Source: Astrocystis sublimbata (taxonomy: Eukaryota > Ascomycota > Sordariomycetes > Xylariales > Xylariaceae). Taken from it: a stretch of 64,000 nt of DNA. The notes under the pieces are model-generated. The model searched no databases. It was not told the origin of the DNA and was given only the letters and a program-made list of their open reading frames with translations. Shown piece by piece: positions 1-64,000 of the stretch. Position numbers and translations under genes: made by a program. Within the stretch, counting starts at the first letter, position 1. The number at the start of each line of letters is the position of its first letter. The DNA lies in assembly GCA_022453515.1 (NCBI GenBank), contig JAJNNY010000027.1:372001-436000 (forward strand), written 5' to 3'.

Positions 1-3000
1 GCAACATCATTTCTAACGTCTCTTGTCGACTCTGCACAGCAGACAGAGTTGAATGTCAGGTGTATCAACGACCGTGCACACAGTCGTTGAATACCATCTC
101 CATCGACACAGGAGGGGATTCGGTCCCTTTTTGTATATTTCTATTGTCGGAGGCCAATTCGCCCCCCATCCCAGCTTTGATCGTCGCTAATCCCTGATCG
201 GGGAGGTGGGAAGAAACAAGTAAAACAACAGCGCCTACTCGCCTAGATTATGCGCATCCAGAATGACAGGACCGAGATAGTCCGCATAAGACATGTATGC
301 GATGGCCCAGCTGAGATGCGAATGGGGACGTCGATTGGCTCGCAGCAGGTCGGACTAGATCTCCAGTGCCCGTGGATCTGCGATGCGAGCTTCCTATTCG
401 GGATGGATTCCAGGGTTACTGCTATTGATCGGAGATCGGGAGGCCATTACCAGCTGGGTAGCTGGGGCCCCTGAGCGTTGTGCGTGGAGGCTGTGAGTTG
501 CATTTGCCTCATACCAAAGCATGTGCCGGGTCCCACGTGATGGCGACATGTCTTATAATTTGCTGCGAGTCCCTGCCGCAGAGGCAGCCGAGCAGCGTGC
601 GGCTTGTTCATCACCTTGACTGGATATGACTGGGTTTGCTGACCTTAGCCCGCAATACGAGAACCAAATGAACCTTCCGCAACCTATATTGATACTCTGT
701 ACAGTACTAGCTTACGAATATAGAGTAAAGTATGGTCATTAACTGGTTATAACACGATTATAGGACATACTACCTAAGTCGGGAGAAGGTAACCTACGGT
801 ATAAAGCTCACATGTAAGTGGGTTATTTGCCGCTCTGAGGGCTTAGTGTGTATGTTAGGTACACTGGGGATGCGTTCGGTTTCGGTCACCAACTTGTGAC
901 CCGCCTGGTATTGAACCATATGAACATTGCGCAGGATAAGATCAGTTTGAATATCAAACATTATTACTATTACGAATGGAGTATTCGAGATATCATTAAT
1001 CCCAACCACACCTGGCAGTGTACATAATGGCCCACTTCAACTTCTATGAAATGTCCATCCCATGACCACGCCGTGTGCCACCCGAATCTCATGATACATA
1101 TCGGTGTGCTACATTCTATCTTCACTTTAACAGTTCACATTTCTAGAATATAGTATCATTAGATTCCATGTCACTAAAAGTTATGCTGTCTCAGCCAATA
1201 TCAGTATGTCAGTCCAAGTAATGTTGATTAAGCAGATCAATGCGAAAGAACCGAAGTTCCTCTCTTGTTCCGCTACAAGCAGGGGCTCAAATAGTCATCA
1301 TGTCCTTACCTCTCAAGCAGGAGGTTCACGAGCAATACATTGAAAAAAGTAACCTTAAAGACATGGCACTCTACAATGACCTGAATGTTAGTGCATGGCG
1401 ATGAATGGATGCATCTGGCTTAATCACGATGTCTATGCAGTCGCTCGACTCTTCACCGACAACGGCCGAGGTCAACTTCGCTACCGTATGCTTATCTTCT
1501 CTTTTTCTAAATGTAACAAGCCCTCCTCAAGCTATCAGACTACCTCATATTGTGGTCTTTCACTTGAGAATTGGGTTGACATTAGCAACTGAGATTAACA
1601 CTCGCCAACAGCACCTATAAGCAGCGGTGCCGTACGACATGGGCAACGAGTAATAGGTTGTTACAGTGTTACTCATTGCATCCTACTTCCTCCGGAGAAC
1701 GACATATGCTATACAGTCACAGTCACCTGCCGTTGTACCCGGAGACTAAGTAGCACATATCCCTCGGGAAGCAAGTCCACATCGAATCAAGCCTATTGAC
1801 ATGATGTTTCTCAATGGAGGTGACGTGGTGAAGTATATAACTAGGATACTGGAGTCTTCTTATCTGTGACGGTTTCATGGTCATGATCGGAGCAGATGTC
1901 CAGTACGCAACCAAATGGTTGATATGGTTCCAGTGCGCATCTATAACTCACCAATTTCCCCAAACCCCCCAACACGCGTCGATGCATGTGAGCTTATATT
2001 GCTGTTATGCTACCAAATGTGAGGGAAAGTGGCGCTTCTTGGCTTTGCCATACTGAAAGCGTACCTACCTAAACTCACATGTTGTAATAACTGGAAACTT
2101 CAGCATCTGTTACTGCTACTCATTCCTCAACATATCGGCTTGGAAGTAGGTTGCGAAGAAGGTGTTCTCATTATGTTAGAAGTCTCCGAATACTTTTCTT
2201 GAGTCTGTTGTTTTGTTTCATTACCTAAAAGTTGCTACTGCTGCTTTATAACCTTAAGCATGTAGTTGATAAAACAGATGCAATGTTTACTTATATATTA
2301 TGCCTTGATTAAATCATCTACTTAACAAGTAATAACTATCATATACCTCAACTGTTTTTAATTAGGTTCTATATAATCTATTAGCAATTGTGTAATAAAT
2401 GAAACATATCTTCTATGAATTGTATAAAAGATTAATATAGATACAGGGGTGAGATGTTACAAAGGGCACTTGCATTCAATTTTCACACTATAGTGACTAC
2501 ACTGCCTAAGGTACCTAGTGTCTCAAGCACCATGCTAATCTAATCAGCTTCTGCGAGATTAAAAGGCTGCCTAGGTAGGTAGGTAGTACACTGCAAGCTC
2601 CAGGCTAGATAGAGACAGTAAACTGCCAATTGGGACCTCAACTTGGCAACCTTGCCTAGTAGGTACCCCTGGCCCCATTTGCGAATCGTCATAGGGGTAT
2701 TCGGGTATTCTGCTTGCAGAGCCACATCATGGCTTAGTGGCATTGATAGCCTATAGGTACCTACATCAGGCACCTGCGCCTGCTAAGGTACGCCGTCACA
2801 CGCCCCGAGTCTAGTACACGTATCTTGCACTAGTACCAATGCAGTTAAACGGCACCCATCTGCGCCAAGGCTGCATGTATCACGGCTGCGTCTGCCAACG
2901 ATCCCGCCGCAACTGACTGACTGACAGGCTGACAGATTACCTATAACTTACAACTCGCAAGTTCGCAATCGCAATCAACGACGCTTGATACTTACCTACA

Positions 3001-3245
3001 CCTAATACCTACATCCCCCGGTCTTGTGCTAGCCCGTGCCGTCCCTCGTCCTGACTGGTACTACGCCGTCACCATCCGGAATCCCAACGACCACCCAGCG
3101 CCGCGCGTCGCTGGTCTTGCACAAGTTGCACAACCAACCAACAACCCGAACCGACGACCCGATCGATACCCTCCCATTTCCATTTCCGCTGCCGCCCCAT
3201 CTATCCATCTCCCGCCCGTCATACAATCCTCCGATCCTCTTCATC
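1..3245. other. Intergenic region, no gene recognised
   Basis: No open reading frame here shows family motifs or fungal codon structure. The stretch is rich in stop codons and partly AT-rich, notably around 2200-2460. It contains CCTAGGTAGGTAGG-type repeats near 2570-2585. The last 250 bases form the GC-rich, C/T-rich leader of the downstream GTPase gene. Confidence 0.6.
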
Positions 3246-4217
3246 ATGTCGGGAAATCGCAACTATGATTTCTTGGTAGGTTCCACCACGCCCTTTCGAG
3301 CATCGCACAGAAGACCCCTTATATCCCCCCTCCAAGTACATTGTGCATCCGGCACACCGGAATGACGAGTGCGAAACCGTATTGGAAGAGAACCGTGACT
3401 GATTAGCGATGTGGCGGGGATAGATTAAGCTCTTGTTGATTGGTGACTCGGGCGTGGGCAAGTCATGCTGCCTGCTACGGTTTAGCGAGGACTCTTTCAC
3501 GCCCTCTTTCATCACAACCATCGGCATCGACTTCAAGATCAGGACCATCGAGCTAGACGGCAAGCGTGTGAAGCTGCAAATATGGGATACCGCCGGCCAG
3601 GAGCGATTCCGAACCATCACCACAGCCTACTACCGTGGCGCTATGGGCATTCTCCTCGTCTACGATGTCACCGACCAGAGATCATTTGAGAGTAAGCCTA
3701 CCTACCTGTACATGCATTACCTCGTGTTTCTCAACTGCGCGCCACACATCCAACAAACCCCCTACCGGCCATCATACATGATCTATGATGATTCGTGATG
3801 TAGGCTCCAGGGAGAAGCCTACTACCCCCGACACCGCTTGCCAACCAGATGTCCCTCGCCGAGTCACGTCATACCTGCTAACACAAGGATCCTTTCTACG
3901 CAGACATCCGAACATGGTTCGCCAATGTGGAGCAACACGCCACCGAGGGTGTCAACAAGATCTTGATCGGCAACAAGTGCGACTGGGAAGAGAAGCGCGT
4001 AGTATCGACGGAGCAGGGCGAAGCTCTAGCGAACGAGCTGGGCATTCCTTTCCTCGAGGTCTCGGCCAAGAGCAACATCAACATCGACAAGGCCTTCTAC
4101 AACCTAGCGGCAGACATCAAGAAGCGGATCATCGATACCTCAAAGACAGACGCGTCCTCCTCCGCCGTCCCCGTCGGCCGTGCAGCTACCGAATCCGGCG
4201 GCGGCAAGTGCTGTTAA
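3246..4217 (+). CDS. SEC4: Rab GTPase of the Sec4/Rab8 family
   Basis: Small GTPase expected to direct post-Golgi secretory vesicles to the plasma membrane through the exocyst. Three exons (3246-3275, 3424-3691, 3904-4217) give 203 residues. The protein begins [10 protein letters not shown] and then shows the P-loop GDSGVGKS, a switch I stretch ending [11 protein letters not shown], the switch II motif WDTAGQE, the base-recognition motif NKCD and the motif ETSAK-like VSAKS. It ends GGGKCC, a double-cysteine geranylgeranylation site. The [15 protein letters not shown] stretch and [16 protein letters not shown] are typical of the Sec4/Ypt2/Rab8 branch rather than Ypt1. Introns are 148 and 212 bp; both joins keep frame. 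The 5' exon of 10 codons is usual for fungal Sec4 genes. The start is the only ATG that gives the conserved N terminus. Confidence 0.93.
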
Positions 4218-4944
4218 AGAACAGAGAAGCACCATGTTCTCAAAGGGTTGGACCACCTACAACCACTGCCGGAGGGGAGATACGAATATTTGACGACAGG
4301 AAGGAGGCAGAAGGGGATTGAAGACATAAATTATATGAGCAGGCGCCCTACCGTTGTTGCCGTCCATTGAGCTTGTTGGTATAGCTTCAAAGTGCGGAAG
4401 GGGGGCTTCAGCGTTGATACCACATGCGTCTTTTCAGTTGTCGAGACAATCGATCCAGTGCATGGGTTACCAAGAAAGAGAGAAATAAAGAGTGCGTGGG
4501 CGAGAGCGCAAAGGAGGGGCTCCCGGATATCAAAGTGTGTGGTCTCGTCCTGTATCATCAATCACCAGAAGGAGAAATCTCGTCTTCTAGGGGTGATCTG
4601 ACTAGGAAGATGAAGCGTGCGTGCTTCAAAGATGGGTATTTCCAGGGAGCATGAGAGAGTGAGCAACCGCACACTGTTTTGCCCAACCTATGGGAATCCA
4701 CCTGGGGCGAACAAGCATTATCGTATGTCGGAGTTTGGTTGATATGGGCCTTAATACAGTTCATTTTTCTAAGTTGCTTGCCCCCTTTCACCATGGATAT
4801 GTTCTCGATGACTACCACCTTATGTCTTGCGAAGTCTTGTGATGTAAGTTTATGACTTGAACATTGCTGGTTTGACATTGTCGTTGCTACGGTATGTCTA
4901 TCATGCATCTTCAATGTCTAAATGCTGGGCAGAGCTTGTCCATG
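4218..4944. other. 3' intergenic region between convergent genes
   Basis: The region holds the 3' flanks of the Sec4-type gene (+) and of the unknown gene on the minus strand. I see no further coding potential or structured element. Confidence 0.6.
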
Positions 4945-6592
4945 TTACCAAAGAACAGTTGCGTTTACGATCCTAGACTCCTCTCGCAAGGACCGCTTTT
5001 CTTTTTTGTGCTTTCCTCCGCCGCCCACCGTCAGCTTCAGCTCGCGGCGATGCCAGTTCTGCACAAACCGGTAGGCTTCGGCTTGGTCCATAAACGGTAT
5101 GACGAACCGTGGGTATTGCCTCTGCTTCTTACTGTTCTCGAGGTTTCGGATTTCATTGACGGCATCCTTCAAGCTCACCCAATCGGGGTCCAAGCCATTC
5201 GCATCCTGATCCTCCTCCCTCCCCGCGTCTTGCGTCGAACTCTCATCGCCGGATGAGGCCTTCTTGCTCGCACTCGCATCCACATCCACATCCACACCCT
5301 CACTTGCACCATCTTCATTCTCCAGCGTAACCTTTTCCTTCCCCCTTAAGACACTCTTTCCAAACGGCAGGATCCCGTTCTTCAGATCGGTGATCCGCCA
5401 GGCGAGATTCCTCCTCGTCCCGTCGTCCTCGATAACGCGCTGCAGGTTCTCGAGCGCCAGCCTTCCGCCGTCGAGCCTCAGGTGGACGAGGTACTTGGAT
5501 CGGGCGCGCGTGGCCAGCTGAGCGCCGAAGTCGCCGTCGAGATACAGCTCGGCGATATGCTCGGGACTCGCGCTGGAGAGATGCACGCTCAGTTTCTGGG
5601 ACGGCGGCACGAGGGTGAAGGAACGCACGAGCGCGGCCACGTCCTCGCCTTCGGGCGTGAGGCGCAGCCCGAGGGGCAGCGGCGGCTGCCCTCGCGGCGA
5701 GAACTCCCGCCGCGTCCTGCCGGTGCCCTTGCCCCTGTGGTGGGCGCCGGGCAAGTTGGCCTTGCCCAGGTCCCAGAGCTGCTCGAGACGATCCTTGTAG
5801 GAGGCGGCGGCGGCGTGCGTGTCAAAGAGGATGAAGTAGTGGCCTTTGGGCTCGAGAGTGTCGGGGTTGCGGGCTTGGATTACTGGGTGAGGGTAAGGAT
5901 TAGTCTGGTTGTCTCGGAAAACTGGCAGGGTTGTGTGCCTCGCTCGTGTTATTGTTGTAGTTAGTCAGTGGTTCGTTTAGCTTACCTTTCACAATACCGC
6001 CGACCCAGCCCTCGACGTGCTCCCCCTTCATACCCAGACGCAGGAAGTCGCTCTCGACCAGGTTCTTGCTCGCGGCCCCGAGGACCAGCATGCCCTCGGC
6101 GCGGTGGGCGTGCGAGTGCAGCTCCAATTGCTCCTTTGACACGGCACTGCCGGGTGTTGTGTCAAGGCGAAACAGCTCGTCTAGGTCGTCGGGTACGGTG
6201 AGGCGGGAGGGCTCGGCGTCGTCCTCATCGCCGAAGAGCGGGGATCCCCAGGTGTTTAGGGGCGCATTGTCGCCAGCGTCGGGACCAGAGGCAGAGGCAG
6301 AGGCAGAGGCGCGGTTCGACTCGGCTGTACGCAACTTCTTGGCCTCGTCTGGGAAGAGCTCCTCGAAGAGGGACGGCTTCTGACTCGGCGGAGCTGCAGG
6401 CGAAGACGATTGCTTGTCTTCCTCTTCTGGCTGTCGCTCGCTGTCGCTGCCGCGGGTGGTGGGGGTGCCGTCGTCGCTGCGATTGCTCCGGCGGCCGTTA
6501 CCGCAGTGAAAGGCTGAGCGAGGGGTGATTGCTGGTCGCCATGCTGCAGTTACTGATCGCAAGAGAGGCCGATGGAGCTGTCGTGCGAGCAT
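4945..6592 (-). CDS. Uncharacterised protein, probably mitochondrial
   Basis: Two exons (5986-6592 and 4945-5882, intron 5883-5985 with a gtaagc donor and cag acceptor) give 514 residues. The frame is open upstream to 6670, but that stretch begins with TTG. The first ATG in frame is at 6592, which gives the N terminus MLARQLHRPLLRSVTAAWRP. This is Arg/Ser/Ala-rich without acidic residues, as in a mitochondrial presequence. An acidic, Ser-rich linker follows at about residues 35-130. The middle part reads GHYFILFDTHAAAASYKDRL, like the second half of an RRM-type fold, and a similar segment PRFVIPFMDQAEAYRFVQNW lies near the C terminus. Both segments suggest RNA-binding folds, but this is inference. 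I do not recognise the family. Confidence 0.75.
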
Positions 6593-7125
6593 GAGGCGAC
6601 GTGCTGCTGTGCGCTGCACATTGTAAAGCTTGGATGCTGGGTTGGAGGAGAGACGGGCGGCCAGGATCAAAATTGTTGACTTTTAGATAGTGGTATATAC
6701 AGTATGGTGATTGAAGTCGCACTGTCCCCGCATCCCTCAAAGGAACATAGTAGCTTTCCCAGCCAGTACGTAGACTTTTCCAGCAACGCAATGTTGGCCT
6801 CACTTGTTGAACAATAATTCAATTTGGCGGTTATCATGCCCATGCTCCCAAATGTCGAAAATTGTTACCACTGAGACAACAGAAGCTTATGCGTAGGAAA
6901 TCTCAATCAGCATCATGAGTATCAGATACTCGTATGAACGATGCAACTAGAACCAAGGACATGTCCACTTATTCGGCTAAGCATGGTTGTTACACTTACA
7001 ACCTCAAATCTCGACCACAGTGATTGGGTATTTAGAGGAATTATACAGAACCTTAGCCTCTCTTCCTCACCGGCAATTTTGCTTGTAAGTCATGACTGAA
7101 ACAAAGCCAATTTCCTGGGTTCCTA
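6593..7125. other. Divergent intergenic region
   Basis: This 533-bp gap separates the start codons of two divergently transcribed genes, so it should hold both promoters. No clear core element was identified. Confidence 0.5.
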
Positions 7126-9396
7126 ATGCCAGCTGCAGCCAGAATGAAGGACGAATACAAGACACGCATCCAGCCAACGGATGTGGCTGGGCAGAAAAAT
7201 CCAACCCACAAGAACGCCGCTAAAATATTTATTCACCCTTCAACCTTCGCCCAAGCTGGCTTCACAACGGGTGCCTCATGTCGCGTCGAAGCAAATGGCG
7301 TGCAGCGGGAGGCGGTTGCTTGGCCCGGCGACTCCAAGGTCGCTAATAACATCGCCTCCATCAGCCGGGTTTTCCAGAGCGTCGCAAATCTCGAGCTAGG
7401 CCAAATCATCAAAGTGGTTCCTGGGGCCCTTGTTCCCAGTGCTCAGATCGTTACGATAAGAGAGACAACTTCTGATATACCTCTTCTCCCTGACATGGGG
7501 GTTGAGCACGAGCGGTGGAAGTATCATCTGGAGTACAAGCTTGGTGGGCTGAAAGCTTCCCCTCCTTCTCGACTATATATGCTAATGGCAGACTTAGAGC
7601 TCGCGGATTATTTACTCCCTGGCACTCCATTCGATGAAGTGTTCCTGAGGGGCTCGCAGCGCTCATTTGTTATTGAATCGGTAAATGGTAGTGCAAAGGG
7701 GGTCGCAAAGTACGATCCCACTACTACGGTTGTCGAGATCACCAACGATGAAGTGGCTGCCAATGTGGGCAAACTTCAGCTCGAGCCACTCCCAAATATG
7801 GCCAAGCAGATTGAGCAGTTGAATGATTTCTTCGACGAGTATGACATTGACCTGGAGCATAACGCAGTGCCCCCTTACACATGTGGGGTTGTCATTGATG
7901 GTAGCCATGGTACCGGCAAAACGATGCTCCTCGACCATATCGCCGCAACGCGCTGGGGCCGAGTGGTGCATGTTACGGATGATGATAAACCCTCCGCGAT
8001 TCAAACAATCTTCGAAACTGCCGTAGACCAGCGGGGTGCGACCATAGTCATTCTGGACGACATTACTACACTGATAGGTAAAAACAATCCCCATCGCCCT
8101 GGCTACGTCAAAGCGATCAAATATGGTCTCGATCTGTTAGCCAAGAGGGCGCAAACAGACAATAAACGTCCCAACGTCCTGGTTGCGGCGACATGTCTCG
8201 ACTATTTAGACGATATCCCATATGATCTACAGCGTCCTGGGCGATTTTGGCAACACATCAGCCTCACAACACCAGACGTCTCTGGGCGAGCGGATATCCT
8301 ACGCTCTATGAAGCCCCCTTTCTCCCCGCAGGATTTCGATAGCTGTATAGCAGATCTTGTGGAACGAACACATGCATTTACTGGTGGTGACCTACGCAAT
8401 CTGCTTGCCAAGGCTATGCAGGCACGAAGAAAACGAGCAGCGCCGCGATTAGACCTACCTCTTGAGAAGCAGGATGTCGCGAATATATTCAAGGAGGTTC
8501 GGCCCTCTGCGATGAGAGATATCAATCTCAAGCCTCCGACAATACACTGGAGTGACATTGGTGGATACGAGGATGTGAAATTGGCTCTCCAAGATGTGCT
8601 TAGAACTCCAGACGTACGTTCAACACTTACTTGGTGATTTTCCAGTTGTTCCGCTAACAAGATGACATCACAGGGCCTCCAGGAGAACCGCTGGGTACCG
8701 ACGAAGGGTGTACTCCTGTACGGACCTCCGGGCTGCTCCAAGACCATGACGGCGCAAGCCATGGCCACCGAGACCGGCTTTAACTTTTTCGCCGTCAAGG
8801 GCGGAGAGCTGCTCAACATGTACGTGGGCGAGACGGAGCGGTCGATCCGCAACATCTTCAAGCGCGCGGCCGAGGCGAGCCCGAGCATCATCTTCTTCGA
8901 CGAGATCGACTCCCTCGCAGGCACCAGATCGAGCGGCTCGGGTGGCGGCGGTGGCGGCGGTGGAGTCCAGGCCGTCACCACGCTGCTTACGGAGATGGCT
9001 GGTTTCGAGGAGCGTGGCAATGTCTTCGTCCTCGCTGCCACGAATCGACCCGACGCGCTTGATCCTGCTCTCTTGCGCCCCGGTCGTTTTGATGAGTTGA
9101 TCTACGTGCCTCTGCCGGATGTGAAGGCGCGTGAGGCCATAATTTCCAGGATGTCGAAGAAGCTGATGTTCAAGGACATTGATGTAGAAGAGTTGGCACG
9201 GATGACGGAAGGATACTCAGGGGCTGAAGTGTCGAATATTTGCGGCAGTGCGTTTAGCAGGACCAGGGTAGATGGAGACAATGCCACTGCCATGGAGGTG
9301 CTGAAAGAGAAGATCCGGAATACACCCAAGGGGGTTACATATGAGCATTTGAGTCACTTCAATAACTGGCATAATGCGAGAAAGGGTCTATTTTAG
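7126..9396 (+). CDS. Type II AAA ATPase, Afg2/Spata5-like, with degenerate D1 domain
   Basis: Two exons (7126-8613, 8674-9396; 60-bp intron) give 736 residues. An N-terminal Cdc48-N-like domain precedes two AAA modules. D2 is intact: Walker A GPPGCSKT at about residue 513, Walker B IIFFDEID, sensor AATNRPD and GRFDELIYVPLPD. The Cys-Ser in GPPGCSKT is characteristic of the Afg2/Drg1/Spata5 branch, whose yeast member releases Rlp24 from pre-60S ribosomes. D1 is divergent: Walker A reads GSHGTGKT near residue 261 and Walker B reads IVILDD, so the catalytic Glu is Asp. The sensor Asn region reads VAATCLD. An eight-glycine tract interrupts D2. It may be a diverged Afg2 paralogue rather than the essential copy. 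The first part of exon 2 is visibly more GC-rich than exon 1. Confidence 0.85.
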
Positions 9397-12289
9397 AATA
9401 TACACAGGTTTTGCGATAAATAGAGGAATAGGTGCTATCTCGTCTCATGACTGACAAGAATACCCTTCCTTCCCTTGATGAATAATCACCTGACGTCCAT
9501 CATGTTGCCTGGGCTATTCTGCCTCTGTCAATCTCATCACCAGCATTTGCAGCTCGTAGAGTTGCGGGGCATGATTCTCCCTGCAAAACCTTAGCTGAAA
9601 CCCCAGCGAAAGTCATGAATGGCTCCCTTCCACTGTACTCAGATCAATGACCCCTGCCTATTCCGCCGTCAACGTCACTGTCCTACGAGTCCGTTTCATG
9701 ACACGATCACCATGGCTACGACGACACCGGTTAACAAGCGCAATATTGCCACGACCCATTGACTCGAGCTCGTTGCTACAATTACATCTCTGATGAAAAT
9801 TGAATGGAAGCTGTAGGTTGTTGCAAGCAACAAATGGGAGAGCAATCAATGTTGCGACGTCAGAATGACCAATGCCGAGCGAGGCAGATATGAGATCGAG
9901 TCCTCCGCGACGCTGCAGAAGGGTAAAAACACGCGGCCCTCGGATGTAAGTGACCATCCAAGGGAGTTCATCGCACGCTACCCAAGCGAATTGCGACTGA
10001 CAAAGTACATTGAGGGCCTTAATCGGATTAAGCTTGGCGACGGTGGCTAATGGCCGATTACACCTCCAGCTTTGAGTTCTGATTATAGAGTTCAAGCATA
10101 AATGTACGGCTACACCGGATTTGATGAGCTGTAGTGACCAGTAGATGCCTCTCAAGCCTCTTACCTAGGTAAGTAGGTATCAGCCACATAGACGAAGGCA
10201 GCTCATATGCAGGCATCAAGACCTGCCCTCCTCGTAAGACGGAGTTGACTTCTCCTTGAACAAGAAAAGAAATGCGCAGATCTCATATATTACCTGCAGC
10301 AAAATATTTCCGAAAAGTGACTAGTTACTATATAATTAATCCCTTACTACCAACCACAAAAAAGCCAATTCACACCGCTTGTAAATCGAACTGTAGCACT
10401 GGATGGATGCGTGCGTCTTAATAGGTGTTTTATCATCAGCTGCATATGGCTCGCACTCTACCTACTTCCTGCTGTACGAGGCATCTATTATCTAAGACAT
10501 TGTCTTGGCGCAGTTCGTCGAGATGTGTGTCTTTCAGGGATAGTCGGTGAAGACACTCCGCATAGAGTCTTGGCGCATCCCGGAGATCCTGGGCTGATAT
10601 CTTTCCTGTGCGGGTAATACTCATATAGACTAACTGACCTAGCGAGGTGGTGGACAGAAAAAACTAGACACCTGATCGGCAGTCTGGCCCCACAGGTACT
10701 TCTGGAGCTGGAAAACTTTCTTCCGTAGATTTCCGTTTTTGGTTATAATTGAAGCTATTCCGACCTTTATAGCTATATTAGAGCTAGATAAAAGCAACCC
10801 AAGTAGCTTTTAATATCTTATATGCTTGAATAATACTTAAGCTTTGTTCTATAGCGAAAACTACGCAAGGACTTCATTTTATTAATTATGCCTCTGTTTA
10901 GATGCTGCAATATTGAGGGTGGCAATAGAGGTCACTATAGTGGGCCTGCCAAGAGGGAGTGTCTAGTTTTTTCTGTCCACCACCTCGCCTAGGTATCCTA
11001 CCAGATGCCTAGAAAGTACGAAGATTACCATATCCGGCGCATGTCGGAACCACCAACAAGCAAAAGAGTGTAGCATATATTATGACTTGATTTATACCGC
11101 AAAGAGAATCGTCACTTGGTAGAATAGTAGAATAGTTGAATAGTAGAAATCTGATCTCAGTCTTAGCTCGGCGTTTTCAACTTGCCTACATGTAGATGTA
11201 GGTACATACGTCAATACTTCCCCCACGTGAGGCGGTTTGCTGGTCAGGTTCTGGTGCTGGTAGGCCCTAGCGTGCCCAATCAGCCCCCACCGGTGGCTAG
11301 CTGCAGGAGGCTATAGCGCTCGCTGCAGGCAGGTGCAGAGCGCTAGACGCGAATTTGACAGGTCGACGAGGGATCTGGGAGAGACCAGGCCCTGGAGGCC
11401 AGGGAAGACCCTGGCTGCATGAAGTACCTACTGTACAAGTCGATAGCTGAATTGCATCATCCATGCTTTATTTGTCCATGCCTTGTCCCTGCCACCTGCA
11501 CCTGCATCTTTGCATCCATCTTTTGTTCCGCCCTCGACCAAGAACCTCGAAGCCTATTCGAGTTTGACCATCCCGTGCAACAGTGGTATTGTTGAAATAT
11601 CCAACCACGTCCGACACCTAGAATTCCTCTTTACTACATTTACTACCTAAGTGATAAAAAACAACAACAAACTACCTACCGGCTCAGAAACGCCGACACA
11701 CCCTACATACCTTACCTACCTACCTACCTAAGAACTGACACCATCCATCTCACATCAGTCACGAGTCACGGGGTACAGAACGCGAGACAGCGAAGCGAAG
11801 ATCAACACAGCAGTCCCCGCAGCAGAAGCATACACCATACCATACACCATACACCATACGGGCACAGGATATAGCGTACGACATTACGGAAGAAGTCCTC
11901 CTGCCGAGCTCCCTCCTGTCTTGGTCTCGTTCTGTCCAGACTGTTGTCAATCCCCACGCCGCATGCATTTCAGCTTCTGGAGATCCTGATCAACAGGCGG
12001 CAAGAAATGACGATCACCGCCAAGTTTTGCATTGCATTCACCCTTGACACCATTACGCGGTGACAACTATCACCACCGCCACTATTCTAGCCGTCTACCG
12101 TCTATCCCTGGACGTGTTACTGGGCCTCGAGCCTTCTCAACTTTCCCAAGACACGGCTACGGCTACTTGCCCTCTGACGACGGAGGGAGTTGTGGGCCCA
12201 TTCCCTTCAAAGACGAAGCAGCGTTGAATTCCAACACTATACGATTAGTCGCATCGATACACACATCTGCCGCTATTTGTACCGCCACC
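9397..12289. other. Long intergenic region with a MITE
   Basis: No protein gene was recognised over 2.9 kb. It contains a MITE-like element (10642-10988, listed separately), CCTAGGTA-type repeats near 10165 and 11705-11730, and a short CCATA/ACACCATA tandem at about 11824-11860. The last 600 bases are probably the promoter and long 5' leader of the Rab gene, since short upstream ATGs are present. Confidence 0.6.
10642..10988. mobile_element. MITE-like element with perfect 30-bp terminal inverted repeats
   Basis: The left end (10642-10671) begins GCGAGGTGGTGGACAGAAAA. The right end (10959-10988) is its exact reverse complement over 30 bases. The 347-bp unit has no coding capacity and an AT-rich core. 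The repeats are flanked outside by CCTA and CTAGG, compatible with insertion at a TA-containing target as in Tc1/mariner-derived elements, though a clean duplication cannot be assigned. Length, terminal repeats and lack of an ORF fit a non-autonomous MITE. No transposase source is present in the window. Confidence 0.8.
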
Positions 12290-13315
12290 ATGTCGTCGCT
12301 CGAGGCCAAGATCGTCGTGCTAGGGTCGCAAGGGGTAGGCAAGACCTCGCTCGTCACGCGGTACTGCAAGGGCGCCTTCAACCCAGCCCAAAACATTTCC
12401 ACCGTAGGCGCAAGCTTCATGACGAAGCGCGTCGTGGACAGCGACACCGACACAACCGTGCGCTTGCAGATATGGGACACCGCCGGCCAGGAGCGGTTCC
12501 GCTCCATATCACGGCTGTACTACCGCGGCGCCAATGCCTGCATTCTCTGCTACAGCATAACAGACGCGAGCTCATTCACCGAGATGGGCATATGGCTGAC
12601 CGAGCTGCGTCGCAACCTACCCCCCGACATCGTGCTGCATGTGGTTGGCACGAAAGCAGACATTGTGGCCCGCGACCCGACCCGGCGCGAGGTCCCTTTC
12701 GAGCGCTGCATAGCATACGTTGCAGAGAACCTCAATCCGGGTCTAGGCTCCACGCCACCCCCTACCGCAACACCGGGACTCACAAACCTCACCCTCCCAC
12801 TCACCACCGCCCAGTCCTATACCACGACGTCGGGGACCTCGGGATCGGTCTTGACAACACCACTGGGGCCAGCCCCGTCGAGCGCACCGGAACCGCGCAG
12901 CCCGAGTAGCAAGCGGAGCAGCGGATTCTGGGGACAGGAGGTTGGGTGGGACGCGTGCCACGAGATCAGCGCCGAGAGCGGCGAGGGCGTCGAGGAGGTG
13001 TTCCGCGTGGTGACACGCAAGCTCGTCGAGCAAAACCGCAAAATCCAGCAGGCCATTCTGGCGGCCACCTCGACCCCCGGGCTCAGCACGCCCGGCACCG
13101 GCCTTCATCCTGAGGCCGAGGGATACTTTGACGGCGTCAACGCGAGGGGCTCCGGCGGCGGTAGCTTTCGCGTCGGCCGGGATCGCAGGAGCTGGCTCTT
13201 CTCTCCCGGCTTTTCGCCCGCTCTGGCCGTGGACCACGCGGCGATCAGTGGTGGCGTCAACCAGCAGACTGGCGACGTCCATGAAGGGAATAAGAGAGCC
13301 AAGAGATGTTGCTAG
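12290..13315 (+). CDS. Divergent Rab-family GTPase with a large C-terminal insertion
   Basis: Single-exon gene of 341 residues. The open frame extends upstream to 12032, but the ATG at 12290 has a perfect GCCACCATG context and gives a normal Rab N terminus (MSSLEAKIVVLG). Motifs: P-loop GSQGVGKT near residue 12, switch I ISTVGASFMTK, switch [18 protein letters not shown] for guanine recognition, and SAES as the G5 motif. It ends KRAKRCC, a prenylation site. The switch I sequence resembles the Rab5/Rab22/Ypt5 group (TxGAxF). Between GTKAD and SAES lies a low-complexity Pro/Thr/Ser-rich insertion of roughly 80 residues, and a Gly/Ser-rich tail of about 90 residues follows the G domain. An ordinary Rab is about 200-220 residues, so this is a filamentous-fungal variant. 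Role is presumably endosomal or vesicular traffic (inference). Confidence 0.88.
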   Translation: MSSLEAKIVVLGSQGVGKTSLVTRYCKGAFNPAQNISTVGASFMTKRVVDSDTDTTVRLQIWDTAGQERFRSISRLYYRGANACILCYSITDASSFTEMGIWLTELRRNLPPDIVLHVVGTKADIVARDPTRREVPFERCIAYVAENLNPGLGSTPPPTATPGLTNLTLPLTTAQSYTTTSGTSGSVLTTPLGPAPSSAPEPRSPSSKRSSGFWGQEVGWDACHEISAESGEGVEEVFRVVTRKLVEQNRKIQQAILAATSTPGLSTPGTGLHPEAEGYFDGVNARGSGGGSFRVGRDRRSWLFSPGFSPALAVDHAAISGGVNQQTGDVHEGNKRAKRCC

Positions 13316-14871
13316 AAAGGTGCTAGAATGTGTGTTCTTCTCATTAGGACAGTTATGGCTGCTTACACGATGTGGAGATATTACGGCGTTGAGTCACATG
13401 AAGATACCCCGGTTGTTGATTCTCTTTACTCGTTACACGCTACGTCATTCCGATCCAGCAGATCGGTAGTAGCTGGAGGTGGGAGGAAGAGTGGTGGAAT
13501 GTTGGTAACAAATAGGATTACGGCGTTTTACTGTAGCACATGCAACTTGTGTCTGGGTATTGTTTTCACGGGTTTACACGGCACGGATCAGGTATGGCTG
13601 GCTGGCATGGCATGGCATAGCATGGCGTTTTGGTATTGAGCATTGATAGTTTTGTACTGGCACAGGTATATTTAGGTTAAGCTAAGAATCTGCAAACGCA
13701 AGCGTGTCCTCTTTCAAAAGATACTTTCCTCTGTATACTGTCTGTGCTGCCTTTGTCTGAATTTGGTAGACTTAACACCTAATGGACAAAATGTTCTCGC
13801 TTCTCTCGAGGCATTTCTCGTACATGTCGCTTGGTCTTCCCGAAAGAGTATCCCAAATCCTTTATATGAATACGAGTTATTCCTTTTCGAGATCTACGCT
13901 ATTTAGTTGCTGCCGGCGTAAAGGTCGAATCTCGGCTGTGATACTCCTGGGCGGTCGAGATAACATATATCGTATGTCAGTGAATGATCTTCCATGCCCT
14001 GCCATAGACGTGGCTATTATATTACCCACTATACTAGTAGATGGGACATCTAACGGTAGGATTTTTCTGCTGCGAGCTTTTATATAGTTCTTACGAGCCC
14101 ACTTTCTACCCATCGGGACATATCTTATTCCCCCATTAGCCCATCTAAGAACTAATACCTAGGTAAATCAATGGTAATTTAAGATGACTGGAAGTCTTCA
14201 ACATACCTCGTACACACGTCGGCATATTTCGAGCTTCCCCGTATGTTCAGTGCAGGTTGGCTAGGTTCACAGATGGGTACTTAAGGTACCTAGGGACGTA
14301 CCTAAGGTCCTCCATTGCCTCTCTTCCTCTCCTACTTTCCTACTCTCACTACCACTCACTCTCTTCCGGCCTCCTCCGCCTTTCTAGTTCTAACTAATCT
14401 ACCACCCTAGCAACTAGAAGCCCTTCTCGCCGCAACGGAGTATAACAAGATGCCTGTCCATCAAGCTGCTAAGTCTTCATATCTCCCTCGGCGCTCTTGA
14501 GCAACGGAAGCAAGTACACTAGTAGTCCGTAGAGCAAATGAATCTGAAGCTGACTGATTCACTTCCCATTGTTTGTATTATCAAAGGCCATCTGGGATTA
14601 ATCTCCTGCCTACCTAAGTACTTACCTAGAGAATGGAGTGACCTGCAGGACCTGGTTTGGTACGGTATTGTCCCGTAAGCTTTGGGTGAAAGTGCGAATC
14701 AAAACATTCAGACTTTATTGAAGCTATGCACTCGTGTGACTAAGAATCGCGGCATTCCGATATGTTGCCGCTATAACGCAAATCATCACAGTTGAGCCAT
14801 AGCTTCGAAGACATGAGGTTATCTGGTGGTACGCACCAAGCAAGCCATCTTTTAACCGTAGAGTTCCAAGC
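13316..14871. other. Intergenic region, no gene recognised
   Basis: 3' flank of the Rab gene followed by AT-rich sequence. It includes a short GGCAT tandem (about 13603-13625) and CCTAGGTA-type motifs near 14156-14310. No convincing ORF was found. Confidence 0.55.
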
Positions 14872-16572
14872 CTACTCGGTTGTCGAGTTGATCATCCTCT
14901 TCTCCCACTCTTTTACTGGATTGCTTGGTACCTTCCCCTGAATATATAAACTTGCTTGGCTTTCAAAGACCACATCTCGAGCGAAAATGGAATCCTTGCT
15001 CGCCTTACTCATTCGCTGACATTCTTGTCCGTAAATTGAGAACTTTGCTATAAGGCCATGCTCCTCACTATACACTGAACTACTAATGTAGTCGACATAC
15101 TGGCTAGGAGCATTACGTTCTCGCAAGAACTCTAGAATGTCGGCCCACGAACCACTCATCAGGTATCCACACCAATGTAAGTCGACATGATGGCCTAGAA
15201 GGTTCACCACCGCCTTGAGCTCCTCGTCATGGAAAGGGCCGTTGAATTTCAAGCGTTGCAAGTTAGGCCAGGTATTCGCCAGCAGAAAGGAGGCCATGCT
15301 GCGAACTGGCGTGAAGTCATCGTTTCCCATCGAATAGAAATCCAAGTCGATTTCTTGCAGTGAACTCGTGCTTAAGATATCAATTAGGAATCTTGAAAGA
15401 TAAAGCCACTCATCGGGCGTCCTTTTGGTCCAATATCTATCCCAATCTGTCGTCTTGGGGTGGAAGTGGACAATCTGAAGCTGTCTCAGCGCTTCTATGT
15501 CGATTAATGGCGTTCTCGACTCCAATGACAACATCGACGGCGACGGTGTTTTTATATCAAGTCGCCTTAGAGGAATTCGCACTTTTCGCATCGACGAAAG
15601 CACTTCGCCGATGAGATGGAAGGGTGGGGGTCCTAGCTGCTGTCTCCGGGATTCCGACCAATTTGTAGGCGCCACTAGACGATGCAGTAAACAACTTGGT
15701 TGATCCAAGTCTCTCGGGCAAATTGCCCCCTTAGCATATCTAGAAACCATATATCCATCATCAACCGTAACCCAATGTGCATTGGGCATCCTCAGCATCG
15801 CAGAGGCGACCTCTTGTGCGAAAGAACCAGAGCGCTCCTTATAATCTCCGTAGAGTGTGAGTTATCGCTCAAAGGCTTTGTATATGAGGAGTTGATCCGC
15901 GCAGTTCACGTCTAGCCCCCGTAAGGTCAATAGATCCCAAGATTCACATAGTAGTGTAATCCTTTCAATAGCTTTCTCATACGTCTCGACAGGCATATCA
16001 CAGGACTGCCTTCCCTCGACAAATCGACGCCATTTTGCATTTTGCCGGATCAGCTGCAATTGCCAATGGACAACAAATGTTTATAAGCTGTGGGCGCGGA
16101 ACGAGTCGTAGAATGGTGCAAGGGACAGAGTGACAGCTTTGATGCCTTTGGATATGAAGGGATGGCGTGAGACTTCGTCGAAGTGTGCAAGAGATTCACA
16201 AGTGAGGTCAATTCTGACATGAGAGAGCAGAAGGCGCGAGCTCAGGTCATGAAAACGGTGACACGTCAACCTGAGGCTTTTGATTGATTGCACGTCGCAG
16301 AAGATGTGTTCGTGAAGCAGCAGGTCTGAAGGTATCCAAGCGTGCCCTTTCACGAAGTCGAAAATGACCATCAGTAGCTCGTTGGGGAAGTCTAGGATTC
16401 GAAGATGCCTCGATTTCGACTTAGAGCGTTCTTCAAGAGAGGTAGGAGCCAAAGCCCTCGAACGTCTTAACATCTTGACGATGGCGAGCTGGCTGGGATG
16501 TTCGAGGGCTAAACGCAGTTTGTTGACATGTCGGAATAAAATATCCTTGGCGTTGTCACATTTGCTAATCAT
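14872..16572 (-). pseudogene. F-box protein pseudogene with two in-frame stop codons
   Basis: Reading the minus strand in one frame from the ATG at 16572 gives an F-box near residues 45-60 (LRILDFPNELLMVIFDFV), followed by LTCHRFHDLSSRLLL. These are typical of fungal substrate adaptors of SCF ubiquitin ligases. The same frame continues to 14872 but carries TAA at 16081-16083 and TAA at 15862-15864. Sequence on both sides of each stop still looks coding, for example WQLQLIRQNAKWRRF after the first and GSFAQEVASAMLRMPNAHWV after the second. No plausible intron removes either stop. Both would be restored as Gln by a single T-to-C change (CAA), a C-to-T change in a CpA context, which is the signature of repeat-induced point mutation. 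A start at 16473 (MLRRSRALAPT) is an alternative. A sequencing error or stop readthrough is less likely. Confidence 0.75.
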
Positions 16573-18160
16573 CTTTGCTGATTTAAAGCAGTGAGTTGGT
16601 TGACGAAGAACAAGAGCAGGTCTTCTGCGCACGTATCGTGGCTTTTAATACATATATTAAGAACATACCTAGGCATTGATGTAGGAATGCTCCGTGATAC
16701 GGATGGAGCATGCAGCTGTTTAAAACCACGTGTATGAATAATCACTACAAATATGTCAGTGAGACAAGTCACAAAATAAATGGTTACCTTCACATGCAAA
16801 TAACGTATAATATTAACTAACCATGTCGCCGAAATTATTGTCCTACAATTTGGAGTTAATCTTAGTCTTGTTTCGTTTGGTATTCCCGAGGCGCTAACTG
16901 TGGCTGTAGCAGACATAGCATCCATCAATTGCCTTATGCTAGACGACGGAGATCAAATGTCGCCATACCTAGGCGAGAGCCCAGGCACTATGTATCATCA
17001 TACCACTACTTACTTACCTACCTAGGTAGGTTTCCTGATTCTCCTGTTACATCATATAACATTATGTGGGCAAGGAGCGTGGGTCAATAATAACTTATCC
17101 ATTGGCGTTCCCGATGTTTCTTGCGTTTTTTTTTTCTTGCATGCTTTATGCTTTGCAATCTCCGCCTCATTCCTCATTTTCTCCACGATTTCGTATGCCG
17201 TCTATCACCAAATTTCATTATCACAATAGGCCCCATTCTGACCGTGCCTAGGCTCGGGGGAGTCATATTAAGTGTCCGGGTCCGAGGTGCCACATAATAC
17301 ATGAGATACTTCCAAGCAGGTTCTTCGTACCTAGGTAGTTTATACCCCGTAGAAAGTAATATATAATGTTTATTGTTTTCTTATTCAACATAGTTTATTG
17401 ATTATACAATAGTTATTCTATAATTAAAGAAATATTTATTATACTATATGCCGACATCTACCTCTACTCAACTAGGTACGCCTATACCGGACACTTAATC
17501 TTACCCCCATATGCCAGGCTATGAGCAGCCAAGCTGTGCCTGTGCTCGAGGCAATTCCCCAAACAACAACACCTGCGTTGGCTCGGCTACTTTAAGGCTG
17601 CAGACAAGACGAGAGTACTTTTGTGCCACGGCGCAGGTGTGCGAATATCTTTAATAGTTACCTAGGTACTGATACCTACAACCTACCCAAAGTGCATACC
17701 CATCCGTGCCTGATCAACCTACAGTGAACAAGCTGGGTAGCTTGAAGTATGCCGAGGTGTGTACTATGTTTGTTCAGATAGTGCCCGGTGCGGCTTGATG
17801 AAACGCCTGCTTCGTTGAACAACAATGTCCATTCGGCTGCGAGTCTTTCTACGACCAATGTGGAACGGAGAGATTGGGTTTTGCAGAGTGTTTGACACAG
17901 ATGGGCGCCGGCTTGTACCTCCGATGATAGCCGATACCTTGACTACAATGGAAAATCAAAAGCCATTGTCAATCCCCCAGATTCAGACACACCCAAAAGA
18001 CAGTCAAGCCCGTAGGCTAGCTAGTGATAGTTCATAGGTAACACCCGCGCAGATAAATGAATGGGATGATTGGTATTCAATGACCAAAGTCCTCCTCACA
18101 CATTGACTGGTCATTCAACTTGGCAAGAATCTTATTCTCATTCAATTATATACATGCGGC
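16573..18160. other. AT-rich intergenic region with a second MITE-like element
   Basis: No gene was recognised. The region is AT-rich with CCTAGGTAGG repeats near 17018-17035 and includes the inverted-repeat element at 17256-17508, listed separately. The final part is the 3' flank of the leucyl-tRNA synthetase gene. Confidence 0.55.
17256..17508. mobile_element. MITE-like element with imperfect terminal inverted repeats
   Basis: The left end (17256-17279) reads GGGGGAGTCATATTAAGTGT then CCGG. The right end (17487-17508), when reverse-complemented, reads GGGGGTAAGATTAAGTGTCC then GG. The arms share an exact TTAAGTGTCCGG core and an outer GGGGG. The 253-bp unit has a very AT-rich interior without an ORF. 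It is unrelated in sequence to the element at 10642. A clean target duplication is not visible, so a diverged insertion or a chance fold remains possible. Confidence 0.55.
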
Positions 18161-21100
18161 CTATGCCTTTGCGATGTTCACGAAGACAAAGGTAGGGTTG
18201 CCTGGAGTCGCATTCTTGCCCTCTGTCTCATCCTCCGTCATGGTTACTTCAACGTCTTCGAGTTTGGGAATAGTCTGCTTCAAGCTCGGAATAATCTCCC
18301 TCAACGTCTCGGCCTCGTCGAAGGGTAGGCGGCTCGAGAAGACGTCGCCCGGCTTCTCACCGGAATCAAGGCGTTTCTTTAAGGCCTGAACAAAGGGCAT
18401 CGCCTTCTTCATATCCTTCTTGTCGATCTGTTTCGTCAGATCCTTCACGTCAATAGCACCGGTGCTCTCGTGCTGTTTGGCCATGAGATTGATGCAGTTC
18501 TCCTGCCAGGCTGGGAAGGATGCGGCGACGGAGATGGTCAGCCGTTTTGGCTCCTTCGGATCGTAGCTGAGTGTTTTGCCTTTCGCAAGCTAAAACCGAG
18601 TTAGAAAGCTTTGGAAACGGATAGAATTCACATCAGAGATTTCACCTTCTTGATCTGGCTGCCCTCGGCAGAGGTGATGTTTCCAACAACGTTTCGCAGG
18701 TAGCTGAAAATCGACGATAGGATAGCATCAGGTGGCGATACCTCTGGGAACCTCGCGTTCTGAACAGAGTCTTTGTTGTGCAAGACTTCGCCCCATAAGT
18801 AAGCACTGAAATGGGGAGCTCTGCCATTCCATGTTAGGGGGTATTGTCACCGAATATGGAGAGGTAAACGCACATAGGGGTTAAGAGCAGAGCTTGCAAC
18901 TCGATGTATCTCAATACCAGGTCACGGTGCATGCTGATACCCACAGATCTGGCCACGTCGCGGTACCAATCTCGAGAAGCGATCTAGTCACGTTGTCAGT
19001 TGCTGCTGGGATTGCTGCTGAGGTTTTCTCGATTCACTCACAAAGTCGTAATATCCGCTTTTCAGGGCAAGCTTGAAGGATGTGTCTACGTAACACGATT
19101 TGGTCTGAGCAACCAAGATATTCATCTCGTTTGAGAACAGCTTGTCGAAGAGGCCCCATTCGCCGGTCCTCAACTCAGGGTCATTTGCGGTATCTTGACA
19201 CCATCGGCGCAACTCGAACAAGCGAAGAATGGTTGCATTAGCGACGGACTCTTCGAGGTTGGCATCTTCAATGCCATCACCACCATCTGCTAGAGAACTT
19301 TTCAAATTGCAAGTCAGCATAGACTTTCCTGGTATAATGCAAGTGGGAAGAAACAAGCGCGTCTTCGATATGGGCATTCATCTCAACTAAACAGGAAATT
19401 GACTGCATCAAACTCTTTTAAGTGAAGAGTCTGTCACTTACATTCGTGTAGCATCAGCGCCATATTTCTCAACGGCATCTCGTAGTGTCAAGAAGTTGCC
19501 TGTCGACTTGGACATCTTAACGGAGTTGAGAGTGAGATGGCCGTTAACGCGGATTCCACGTGGCCAGTATGGCTCGTCGAAAAGCGCAGTATGGTGGTAG
19601 AGGCAGAACATGAGGTGGTTGTTGATAAGGTCCTTTCCCGAGATTCTCACATCCAGGGGGTACCAATACGAGAATTCGCGCCTCATAGCGTCAAGGTCGG
19701 AGCGAGGTATGTCGCTGTCAACATCGTCCGCCCTTTTGAAAATATAGTTCCAGACCCCGTCGGCTGCCCGCTGGTCAGTAATTGCCTTTTACAGTAAAAG
19801 AATTGCTCATGAAACAGTGTTTTGCAGGTGTCTCGGGAGTAAAAATACCTGTTAGGGCAATTTATGCTCCCAAGACATGCTAGAAGGGGGAATGAATGAC
19901 TCCAGGAATTGCATACTCATCTGGGAGGGTTGGATCGGTTTGGAGGACAAGCCGGGCTTTGTCCCGTAAATCCTACGTTGCCGGGTCAGAGTTCGCTCCG
20001 GGTATAATACTCGAAAGGGGAAACAGGACTAATTACTTACTCAGAGGAGAGGAAATGAGCCACGGTGTAGAATGCCATATAGATTGTCGAGTCCTTAATA
20101 TGTAAGTAACTTGTTCTTGGACATAACGCTCTGATTGGTACTTACACTGAGAGATTCAACCAACTGGGATGCGTCCCATGGCAACTTCGTCCCCTAATAT
20201 AGCATTAGCTTACGTTTTTACCTTAGCAACGCTAGACCTTTCTTACCAATCCAAAGGACCGGGAACAAGCCCACTGTGCTAGCCTACGATATCGCTGTCA
20301 GTGGTGTTCAATGCCTTGTGGTCATGAAGAAACTGACCAGTTGAGTGCTTGTTTCATGGCATGTTTTCCCTCCGGGAAGAAGCAATTGGTTCGGTCTGTC
20401 TCAATGGCATTGATAGTATCTTCGTACCACTTCTGGTCGCCTCCGTTTTCACCAGAACCTAGGAAGCGTCAGCTAATGAGTTGATGTATCGGGTCAAACA
20501 AACTCACCATAGTTGAAATACCATTGGTCCAGGTAGGCCTGTTGAACATGATATTCATATTAGTCTGCTGCAATTAAAGAATGTAAGTAGCCGAACTTAC
20601 CGCAATGCATTCATCGCCAGATCGCTACACATGTTCTCATTAGTTCCCCGCTTGTAGATGATGTAGGCTGAGACGGGAGTACAGGGATATACTCACACTG
20701 ATAACGACTCCGTCTGGTTCACCATAGTTGAAAGCCAAGCCGGAATCTATCAATTGTTTCTTGACTAAAGGTTTTGCCTCTTGAACAGACTTTCCCTTGA
20801 ATTCGCCGTACAGCATGACACCAGAATAGAAGCCTTCCTTGTAGGCAGTTTCCTTCGCCTCTGCTAATTTCTGATCCTTTGGGCCGTTGATCTTCAAAGA
20901 CTCGTAAAGTGACTTGGCTATTCTAAGTCAAGAGTTAGCAGGAGAGGGGCTACGTAAAATGAAGATCAGAGTGACACGTACAGATTGGACGTGGGCGTTT
21001 CAATGATCGGCAGGATATCTTCTACTACCCATTCTTTTTGGATGCCATGGAACTCTGGCTTCTTGGCTAGATCCAGTGTGGTCGCATAATCGTCCGGGCT

Positions 21101-22939
21101 GTCGGAAGGAACACACGTTACCACTCCTGTCCCTTTGGAGGCCTTGACCGTTGCCATAGGCAGAATTCTGATGCCTTTTTCGTGAACTGATAGAGGGGCA
21201 TGGACCAGCGTCCCGACAACATCGGAGCCCTTGAGATCGACTACTGGGTAGTGCTCGCCCCAGGGGGTTACGCCCTGGAATGCCATCTGCAGTGTGTTAA
21301 TGTTGGATTCGGAGTTTTGCTATCGCGCAGGAAGATGCTGAGGGTTTCTCCATATGTGTCGCTGGATGATCCAAACTATGACCACTTACTGTAAGAAAGT
21401 TAGTTGGGACCACCACCATGATATCATTGCATGTCACTGGGACTAGATTTGCACGTACCATTCTTAGCAGAACGCTCGCTGCAAAAGAAGAATTCATCCT
21501 CTCCACCTTCTTTCGGCACTCGGAAAATCTTGTAGTCTATCGTCGGTCCCACGAAACAACAGGTTTGACCGTACATAGTCTCAGGGCGAAGTGTAGCCGG
21601 GATGAAGTATACAGACGCCGATGAGGGGATCTTTTCGCCGATAATCTCCTTCGCCTTCTCGCACCATTCGAGTGTCTTCAGTTTCAAGGCGACGTATTCC
21701 TGCACAGCAATTCCCTCTCCGCTGCTTCGGTCGTGGTCCAAGCATGCCTGACCATCCTTGGGCGAGTAGACAGTGAAACGTTTGCCGAACTTGATCTTTT
21801 TGAGATCTTTGAGAGTCCTCATCTGCCAACTGACGAAGGAGTTGTAGAAGGGGTTGGCATCGGTCGTGACGAAAGACCTACGCCAGTCGATACGGGCGCC
21901 GACGCTTCTCAGGTCTGCTTCGCAATGTTGGGGGAACACTTGCAGCCAGTAATAGGGGTCGGCAAACTTGTGTATATCCTCGACAGGGATGCCAAGAGAC
22001 AACATGATCTGCAGCTACGTCAGTCTTTTCCGACCCCAGAGATTCGTGGTTCCGAGATGACAAACCTCATACTGATATTTGGCGCCGCCCGACTTAGCGG
22101 CGACCTTGCTCTTGCTCCCACTGAATTTGGTCATGTCTGTCTTGGTAGCGCCAGGGTTGTCGGCCACTGTAAGTTGCTCGATCTCGGCGGTGGGGACGTT
22201 CTCGAAGTTCTGGCTAAACAGTTCGATCTCGCGCTTCAGCTTGTCGGCGGCGGCTTTGATGGGCATTCCCGTGCAATGGTATCCTTGTGGAAAGAGAGCT
22301 TTCTGTCCCATCATCCTAGCGAAGCCCGTCATGAACTCGACTCTGCAGGAGAGCGCGAGGCGAAGTCAGTAAATCGATCACATGTTCGCGCCTTCTGTGA
22401 GGAGAGATAAGGTATACGTACTTGGACCAGGTGAATGCATGGCCGGCACTGGAGAGGTCGCGTTAGATCTGGCGTTGTTGCCGAATTTTTGCTGAATGGG
22501 GGGGAATGAAAGAGTCAAATAGACTAACTGCAATGTCCCTGCGATAAATTAGATTCAATCGTTCGTTAGGACACTTCCCTAAGGAGACTTACCGTTCATG
22601 TACTGTTACAATATGGCGACGTTAGCCAGATTCACGATGAAATGGCACAGCAGGTGCTTCCTCGTGTAGGGGGAGGTTGACGGACTGGATATGCCATGGT
22701 AGCAAAGAATTTGGGGGGCTTCGGTTCGCCATCGGCCGGGGCATCCTGCTGGAAGAGTTTGGCATCGTCCCACTCCTTCTGGTACCGCTTCTCGTCGGCG
22801 ATCAAGGTATCGCGCTTCTCGGTCTATCGAGCGGGCATGTCAATGTCAGTTGGTCGAGGGCGGCGCGGGGCAAGCGACGCACATTTTCCATCTTGGGAAC
22901 GACCTTGGTGGCCGCATCATGGTCAATGGGCGTCACCAT
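18161..22939 (-). CDS. CDC60: Cytosolic leucyl-tRNA synthetase, 21 exons
   Basis: Class Ia enzyme that charges cytosolic tRNA-Leu. The archaeal/eukaryotic-type HIGH-like motif reads PYMNGTLHAGH near residues 65-75, the editing domain contains TLRPETMYGQT and VTCVPSDSPDD, and KMSKS lies near residue 740. Exons on the minus strand: 22883-22939, 22686-22823, 22593-22602, 22529-22538, 22422-22448, 22066-22342, 21460-22008, 20982-21286, 20697-20922, 20601-20624, 20508-20538, 20338-20458, 20247-20283, 20146-20193, 20041-20093, 19917-19972, 19442-19763, 19042-19297, 18874-18983, 18646-18820, 18161-18589. Together they encode 1086 residues, a normal length. All joins close in frame only if the intron at 21287-21459 is spliced as a stwintron. 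The start at 22939 is the most upstream in-frame ATG after a stop; MENTEKRDTL at 22891 also fits the family start. No mitochondrial presequence is visible. Confidence 0.93.
21287..21459 (-). other. Stwintron [D1,2] in the LeuRS gene
   Basis: The exon ends AAG AAT (Lys-Asn), followed by G then GTACGT. Using GTACGT as a simple donor leaves one surplus base and shifts the frame before Met-Ala-Phe-Gln. If an inner intron (21389-21458, 70 nt, gtacgt donor, branch CTAAC, acceptor cttacag) is removed first, the stranded G joins TAAGTG to form a perfect outer donor GTAAGT. The outer intron is 103 nt and ends at ctgcag directly before ATGGCATTC. The total coding length becomes divisible by three. Confidence 0.88.
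22529..22538 (-). other. 10-nt microexon of the LeuRS gene (HIGH region, second)
   Basis: Exon GGACATTGCA follows a gcag acceptor and precedes a gttagt donor. It encodes Gly-Thr-Leu and two bases of the first His of HAGH. The catalytic HIGH-like signature is thus assembled from three exons. Confidence 0.85.
22593..22602 (-). other. 10-nt microexon of the LeuRS gene (HIGH region, first)
   Basis: Exon TACATGAACG lies between a cag acceptor and a gtaagt donor and encodes Tyr-Met-Asn plus the first base of Gly. It is required to complete the family motif PYMNG and to keep the frame. Confidence 0.85.
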
Positions 22940-23506
22940 CTTGTCGCGCGATTCGGTTCGACGGGCGGGGAGAAGGCGACGGTTTGGAATGCGAAGCTTG
23001 TTGAGATAGCTGATGCTCCTTGGGAAAATAGAAACCTAGTATGACTCTTTGGGCGTGGGATAGGTAGTGGGATGGTGGGATGGTGGGATGGATGGTGGGG
23101 CACTTTTCCAGGTTGTCGCGTACCGTAGCAGATCTTACGGCACTTATGGCGGGGTAATTTACTTCCATGAGAAACCCAGCCTGGAAGCCAGTACCTACCG
23201 AATAGAAATACCTACATAACTGTACTATGTTCGCGGCTAATTCAGAGAGGCCTTAGGTATATAATAGAGCAACAAGTACACTCATATAAGAAGTTAGGTA
23301 GGTAGGCAGGCAATTTTCATCTTGGAAAACTTCAAACCGCTTAGGCTTGGTATAAAACAACTTAATTAATTAACATTATACATGCATGGCTTTATAATAT
23401 AGGTCCTTTATAGATTTATTAACACTTGCTTTGCTTAAGCAGTGGTAGTAGGTAGGATCTTGATGAAAAAATCTTGGGACCGTAACAATAGCAAGCAAAA
23501 GTGAAA
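22940..23506. other. Intergenic region upstream of LeuRS
   Basis: Promoter and leader of the leucyl-tRNA synthetase gene and the 3' flank of the tRNA cluster. A GGGATGGT tandem lies near 23068-23100. An A4 run on the plus strand at 23497-23500 reads TTTT on the minus strand just after tRNA-Glu and could be its Pol III terminator. Confidence 0.5.
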
Positions 23507-23615
23507 CTCCGAATCGGGGAATCGAACCCCGGGCATGTCGGCACATCTTCACATCTATAACGTTTATTATAGACGGGTTGAGAGCGACATATGTTAGCCA
23601 CTACACCAATTCGGA
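23507..23615 (-). tRNA. tRNA-Glu (CTC) with a 37-nt intron
   Basis: The minus strand folds as a cloverleaf: acceptor TCCGAAT/ATTCGGA with discriminator G, D arm GTGTAGTGGCTAAC, anticodon stem TGTCG/CGACA, and T arm CGGGGTTCGATTCCCCG. The anticodon CTC lies in a loop starting CTCTCA. Between nucleotide 37 and the 3' half of the loop is a 37-nt insertion (23542-23578), the canonical tRNA intron position. Without it the tRNA is 72 nt. The B-box GGTTCGATTCC is intact. Confidence 0.9.
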
Positions 23616-23620
23616 TCAGT

Positions 23621-23692
23621 TGCTGACGGCATGAATCGAACATGCGTTTGCTCGGCCACAACGAGCTGTACTAACCACTATACGACGCCAGC
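23621..23692 (-). tRNA. tRNA-His (GTG)
   Basis: A 72-nt cloverleaf with acceptor GCTGGCG/CGTCAGC (one G-T pair), anticodon stem GCTCG/CGAGC, loop TTGTGGC with anticodon GTG, and T loop TTCGATT. Only five bases separate its 3' end from the tRNA-Glu gene. No T run lies between them. Confidence 0.92.
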
Positions 23693-23707
23693 TTGGTAAA
23701 GGAAACA

Positions 23708-23778
23708 TGCATCAGCCGTGAATCGAACACGGGGCCCATCGATGGCAACGATGGATTTTACCACTAAACCACTGATGC
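23708..23778 (-). tRNA. tRNA-Gly (GCC)
   Basis: A 71-nt cloverleaf with acceptor GCATCAG/CTGATGC and discriminator A, D arm GGTTTAGTGGTAAAA, anticodon loop TTGCCAT with anticodon GCC, and T arm CCGTGTTCGATTCACGG. It lies 15 bases upstream of tRNA-His on the same strand. Confidence 0.93.
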
Positions 23779-24890
23779 TGTTGGTGGAAAATTCGCTTGC
23801 AAAGTCGGCTCATGTACCTAGCCTGGCATGTGCAACTTGTGTGCGGCAATGCCGCTAGCATCTATCGTGTTAATGCCGGGTTGCTGTAGCATATATTGTT
23901 AAATATGGCCGTGGCGACTACTCTCTGCTCTGAGTCTTCGTCTATTGCTCAAACCTTAAGATTTGATTGACGTCGCTCAATGCGCATATTGATTCTTTGG
24001 TTCAGTCATCATCATCACAATTGGACTTTATTCAATAACAACTCGAGTTGACGATTTGGCTATGCGATTTACGAAACTTTTGTAGCAAAACTATACTGGC
24101 AAGCAAGTATGAGGTCTAGCAAGCCATGCTCGTTGACATCATAAGATCAACATAGCCAACTCCTTCGATATGCGACTTCTGGCCGTGCGCTCCCACAATA
24201 AGACAACATAGCGGCCTCAACTGGGCGATGCAATCAATGGGGGCAGAAAACCTCGAAGTTTCCTCAGGATGCGCCTGGCGGGAGAGTCATTTTGTTAGAT
24301 GACAGACGGACAGCATGCTGTCCCAGGGACACACACTCTTGCTTGCAACAGTTGCATTTGCTGCTCAAAGGATCATGGTCATTCAAGAACAGGACCAGGA
24401 ACCTTTGACACAAGAGAGCAGCTCAGACTCAGCCAGCCCATAGGATCCATCCGACTAGAGAGCCTTGGACAAGCTAGTAGAAACTATTGACCTTGACAAG
24501 GACTCGACAAGGTAAAGTCACTTGGACAGCTGACCATAAGCAGACTGACGTGAGTGCGATAGCAACAGGTCAACGATACGGGAGGATCAGCTTTGTGGGC
24601 CGAAGAGATGGGATTTCTCTCTGCTTATCCTTGCCCGGGCACGATCTCTTGATGCTGATGAAGATGTGGCTTGCCATCAACGGAGCTGTCGGAATCATGA
24701 ATTCCATATGGCAAGAGATTCTCACCGATGCCTTTTCTTTAATTCGCTGACGACTTCGCTTTTCGTAATCAACGAAATATTAAAATCGCCATTAATTTCA
24801 CTCAATTCAGCTCACCAAGTATTTCACTCAGTGGCCTTATAAGGCATCGCTATCTGGACCTGACATCAATCCACCATCCGATTCCGCGTC
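23779..24890. other. Intergenic region upstream of the tannase pseudogene
   Basis: No coding sequence was recognised. The 3' part should contain the former promoter of the esterase gene, with a TATA-like palindrome at 24835-24844. Confidence 0.5.
24835..24844 (+). promoter_or_regulatory. Possible TATA element of the esterase gene
   Basis: CCTTATAAGG lies about 47 bases before the ATG at 24891. It is the best TATA-like match near the start, but the assignment rests on sequence alone. Confidence 0.3.
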
Positions 24891-26612
24891 ATGGAAAGGC
24901 GATGGCTCAGCGTCGGACTTGGCGTGCTGCTGTATTTCGGTACGGCGTGTGCCTCCAGTCTTTCATGTGACGTTGCTAGTTTTGAGGCAATATTGAATTC
25001 CTTGAACAGCACGGCAACTGTTGTCTACGCGGCGCGGATTGCAGACGGCGGAAATTCATTCGACCCGAGCCCGGAATATCCTATTAATGCCACCAACTTG
25101 CCTGCGTTATGCGCTGTCAAGCTCAATGTCAAGTCGTCCGACGAGACCTCGTTCAGTGTGGGAATCTTTCTTCCGAGCAAATGCCATTGGAACCATCGGC
25201 TGATGACCACCGGCTGATGACCACCGGCAATGGCGGGTTTGGGGGAGGTATCAACGTACGTATTGCCTAGTCCAATACCCATATATTTAATTGACCAGTG
25301 ACAGTATCCGGATATGGGCGAATACACTCACTACGGATTTGCAGCCGTGTCGACTGACACGGGTCATCTTTCAGATATTCAGGATAGTTCATGGGCATTG
25401 AACAACCCTGAAAGTATCGTCGATTGGAGTTGTCACGCTCTTCATGGCTCGGTTGACTTGGCAAAGCAAATTGTGTCGTCTTATTACAGCGAGCACGACA
25501 CCACTCCAGTCTTGATCAAGAACTCGTATTACACCGGATGTGCTACAGGTGGTCGCCAGGGTCTGCGGGCGGTGCAGCTGTATCCCGACGATTTCGATGG
25601 TGTCCTGATCGGCGATGCCGCTTGGGAGACGACTCACCTCCAGTCGTGGTCAACTTGGATACCACTTCAAAATTACCCACCGGGATCCCCCCACTACATC
25701 TCCCCGGCTCTCTTCGGCTCGCTCACCACTCACATTACAAAGATCTGTGATGCCCAAGATGGTGTCACAGATACGATCATTCAAGACCCTGCTGGTTGTA
25801 GGATAGACTACGCGACTCTCCTCTGTTTGTCGTCGTCCGCGAACCATGATGCCTGTGTGACAGACTCTCAACTCGTTACTTTGAAGAAGATGTTTTCACC
25901 TTATACGATCAACGACACAATTGCTTTTCAGGGGCTACCGAATGGAGCCGACCCCTCACTCCTTGCGTCCGAGGCCAATGCCATAGGATATGGGTATTTC
26001 CAAGACTTTGTGTATAACGACACTTCTTATAATTTCACATCCTACACAGACGATGACTTTTCCTACACGGTTCAGGTTAATCCAGGCCGTGCGACAGCCA
26101 ACGACTTCGATATCTCAGCGTTCGAGAGAAGAGGGGGCAGGGTCTTGATGTACCATGGCTATGCTGACCCCTTGATTCCAGCTGGATCGAGCATTGACTA
26201 CCTGAACAACACACTAGAGGCTATGAAACTGGATCATACTCAGCTATCCTCTTTCCTTAGATTGTTCCTCATCCCGGGCATGAACCATTGCGTGTCTAGT
26301 GCACCGGCGCAGCCCGACACCCCTTGGCACATAGCAGCCGCTTCGCAGATCGCAGGGATAGCTGGTAGGCTGAACGGTGTGAGAAATGTTACGCATTCTG
26401 TCCCTGGATACATGGATCCCAAACATGACTCTGTCCTGGCATTGATGCAGTGGGTGGAAGAAGGTGCGCCACCAGAGGAGCTCATCGCCACGAAGTTCAT
26501 GAACGAGACTGCGCCAGTTATCGAAAGCCAAAGAACGCTATGTCCGTGGCCAAAAGTGGCGAGGTATGAGCAGGGTGATCGAAACAAAGCCGAGAACTGG
26601 TTTTGCGATTGA
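24891..26612 (+). pseudogene. Tannase/feruloyl esterase family, secreted; frameshifted and nucleophile lost
   Basis: The family hydrolyses esters of gallic or hydroxycinnamic acids in plant matter. The N terminus is a clear signal peptide (MERRWLSVGLGVLLYFGTACA). Exon 1 is 24891-25255 and exon 2 is 25305-26612, with a 49-bp intron. A 14-bp tandem duplication at 25197-25224 shifts the frame to TGA at 25215-25217. Removing one copy makes exon 1 exactly 351 bases and restores the family stretch ending NGGFGGGIN across a phase-0 intron. Exon 2 is intact and conserved: the Asp region reads HGYADPLIP and the His region GMNHC. The nucleophile motif, normally GCSxGGRQ, reads GCATGGRQG, so the Ser is Ala (codon 25542-25544). 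Many N-glycosylation sites occur. Two independent lesions make a pseudogene likely; a recent duplication or assembly error is the alternative for the frameshift only. Confidence 0.88.
25197..25224 (+). repeat. 14-bp tandem duplication that breaks the esterase gene
   Basis: CGGCTGATGACCAC occurs twice head to tail (25197-25210 and 25211-25224). The second copy adds 14 bases to exon 1 and creates the premature TGA. Confidence 0.95.
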
Positions 26613-29121
26613 GATTGCCGGTCGTAGTAATGCTATCTCAATACCACCTGTTTTGATTTATAAGTGTTTTACAACGCATACACGCTGCTCTCTGGCCGCT
26701 ATAGCGGAAAGATGTAGCCGCATCACCTGGCCTCAAGAGGCATACTCTTGCTTCCAAGACTGAGTCGTACCGTGCGCACGGCCAATCGCTTCGTACCATG
26801 TCAGTTCGTTCAGCAAGTGAATGATTAATCTAGTACCATTCCAACAGCTGGGGTGCCAAGACGGGACGGCCCGGATCGGAATATGCCAAGCAGGCAGGCA
26901 GTGTGAAAAGTAAATGACTCCCTAATACAATTCTAGGTAGATAACTATCAACTCATGAATCGTGATGAATGTGCATTTAATCGATGCATAAGTCCTTCTT
27001 TAAGCTGGCAATAAACAGTTCATAAATAGCCCATAAATAGCTATAATGTGTGGTTGTACCTAGTCCTGCTTTGATTTGGGTCAACTTTATAGAGCTTAAA
27101 CATAGTTAGCCTATAAGGTTCATTTTATTTTTGCACTTCGGGGTAAACATGTACCCCTTGCGCTACAAGGATACCTATATAAGGTTGAAAAATATTCCTA
27201 TTTCTATACATATTATGCGTCTTATTATCTACTAAGTTGTAAATCCTGATATGCCTGGTTTCTAGATACCGGCTACTTGGCCTCCTTAGAGCTAACTACT
27301 CAAGTAGCTTGCGCTGACAGTTCTAGAACCGGTGGTGGTTGAAGTCATTGATATGAAACTGGTGACCTCGGGAATCATACATGGAGTTCGGACCATATTC
27401 GCCAAGGGATCTGTTTTGACCATCCGGAGCTCCTTCTGGGGGGCATTAACGACGACGAGTGGAGGGGAGACTCCAACTCGAGTGCTCGATCATGTGCATT
27501 TAATGATGCTTCGGTTGCTGCTCAGCATTAGATAAACGCTTTCTCCTATTTCCGTGGAGGTCTCTATCTCAACTTTGGTCTTTTCCCACCAAACTGCTTG
27601 ATTTTGCAACCAGGGGAGAGATGGTTAAAGTAAGGCTAGTAAAATTAAGCAAATACCTACTCCCAAGCGAGCCTACTTGCATAGCCTGTCAATTCGGCTA
27701 TGTGTCTTTCGGGTAACATATGTTGAAGGACTTCAAGCGTGCAGCATGCAGCTCTCGAGACTAACATGTTCTTAACACGGCTTGGAAATTCGAATTTTAT
27801 ACAGGGTAAGGGTTTCGAATAAACTAATTTCGTATATGATGTATGCATATACAACATATGCTGTTCCAAATTTACATGCCCGTGAACCACGCACGAACTA
27901 CTAGACACGTGAGCACGCGATGAACTTGAGTTGATGGCTACGTCACATTATGCAGGTTTCCAAACAGCTGCCTTGCCAAGAAACGCGATCCACATCAGAG
28001 TTGCGCATGGTAAGGGACACCTCTGGCAAATTCCTCACTGTTCGGATATCGAGTTCTAAGCTGTATACAGTTGAAGAGGGGCTCTTCAAGGTGACATAGA
28101 GGGTACCTGATGGTCTAATGCTATATATGCTTTGCGTGTTATAGATGAAACTTGACTAGGTCGATAGATATAGTAGATGGATGTGTTGTTCGGTGGTGGC
28201 GCATGAACAGCTATATTCGACGGGCAGCCTGAAACAGAGACTGGACAGATGGATGAACTGTTCGTGGTTGAAACTGCCACGCATGCAGCGCCATTGTTTG
28301 GAGGCGTTGGTTGGCAATCCGTCTCGTATACCTAGGTGCAAGAAGGGAATATACATAGTAGAGACTCGGAGGTACCTAGGTACTTGCTGGACTCCACCAA
28401 CGCCATCACTGTGGGTCGGCTGCGGCTAGTCGGCACCGTCAGAAATGGGGCTATCCCTGTAGGACATCTAGCTCTTGCAGGCCCGAACATTGAGGCTAGT
28501 CTCTGAATGGCCGCTTAGCACGCGTGAACCACTGAAAAATGACGCGACAGGACCCGTTTTTAAGTTAATCCTAGTCACATCCCGGTCGCCATCAGGTACC
28601 AACCGTCAATTGTTTCTGGGTTGTCAATATTGTTTGTTTCTCCTTTTCTCAAAGCTGGCGCTTGAGACCCACGGGCCAGGTTCTGTCATACCTAGGCAGC
28701 AGGCGAGCAGGCACGCTGGCTCGGCAGGCAACCACATCAAGATTTCTTTAGCACCATTCAAGGTTCACCTAAGGCCCCCCCCCCCCCTCGGTCCAATCGG
28801 GCTATGGCGCAATGCCCAGGTACCTACTTCATGTAGCTATACCTACCTATCCAGCCCACCTGCGCCGTGCCGTATGCCGTCGCCGGCTCCCCACCCCAAT
28901 TTTAGTATACGAACACACTATCTTCTGAACCATCGCCAGTTCACCACATCACCCCATCACCCTCGACCCTATCACCTCCCCGACGCTCCTTTGTGATCCT
29001 CTCTGGTCTGTGACTCTCCGATCTGGGATTGGAACCATGTTGGCCAGCACGTAGCTTGCCCTACCTCTTCTTCCCGCTGTCCTTCCGCTAGCTATCCCTA
29101 TCCCGAGGCCGCAACATCCCG
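26613..29121. other. Long intergenic region, no gene recognised
   Basis: AT-rich sequence with scattered stops up to about 28400, then a C-rich leader before the next gene, including a run of ten C at about 28777-28788. CCTAGGTACC-type motifs occur near 28328-28385. Short ORFs here lack any family signature. Confidence 0.55.
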
Positions 29122-30792
29122 ATGCCCATCTCCATCGTCGGCGCTCCCCGTGGGCTGCGCTTCCTGCTGCCGCTGGGCTTCTTCACCCTCGTGCTCCTCT
29201 ACGCCGGTCTCATCCACAAGACCGGCCAGACCAACGACTTTCTGAAGACCATCCAGAACATCCACGGCGGCGACCGCGACCAAGCAGAAGCCGACAAGAC
29301 TCACGTCCGCCCGGCCAACACCCACGCTCCTCCCAAGTACAAGCCAACAACAACCCTGGCTGTACCCTCCGTCACCGACCCTTTCCCCCTGCTGGCTTCG
29401 TCAACCGCCACGCCGCCGCCTATTCCACAATACAATGTTCCGAAGCCGGGGCTCCATCGCGACTATGGCCTCTCCTACGTCCCGCCTCTCTTTATCGGCT
29501 TCACCCGTCAATGGCCCATGCTCCTGCAGTGTGTCGTGAGCTATCTCGCCGCTGGCTGGCCCCCCGAGTCCATCTATGTCGTCGAGAATACGGGCGTACA
29601 AAACTCAAACGCCAACGGGAAACTGACCCTTCAGAACCCTTTCTACCTCAACCATACCACTCTCACACGCCTCGGCGTCAATGTCCTGCAGACCCCTGTG
29701 CTCTTGACCTTCTCGCAAATGCAAAACTTCTTCATTTCCGAGGCCACCTCCCGCCAATGGCCTTATTATTTCTACTCGCACCAAGACGTCATCGTCATGT
29801 CGTTCGAGGACGGTCCCGACGCGATAAAGCGCCCCGGCGATCGAGATTGGTTCTTTTATGACGACGAGGAGAAAGCGGATATTCTGCGCCCCGCAGCCGC
29901 GGGACAAAAGGGATATAGGACTATCTACGAGAATTGTCTACGGGAGCTAAATCACACCCTGGACCATGAAGAGCGGTGGGCATTCCGTTGGTTCCAATAC
30001 GATCACCTCACTTTGGTAAATCGCGCCGCACTTGACGCTGTTGGTGGTTGGGACAGTCTCATGCCATATTACGGAAGCGATTGCGACATGAACGCGAGAT
30101 TGGAAATGGATGGATGGACGATGCGGCACCGTCGTGTTGGCATCATCAACGATGTCTCGGTCGTCTTGGAGGACCTGGCAGCGTTATACCGTGATCCAAA
30201 CGTTGTGCCTACGTTCGCAGATCCCAATCCGATACCTAAGGAGGAGTTGGATAAGTTACAGCCGCCTCAGGACGAACAGGTCGACGAAGATGGACAGGTC
30301 AACGAGGACGAATCAAATGAGACCGACGAAGTTGCGGATGACGAATCCGAACCTACAGAGCAAGTTTCGGATAAGACCGCAGAGAAACCCGCCAAGAGAC
30401 CTGCAGAAAAGGCTGGAGAACAGCCCACGGAAAAGAAGCACACGAAAAAAGTGAAGAGAGCCGCTGCTGGGTCGAAAAACTCGCAGGCGATGGATTATTT
30501 CCGTACTCTACTCAGGGTTGTCGACGATATGGGTCAATACAAATACCGCAGCGATAACACAGCACGCAATTCTTGGCAAGGCAGCCAACACGGCGGCTTT
30601 GGGGAGCCATACTACTACAACGCAGATGGATTCGGAAAATCTTTCTGGATATTAGCCGAAGCCGGCCGCGAGGTGTTCCGTCAGAAATGGGGCCACCGCG
30701 ACTGCGACCTCGTGAAAGAAACTGCTCTACAGCTCGATGACCAGTGGCGCGTCGAGAAGGACTGGGAGGACCCTCCTCCATCCGACTCATAG
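29122..30792 (+). CDS. Type II membrane glycosyltransferase-like protein
   Basis: Single-exon gene of 556 residues. A short cytosolic N terminus is followed by one membrane anchor at about residues 13-31 (FLLPLGFFTLVLLYAGLI), then a Pro/Thr-rich stem, as in Golgi type II enzymes. The lumenal domain opens with PPLFIGFTRQWPMLLQCVVSYL and IYVVENTG, typical of a GT-A/GT2-like nucleotide-sugar fold. SHQDVIVMSFEDGPD and YGSDCDMNARLEMDGW contain acidic clusters that could bind metal. An acidic/Lys-rich low-complexity segment (about residues 370-450) splits the C-terminal part. I recognise the architecture, not the substrate. A Golgi role in cell-wall or protein glycosylation is inference. The start ATG gives the anchor directly and no upstream ATG is in frame. 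Confidence 0.8.
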   Translation: MPISIVGAPRGLRFLLPLGFFTLVLLYAGLIHKTGQTNDFLKTIQNIHGGDRDQAEADKTHVRPANTHAPPKYKPTTTLAVPSVTDPFPLLASSTATPPPIPQYNVPKPGLHRDYGLSYVPPLFIGFTRQWPMLLQCVVSYLAAGWPPESIYVVENTGVQNSNANGKLTLQNPFYLNHTTLTRLGVNVLQTPVLLTFSQMQNFFISEATSRQWPYYFYSHQDVIVMSFEDGPDAIKRPGDRDWFFYDDEEKADILRPAAAGQKGYRTIYENCLRELNHTLDHEERWAFRWFQYDHLTLVNRAALDAVGGWDSLMPYYGSDCDMNARLEMDGWTMRHRRVGIINDVSVVLEDLAALYRDPNVVPTFADPNPIPKEELDKLQPPQDEQVDEDGQVNEDESNETDEVADDESEPTEQVSDKTAEKPAKRPAEKAGEQPTEKKHTKKVKRAAAGSKNSQAMDYFRTLLRVVDDMGQYKYRSDNTARNSWQGSQHGGFGEPYYYNADGFGKSFWILAEAGREVFRQKWGHRDCDLVKETALQLDDQWRVEKDWEDPPPSDS

Positions 30793-32488
30793 GAAACGAC
30801 CGCGATTGGTTTCTGAATATTGATTACGCTCACATTTGGCTTTATATTGGGCGGCGTTGGCATATGATGGAGTAGTCGGTCGATCTGGACCTCATGCTTC
30901 CCATGGAATGGAGTCAGGAGCATGAGTTCATGCCCTATATTGATTTGCTTGGCCATGGCAACCGTGATAGAAGGTGTTTGGAAAAGATTATCGAAGAGGA
31001 GAAGATGATCATTAACAGGATACCCTAAAGAGCAACATGGTGGTGGAAAGCCGGCGTATCTTTGGCAGCGAAAGAGATAGATAGATATTTAGGTAGACAC
31101 GAAGAAGAGAACTAATGTTATCAACTGCCAACCCATATATGGGTAATCATGCTACTTGCTTGTATAACAGGTGGTATCTGACCTCACGACGTTACCCACC
31201 GTCGTGATCCAGTACTGTTACATAAGATTGGCTTATAACCATCCCTTCTATCAGTTGAAAATACACATGCATCCTTTCGGTATCGATTTTCTAACCATTT
31301 TTTTTAATGAGATGGATGGTTTCTAACATAGCCCTAAGGCCTGCAGTGCAAGACCTAGATGAAAGTGTCCTTTACCATAAATGATCAGCTGTGTTAACCT
31401 TCTATCAAATAATGTTTATATGATATAATATATATACTGCTTATTATTTCAAGGGGAGGGCGAGCGTCTCGCGCCAGACGTCTTAATAAGCATTAAAGCA
31501 TTATATACTGTTTGTTGTTTGATTATACATGATCATGTAACGCCTATTGAAAAGCAATTTATAGATTATGATATAGTTCTAATTTTTTTTACATGGCATG
31601 CTTGGTCAGTAGTAAGACCAAGACAATAGTGGAAGCTGTCTCAGACCACACGGTTCTGCGACTATTGACTCAGGGGTAGGTAAATCATATTTAGTAAGCC
31701 GTGTGTACCTCATATAATTGAGATATGGTGTCACATCAACTTTGATTCTAAACTACACATCTTTAACTAGCGGTGCTGTAGGGCAGAGAAGAGATGTGAC
31801 TGCTCAACCAACAGGTCAAGATACAAGGCTGCACAGCACAAAGCTCCAAAGAAACCCAGCTAAGCAGCCGTTAGTATTAGCGAGCATATTGCCCTAGGAG
31901 TAATTGTCTTTAGCATTGCGATCAGGTCCAGAAAACTCGCCTAGGTGACCGGCCGGTTCTGGTACTGTCGGGCCTTTGTCCCGCGCTTACCATGGCCAAA
32001 GATTAAAGGAGGCGGTAGCTATACTAATTGCTGCTTGCGACTCTAAGCTGCTTCTGTCACAATCTTGGATTCCTGTTTTCAGTCAGAAACGCGCTATATT
32101 CACATGGGTGACAAAGAATGCCGTCAACATCTTTGTTGCAGCGCCCATTATTTCATACATTGGTAGAACTGACAATATACTGCTCGTAGCTTCGATCATG
32201 ATATTGTTTCTGATGCGGCCTTTTCTCTTCCTCAAATTACCCTCTTGTGTATCCAAGGTGCCTGAAGGTGTGTCCAGGCTGTCATAAGAGCAACATATTT
32301 AGCACGCACTCAATCTCAATCTGGTATTCTTCCCCCCCCCATCCTCACACTGACCTTCCTGCATATCTTGACTATTCTGGTGGTGCATGTGAACTTATAG
32401 AGCTGGCGAATTGGAACCCATATCCCTCCTTATTTCAGCATCTTGATATACAGACTACAGCCGACACGGCTGCAGCAACAAAAACAAA
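30793..32488. other. AT-rich intergenic region
   Basis: No gene was recognised. Around 31400-31570 the sequence is strongly AT-rich with two similar stretches (ATATATACTGCTTATTATTT near 31429 and TTATATACTGTTTGTTGTTT near 31501) flanking a short GC-rich hairpin-like segment. This may be the remnant of an old mobile element. Confidence 0.45.
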
Positions 32489-35400
32489 ATGGCATCCGAT
32501 CCCCAAACACCGGAAAAGAACGATCTCAAGTTCGTCGAGTATCTCGGCAACGTGGGGATCGTAGAGACAGAGAATCTGCTCAACGACTTTCTCGAGCGCC
32601 ACAGCGAACTATCGGACGGAAAGCCCGTATCACCTAGGGTATTCCGAGAGTTGTTCGATGACCACTTCGAGCCGGTGTACGTCTCGCGCTCGTTCATCAC
32701 AGAGGAGCTGAGCACTGCATGGGGGCTGTACGCAGCCATCGACGAGGAGCAGGACGTCGAGGAGACCAAGGAAGAGCTGCAGTCAATAAGCGACTCGGGC
32801 GCCAATGCGAGACGCAAGTACAACGGCTTGTTCAAGAGGCTGCTCGACATCATCGCTGAAGCCGCTCCCCATGTCAACTGGAGATCCAACAAGACCAAGC
32901 CGCCCAGGCAGGATCTCGCGGAGTGGATAGATAGCAAGCATGCCCATTTCACGAACCTCATCAACGACCCGAACAACAACCTAATGAAGAAAGAGCTGGA
33001 GATCGTCCAAGCCGCCCTGGAACAGGCCAAGGTCGAGCTACCCGTCACGAAGGACGAGGGGGCCATGGCTTACATGGCCACAGCCAGGTCTGCCGCAAAG
33101 CGACAGCAGCTCGACGACGGCGATGGCGCCGGCGACGGACCTCCCACAAAGAAAGTCAAGCAGGAATATCCTGCCGGCACGTGGTGGGGGGCTCACAAGG
33201 AGAAGCTCAGCTGCTCGGACGCCTTTTTCGGCATCATCGACGAATACAAGGCGTATCTTGCCAACCCCGGAGGCGACCTGCCCGGTAGCCAGGCGTACAA
33301 ACTCAAGGTGGCCGACTTCCTCAAGAGAGCGCTCGGCGACGTCGGCATGCGCGATAAGGCGAACGCGATTCTCCTGCGACACAAGTTCAGGTTCCGCGAG
33401 AGTGGCTACGATCACGCCACGACATTTGTGACGCCCGGCGCCCCAGAGGCAAAGATTCGCCTCAGCTCGGGCAAGCCTAAATTCTATGCCTTGAACGACT
33501 TCAAGAAGATTCTCGGCGGCGGCTTCTCTCCGGAGGAGCTATCCCCGGAAGATCTCGTCCCTCCCACGGCGTTGGCGCACCGCATGGTGGCGTTGGCGCA
33601 TTCGCAGGAGAGGAGCGGAGTGGCGTTGCGAGGCGGAGCTTCCGGCAGCGGCAGCGTGCTGGCAGACAAGTACAACTATGCCACAACATACCCCTTCGAC
33701 ATCGATCCGGAGCGGACAGTCCATGCCTGTATGGTCCGGGAAAACATGCCGTTGCGTTTCCGCGAGCCGGAAGAGCTCTGGAAGCAACTGATTGATGATG
33801 CCAGGTTTCCCATATTGACCTTGGAGCAGAGTATTGAAGAGGACCGGCCTCCTATGCAGAACTCGGACTACGTTGAAGGAAAGTCGATCGATCGGTTGCG
33901 AGAAAAGCTCTCCAAGATCATCGTTCCCTCCGAGTGGGATACGCTCCTGCGTGAAGATGACCAGGGCCACATCGATGCTTCGGCTGAGACTTGGGATGTC
34001 ATCGTAGACGACGCGATGGGCAAGGTATATGATTTCGTGTGGGAGAATGAGGACATCAACGCCGATGCGCCAGCCCTGTTACAGGACGGTGGCAAAGACA
34101 AGCCCAAGACTCGGTATGACAGGAAAATGAAAGACAGGCACTTCAGTAAGATTCTGGCGTACGTATTCCGCGCCAGGGTGTACCATTGCTTGCTCTATTG
34201 CCTCAAGTGGCGGCAATATCTGCTTGGCAACATTAAGCTCAGCCCTCTCATCGAGTGCGAGAAGATGCTCTACCAGATATGGGACTGGCACGAGGAACTG
34301 TACATGAACTGGGAGAACAACAAGTGGTTTGAGATCTCTGATCCAAACGCAAGACGTACTTTGGAGTCCCGTTACGAAGCCCGAGATATTCTGCGCCAAG
34401 GCTGGATGAAACATATGGACGCTTGCGACGACGCTCTTAAGAATCTAGCGCGCAATGAATTGTATTATGATGGCCCGTTAGCACTCACCGGCTCAGCCAC
34501 GGCTGTAATCACCAACACAAGGGCCAAGAAACAGCCGGGCGTCTTGATATCGAATACTCGCGGAGTCGGCGGCAAGCCTATCGAGCCCTTCAATGAAGTG
34601 GACGAGATAAATTCAAAAACACGCGAAGTGTGGGCAGCTATAGACAAAGAAATTGAGGAGAACGATGCGAAAGAAGCTGCTGAAAAAGCCGAGCAAATCC
34701 GGCTTGGAACGTATGTGTCGCCGCCGCGTATGAAAACCCCCGAACCCTGGGTCCCAACTTGGCCAGGCCAGCAGCGGAGGAGGCTTGAATCGCCACCACT
34801 AGCATCACCTAGAACGCTGCAAAGTCTGGGATACACCAAATATCACGAACCCGGACGGGTTCCGGAAGACAACCCGCCGCCGTTTCGTGACTCTGACCTT
34901 GACGATACCGATGACGATAACGATGATGAGGATGATGATGATGATGATGCGGGAATAGATCCCTGGACAAACCCGACAGGCACAGTCACGGGCCCTCAGG
35001 GTGGTAAAACGCAGAAGGCCGTCGTCAAAGATACCAGCGCCGCCCTCGAGTACTTGCAAAAGGTGCGCGAGGCGTACAGCAAGAACCTGGACGACACCAT
35101 CGAGAAGAACCACCGCCTGGATCCCCTGGACCCCGGAAACCGTGGCCCCATACACGCCAACAACATCGACATCATGGCCAAGAACCAGATCATCTGGTCC
35201 CTAGACACGGAGCTCCACAACCTCAGTCGCGATATCGATCCCCTGAACGACGGGAACCACGGCAGAGGTGCGACGCAGAAGTGGCCGATGCCGGATCCGG
35301 ACGACTTCTTGAAGAACACCACGCCGATTCCTCCGCAGCCGAAAGTGCCGCTCGGCATCAACAGCCTGAGTCGGGGCCCATTGCTTGGCGAACATACCCT

Positions 35401-37552
35401 CCCTGGCCACCCACGAGTCTTCGTTGGTGCCGCCGCGACTTTCGGCGTGGACCCTAGCCCCCAGGATAAAGATGACACGCCTCCACTTCCGAGTTATTTC
35501 GGCCCCTCGGGGTCTGGCAGAGCAGGTGCGGGAGGAGAATCTGGCGGCGCTGCGCCGACAGGCCCGCCTGGGAGTTCCGGGGCCAATGCGCCTCGGGGAA
35601 GCAGCAAAGCCAGGGACAGCACGCCAAAGCCAGAAGCTCAACCAGACAGAAGTGGGCGCGTAGAGGAACTTCGCAGTTACATCCAGAAGGCGAACGCGGC
35701 TCGTGTGGCTATCCGGCGGTACAGCGCACTCCAGATGCATGGAAAGCTCCCCGAGGGCGATGATGGGAGCGAGTACATGGAGGCTCGCGAGACGGAGAAG
35801 AAATATGACCAAATGTACCTTGATCTATACAAGAGGTCGGACAAGCAGCAACAGAAGGAGGCAAGCTATTGGAAGGATGTGGAGGAAAGGAGGTTGATGA
35901 AGCAGATCGTTACGCAACAGCAGCAGATCGACAGGCTTGCAGAGAGGGATAGGATTGCTACGGAAAAGATGAAGCAGCAGCAGGAACAGGAGCAGCAGCA
36001 GCAGCAGCAGCAGGAGCAGGAGCAGGAGGAGCAGCAAGCCGCCTCGCAGAACGTGAGTACATCACCGCTCGTATACGCTTTCAAAGCCCTACCGGTGATG
36101 ACTCAGGCACAATTACTGAAACGCGCCGAAGGTATGAAAACACGTGCCATCTTGGACTTCAACAAGGCCAAGAACAGCTACCAGGCTGCTCAGGGCAAGG
36201 AGACCAAGGCGTGGAACGCATTTACGGCTGACCGCAACAACGCCCAACTACGAACCCGAGCCGTCGAGGCGCAGGCCGTTTTGGAGGCCGCGAAGAAGCA
36301 CGTCACCAAGTTGCAGAACTCCGTCATGGTAGCCAACCTTTGCCAGCTGTCGCAGAAGCAGTGGGACACGCCAGCCGAGACGACCGACAAGCTGAACCGG
36401 ACGCTCGACCTGCTGAACGGAGACTGGATGTCATGGAAGCGCCGGCGGACTTTCCAAGACAATGCCGAGATCCGACACATGAACAACGTGTGGTCCCTGG
36501 AAGTCGTCAACATCATCTTCCAGGCGCTGAAGGCCGTGGACGTCAACCCGGGCGTGGAGTGGTGGTGGGAAACACACGACAGCTTCTGGGAGGTGAGCGC
36601 GAGCACGATGCAGAGGAAGCGCACTATCTGGGTGCATAGCGTCGTTCGAGATCTGAGCGCACGACTCGCGGAGATGAACCCTCCTCGAGATTGTCCACTC
36701 AAAACGCCACCCGAGCCGGAAATATGGAACAACGAGCCCGCGCTGACGGTGGACGAACTCCTCGAAAAGGAGCGTGTTACTCTTGGGATGCCGGCACCAA
36801 AGCCGCTGAGACCGCAGTTGAGCGCGTCCCGTCTAGCCACACCACTTGGGGGTTTATCAAATCCCCCAAGTCGAGCGTCTCATCCGCCGGTGGCAACAAC
36901 GCATCGCATGCATGTTGTGAAACTACCGCCCACCCCTTCAACCCCTTGGATGGGAGTACCCCCATCAGTATCGCTACCACCAACTCCTGGCCTGATGTCG
37001 CCACAGCCGAAGCCGACCACGTCAAAGCCTGCAAGAACACTAAGCGAGCTGCCGACGCTGCCCGAGCTCAAGTCGTCAAAGACGCCCAAGCCGCCAAAGT
37101 CGACCAAGCTGACCGCTCCGCCAACAACAGTGGCGCCAACACCGACACATATATCCAAGCCTGAGCCCAAACCCGAGCCAACACAGACCAAGGCTCCCAA
37201 AATCAAAGTTATCAAAAAGCCCGCTCCGACCCCCAAGCCCACACCACCACCCACAGCCACCAGCGTCGCGCCCATAGCCATCCCCCCAACCCCATCTCAA
37301 ACGCCCAGTCCGGTTACCACGACCAGAAGCCCGACCCTGGCCCCAACATTGGAGCTTGGCTACAGGAGCGGTGAGCCCAACGACGCGTGGCCGGAGTTGA
37401 AAGAGCTGATTATCGCCGTGTGGACCGCCTTCGTCGCCTGGGAGAGCTTGCGCCAGGTCTCGGGGGACACGAGTCAGGTGCCAGGGCCCGATCGGCCGCT
37501 GTGGCCGAAGCCGGTGTATGTCGCCGCGAATGGGGGGTACTATGATTTGTAA
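32489..37552 (+). CDS. Very large lineage-specific protein with poly-Q and poly-D tracts
   Basis: An open frame of 1687 codons that I cannot assign to a family. The N-terminal 600 residues are mixed alpha-helical in composition, with a basic KKVKQEY nuclear-localisation-like motif near residue 230. A poly-Asp tract (DDDNDDEDDDDDDAG) lies near residue 810. A coiled-coil-like region with a Gln/Glu repeat (QQQQQQQEQEQEEQQ) spans about residues 1130-1190. A second helical, Trp-rich region follows, then a 250-residue Pro/Thr/Ser/Lys-rich tail. A 54-bp segment at 36053-36106 has intron signals and no stop, so it may be spliced out. GC content and codon usage look like neighbouring genes. A scaffold or chromatin role would be speculation. 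Confidence 0.75.
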   Translation: MASDPQTPEKNDLKFVEYLGNVGIVETENLLNDFLERHSELSDGKPVSPRVFRELFDDHFEPVYVSRSFITEELSTAWGLYAAIDEEQDVEETKEELQSISDSGANARRKYNGLFKRLLDIIAEAAPHVNWRSNKTKPPRQDLAEWIDSKHAHFTNLINDPNNNLMKKELEIVQAALEQAKVELPVTKDEGAMAYMATARSAAKRQQLDDGDGAGDGPPTKKVKQEYPAGTWWGAHKEKLSCSDAFFGIIDEYKAYLANPGGDLPGSQAYKLKVADFLKRALGDVGMRDKANAILLRHKFRFRESGYDHATTFVTPGAPEAKIRLSSGKPKFYALNDFKKILGGGFSPEELSPEDLVPPTALAHRMVALAHSQERSGVALRGGASGSGSVLADKYNYATTYPFDIDPERTVHACMVRENMPLRFREPEELWKQLIDDARFPILTLEQSIEEDRPPMQNSDYVEGKSIDRLREKLSKIIVPSEWDTLLREDDQGHIDASAETWDVIVDDAMGKVYDFVWENEDINADAPALLQDGGKDKPKTRYDRKMKDRHFSKILAYVFRARVYHCLLYCLKWRQYLLGNIKLSPLIECEKMLYQIWDWHEELYMNWENNKWFEISDPNARRTLESRYEARDILRQGWMKHMDACDDALKNLARNELYYDGPLALTGSATAVITNTRAKKQPGVLISNTRGVGGKPIEPFNEVDEINSKTREVWAAIDKEIEENDAKEAAEKAEQIRLGTYVSPPRMKTPEPWVPTWPGQQRRRLESPPLASPRTLQSLGYTKYHEPGRVPEDNPPPFRDSDLDDTDDDNDDEDDDDDDAGIDPWTNPTGTVTGPQGGKTQKAVVKDTSAALEYLQKVREAYSKNLDDTIEKNHRLDPLDPGNRGPIHANNIDIMAKNQIIWSLDTELHNLSRDIDPLNDGNHGRGATQKWPMPDPDDFLKNTTPIPPQPKVPLGINSLSRGPLLGEHTLPGHPRVFVGAAATFGVDPSPQDKDDTPPLPSYFGPSGSGRAGAGGESGGAAPTGPPGSSGANAPRGSSKARDSTPKPEAQPDRSGRVEELRSYIQKANAARVAIRRYSALQMHGKLPEGDDGSEYMEARETEKKYDQMYLDLYKRSDKQQQKEASYWKDVEERRLMKQIVTQQQQIDRLAERDRIATEKMKQQQEQEQQQQQQQEQEQEEQQAASQNVSTSPLVYAFKALPVMTQAQLLKRAEGMKTRAILDFNKAKNSYQAAQGKETKAWNAFTADRNNAQLRTRAVEAQAVLEAAKKHVTKLQNSVMVANLCQLSQKQWDTPAETTDKLNRTLDLLNGDWMSWKRRRTFQDNAEIRHMNNVWSLEVVNIIFQALKAVDVNPGVEWWWETHDSFWEVSASTMQRKRTIWVHSVVRDLSARLAEMNPPRDCPLKTPPEPEIWNNEPALTVDELLEKERVTLGMPAPKPLRPQLSASRLATPLGGLSNPPSRASHPPVATTHRMHVVKLPPTPSTPWMGVPPSVSLPPTPGLMSPQPKPTTSKPARTLSELPTLPELKSSKTPKPPKSTKLTAPPTTVAPTPTHISKPEPKPEPTQTKAPKIKVIKKPAPTPKPTPPPTATSVAPIAIPPTPSQTPSPVTTTRSPTLAPTLELGYRSGEPNDAWPELKELIIAVWTAFVAWESLRQVSGDTSQVPGPDRPLWPKPVYVAANGGYYDL
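36053..36106 (+). other. Candidate in-frame, stop-free intron (exitron-like)
   Basis: The segment starts GTGAGT, ends GACTCAG, is 54 bases long and has no stop in the coding frame. Splicing or retention would both keep the downstream frame, adding or removing 18 residues after the Gln-rich tract. Confidence 0.55.
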
Positions 37553-38407
37553 CCTACTTCGGGCTTCTGCATGGTGTTTGATATGGCAAAGGTGTGGTAT
37601 TGTACTGGAGGTCGTCTCTGGAATTCAAATTACTGAGTGACGATGAACGTGATGAGATGATGGATTGATTAGCGTGGAGGATGATGATGGTGATGACGAT
37701 GATGATGATGAAGATAAATATGTGATTATTGCGGTGGATTTTTACTTCCCTGCTTGCTGGGTTTCATGATGTGATGCTACACTTTGTTTCGAGGGGAATC
37801 GTAGATAGAAAATACGCCTTTATACACAACGAGAAAACCTTGTGATAGTCAAAAACAGGATGAGGCTGATTTTGATTGTATTGACTTAGTTTCCTGGCTA
37901 GGGTGGAAAGCCTGGTTCCCGTGACGCGTATGAGTTTAGGTAGAGCGGAAATAGACGTGGCAAATGAAAAGATGACAGACTGACTATGTATTCCTATAAG
38001 TCGGTTCTGTGCACGCCTCCACAGAAACGTATGTGTAGGCAGCCACGCGGTGTCCCTGGCGCATGCATTCGCGGTTAACAACATCTCCTCACCATATGCG
38101 AGCCCGACCTAAATGGAATGTCATCTATTCATTGATCTCTCTTAAAATACACGCAAAACTTCCGATGATTCCTGCCAAATCCGTATCCTTCGTAATGTTA
38201 CACTTGCGCCATGTGCCGGAGAAATCTCTCAACCCCAGGGTATCATCTGGCAAGGTCGAGGCCGGAGTTCCGACAAAGGCGCAGGGAAGCAACAGACCTG
38301 TTTAGGCCATCGCAAGCTGGATTTGATATGTCCCGATATGGCGCAAGCGCCCAAAGATGGTTGGTATAAATGAGTAGATACGCTCATCCTACTTCATTTC
38401 TGTGGGT
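37553..38407. other. 3' intergenic region between convergent genes
   Basis: It contains a GATGAT/GGTGAT triplet-rich stretch at about 37676-37715 shortly after the stop of the giant gene. No further gene was recognised. Confidence 0.55.
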
Positions 38408-39853
38408 TTAAAGGAAATAGTCGGCAACAGGCTTCTTGGCAGGCATCCCTCTAGAATCCTGCGGTGCGGCCTGAAAGACACGATACCGGCGTGCCGGGCC
38501 GCTTTTGTAGACGTCGTTCTTGTTAGTCAAGACGCCCCTGCTGGCGCCCCCGTCACTTCGGCCCACGTCCCCGTTGCTGCGGGCAAAGAAGCCCTGTCCG
38601 GTAGAGTCGTCCGACAACTCGAGCACAGCAGCCACGTTACCGCAGCGGTAGCAGTAGTTCGGAGCTGACCACACGGTGACGATGCTTGCATCGAACATTT
38701 CCTTAAAACCTTCCATGACGAGCTGATGCGCTCGCGCAATAAGCGACAAGTCGTTCCTGTGATTGAAGGTCTTGACAATATCATGCCCAAATAAGAAACC
38801 GGCGCCGCGTGGTGATAATCCCCAGCCATCGATCTCGTCCGGGTCCGACCATAACAGATCGCACATCGCTCCCTCGTGCGGCACCTCCTGTTTTCGGTCC
38901 AGCAGGCGGATCTTATCCACCGTGTCGATCAAGGGAGAAAGACCGCCGTGGACACAAAGCACGGCGCCCGTGGGATTGCCGACGGTACCGCCACTGGATC
39001 CAGATGCGGCCGACCCCGGCGGCCCTGTCCGTTCGGACCTGCCGTTAGGACTTCCCTGCTCGCTGTCGCCAGGTTTCCGTCGACGGAATTGGCTGATGAC
39101 GGCTCTGTCCGCATTGCAGACTTCTATCTCGATGTCGTCTCTGGTATTCCCGTCGCTCGGCTCGAGTGTGTTCGATGCGCCTAGGACTATAGCACCGAGC
39201 GCGAGATAGTCGAAGACGTCGCAGCAATAGCGCCACACGTTTGCGCTCCCGTATTTGCGCACGCATTCGTCGTAGAAGCCGTAGACGGTAGTGATCTGCC
39301 GCGACTCGTGGTTGCCGCGGATCAAGGTCATGCGGTCGGGATAGCGGACTTTGAGGCAGAGTAGGAGGAGGAAGGATTCCAAGGAATAGAAGCCGCGGTC
39401 AACAAAGTCGCCTAAGCGCAAGCAGAAGGTCAGCGCTGTCCATCGTGTTGTATCGAAGCCACGGCATACCCATGAAGAGATAGTTGGTATCGGGAGGATC
39501 GCCACCGACGCGGAAGAGCTCCATCAGGTCGTGGAACTGGCCATGTATGTCGCCGCATATCTGGAGAAGCGTTAGCAACCATGGCGTCATCGCGTGATAA
39601 GTCTTGGCTCTCGCAAGATGGCAGGGGAACGAAGAACGCACGGTCACGGGCGCCGACACAGTCACGACGTTTCCCTCCTCGATCAATAGCTCGCGCGCTT
39701 TGTGACAAACTTCTCGGACCTGGGCTTCGGGTATGGGGCGGCATGCTCGTAGCTGCGCGATCGCTCTGTTGGATAAGAGCCATGTGAGAAGGGACCCTCG
39801 ACAAGGATGCGGGGAATGCAGTGTGCGCGCGCGTACTTATCTAGGTCACTCAT
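38408..39853 (-). CDS. PPG1: Serine/threonine protein phosphatase of the Ppg1 family (PP2A-like)
   Basis: PP2A-type catalytic subunit. In yeast Ppg1 acts with the Far complex, and related fungal genes affect glycogen, cell wall and mitophagy. Exons on the minus strand: 39837-39853, 39642-39765, 39470-39560 and 38408-39411, giving 411 residues with all frames closing. Metal and catalytic motifs are GDIHGQ (about residue 50), GDFVDRG split by an intron, GNHESRQ, and HGGLSP. The C terminus ends YFL, the methylated tail type of PP2A enzymes. An insertion of about 75 residues (Gly/Ser/Arg-rich) sits before [10 protein letters not shown], and a second insertion of about 40 follows YCYRCGN; both are longer than in PP2A or PP6. 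The start codon lies in a 17-nt first exon (MSDLDK), matching the family N terminus. Confidence 0.92.
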
Positions 39854-41523
39854 CTTGGTGATGACAACGCGGTGGATTAGGTGAAAGCTACGTTGCGCGC
39901 GGCGCGCGACCAAGGAGGGACAGGCGCAAAGCCTTGGAAAATCCTCGAGAGAGCTCACAGCGCTATATCATGCTTGTATAGCCAGTCTTCAATTTATGAA
40001 GAAAGATCCCTGCGTCCAGCGTGGAGCTGGCGATGTGTGTGGTGAGAATAGTGTGTGAGGTTGAGTATGGGAAGTTGTTTGCACCACATATCTGACTTGA
40101 GGTTGCAGCCCTGTAGATAGACCTCTAAGCAGTAGTGGCTCGGGTGGATCCGCTGCTACTAGTTTCGAACCACGCTTAGATCATCAGTCTTGGCATTCTC
40201 TTTGTTGTAAGGTACATAGGTACTTAACCGAATATGATATATCCCGATAACCTTGAATGTTGTTGTTGACCGCATTGTCATGTTGTTGCGCCAACCATAA
40301 CTATTCGACAAGCTGCCGCCTCACTATATGCTCTCAATTAGGGACTGCTATTAGAATACCAGTGTGTTGTGTTGCAGGGTTTGGAAAACTGGAATAAGGT
40401 AAAAACCTCGACTGCCCTCAAGTACAAGTAGGCACTAAGTTGTCTTGATCGATGTATGGCGGCGAACCTTGCACTTTGGTTTTCGTATACCTACCTACAT
40501 ATGTGCATATAGGTAGGTAGGTAGCCAGTCAACCTGTCTAGCGATGACGCACACGAGAAGGGTTACAGAAGCCACATCTCTTTTGGAACCTTTACAACGT
40601 GAAACCTACACAGTGCCACATGGGCAGCTGCTTTAGGCTTGCATGTACATCCGTAACTAAATCAAGCTCGGTAGAGCGCTTCTCCTCGTACTTACGAGCT
40701 TCTGTTCAACACACGAGTATGCAGATGTAGTGTAGCAGCTGTGCTGCAATAGCTTAATCAACAGAAATGATTCTTGGGTGCGCATCTATATACGTACCTA
40801 GGTACGTACTATGCTATGCTGATTGATTGATTTAGAAACAAGGTGTTAGATGTGCCTTGAATACCGAAAAGACAGTGTTTTATTCTAGCTGTTTTCATTT
40901 TATAACAGTTTGGTAGAGAGCCTGGAGGTTGTAAGTAAAGGGACAATACCTAGTAGGTACCTCCTACTTACATAACAACCATCAGGCCCGCAATGCGGCG
41001 CATTGGCTGGCGCTGGGTGTTGCCGTTGGGGTGGCATGGGTGGGTTGACGTCTAGTAGGTCGGAGGTCCCCGCCGTTCCGGATATTCCTCGGACCAGATC
41101 GGGTCCAATCAATTTCTAAGCCGGCTCGCTGCATGTGGGGTTGGATGCCACTCCCCGGGCCGGAGCTATGGAGCAGGGGCCTTGGGCAGTCATGCTCAGC
41201 TTCAATTTAACATTTACATGAACATAACATAACCTCACCATAGCTTCATACGAAGTCTACAGACGTCAATTGACATGACGCACGCACGTATTCCCTCAAC
41301 CTAAGGTATGCGTCACTGTTCCCTTTTTACAAACTGCCCGCATGCCTTACTCGAGTACGAATCTGCGAGCTAACCGCACACCCAGTCTCCCCGTCCCCTC
41401 CACCCTTCTACAGACCGACCAGCCGGCGCGTTCTGCGCCGGGAACACGAGGCAGACCAAACGAGAGCGACCTCGAAAGCTTGACCGAAACGCCACTGTGC
41501 CCGTGTCCAACTCTGTGCCCGCA
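39854..41523. other. Intergenic region, no gene recognised
   Basis: No coding sequence was recognised. A symmetrical CCTACCTACATATG...ATAGGTAGGTAGG palindrome lies at about 40491-40521, and another TACGTACCTAGGTACGTA palindrome near 40791-40808. The last 200 bases are the leader of the next small gene. Confidence 0.5.
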
Positions 41524-42060
41524 ATGCCTCCTCACCTGCACCCACGCTCGCGCATGACCTCGTCCCTCTTCGCCACCACCGTCGCCGTCAGCTTCCTCGT
41601 GGTCGGGCTCCCGCACATCCTGCCCTGTCCCGCACCAAGGATCGCGTACGCTGATGCATCATCATCATCATCATCCGCCGACGGTTGCAATCCCAAGCGG
41701 CGCAGCGCCCGCCGGCGGTCGCCGCAGCAGAACACCAAAGTCAAGGACGGGATCGCGCAGTTCGAGGGCGTGGGCGACAGTCACAGCAGCAACGATGGAA
41801 ACGGTAACGATGGTGGCCGGGGAATCAGGACGAGCGGGGCTTCGCAAACTTTGACGAGTACGGCACCCCGGGGGAAGAGGGAATGTCCGGTGCCCAAGCC
41901 CGGAGGCGTGATTGGCGAGCTCATAGGCTTCAAAAAGGAGAAAGAGACCGATGAGAGAAGCAGTAGGACTAGAACTGGTGGAAGCGTGGGCGAGTTACGG
42001 ACGGCCAACCCAGACGGAGAAACATCAAATACCACAAATTGCGCAAGCGGCAACAGGTAG
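41524..42060 (+). CDS. Small membrane-anchored or secreted orphan protein
   Basis: 178 residues from the first ATG at 41524. The frame is open further upstream to a GTG at 41497, which is not used as a start in nuclear genes. Near the N terminus a hydrophobic segment (LFATTVAVSFLVVGLPHIL) is followed by PCPAPRIAYAD, so it could be a signal anchor or a mitochondrial inner-membrane anchor. The middle is Ser/Asn/Gly-rich and basic. A second Cys-Pro motif, ECPVPKPGG, precedes VIGELIGFKKEKE. The paired CPAP/CPVPKPGG motifs look conserved rather than random, but I cannot name the family. The third part is charged and probably disordered. Confidence 0.55.
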   Translation: MPPHLHPRSRMTSSLFATTVAVSFLVVGLPHILPCPAPRIAYADASSSSSSADGCNPKRRSARRRSPQQNTKVKDGIAQFEGVGDSHSSNDGNGNDGGRGIRTSGASQTLTSTAPRGKRECPVPKPGGVIGELIGFKKEKETDERSSRTRTGGSVGELRTANPDGETSNTTNCASGNR

Positions 42061-42859
42061 CGTTGGATGCGTTGGCATTGGGCGCTTTCACCAATCGCCC
42101 ATGTTGAACTTGTATATACATATAAACATAAGCATGATATCATATCCACTGTATGATTGAACACCTCATCTGCACACACAATAATTGGACCTTGTCGCTC
42201 ACGCCCTCTCCTACAAGGGTTGCCAGCACTGCGGATCGCGTGGTGTCAGTATTTCACCATGATAATCGTAGTCTGGGGCACTACTACAGGTATTATTATT
42301 TGATATTCATCAATTCATTATTAATTTACATTAGCAACCGATTTTTGGTACCCTATTGAGTAGCCTCTGGATTGAAGAGCATAAGGTTTCCCTTTCCCCT
42401 TCAAGCCCCTTGAGGATACAGGTATAAGTGCAGTTTTGCGCAAAGGGTAATCCCACCAACTCCTATACATTTTTCCACATCACTGCCTGCCAGCACCACG
42501 GTGTGACGAACGAAGACGCGCGAGCATTCCCGCCCATTGTGTAAATAACATAATCATTCCACTGCAGTCCAGTAGTCCCAGAATACCAGACCTTGAAGGT
42601 TTTGGTGTGAGGCCTCAGCCGATTTTATAATTAAGATATTGTTTTGTGATCGTTGGGTAATTCGTGATGTCCGCCATGTCTAAACTCCGCGCAAAGACAG
42701 AAATAGGAAGCGGCATGGAATTCGTAAGCATTGTGATGGTACAGAAATGACTCGCTGATTGTTGAAAGGAATGACAGTGTAGAGCCAAAGCCAGGCCCTT
42801 AGCCAGGGCGCAGCGTAGTCGATGCGTTACAAATGGTGCAACTGATCCGGGAAAAGTCA
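42061..42859. other. 3' intergenic region between convergent genes
   Basis: AT-rich 3' flanks of the small orphan (+) and the GATA factor gene (-). Nothing else was recognised. Confidence 0.5.
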
Positions 42860-43903
42860 TTACTGGTCAGCCTGCAAAGCGGCCGCTAGCTGTTGCTCTG
42901 TTTCGTCATGCATGTGCTGCTCTTCAAGCTTCGGCCGTTTGTGTGCAGGTTCTTGAGTTTCCTCTTGCAAGTCTTGCAAACGATTATTAAGTTCTTGTAG
43001 TTCCTGTTCCATATCATCCAGTCGGCGCTTGAGGCTGTTCTCCCGTCGGTGACTATCGTCCAGCTGTCGTTGGATATCCTCACGATGCGCTCGCTCGGTT
43101 GCGGCTTCTTTGGCCGACATCTCGGCTGCATGACGATAATTATCGGCCGTCTGATTGTCTTGTTCGAGCTGCTGTAGCCGCCCACGGTATAGCTCATTGA
43201 TGAGATCTAGCTCGCTAACACGCGTCTTGAGACTCGAGTTTGCGGCCGCGAGCTGTTCGTGAGTCAGGGGAACATCGACGGGCTGTTGTTCGCCGTTGGT
43301 TGGGGAGGCAGCACGCCCCGAAGCAGCGTCGGGCATAGCATATGAGAGACCGTCATGCTGGAAGTGATCCATGGTTTGGAATGATGTGAGATTCGGATCG
43401 TATACGTTGGGGGTTGTTGTCCGTGAAACGGGTGAATCCGTGGCCACATGGCCATTGACGGCTTTCTGCTGCGAAGCACGAACGGCAGCGAGGGCAGCAG
43501 CGGTGGCAGCCGCGTTAGCAGCATCGTGGCTTTGGTAATGATTGCCGTTGTGAGTCGCGACAGCAGGGAGGCTTGCCTGGACAGAAGACGATAGGTCAGC
43601 AAAGGTTGACGTCCGAGCAGGGAAGCAACGACGGGAAGAACAAACCTTCTTCTTCTGCATGTCCGGTCGCATTGTCTTGACGCGATTGCGGCTCTTGATG
43701 ACATCAGTCTTTAGCGATATGGGCCGAGGACGGCCATGTAACTTGAGGAACAGGCCGCAGGCATTGCAGAGGACGGAACCCGCCTCGTCACGGCGCCACA
43801 ATGGCGTCGTAGAGGTGCTGCAATTCTGACATGTAGGCTGTATCGGTGGCACAACGCCGTTAGCAAGGTGCAGTGCAGAAGCAGATGGGTGTGAGGCCAT
43901 CAT
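42860..43903 (-). CDS. areB: GATA-type zinc-finger factor with coiled coil, AreB/ASD-4 family
   Basis: Transcription factor of the nitrogen-regulation group; AreB antagonises the activator AreA in aspergilli. Two exons (43646-43903, 42860-43576) encode 324 residues from the double ATG at 43903. The single GATA finger is [18 protein letters not shown] then SVLCNAC (CX2C-X17-CX2C) at about residues 25-49, followed by the basic tail [20 protein letters not shown]. The C-terminal 130 residues form a long coiled coil ([20 protein letters not shown] and onward), the hallmark separating AreB/ASD-4 from AreA. The 69-bp intron at 43577-43645 has a gtttgt donor and gtccag acceptor, is a multiple of three and has no stop, so retention would insert 23 residues. 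The reading phase at 43903 also fits exons further upstream, so this may be only the C-terminal part. Confidence 0.9.
43577..43645 (-). other. In-frame stop-free intron of the areB-like gene
   Basis: 69 bases, GTTTGT donor, GCTGACC branch site, GTCCAG acceptor. Splicing joins KKK to [10 protein letters not shown]. Retention would keep the reading frame and insert a Cys/Arg/Ser-rich segment directly after the DNA-binding tail. Confidence 0.75.
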
Positions 43904-44747
43904 CTTGACAACGGCGGGCGGCGCTGATGCGCGGCTGGCTACACTGTAGCTGGTATGACGCGCGATAGATCACGGTACTAAGAGTACTACTATACTACCT
44001 AGGTAGTACTAGGAGTCCGAGCGGCGATGATCGATTGACAGATAAGAAAAATAGGCAAGCTGGAATGGGGGAAACCGAGGTAGAAAAGAGGGTCAATCCA
44101 CTAAGATGCCCAGTGGGGGGACTGCCAGGTTATAGATAAGAAACTCAGAAAAAAAAAAGTCAGGAACTTGCCAGCACTGCACCCATGTTGGCCAAGGCCC
44201 CTAGTTCCGTTGGACCCATAGGTTGCGCGCTAAGAAGTGGCGCCGTGCATCTCCAAAACCTTAAGCAGGCATGGGAGGAGCGCAGCCTGCACCCACCTGG
44301 GCACCAGCTTGAGCTGCTACTTTCTCAAAGAGAAGGCAGGCAGGGGGGCCAATTCAAGATAACGAACTGTATGCAAGACTGCACATGGCTGGGGTAAGGA
44401 ACAGGGTAGTGATTAGGTAGGGAGATAGGGTTTGAAAAGATCGCCAGGCCTCTCAAAAGCTTTTTCCCTACCTTTTGTAACCCAGGCACTTGCCTGCAAA
44501 CAACTTCTATATGTAATCGCGAAGGTGGATTTCATAACTAGCCTAGGTGGTGCAACCACGCTCAAGCTAATAAGCAAAGTTGATGGACGTAGTAAGGTCA
44601 ATAGGGGCAGGTTACACCAATGTACCTTTGTGGATGAGAGTGGGAGAGAAATGACGCATGGGCAACCAAAGACAAAGGAGCGTGTATGCCGTATAGGAGA
44701 CAAGTAGAATCATGTGCTTTTGACTGATATGAAATATGTTCACGTAC
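43904..44747. other. 844-bp gap: long intron or intergenic region
   Basis: The minus strand starts with a GTACGT donor at 44747 and ends with a TCAAG acceptor-like site just before the ATG at 43903, so it could be one long intron of the areB-like gene. Alternatively it is the promoter of the short form. It contains CCTAGGTAG motifs at about 44000 and an A10 tract near 44150. No coding sequence was recognised. Confidence 0.5.
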
Positions 44748-46049
44748 CAGACTACCAGAAGGCGTTGGCGCATGAGCCGCTGGAGATGACTGGATATGGT
44801 GATTCGTTTGCGCTGGTGCATGCGAGGCCATTGGCATCTGCATTGGCGCCGCCATTGGAGCACCATTCGGAGCAGGAATCGGGACAGGGGCCGGAGTCGC
44901 AGTCGTTGCGGTATGGGTATATGCAGCGTAATGTGTTGGCGTGGGCGCCGGGGCAGGTGTCATATGCGGCGTAGGCCCCGGAGAAGTAGCAGCCAGTGGC
45001 GGTGCTTCTATTCTGGCCTCTTGTTGGTCATGTGCTTGGAGGTGTGGTTCAGGCGCATGCATCTGGGTCTCTTGGGCTTGCATCTGCGGTTGTTGATCTT
45101 GCACAGGTGGTGGTTGTGCATCAATGTGTGGCTCCTCTGGCTGAAGTTGAACGTGAGGCTCGGCTGCTTGCATCTCCTGTTCTTGTGCGGGAACGTATGG
45201 TTGCTCTACCTGGAGTGGTTGTTCCGCGTGGAGTTGTTGCTCTCCTAAATGACTCTGCGGTTCTTCTGGTGGCGTGTGTAGCTCGTGTGCCGATGTTTCC
45301 ATAGTAGGGACAGTTGGCGGGCTCGCTGACTCCGGTGTGACTTCAGTCCTGTTAAGAGACACATTTAGCGTTTGTTCAGAACAATAAACATTTATATCCT
45401 GTAAAGAATGTGTAGTGCGTGCCCAGCGCCAGGTATTGTGGCATTGAATCTTTGCTTGATGCGCGAATCCCCCAATTCTAACGCTGCCCAAACCCAGAAC
45501 CAAGCTTTTTGACATTAACTGCTAAAGCGCAATCAAGAGAAGGGTAGAATTGGTAATGTCGCCTGATCCCCCTACTTGATCTTGTCCCAACCCATGCATA
45601 TGGGACAAAACACAAATAATTAGACTGATTACCCCGAGCACGCAAGCACACGGGTTTCTGGTTGTATTCTATTGCAAGGATGCTCCTCGTACTTACTTTA
45701 GTTGGTGAGAATCTGTGGGCGTATCTGTTGCGCCATCCGTCATCGTTGTATCTTCATTGAGTTGAGCGATCGCAGCTGACGCTGTGGTAGAAGCTGGGCT
45801 CTGTTGCGATGTAACTTCCCGAGTCGCTGTTATGGCTTCGTTGATTGCGTTGATTGTATCAGCCTCATTGATCGCATTCATTTCGCTGATCGCATTGGAA
45901 TTGGTATTGGTCTCGTTGACTTCGTTGGTTTCGTCGATCGCATTGGCACCATCGCTTGTGTTCAAGCCATCGGTCGCATTGGCTTCATCGGTCGCATTGG
46001 CCTCATAAGCGACCTGCACAGGCGTAATTGTGGCCTCCTCTTCCTTCAT
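44748..46049 (-). CDS. Low-complexity exons, probably the N terminus of the areB-like factor
   Basis: Two exons (45697-46049 and 44748-45348, intron 45349-45696) read MKEEEATITPVQVAYEANAT and onward. Exon 1 carries degenerate repeats of E-A/D-x-N-A-T/I, and exon 2 begins KTEVTPESASPPTVPTMETS, followed by Gln/Glu/Pro-rich and Pro/Ala/Thr/Met-rich stretches. The joined exons are 954 bases, phase 0, and end at a GTACGT donor. Splicing to 43903 would fuse 318 codons in frame to the GATA factor, giving about 642 residues. Fungal AreB genes are known for multiple transcripts and long N-terminal variants, which supports the fusion. If it is a separate gene, the frame ends with a stop at 44598 after reading through the donor. 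The repeats in exon 1 look like a slippage-expanded Asn/Ala/Thr tract. Confidence 0.6.
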
Positions 46050-47325
46050 TGTAGCGCAAAAAGCAGAGACCGCACTGATTACCGTTTTGATGAGTAACGC
46101 GGAAACTCGAACAGAATCGAAGCTTGAGTGTAGTAATATCCCAGCGCTCCCAAGTTGTGTAAATTGATATGTTGATATGCGACTGGCGAAATTCTTTGGA
46201 AGGCTGCGACAAGTTGCAAGGACCGCGATCTAGACAAAATCTAGTCGAGTCTAGAGTGTCCAAAATGCAATTGATTGACAAAGCAAGCCTCGTATGTGAA
46301 AGATGAACACGAAACTTTCTTCCACTCGTGAACCCGGCTGGTTAGGTGGTATTGAGACCGAGCTAGTTGCGAATTCAAGCCGCCGGTTGTTGGTTGTATG
46401 TATCGTTCGGCGCATACGTTGTGGTCGGTCGCATTGAGCGAAGTCGGTTGATTGAGCGTGGCAATGGGTGGTGATGGGATTGATCAACAAACTAAGATCT
46501 CGGATGGTTCTGGGCAATACAAAGATTTATGGGGTTCGAGTTGCTTAAGTAAAAACACTCCAGTCTCTTTGCATCTCTGAACAGGGATGGCGACAGAGAT
46601 TCTTGGGGCAGGGTGTCCAGGCGTGGCAGGCTTAGACTGATGAGAGTTGTTGCAAAGCGATTAGGTAGGTAGGTAGGTAGTTAGATAGATGATAAGAGCG
46701 ACAGAGCGATGATAGGGGATTTTTTTCTGCGTCAGTCAGGTTGGTCCTTTAGCGGCAGTACGTTGGGTACGCGTACCTCTGGCGTATTTATATGGGGGCC
46801 ATGGTACATGTTCTGTCGTCCAATCAAGTTGAAGTACGTTGTCATCACCCAATCAGCACTCGAGATCCCTCAAGGTTTTATCGTGTCTCTAAGAGGTTGA
46901 TCGATGAGCTTAATTATTCACGCACTGTGCTGCAAGGATCAGTCGGGGTGGAGGGGTGTAACTACAGTACTGCAAGAATTGTAGCCCTCACCCCTGCACA
47001 AGCAGCTTCTTGCAGCTGGCAGCTGGCAGCTCTGACATCCTGGCACGGAGTCTTGGCACCCAGCGAGACTACCTTGGCCCAGCAGTGGTAAGCTTGGCCT
47101 GATTGGGACTAGATCTGCTGCCACTAGCTCACATCCTGTGTGGATCTATTGTCGCTCTCTGAATCTTTCATGCTCCAAATTTCAACATCGCGACTGCAAA
47201 ACAAATTTCAATCAACATCTCTCGATGGTCGAAGAGAGAACCTAACATCTCGCACTTGATATCAGCCATCTATCCGGAATACAAAAAACTCACAAATCGT
47301 CTACATCAAGCAAGGGACGTACGAA
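46050..47325. other. Divergent intergenic region
   Basis: It separates the minus-strand areB-associated start (46049) from the plus-strand KRR1 start (47326), so it should hold both promoters. A GGTA tetranucleotide tract (about five units) lies at 46663-46682. A CAGCTGGCAGCTGGCAGCT tandem lies near 47016. No gene was recognised. Confidence 0.55.
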
Positions 47326-49686
<2,361 letters not shown>

Positions 49687-50495
49687 GCGGTTTTTTCAGC
49701 ATCATGTCGTCGATGTGAATGTATCGCGTTTGTCTGCGACCCGCGTGCTGTGCCCATGATATCGCCGGCTCGTCTGAATCTCTTATCTCGACACCTGCCG
49801 GCATTATCAATCACTTCGCACCAATGTCCGGAAGCAATCGTTGATATCAATAAGTTGTAGTACAAAACAACATCTTCAGGGCAGGGTTATTCTATAATTT
49901 CGATCTTCGCGTAATACCAGAAAAGCGAAACCAGATGTAACACTCATCAGTTTGCGGCGGCATAGATACCGTGCAGACCGGCGCGCGGTGTTCGAAAAGT
50001 GGATTTTGTAATTCGGATCAATAAAATCAAATATATTCCACATCCTAGCCCGTAGTGTGAAAATTGAATGCAAGTGCCCTTTGAAATGAAATAATATGCA
50101 TGAGAATAACCCTTACATACTATTTATAATCTGATTATATTGAACCGATTTAAAGCAACCGATAGGTTATACGTCAGTTATCACGGGATTAAGCAGAATG
50201 CTAATCGATGGCTTATATACCTAAGCAAGTAATTCACTTCGCTTTCTCACACTATATGGCCAGCCAGTATCAAGGATCAAATGGGTGGGTTTCTAAATTT
50301 TGTAATGCGATACTCCTTGCTACTGTTGATTTTAATCAAATCCCAAACATCACCTAAACGCCAGTAGTCCTGTTGGTTTTGTGTAATCCATCCTTGGTTT
50401 CGTTACACGTTGGTATCAGTGTCGTCTTGTATCATCTTGTCGTCGTACCGTCCCTCAAGAGTAGGTCATGCATCCCCACTCTTCTGATCAACACC
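49687..50495. other. 3' intergenic region between convergent KRR1 and ENP1
   Basis: AT-rich 3' flanks of two convergent ribosome-biogenesis genes. Nothing else was recognised. Confidence 0.55.
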
Positions 50496-53025
50496 TCAAT
50501 CGATCAACATGGTATCATCTCCATCAAGCGCCGGGCCTTCGGGCTCAGCAACTACACCTCTCCCGCGACCCGCCAACAACTCTCTCCTGATTTCCGGCCC
50601 AATCTTATGATGGCCGTGAGACAGTAGCAAATCGAGAAGGAGCTCACGCTAAGAAAAAAGGGTCAAAGTCAGTACTCGTTGTTTTCGAGAGAAGGCTGTC
50701 GAAGTGTAGATAACGTACCTGGTCCTCTGTAATCTCGTTCTTGTACCGTATAGCAAATGACAACACTACACCACATATGAGCTCATGCTTAACATCAGAG
50801 GGAGCCATGATCACGCACAGGTTTGGTGCCATATTACTGGCAACTTCGCCTGTGTAGCGGCGCGTTCGCTCGTATTCATCGCATCAGTCATAGTTGCCGA
50901 TGCCGGGTCGGTTGTGCGAAATCGCAGGAAATGGAAGACCAAAGAGTCCACTACCTGCCACCTGTTTGTTGTATGACTGTTAGTCAAAGGTTACTGCAAG
51001 AGATAGAGATGCATACGTACGGCAATGCATAACGCTTATCTAGAAGGGTTTTGATGAAGACATTGGTGGCACCGCCTCCTTCTGTTCCGGCTGACGCCTC
51101 ACGCGCAGCAATCTACAAGGTACTGGTCAACTCCTCTCCTCTCAATGATGAGAATCCTCACTTACATCGCACAAGCCTTTCAAAGCTGCACCACTGTGTA
51201 ACACTGTCACAAATTTGCGTCAATTAAGATGCTCAATTTTCGCTTATTATTCCACAGTGACTTGTCTGGGTCTCACCTGGTATAGACACTCGACTTCAAT
51301 TGATCGGCAAAGTCAGCATATGTTCGTTAGAGTGTTCAAAAGGGTTTGATGCAAGTAACTTACCTTAAAACAGCGCTTATTATATGGGCCTCCCTTAATG
51401 TGGCACCACTTTCCACGAGACTGCAATTGCAAATAGTTAGTCGCTTGCATATTGAGTATAATACATCGGTGGGCGCCATGCTGAGCAGCCGGAGCAGGGA
51501 TATCTATATTACTTACGGGAAGAGAATCCCTTTGAAGAATGAAGCGGGTTTATAGAGTGCCTTGCGTAGGGCGTCGAACAGATGAACGTTCAACTTCTTA
51601 GTCTGAAACGGGTGACACCTGTTAGTGAAGTCGATGTTGCCTGGGCCGAGAAACCTCACCTCTGCTATGTTGTCGCGCACATGCTCCAAAAGTATCATGT
51701 TTAAGAACTCCCTTACGACAGCAGGCGAAGAGGCTACAAACAATTTCGTAGCTGCTAAGACAGCATTGGGTGTCCAGCTGTCGGGTTTCGTCAATTGTAT
51801 AATGTCCTCCCACTAACAATGATTTGATTAGCTAGATGGCATGGAATACGATCAAATCAAGACTCCTTGGGGTGGAAGAGCAGACACCGAGAGAAAAAAA
51901 AAAAAAAAACCAAATGTAGGCGCAACTTTCACTGTCATGACCTGATCCAAAATACTATGAACTTACATTTGGCACTGTAGGTAAGATCTTGAATGCTTTA
52001 GGCAGTTTTCCCGACTTATATCGAGCCAAGAAAAGGCCCTGCGATGTTGTAACTTGTCAGTAATTGTCCCCCAACCGATGCTCTCTAGGACTGAGCGTCA
52101 CCTCGTTGTGCAGGAACTGCAAGGTCTAAACTTACTGCACGAGGGTTAGCTAAGGATACCCAACGTGGGCCAATGACACGAGCATTGAATAAGCGTGTGC
52201 GGTTCTGAACATACCAATTTTGGTGTAAACTTCGACTACCTTGGGTGATAACTGGAAGCCGTCGTCGGGCATTGCCCCTGGCTGGTCTTCCCCGGCTTCA
52301 TGGGCTGCGATGCGGGCCAACTACAAAAGCAAAAGGTCAGAATGTGTCTCCTCCCACAGCTGGCAGAGTAGATTGTTGAAGGTTTTGACGGGAAAGCGTA
52401 TGATGCGCATGGCGCAATAAATTCGGCAGAACACGGGATTGGCTATTCCTAGGTACGTACGATCTATGGACTGGGTTAGTCATCCAGAAAATCAAGATAA
52501 GTCAAAGCAGTTGTAGGGGACACTCACAAGATCCGCAAGATTTGTACCGGTGCCCTGCTCCTCAGTCCGGGGCTCTTGTGTTGTCGTCGGCCACGGTCCT
52601 TCGGTGAGTAAGGGGTCTTCGAATTCGGAAGGAAGAAACTGTTGGAAAGTCTGCAGGTCGTCCGGGTTGACATCGACGTTTTCGATTATCTCGTCGTCAT
52701 CGTCTGCCCAGATCTCGTCATCGTCATCGTACGATTCGCCCTGCGGTTCGTCTTCAAACCGCGACTCGAATCCGAAGGCGGTAGCAGAGGCAGCGGGTTC
52801 GGTACGGCGCGCGGGTGCGTCCTCCTCGGCCAGCTGGCGGCCGATGTCCAAGATCTTTCGACTAGCGCGGGCATCTACGAAGTTGTTTTCTCGCTCTTCG
52901 TCTTCGTCCTTCTGTGATCTGGACTTTGATTTGCCCGACTTGGTCTTCAGTATGCCTGACCCAACAAGGTACTCCTCCTCCAAACCGCGTCGGCGCCCCT
53001 GCGTCGGCGTGGTAGCTTTCGGCAT
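50496..53025 (-). CDS. ENP1: Bystin/Enp1, 40S ribosome biogenesis factor; 13 exons
   Basis: Nuclear protein required for 20S pre-rRNA processing and pre-40S export. Exons on the minus strand: 52528-53025, 52461-52463, 52216-52320, 51967-52038, 51660-51812, 51517-51602, 51364-51420, 51277-51293, 51203-51166, 51021-51112, 50819-50961, 50719-50765, 50496-50648. They encode 487 residues, close to yeast Enp1 (483). The acidic N-terminal third (SRKILDIGRQLAEED, DDDDEIWADDDDEI) precedes the conserved bystin core: LARYKSGKLPKAFKILPTVP, NWEDIIQLTKPDSWTPNAV, KKLNVHLFDALRKALYKP, FFKGILFPLVESGATLREAH, RYKNEITEDQ and a C-terminal GPEIRREL. One intron (52039-52215) is a stwintron, and a 3-nt exon supplies Ile of LADLILARI. 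ATG 53025 is preceded by no in-frame alternative. It is divergent from HGH1 and convergent with KRR1. Confidence 0.93.
52039..52215 (-). other. Stwintron [D1,2] in ENP1
   Basis: The exon ends AAA ATT (Lys-Ile), followed by G and GTATGT. The inner intron is 52135-52214 (80 nt, branch GCTAAC, acceptor gtgcag). Its removal joins G to TAAGTT as outer donor GTAAGT. The outer intron is 97 nt with branch ACTGAC and acceptor atcgcag before GGCCTTTTC. Only this path yields KIGLFLARYKSGK in frame. Confidence 0.9.
52461..52463 (-). other. Candidate 3-nt microexon of ENP1
   Basis: ATC stands between a CCATAG acceptor and a GTACGT donor, flanked by introns of 64 and 140 bp. Inclusion gives NLADLILARI, which fits the family pattern LADxI[L/M]. 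Skipping would keep frame but drop the Ile. The case rests on conserved spacing recalled from memory. Confidence 0.6.
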
Positions 53026-53521
53026 CGTGAGCGTGGCAGATCAATTATGGCGCTTCGGGTTCTGTCGTGGTTTGGGTGGTGTGGCTCGTGTCGCAGGCTT
53101 CTTCTCGGTGCAGTTGGCGAGCTCGTTCTGGGGTTGCGATATGGACAGGCAGGCGAGCAGGTGCTCCTTGCGCTGGACAAGCTGCATTTCACAAAATTAA
53201 AAATCCAGGTGGAGTCCTCGCGCTGCCAAGGAGCTTAGCCCGTCCAATAAGCAGTTCATCTGGGCTGCGCTTTCAATGCCCCCCCACTGAACATCCCCTG
53301 TGTTGGGCCTGTGCACCCCACCCGAGCCCACCTACCCCTCCGTTATCAGCCTTATCGAACCTCAAAAAAGTTGATGTAAGTGAACCCCTCCATCCATCTA
53401 CATCCGTTTGCATCACCAGCGTAGGCGCATCCTGAGCCACGATTATTACTGCAAGTTAAACGAGATACTGCGACATTCGCGTACTTGTGAGATTTCAGAT
53501 CGCAACTTGAACCTCAGCAAA
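53026..53521. promoter_or_regulatory. Shared promoter region between ENP1 and HGH1
   Basis: 496 bp separate the divergent start codons of ENP1 (-) and HGH1 (+). Both belong to the translation machinery, so a shared bidirectional promoter is plausible. No specific element was identified. Confidence 0.5.
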
Positions 53522-54819
53522 ATGCCTACAGAGTTGGAGGAGGTAAGATTTCTACAGTTCAAGATACTATATGTGAATAATACTGAATCTCCCTGTTTGG
53601 CAGCTAGTCGGCCTGGTGGCAGATCGGAACCCCCAGGTCCGCGTTATCGCGGCTGAGCACCTCATACCATATTCAATATCACAACCCAGCATATTCAAGG
53701 TCGACAATCTTCAGCCTATTCACAATCTCAAGCTGTTAATCAAAGATCTTCCGGTAAATTCAAAAACTCATCATTCTTGCCACGCTACAGCTGAGTGGAT
53801 ATGAACTGACGAGAGGTCTCCTTGCAGGCGACGGCTGAGCATATCCTCACGATTCTCATCAACCTGTCTGCCGACAATGAGATACTTGAAAATTTGGCCT
53901 CGGATGACAAGTTCCTGTCAGAAATCTTAAGACAAATTATTGTGAGTCCTTTGGTTCAAGTCAATCACACTGTGGCTTTAATTGCTGATGGGTATAAATA
54001 CAGGTCCCCACAGAACCTAATGCCAATCTTCTCTCCATGCTGCTTGCGAATCTCGCCAAATCAGATGCTCTCAAGACTATCTTGCACAAAAAGCAACCTC
54101 CGCCCGAAGAGCTTAAGTCTGATGAGTTGGTGGTCAACCAACTAGTTGATCTTTTTGTGAAGGAAGCAGCGTACAATAAACACGCCGACTTCGACCATCT
54201 ATCATATCTCTTTGCCGATCTGACCAAACACGCCGAACTACGGCAGCACTTTGTCAGCAGGCAAGCATACGACGGCGTTATTCCCATTACGAAGCTCAAG
54301 GTCTTCACGGAACACAAGTCCCCGATACGGCGAAAGGGGGTGGCGTCAACGATAAAAAACGTAACCTTTGACGTCACTTCACATCCGCTTTTCATCTCGG
54401 AGGAAGACATCGACATCTTGCCTTACATCTTATTGCCCATTACTGGCAACGAGGAATATGATTTGGAGGAGACGATGACAATGTTGCCGGACCTACAGCT
54501 CTTGCCCCCGGATAAAGAGCGAGACTCGGATCCCAACATCATCCAGACGCATATCGAAACGCTACTGCTGTTATGCACGACGCGTGAGGCCAGAGAGGTG
54601 CTGCGCAAGATTAATGTGTACCCGATAATAAGAGAAACACATAGCCGGGTCAAAGATGAAGGTGTTCAGGACGCATGCGACCGACTAGTGCAGCTGCTTA
54701 TGGGAGACGAGGAAAATGAAGAGAAGCGGCAATCACCCGTGGAGGATTTAGGGGAAGTCGAAGCAGGCGGGAAGGATGGTGAGGATGATGACGAAGATAA
54801 TGCGATAGTCGAGGTATAG
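53522..54819 (+). CDS. HGH1: Hgh1-type armadillo protein, eEF2 folding adaptor
   Basis: Yeast Hgh1 links the chaperonin TRiC/CCT to nascent translation elongation factor 2. Four exons (53522-53542, 53604-53753, 53828-53941, 54004-54819) encode 366 residues, and all introns are phase 0. The N terminus MPTELEELVGLVADRNPQVR and the following AAEHLIPYS match the family start. The helical repeats continue through NLSADNEILENLASDD, LLSMLLANLAKSD, ADLTKHAELRQHF and the highly conserved SPIRRKGVASTIKNVTFD. The latter part has ILLPITGNEEYDLEE and CTTREAREVLR. The C-terminal 35 residues are acidic (EEVEAGGKDGEDDDEDN-like) and end in IVEV. The intron donors are GTAAGA, GTAAAT and GTGAGT. The short 21-nt first exon is supported by the family N terminus. 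Confidence 0.93.
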
Positions 54820-57536
54820 AAGCCGCATCCTCCACGGCTCATATTGCATGCTTTTCTGTGCGCATGCTTTCGATAATATTGTAGCTTTACTTGTTTTGCT
54901 CGATATCCTGGGACCAATGGATACTTATGATTAGCAGTGTTCCTGCCATTAGTCAATTGCTGACTTTCAAATGCAGTCCTTGGGTTGGAATGATAGACAT
55001 CTAACGAAACCAAAGAAAAAGTATAGGTCTGCAGGTGCTGAACCGCAAACCACAAAGTCCAGGTAATTGCGCCACCGTCGATTGTAGTCGCTGGTTATCC
55101 ATCATTCCTTGGCTTTGAATGTAAACTTGGCAAGCTTATGCAGATACGCAGACAACTCTATAGACCCATGATGCCAGGTATGACCTCAATGCGCACATGA
55201 ACTGTCAAAACTAGACTAGTCCACTAGCTGTTGGATACAATATTTATGTATCTAGCCTTATGGACCTTCTCAGGCAGCAACTGGGGGAGGCCTTTTGATC
55301 TTGGTACGCCATAAAACGGTTGTAAGGGGTTGATATGTGAAAATATTCGCTCTTTGCTTTGGATCGGAAATTTTCTCGCCACTAGCTGACTCTTTTTTTC
55401 AATCACCGGGCCCAAAAGCGTAGTGTGTCATACTCGGTGACCCATTCGTTTGAGTAAAGGCGTTATTACTTGAAAAGGAAGCTTCTCAGCTCCTGCTGCC
55501 GCATCTTTGAGCCATCGAAAGCATCGTCTCCATCAGTAAAAGGGTTGACAGGCGCGTGGTTGAATTCGCGAATCTGATTGGCCGCCGGTCTTCTCGGGCC
55601 ATTTCGCGATCTACTTGTGGTTTTCTAAGGGGTCTGATATGGCCGTGTTCCGTTCGCTTGGGTAGCCTGATGTTCGTGGGCGCATCGTAACATTTACTTG
55701 TGGATTCATCGACACATGGACCCCCTGTACTACATACAGCTGAGCATCCCTCACATGTTTTGTGAGGTACAAATTGCAGCGTCTGTCGACCTAGGGTGAT
55801 TTTCTATACTGCCCTGCTACACTATCACTTTTGACTACTGTATGCGCGGTATTGGCAGCGCCGTCATGATAGTACCCGGCTTGGCTAAGTCTTGTTTGAA
55901 AGCTTGAGAGCCACAAGTGTCTTTGATTCCATGGCATACATCACTGCTCATCGGCATGACGCTTTGAGGATTGTTAGCCAAGAGTGGTGGTGTTGAACAG
56001 CTTCAACGGATTTGTAGTCACTGGATAGTTGAGCTAGTCGAGCAGTTCCACCTCTGAGCCAATGGCATGGTTCAGCGTCGACAACGTGCCTGTTTCAACA
56101 GCTTTCATTCGCCCACGACATCAGGGGTTCTTTGATGGGCATGTGGAGTCTAATCTGTACGAGGTAAGGCGCCCCCGCGCTTTCACCGGGTTCAGACCAG
56201 GATGCCATCACCAACTACTTTCAGCCTCGAAACGCAGCCAACAACATCTCGTCCAACAGACTTGGAAGCGCATCCGTCTGCCCTTCCATCTGGCTTCTAT
56301 TGCAGCTGTGCTGACAGCAGTGGACAGTCCGTGCCATGGTGCCACAGCGGGCTAGCCTGCAATAATCCAGCTGCTCGTGCTTGGCTTGTTAATTCAGATT
56401 GTATTGGGCCTGGGCCTGGGCTCAGAGTGCGACCTTTTCCCCCTAGTGATACTGAATCAAAGAGCTATAGACCCCAAATCCACAGGCAAAGCGGTAGTAT
56501 CTAGGTAAATTGTTGAGCTAACAGGTATCGTTCAGCGATCTCTGCAACGTGCCAATGCAACATTCCCGCATTGCCTGTACCCTGCAACTCAATTTCTGCG
56601 CTGCCTAGCTTGGGCCCGACAGCTTCCGATGAATTTTCAGCTACCTGGAGCGAATATGCCTTACCAAGAGATTAGGTAGGTAGGTGGCATATGGGTATGT
56701 ACCTAAGGTAGCAAGCACATACGAGTAGATCGGTTTGGTATTGTACTGTAGGCAGCCGGAGCCACCGCGACTAGGGATGGCACATCATTCCGCCCACCAT
56801 TACCGCCCCTGTCATCTACTGGACGGACTGCGAGATCGATCTGTATCGAGGAGATCCAATTGAGAAGACAAAGGGATCCTCTAATCTTCGATAGTCTGAA
56901 GCGTGATGTCACTGGCTGGTCTCGCTCATGCAATATCTCCGGGCCCTCATGATGGTGGGAAGAGGATGAAGATCACAGGACTAAGGAGGCTAGACATCAC
57001 GTCCATATCGTATGGACCAAACCCGTCGTTTCCGTCTCTTGCGCCGACACTAGCAAATTAGTCTTCGATTCTGCTCTTGATTCGCAGCTCTCGATCGAAA
57101 CCGTGAGCATGGGTGCTTCGTGGGTAGCAGTCGTGGATCACTGCACGTGTGCAGGCTTCTGGTCTAAACAGGCTGGTGGCATACCCAATCAAGCGATGAC
57201 AGTTCCCGTACCTAGCATCCTTGATGGCAGGTACCTAATATAGAACTTGAAAGTACATGTAAGTAAGCAAGGCTTTGCTGAAAACTTAGACAGTTTTCCC
57301 AATCCAGTATTTGCCAGGGGTATAATACCGGACAGCCTGCACCCCTCGCTGCCCGCGCCGATTCACCTTTCGCTTTGCATACTTGGTCTGGGCAGGATAC
57401 GTGTCTGCGGCCATTATATCTTGACTTGGAATTCGACTTCACCTAGTCGACGTATCTAGACTCTTTCTTCTTCTTCATTGTCTTGGGTTTGCTTTCTAAT
57501 CTGTGGCGCGCGACAACTGCGATTCACGACACAGCC
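54820..57536. other. Long intergenic region upstream of the phosphate transporter
   Basis: No gene was recognised over 2.7 kb. AGGTAGGTAGGT motifs lie near 56672. A CACGTG box at 57144-57149 is listed separately. A CT-rich leader precedes the transporter ATG. Confidence 0.55.
57144..57149. promoter_or_regulatory. CACGTG box upstream of the phosphate transporter
   Basis: CACGTG lies 388 bases before the ATG, inside the near-palindrome CTGCACGTGTGCAG. CACGTG is the core site of the Pho4/NUC-1 bHLH activators that switch on phosphate-starvation genes. Position and target make it a reasonable candidate; binding is inferred. Confidence 0.5.
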
Positions 57537-59540
57537 ATGTCTGATGAGACTGCGCGCAACACGCCGCCGTCGGCTCCAGCCCACAAGACGGCCGGCGGTA
57601 ACAACGCATACCACAACTTCCATAATGATTTCCTACACATCCAAGACCCCAACGAGCGTCGTCGCCTGGCGCTTGCCGAGATCGACAAGGCTCCCTTTGG
57701 TTGGTACCATGTGAGGTACGCATGAATTCGTCTCGCTCTACAACTTGGAGAATCCAGTATACTGATCAGGCGGACCACAGAGCTTGCGTCGTCGCCGGTG
57801 TTGGTTTTTTTACCGACTCGTACGACATTTTCGTCGTCAGTCTGCTCAATGTCATGCTCGGCATTGTATACTTCCAGGACTCGAAGGGCAAACTTAACCC
57901 AAACTCCGACAACGCGATCAAGCTAGCTACCTCTGCCGGAACCGTTGTTGGCCAGCTCGGCTTTGGTTATCTCGCTGATCATGTCGGTCGAAAGAAGATG
58001 TATGGTCTCGAGTTGATTGTCATCATTTTCGCCACTATTGGTCAGGCTCTTGCTTCCGGCTCTCCATCGGTCAACATTGTCGGCCTCATCATTTTCTGGC
58101 GTGTGCTGCTTGGTGTAGGCATCGGAGGAGATTACCCACTCTCCAGTATTATCACATCTGAGTTTGCTACTACCAAATGGCGTGGTGCTATGGTAAGCGA
58201 CCTTTCCCCGTTGTCTGCAAAAGGAATCGTCTATCGCAACCCACACACGGTCACTCTTCGAGAATAAGTGTGCAAGCTAACTCTCAATCTTACTAGATGG
58301 GTGCTGTCTTTGCTCAACAAGGCATAGGTCAGCTTACTGGCGCCTTTGTTATGTTGTTCCTTACCCTGGGCTTCAAGGAAGCGCTGTCTGCTTCTCCCAG
58401 CATTGACCAATGTGACGGGTGGTGCGGTGTTGCCGTCGACAAGATGTGGAGAGCTTTGGTCGGTTTCGGCGCTGTCCCAGCAGCTATCGCTCTGTACTAC
58501 CGGTTGACGATCCCTGAAACTCCTGTAAGTGTTCTCTCGCGCGGATTATCGAAATCAGAGCTAAGACAAGTCAAAAGCGTTACACTTTCGATGTCGGTCG
58601 CGATGTGGAGAAGGCCGCAGAGGATGTCAAAGCATACATGTCCGGCCGAAATGAAGGTCGGCCCGATGACATGGCCCGTCTTCAGACTCGTATGGCTGCG
58701 CAAGAGCAGATGCAGACCCCCAAGGCTAGCTGGAGCGATTTCTTCCGACATTACTCGATCCGCAAGAACTACCTATTGCTCATCGGTACTGCGGGCTCAT
58801 GGTTCCTTTTGGATGTAGCATGTGAGTATCTACCACGACATACTTACAATGCATCGAACTGACACTCAACGATTCTAGTTTACGGAGTGTCTCTCAACAA
58901 CGCGGTAATTTTGGAGACTATCGGCTTTTCGACCAAGGGCGCTCACTCTACCTACGACTTCCTGTACAAGACCGCGATCGGTAATCTCATCATCGTCCTT
59001 GCCGGAGCGGTACCTGGCTACTGGGTGTCAGTTGCTACACTCGATACATTGGGTCGAAAGCCGATCCAGATGGGCGGCTTCATCATCTTGACGATTCTTT
59101 TCATCGTTTGGGGTTTTGCCTACAACGTCATCTCCGGTCAAGCCAAGTTGGCCATCTTTGTCCTGGCGCAATTCTTCTTCAACTTCGGCCCCAACATGAC
59201 AACATTCATTATTCCTGGTGAGGTGTTCCCTACCCGCTACCGATCGACTTCGCACGGTATCTCGGCCGCCTCGGGCAAGATTGGCTCTATCATCGGTCAA
59301 GGTGCCATCGCTACCCTCCGTAACCGTGAAGGTGGTACCTGGCTCAACCACGTTCTTCAGATCTATGCCCTGTTCATGTTGCTTGGTATCGGCACTACCT
59401 TCTTAGTGCCAGAGACCAAGAGAAAGACACTCGAAGAACTGTGCGGTGAAGACCAACCCATGCCTTCAGCTATCGCCGAGGACCGAAGTGGCAGCGGCAG
59501 CGGTAGCGGTAGCCACAACAAGGGACCTGAATCTCTTTAA
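57537..59540 (+). CDS. PHO84: High-affinity inorganic phosphate:H+ symporter, Pho84 type
   Basis: Major-facilitator phosphate transporter of the plasma membrane. Five exons (57537-57715, 57781-58192, 58297-58524, 58578-58821, 58879-59540) encode 574 residues. The N terminus leads into APFGWYHVRACVVAGVGFFT, the first membrane helix with the FFTDSYD motif. The MFS loop motif reads GYLADHVGRKKMYG, and the phosphate-porter signature GGDYPLSSIITSEFA lies near residue 175. The second half has LDTLGRKPIQMGG and FFFNFGPNMTTFIIPGEVFPTRYRS. About twelve hydrophobic helices are visible, with a hydrophilic central loop at residues 275-320. A Ser/Gly-repeat (SGSGSGSGS) tail ends the protein. Introns are 53-104 bp. 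The CACGTG box upstream fits phosphate-starvation control. Confidence 0.94.
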
Positions 59541-60723
59541 TTATTGTGTACACAAGCAAGGACCATAATCCTGCACGGCTAGATATCTGACATTGTCATT
59601 GTTCGTCGGTCTCATTATCTGGGAATATCGGCGAAATATTGGCGGGGAGAGTATTAGAGGGGTGGTACAACTAACTTGTCGGAGATAACTTTCATTCAGT
59701 CTGCTTATACCCTAATATTGCTCAGACATTCTTTAGATAATTTTGACTCGTGCCGGTATCCCTTTTGACATTACATGCAGAAAATGTTCAATTTAGACAT
59801 GTTCAGTAGAAGGTGCCCCTGAAAAAAGCAAGATTATTCACAATGAGTTATGTAACAACAATAGATCTTAAGTAATTATCATACTATCTTATAATATGAG
59901 AAGAAATATTCATCGAAGCCTTTTTATTAACGTTGTAACTAATTCAACCTTGTGTAAATTTATGTGTAGCCCTTAGGTTTTCCATTTGGAACATTTTGAA
60001 ACGGTATATGATCACGTATTCTATAAGTGATCTTGTGGGGGGTCAATGTAGCTCAAGTCTAAATCTCCTCGAGCCTCCATTACTATCAAAGTCTTGTGTG
60101 TAAATAAATACCAACCTTTTCTTTGCTGTGTGTCGAATTGTGTTGCCCTGTATGACAGGTATCAACTGTCATCCATATGTCCGAAACGCCGAAAATATAG
60201 CATGTACTTGAGCCAAGTGATTCCCCACAAAACAGAGAGGTCAAAGCTGGGGTATCTCCAGAGAGGGTCCTCCTCGGCACACCGGGATTCCACATCAGGA
60301 TTAGCGCACATGATAGCGGATTGGGGTAGCATCGGCAGGCGTTCGACCCTCTGCAGATTCTCCAATGGCCTCCGTCTGATTTACAAAGCCTCACGATCTC
60401 TTGTTTTGAGACATCCTACTTGTATTTCCGAGTCGACACATTGCTTTACCATCGCGTTGCTGCCGCGCCGTCCTTTTTGAAGCCTTCTAGCCGTGTCTAG
60501 GCAACGCCTTTTAGTTTCGCTTTTAACACCTGCTGTTATTACTAACTCGAAGCCGAGGTTCGCGGTATCTTAGCGTTCGTGACATCATTAGCTTCAGGAG
60601 TGTTGCCGGATCTGGTCATCGGCAATTGACCTTGTTCATCATCTCCAAAGGAAAAATCCCATAGGCTGGAGACCGGCTGTCGAAAACAATTCTCATCATC
60701 TGCATCGCACTTCTCTTCTTGCC
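59541..60723. other. Intergenic region between PHO84 and the lactate dehydrogenase gene
   Basis: AT-rich 3' flank of the transporter (59700-60050), then the promoter of the downstream gene. No further coding sequence was recognised. Confidence 0.55.
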
Positions 60724-62494
60724 ATGCCGTCGCTTTCAGGTCCCGATGTCGCGAAACACGATAGCAAGGAGTCTTGCTGGGTTGTCATACATGTACAAGA
60801 TCCAACCGCCGTGCATTATACACTGGCTGAAGCTAATCTGCTATGGTCTCAATAGGGGAAAGCTTACGATGTGACGGAGTTTCTGCCTGGTTAGTCTCAA
60901 TGGTATCGTCAAATATCATGAATATTACTGACATGAAAATATAGAACATCCTGGCGGGATGAAAATCATATTGAAATATGCTGTAAGAAGATAACCTCCT
61001 GAAGTATCAGCGACATACGGGCTAATCAAGGTGTGTAAAGGGCAAAGATGCAACTGAGGAATTCGACCCGATTCACCCTCCAGATACTCTGGACAAGTAC
61101 CTGGACAAATCCAAACACATGGGCCCCGTCGACATGAGCACCGTCGCCAAGGTAGAGGAGGTCGAAGATCCGGATGAAGAGGCGCGGCAGGAACGTATCA
61201 AGAACAAGCCTCTTCTTTCGCAATGCTACAACTTGCTCGACTTCGAGTCCGTTGCCAAGAATGTGATGAAGAAGTCGGCTTGGGGATACTACTCCAGTGC
61301 GGCTGACGATGAGATAGTACGTATCTCGTTTCGCATTGGTCCTTCTGCTGTTCTGATGCAACATGATGTGGAAGCTTTGTCCGTACCACGAAGGATTGCT
61401 ACTGACATGGGATATTATAGACAATGCGAGAAAACCACGAAGCCTTCCACCGGATATGGTTCCGGCCCAAGGTTCTCGTCAACGTGAAAAACGTCGACTT
61501 CAGCACAACCATGCTTGGCACAAAAGTCGACATGCCTTTCTACGTAACCGCGACTGCTCTTGGCAAGCTCGGACACCCAGAGGGTGAAGTAGTCTTGACA
61601 CGCGCGGCACACAAGCACAACGTCGTCCAGATGATCCCGACCCTAGCATCGTGCTCGTTCGACGAGATTGTTGACGCGCGGCAAGGCGACCAGGTGCAGT
61701 GGCTACAGCTATACGTGAACGCGGACCGGGCCATCACGGAGCGCATCGTGCGGCACGCCGAGAAGCGCGGATGCAAGGGCCTCTTCATCACCGTCGACGC
61801 GCCGCAGCTCGGCCGCCGCGAGAAGGACATGCGCTCCAAGTTCGTCGACCAGGGCTCCAACGTGCAGGATGGCCAGGAGACAGACAATTCGCAGGGCGCG
61901 GCGCGCGCCATCTCTTCCTTTATCGACCCGGGCCTCTCATGGGACGACATCCCGTGGTTCCGCTCCATCACGAAGATGCCCATCGTGCTCAAGGGCGTGC
62001 AGCGCGTCGAGGACGTCGTCAAGGCCGTCGAGTGTGGTGTCCAGGGCGTCGTGCTCTCCAACCATGGCGGACGCCAGCTCGAGTTCGCGCGCTCCGGCGT
62101 CGAGATCCTGGCGGAGACGATGCCCGTGCTACGGTCTATGGGCGTCGAGAACAAGATCGAGGTCTTCATGGACGGCGGCGTCCGTCGCGCCACCGATATC
62201 CTCAAGGCCCTGTGTCTCGGTGCCAAGGGTGTTGGAATCGGCCGACCGTTTCTGTACGCCATGTCTGCGTACGGTCTTGAGGGTGTAGATCGCGCCATGC
62301 ATCTCCTGAGGGACGAGTTGGAAATGGCCATGCGACTTATCGGGTGCACAAGTGTTGATCAACTGAACCCGTCACTTCTTGATACACGGAATATAGGCAG
62401 CCATATCACCAGTGTGCCGGTTGATAATCTTGGACACAAGGTGTACGATGCTCTTGCGACGCCGATTTGGAAAACGCCGAAGTCGAAGCTGTAA
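60724..62494 (+). CDS. CYB2: Flavocytochrome b2, L-lactate dehydrogenase (cytochrome c)
   Basis: Oxidises L-lactate to pyruvate and passes electrons through FMN and heme b to cytochrome c. Five exons (60724-60792, 60856-60889, 60945-60982, 61041-61316, 61421-62494) encode 496 residues. The N-terminal cytochrome b5 domain has HPGG (His36) and IHPPD (His59) as likely axial heme ligands. The FMN barrel follows from about residue 140: PFYVTATALGKLGHPEGEVV, QWLQLYVNADR, LFITVDAPQLGRREKDMRSK, VVLSNHGGRQLE (catalytic His and Arg), MDGGVRRATDILKALCLGAK and GIGRPFLYAM. Yeast Cyb2 is imported to the intermembrane space by a long presequence. Here the protein begins directly with MPSLSGPDVAKHDSKESCWV, so it may be cytosolic or peroxisomal (the last residues SKL are a perfect type-1 peroxisomal signal). 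The FMN-domain exon is very GC-rich, the N-terminal exons are not. Confidence 0.93.
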
Positions 62495-64000
62495 TGGATC
62501 TAAGGTGTAAGAAACAAGTATGAGAAACTTTTCTTCTTTCGAGCACGAAGGCATGGCTAAGCTAGACTGCTGATGTTCACTCAAGTCGGTATAGAGAAAC
62601 TAAAGGGGCAGAATGTGGGTTGCCGACAATGGCTCCTGTATAAGAAATGTTTACCTAAGTCTTCACCATGAAAACGGCCAAATGTAGGGTAGCTAGTGAG
62701 ACCTGTTGATGTGGCACCTAGATGCGAGGGTTCCACCAAAGGTTAGCCTTCGGGCGCCCACGAACATCTGTTGAAGAGACCGTTCGTCGGCGTTTCCTTC
62801 ATTCGTTCTATAGAGAGACATTATCCTTTTGCTGCAGTGAATTTTATTGGCTTTTTTTCTAATCATTACCTGATTATACATGCATAATTTAAACGTAGCT
62901 TATTAACTATACTATAATAGCTATTCCTAGATCAAGGAGTATTTATTTACGTGTAGTGTAAGTCAAGGCTGCAGCGTTCTCAAACCCTCTGTAATCTCGT
63001 TGCCATGTTATGCAGTTGGACAGACGGTCAGCCCACTGTTGACTAGGACCGCAACTGAGTGCCAAGTGGCTCAGCAAAACGCCTGCTCAATTGATCTGTA
63101 CGACATCGCAAGATAGGCGAGGGGTAGAGGCTCTACCTTAGGTACCTACCTACCTGGGTATATGGTTCTAGTCCTCAAAGATGCGATCACACGACCTATT
63201 TCTCAGTATCCTCATCCAGTAGTACCACCTTTTTTGAGTGGTCTATTTTAAGAGAGTTTACTTCCACAAGGTGGTGCTCGGATGAGGTAATTTCTCCGAA
63301 AGCACCGTTGCACTGACCTCAACGATAAACGTGTTCTCTAGCTATCATGGCGAGCCCGAGAAGGGTTGAGTATCTCGGTCCAGAACTGAGAGCATGATAA
63401 CCGCAAGTTAGGTAAAAACAAGAAACACTTTGGGATACACGACGCTTGCCTACCTATCTTAGCTACAGTAGAGCCGGATTGATAATGAACAACAAAGAAG
63501 ACCTGGGTCGTGATACACATGCTAGCATCACCTTAGGTAGTTCAGCTATTGCTAGTGGCACCATCTTGCATCTTCAGAGCAAGTTTGTCTGCCTTACTCC
63601 AATATGCATCCCCTGCCAGCTCACCCGTGTCAACAGAAGAGGTGGTCCCAAGTGCTTGGCGAACAGTTACCCAAACCAATCTTGTTGACAACCTCTGTGA
63701 GACTGGGAGATTGGGCACCTGCCGGTGTCTAGCAGCTAAGCTCACATACTCCTCGACTAAGCAATATATTTTCTGCGCGTCAGTCTTACATTTACATGCA
63801 AATGCACGTTACGTCAATTGACAAGCATATTGTTCTCGCCAACAGAACCTGGGCCCCGTGTTCAAGGCACTCAGCGCCAGCCGAAGCTTGTACAAGACCT
63901 CGTACAGTGACAGTGACGTCTCGGGGCGCCAAGCCTGTCATGTAACGCATCCCACGGCACGGAGTTGAAAATGCTACCTCGAAATTATTAGTCATTAAAA
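62495..64000. other. Intergenic region to the end of the window
   Basis: No gene was recognised. AT-rich around 62840-62960, a CCTAGGTACC-type repeat near 63136-63155 and an imperfect inverted repeat at 63210-63287. Confidence 0.5.
63210..63287. repeat. Imperfect inverted repeat
   Basis: The left arm begins CCTCATCCAGTAGTACCACC and the right arm reads AAGGTGGTGCTCGGATGAGG. They pair with a few mismatches around a loop of about 35 bases. It may be a small mobile-element remnant or a transcribed hairpin. Confidence 0.45.

Follow-up and report, generated by a model that had tools for sequence, protein, structure and literature searches.

A putative [D1,2] stwintron in the cytosolic leucyl-tRNA synthetase gene of Astrocystis sublimbata

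The 173-nt intervening sequence at positions 21459–21287 (minus strand) of the stretch of Astrocystis sublimbata DNA analysed here is best read as a spliceosomal twin intron (stwintron) of the [D1,2] class, situated in the gene for cytosolic leucyl-tRNA synthetase (LeuRS). This stretch, the window, spans 64,000 nt (C110:372001–436000) of a 42.6 Mb genome in 189 contigs. In our hand-built exon model the LeuRS gene (18161–22939, minus strand) has 21 exons and 20 intervening sequences, of which 17 measure 49–83 nt and the remaining three 173, 153 and 144 nt. With all 173 nt removed, the spliced product is a protein of 1086 aa, identical over its full length to the NCBI protein named leucyl-tRNA synthetase from A. 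sublimbata (P0001). Among the matches listed, the nearest LeuRS proteins carry Xylaria, Nemania and Xylariaceae names, which fits the placement of A. sublimbata in the Xylariaceae, of which it is presumably a member.

The element, the longest of the 20, separates exon 7 (21460–22008, minus strand, 549 nt), ending in ...AKN in phase 0, from exon 8 (20982–21286, minus strand, 305 nt), which starts with MAFQGVTPWG in the editing domain. Across this joint the product aligns without gaps with 6lpf_A, 9w01_A and 6kie_A, the last being a solved cytoplasmic LeuRS that we take to be human. The element begins with GGTACGT and ends with CAG, and reads 5′-...AAG AAT, G GTACGT...ACTAAC TTTCTTA CAG / TAAGTG...ATTAAC ACACTG CAG, ATG GCA TTC-3′. 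Beginning one base past the exon, a 70-nt internal intron (21389–21458, minus strand) with a full donor (GTACGT), a branch motif (ACTAAC) and, 7 nt further on, an acceptor (CAG) splits the external donor as G/TAAGTG. The stranded G at 21459 would be the first base of that external donor. The remaining 102 nt (21287–21388, minus strand), starting with TAAGTG, have their own branch motif (ATTAAC), 6 nt from their own CAG acceptor. Excision of the 70 nt from GTACGT to CAG yields AAT followed by GTAAGTGG, which contains the complete donor GTAAGT, restored from G1 and T2 onwards, and leaves an external intron of 103 nt (the 102 nt plus the stranded G) with the signals GTAAGT...ATTAAC...CAG. As in a [D1,2] stwintron, full removal including the G gives a conserved, unbroken protein, and single canonical cuts fail. 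The RNA fold of the element is ordinary (z 0.95; 167 of 200 shuffles fold as well). An initial annotation of this DNA had proposed these boundaries, the surplus G and frame shift left by the GTACGT donor alone, the perfect outer donor built by removal of the inner 70 nt, the recovery of the coding frame and the two sets of branch and acceptor signals; all were borne out by the sequence and by translation of the splice products. Its [D1,2] reading accounts for the stranded G, the frame, both signal sets and the annotation damage in relatives described below.

We are highly confident that this is a [D1,2] stwintron which would be removed in two ordered reactions of the U2 spliceosome, giving the AAT/ATG joint with an effect that is most likely neutral. 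In the first step, the internal intron (GTACGT...ACAG, 70 nt) would be excised; the stranded G would then adjoin TAAGTG to form the external donor GTAAGT, and in the second step the 103-nt external intron would be excised and AAT joined to ATG, restoring A-K-N-M-A-F-Q, a conserved stretch in the editing domain. This order is the one suggested by the anatomy and by cases reported as verified in papers. The consequence would most likely be a neutral splicing burden, with occasional one-step missplicing that would leave one G and a frameshift.

That such a one-step distal splice (AATG/ATG) could instead be the main or a regulated product, lowering LeuRS output through the frameshift, is very unlikely. 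One-step missplicing of [D1,2] stwintrons is known from reads, according to the main text of PMC12403724, which nevertheless terms it occasional. In LeuRS, joining the visible GTACGT donor to the last acceptor indeed leaves one G and shifts the frame, and a vital gene cannot depend on such a product; retention of the external intron, or of the whole element, leads to a stop codon.

Less likely still is removal in one step, either as a non-canonical GG-AG intron or as some other single intron that trims or adds residues. A GG-AG cut would have the same protein outcome, but such introns are not a known U2 class, which counts against it. The AAT/ATG joint is bounded by GG and AG and no sliding is possible, so that a single GT-AG cut cannot produce it; for donors from −60 to +99 and acceptors up to +59, no single GT/GC-AG intron yields the conserved N-M joint, at which 6kie_A aligns without a gap. 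Ten single GT/GC-AG introns in the same range do keep the frame without a stop, yet all ten delete conserved residues (two also add 11), and P0001 shows none of their products.

We then turned to the annotated LeuRS proteins of relatives, aligning 36 proteins picked from the best 120 of 4373 matches. Relatives were defined as P0002–P0021, Xylariaceae by name or nearness, including one named Hypoxylon argillaceum. The joint N356/M357 was damaged in 10 of these 20 relatives, compared with 16 of 380 for the other 19 joints pooled and at most 2 of 20 for any other single joint (Fisher p 2.6e-8, counting related proteins as independent). One of the remaining 15 proteins, P0026 (named Xylaria arbuscula), was also damaged there and is counted with the relatives from here on, giving 11 of 21. 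Under the same thresholds, nine of those 15 were flagged at joint 1 and up to three at other joints, showing that the thresholds also catch plain divergence among distant proteins.

Damage at N356/M357 took three forms: inserted residues (P0002, P0004, P0010 and P0026), loss of the exon end (P0011, P0015 and P0014, the last of which carries a foreign stretch) and a frame that is shifted towards the end of the exon (P0006, P0013, P0016 and P0020). The last four matched the G-ending frame of the A. sublimbata exon better than the third frame (50 against 13, 33 against 18, 47 against 18 and 54 against 15, respectively), in agreement with retention of the stranded G. Scores in the true frame over the last 45 residues were 56, 54, 35 and 21; P0006 and P0013 score higher in the true frame (56 against 50, 54 against 33) because the early part of these 45 residues is unshifted. 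In P0006, P0013 and P0016 the last Met of the shifted frame leads directly into MAFQ, as AATG/ATG would read, and P0020 has 20 extra residues between that Met and MAFQ. P0004 and P0010 continue as N-G-M, as GGTATG would read, and in P0026 the joint is N-V-R-D, where the stranded G is not directly visible. We infer that annotation software, for which a GG start is not possible, used the distal donor and made up for the frame at another place. The occurrence of damage at this joint, with the G-ending frame, argues for a shared position, and from these protein-level traces in 11 of 21 records the position of the stwintron in LeuRS looks shared among the relatives.

In the other 10 of the 20, the N/M joint is clean: they may be correctly annotated, or may have an ordinary intron or none at that position. 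A clean row is no proof that a stwintron is lacking, given that the row of A. sublimbata itself is clean. The correctness of P0001 despite the stwintron suggests that its annotation had transcript or homology support. A 25-protein tree places A. sublimbata together with every one of the 11 damaged rows in a clade of 17 (support 82/83), nested in a clade of 18 (100/100) with Xylaria, Poronia, Nemania and Hypoxylon names. Damage is only loosely clustered on this tree, requiring 6 changes, a number that 26 of 500 shuffles equalled or undercut. We infer that the stwintron is an old one that these relatives have in common through inheritance within the Xylariaceae. P0016 and P0026, both named Xylaria arbuscula, lie in different sub-clades of one four-row group, and one of the two names may be wrong.

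A second group of cytosolic-type LeuRS proteins from Xylariales and others (P0111 and P0121–P0133, with Biscogniauxia, Hypoxylon, Xylaria, Rosellinia and Nemania names) is 53–58% identical to the LeuRS of the window. Nemania abortiva has both kinds (P0009 and P0126), whereas in A. sublimbata there is apparently just one, since a search of its genome with P0126 returned the gene in the window and two weak matches elsewhere. Because the N/M joint is unbroken in 12 of 12 rows and the genome has only these matches, this group has no bearing on the question and was set aside.

The motif 'model A' of Fekete et al. 2022 (PMC9024468), re-coded for this analysis from the description there, gave four start/junction matches on both strands of the window, compared with a mean of 0.16 (sd 0.50, maximum 3) in 100 trials of second-order Markov sequence. 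An intron of similar length with fixed ends and random interior contained a model-A stwintron in 0.42% of 30,000 trials, and one with the AG/TAAGT junction in 0.01% of 30,000. Besides that in LeuRS, two of the four matches probably are [D1,2] stwintrons. The first, of 177 nt (52039–52215, minus strand; internal 80, external 97), lies in an ENP1/bystin gene at the joint KI/GLFLARY: its removal gives KI/GLFLARYKSG, contiguous with Enp1 in 6rxt, and retention of the G gives a stop. Its external branch-to-acceptor distance is 14, not 6. The second, of 117 nt (48982–49098, plus strand; internal 67, external 50), lies in a KRR1 gene at NI/HPIY: its removal gives NI/HPIYQIKEL, contiguous with Krr1 in 5jpq, and retention of the G shifts the frame. 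The queries used in both comparisons include further hand-placed splices. By the same frame logic as for LeuRS, we regard both as real.

These results bear on a one-base assembly error near 21459, which the initial annotation had raised against its own reading. If one of the two Gs were false, the genome would have an ordinary intron of 172 nt, GTACGT...CAG, with canonical ends and the frame kept, but this is hardly credible, given that damage is concentrated at the joint (10 of 20 against 16 of 380), that in four relatives exon 7 is annotated in the frame requiring the extra G and two others read N-G-M, that a right internal junction arises in so few random interiors, and that two more such elements occur within the window.

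The fourth model-A match (start 22593) was rejected as a mimic, in which the end of a 10-nt exon plus the next donor resembles a [D1,2] junction. The region (22592–22449, minus strand) comprises introns 3 and 4 of the LeuRS gene around a 10-nt micro-exon (22538–22529), skipping of which would shift the frame; this micro-exon encodes part of the GTLHAGH stretch, presumably the class I HIGH-like motif. Elsewhere in the gene, the 153-nt intron 16 (19916–19764, minus strand) contains CTAACAG/GTATTT, possibly a recursive splice site, or exon of zero length, between two introns, and the 144-nt intron 17 has an unusual AAAAG end. Genes for tRNA-His (gtg) and tRNA-Gly (gcc) are situated just upstream of the LeuRS gene (23621–23778, minus strand).

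A census of the genome with four patterns on both strands gave 38, 24, 15 and 2 places, against 12, 21, 4 and 3 for the reversed-pattern controls; the total is 79 against 40, with one place counted twice and two of the four patterns showing little or no excess. The 70 places fetched comprised 68 distinct sequences. Of these, 28 lacked a full model A, and an open-frame filter, in which the script chose for KRR1 another end than the hand-checked one, left 31. A Pfam scan of the G-removed versions covered 20 of these 31 candidates (LeuRS, ENP1 and KRR1 were tested otherwise and eight were left out), and found a match crossing the joint in 10, six of them above the Pfam cut-off, and no match at all in the other 10; three of the crossing matches (GH7, WD40 and protoglobin) cross by only 3–7 residues. 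From the census excess of 39, 0.06 [D1,2] stwintrons would be expected in 64 kb, which holds three (21459, 48982 and 52215); this clustering is only suggestive, as one of the three was the reason for choosing the window.

A DNA search of the A. sublimbata genome, skipping very common words, found no copy of the LeuRS element other than itself, and a propagating sister stwintron was rejected on these grounds. Separately, the genome contains at least 24 stretches of 84–120 nt similar in sequence (G000:C135:436492–436607 and 23 others), 82–91% identical to the query besides itself, which appear introner-like; several begin with GGTATGTATCAAAAC, which is similar to the opening of stwintron candidate L016. 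One 77-nt stwintron candidate recurs at three places in a short-chain dehydrogenase gene (L064, L073 and L072), with L064 and L073 identical over 1200 bases and L072 in opposite orientation, outside that comparison. Stwintrons in short-chain dehydrogenase genes also appear in the main text of PMC9024468, a comparison made at the level of the kind of gene.

As the initial annotation had it, the class is known: the main texts report more than 1500 [D1,2] stwintrons in the family Hypoxylaceae (PMC9024468), as well as 288 sister copies across 14 Xylariales (PMC12403724). Its suggestion that the host gene is notable found no support in view of the number known from Hypoxylaceae and of two more such elements in the window, in ribosome-assembly genes. 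In uniquely occurring, older [D1,2] stwintrons, the commonest branch-to-acceptor spacings are 7 (internal) and 6 (external), in 49 and 50 of 81, and the external spacing of sister stwintrons is typically 19 nt (main text of PMC9024468). The LeuRS element resembles the former in type, motif model, spacing of 7 and 6 and apparently shared gene position, although only the external spacing separates the two groups and the internal 7 does not; unlike them, it is found in another family of Xylariales. It shares type and order with the sister stwintrons, which include Xylariaceae. These, however, are described in PMC12403724 as sequence-similar copies, some with near-terminal inverted repeats, whereas the LeuRS element, starting with GGTACGTGCAAAT, matched only itself in the genome search, and its external spacing is 6 nt rather than around 19. 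It is also like the lipS [D1,2] and bioDA stwintrons (Flipphi et al. 2017, PMC5639578) in being apparently position-conserved in a conserved gene, those being in other genes and, as presented there, in a wider range of classes. Both PMC9024468 and PMC12403724 state that annotation programs fail to recognise stwintrons, which fits the damage in the LeuRS records of relatives.

Astrocystis is neither among the 14 Xylariales nor in the main text of PMC12403724, and LeuRS, bystin, ENP1 and KRR1 do not occur in the main text of PMC9024468, whose Table S1 could still list them. LeuRS and other aminoacyl-tRNA synthetases are absent from the main texts of these two papers and of PMC5639578, PMC6616335 and PMC8469720, from which the supplementary lists may differ, and we found no literature match joining twin introns with a tRNA synthetase. 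The LeuRS element thus appears, from its sequence, to be a further case of the established, uniquely occurring [D1,2] class, in a gene and a species new to these main texts.

A speculative reading, to which we give little credence, holds that much of the Xylariaceae inherited the LeuRS stwintron from a common ancestor and retained it as a two-step splicing control point; if true, a failure at either step would yield mRNA with a stop or a frameshift, and the supply of LeuRS would track splicing capacity. On the [D1,2] reading, the known stwintrons are extended to a further species and to another gene that is both conserved and essential. When annotations from several relatives go wrong at the same joint, this may serve as an inexpensive test for old stwintrons. 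Of the 21 Xylariaceae-like LeuRS records in the comparison, 11 appear to be wrong in the editing domain.
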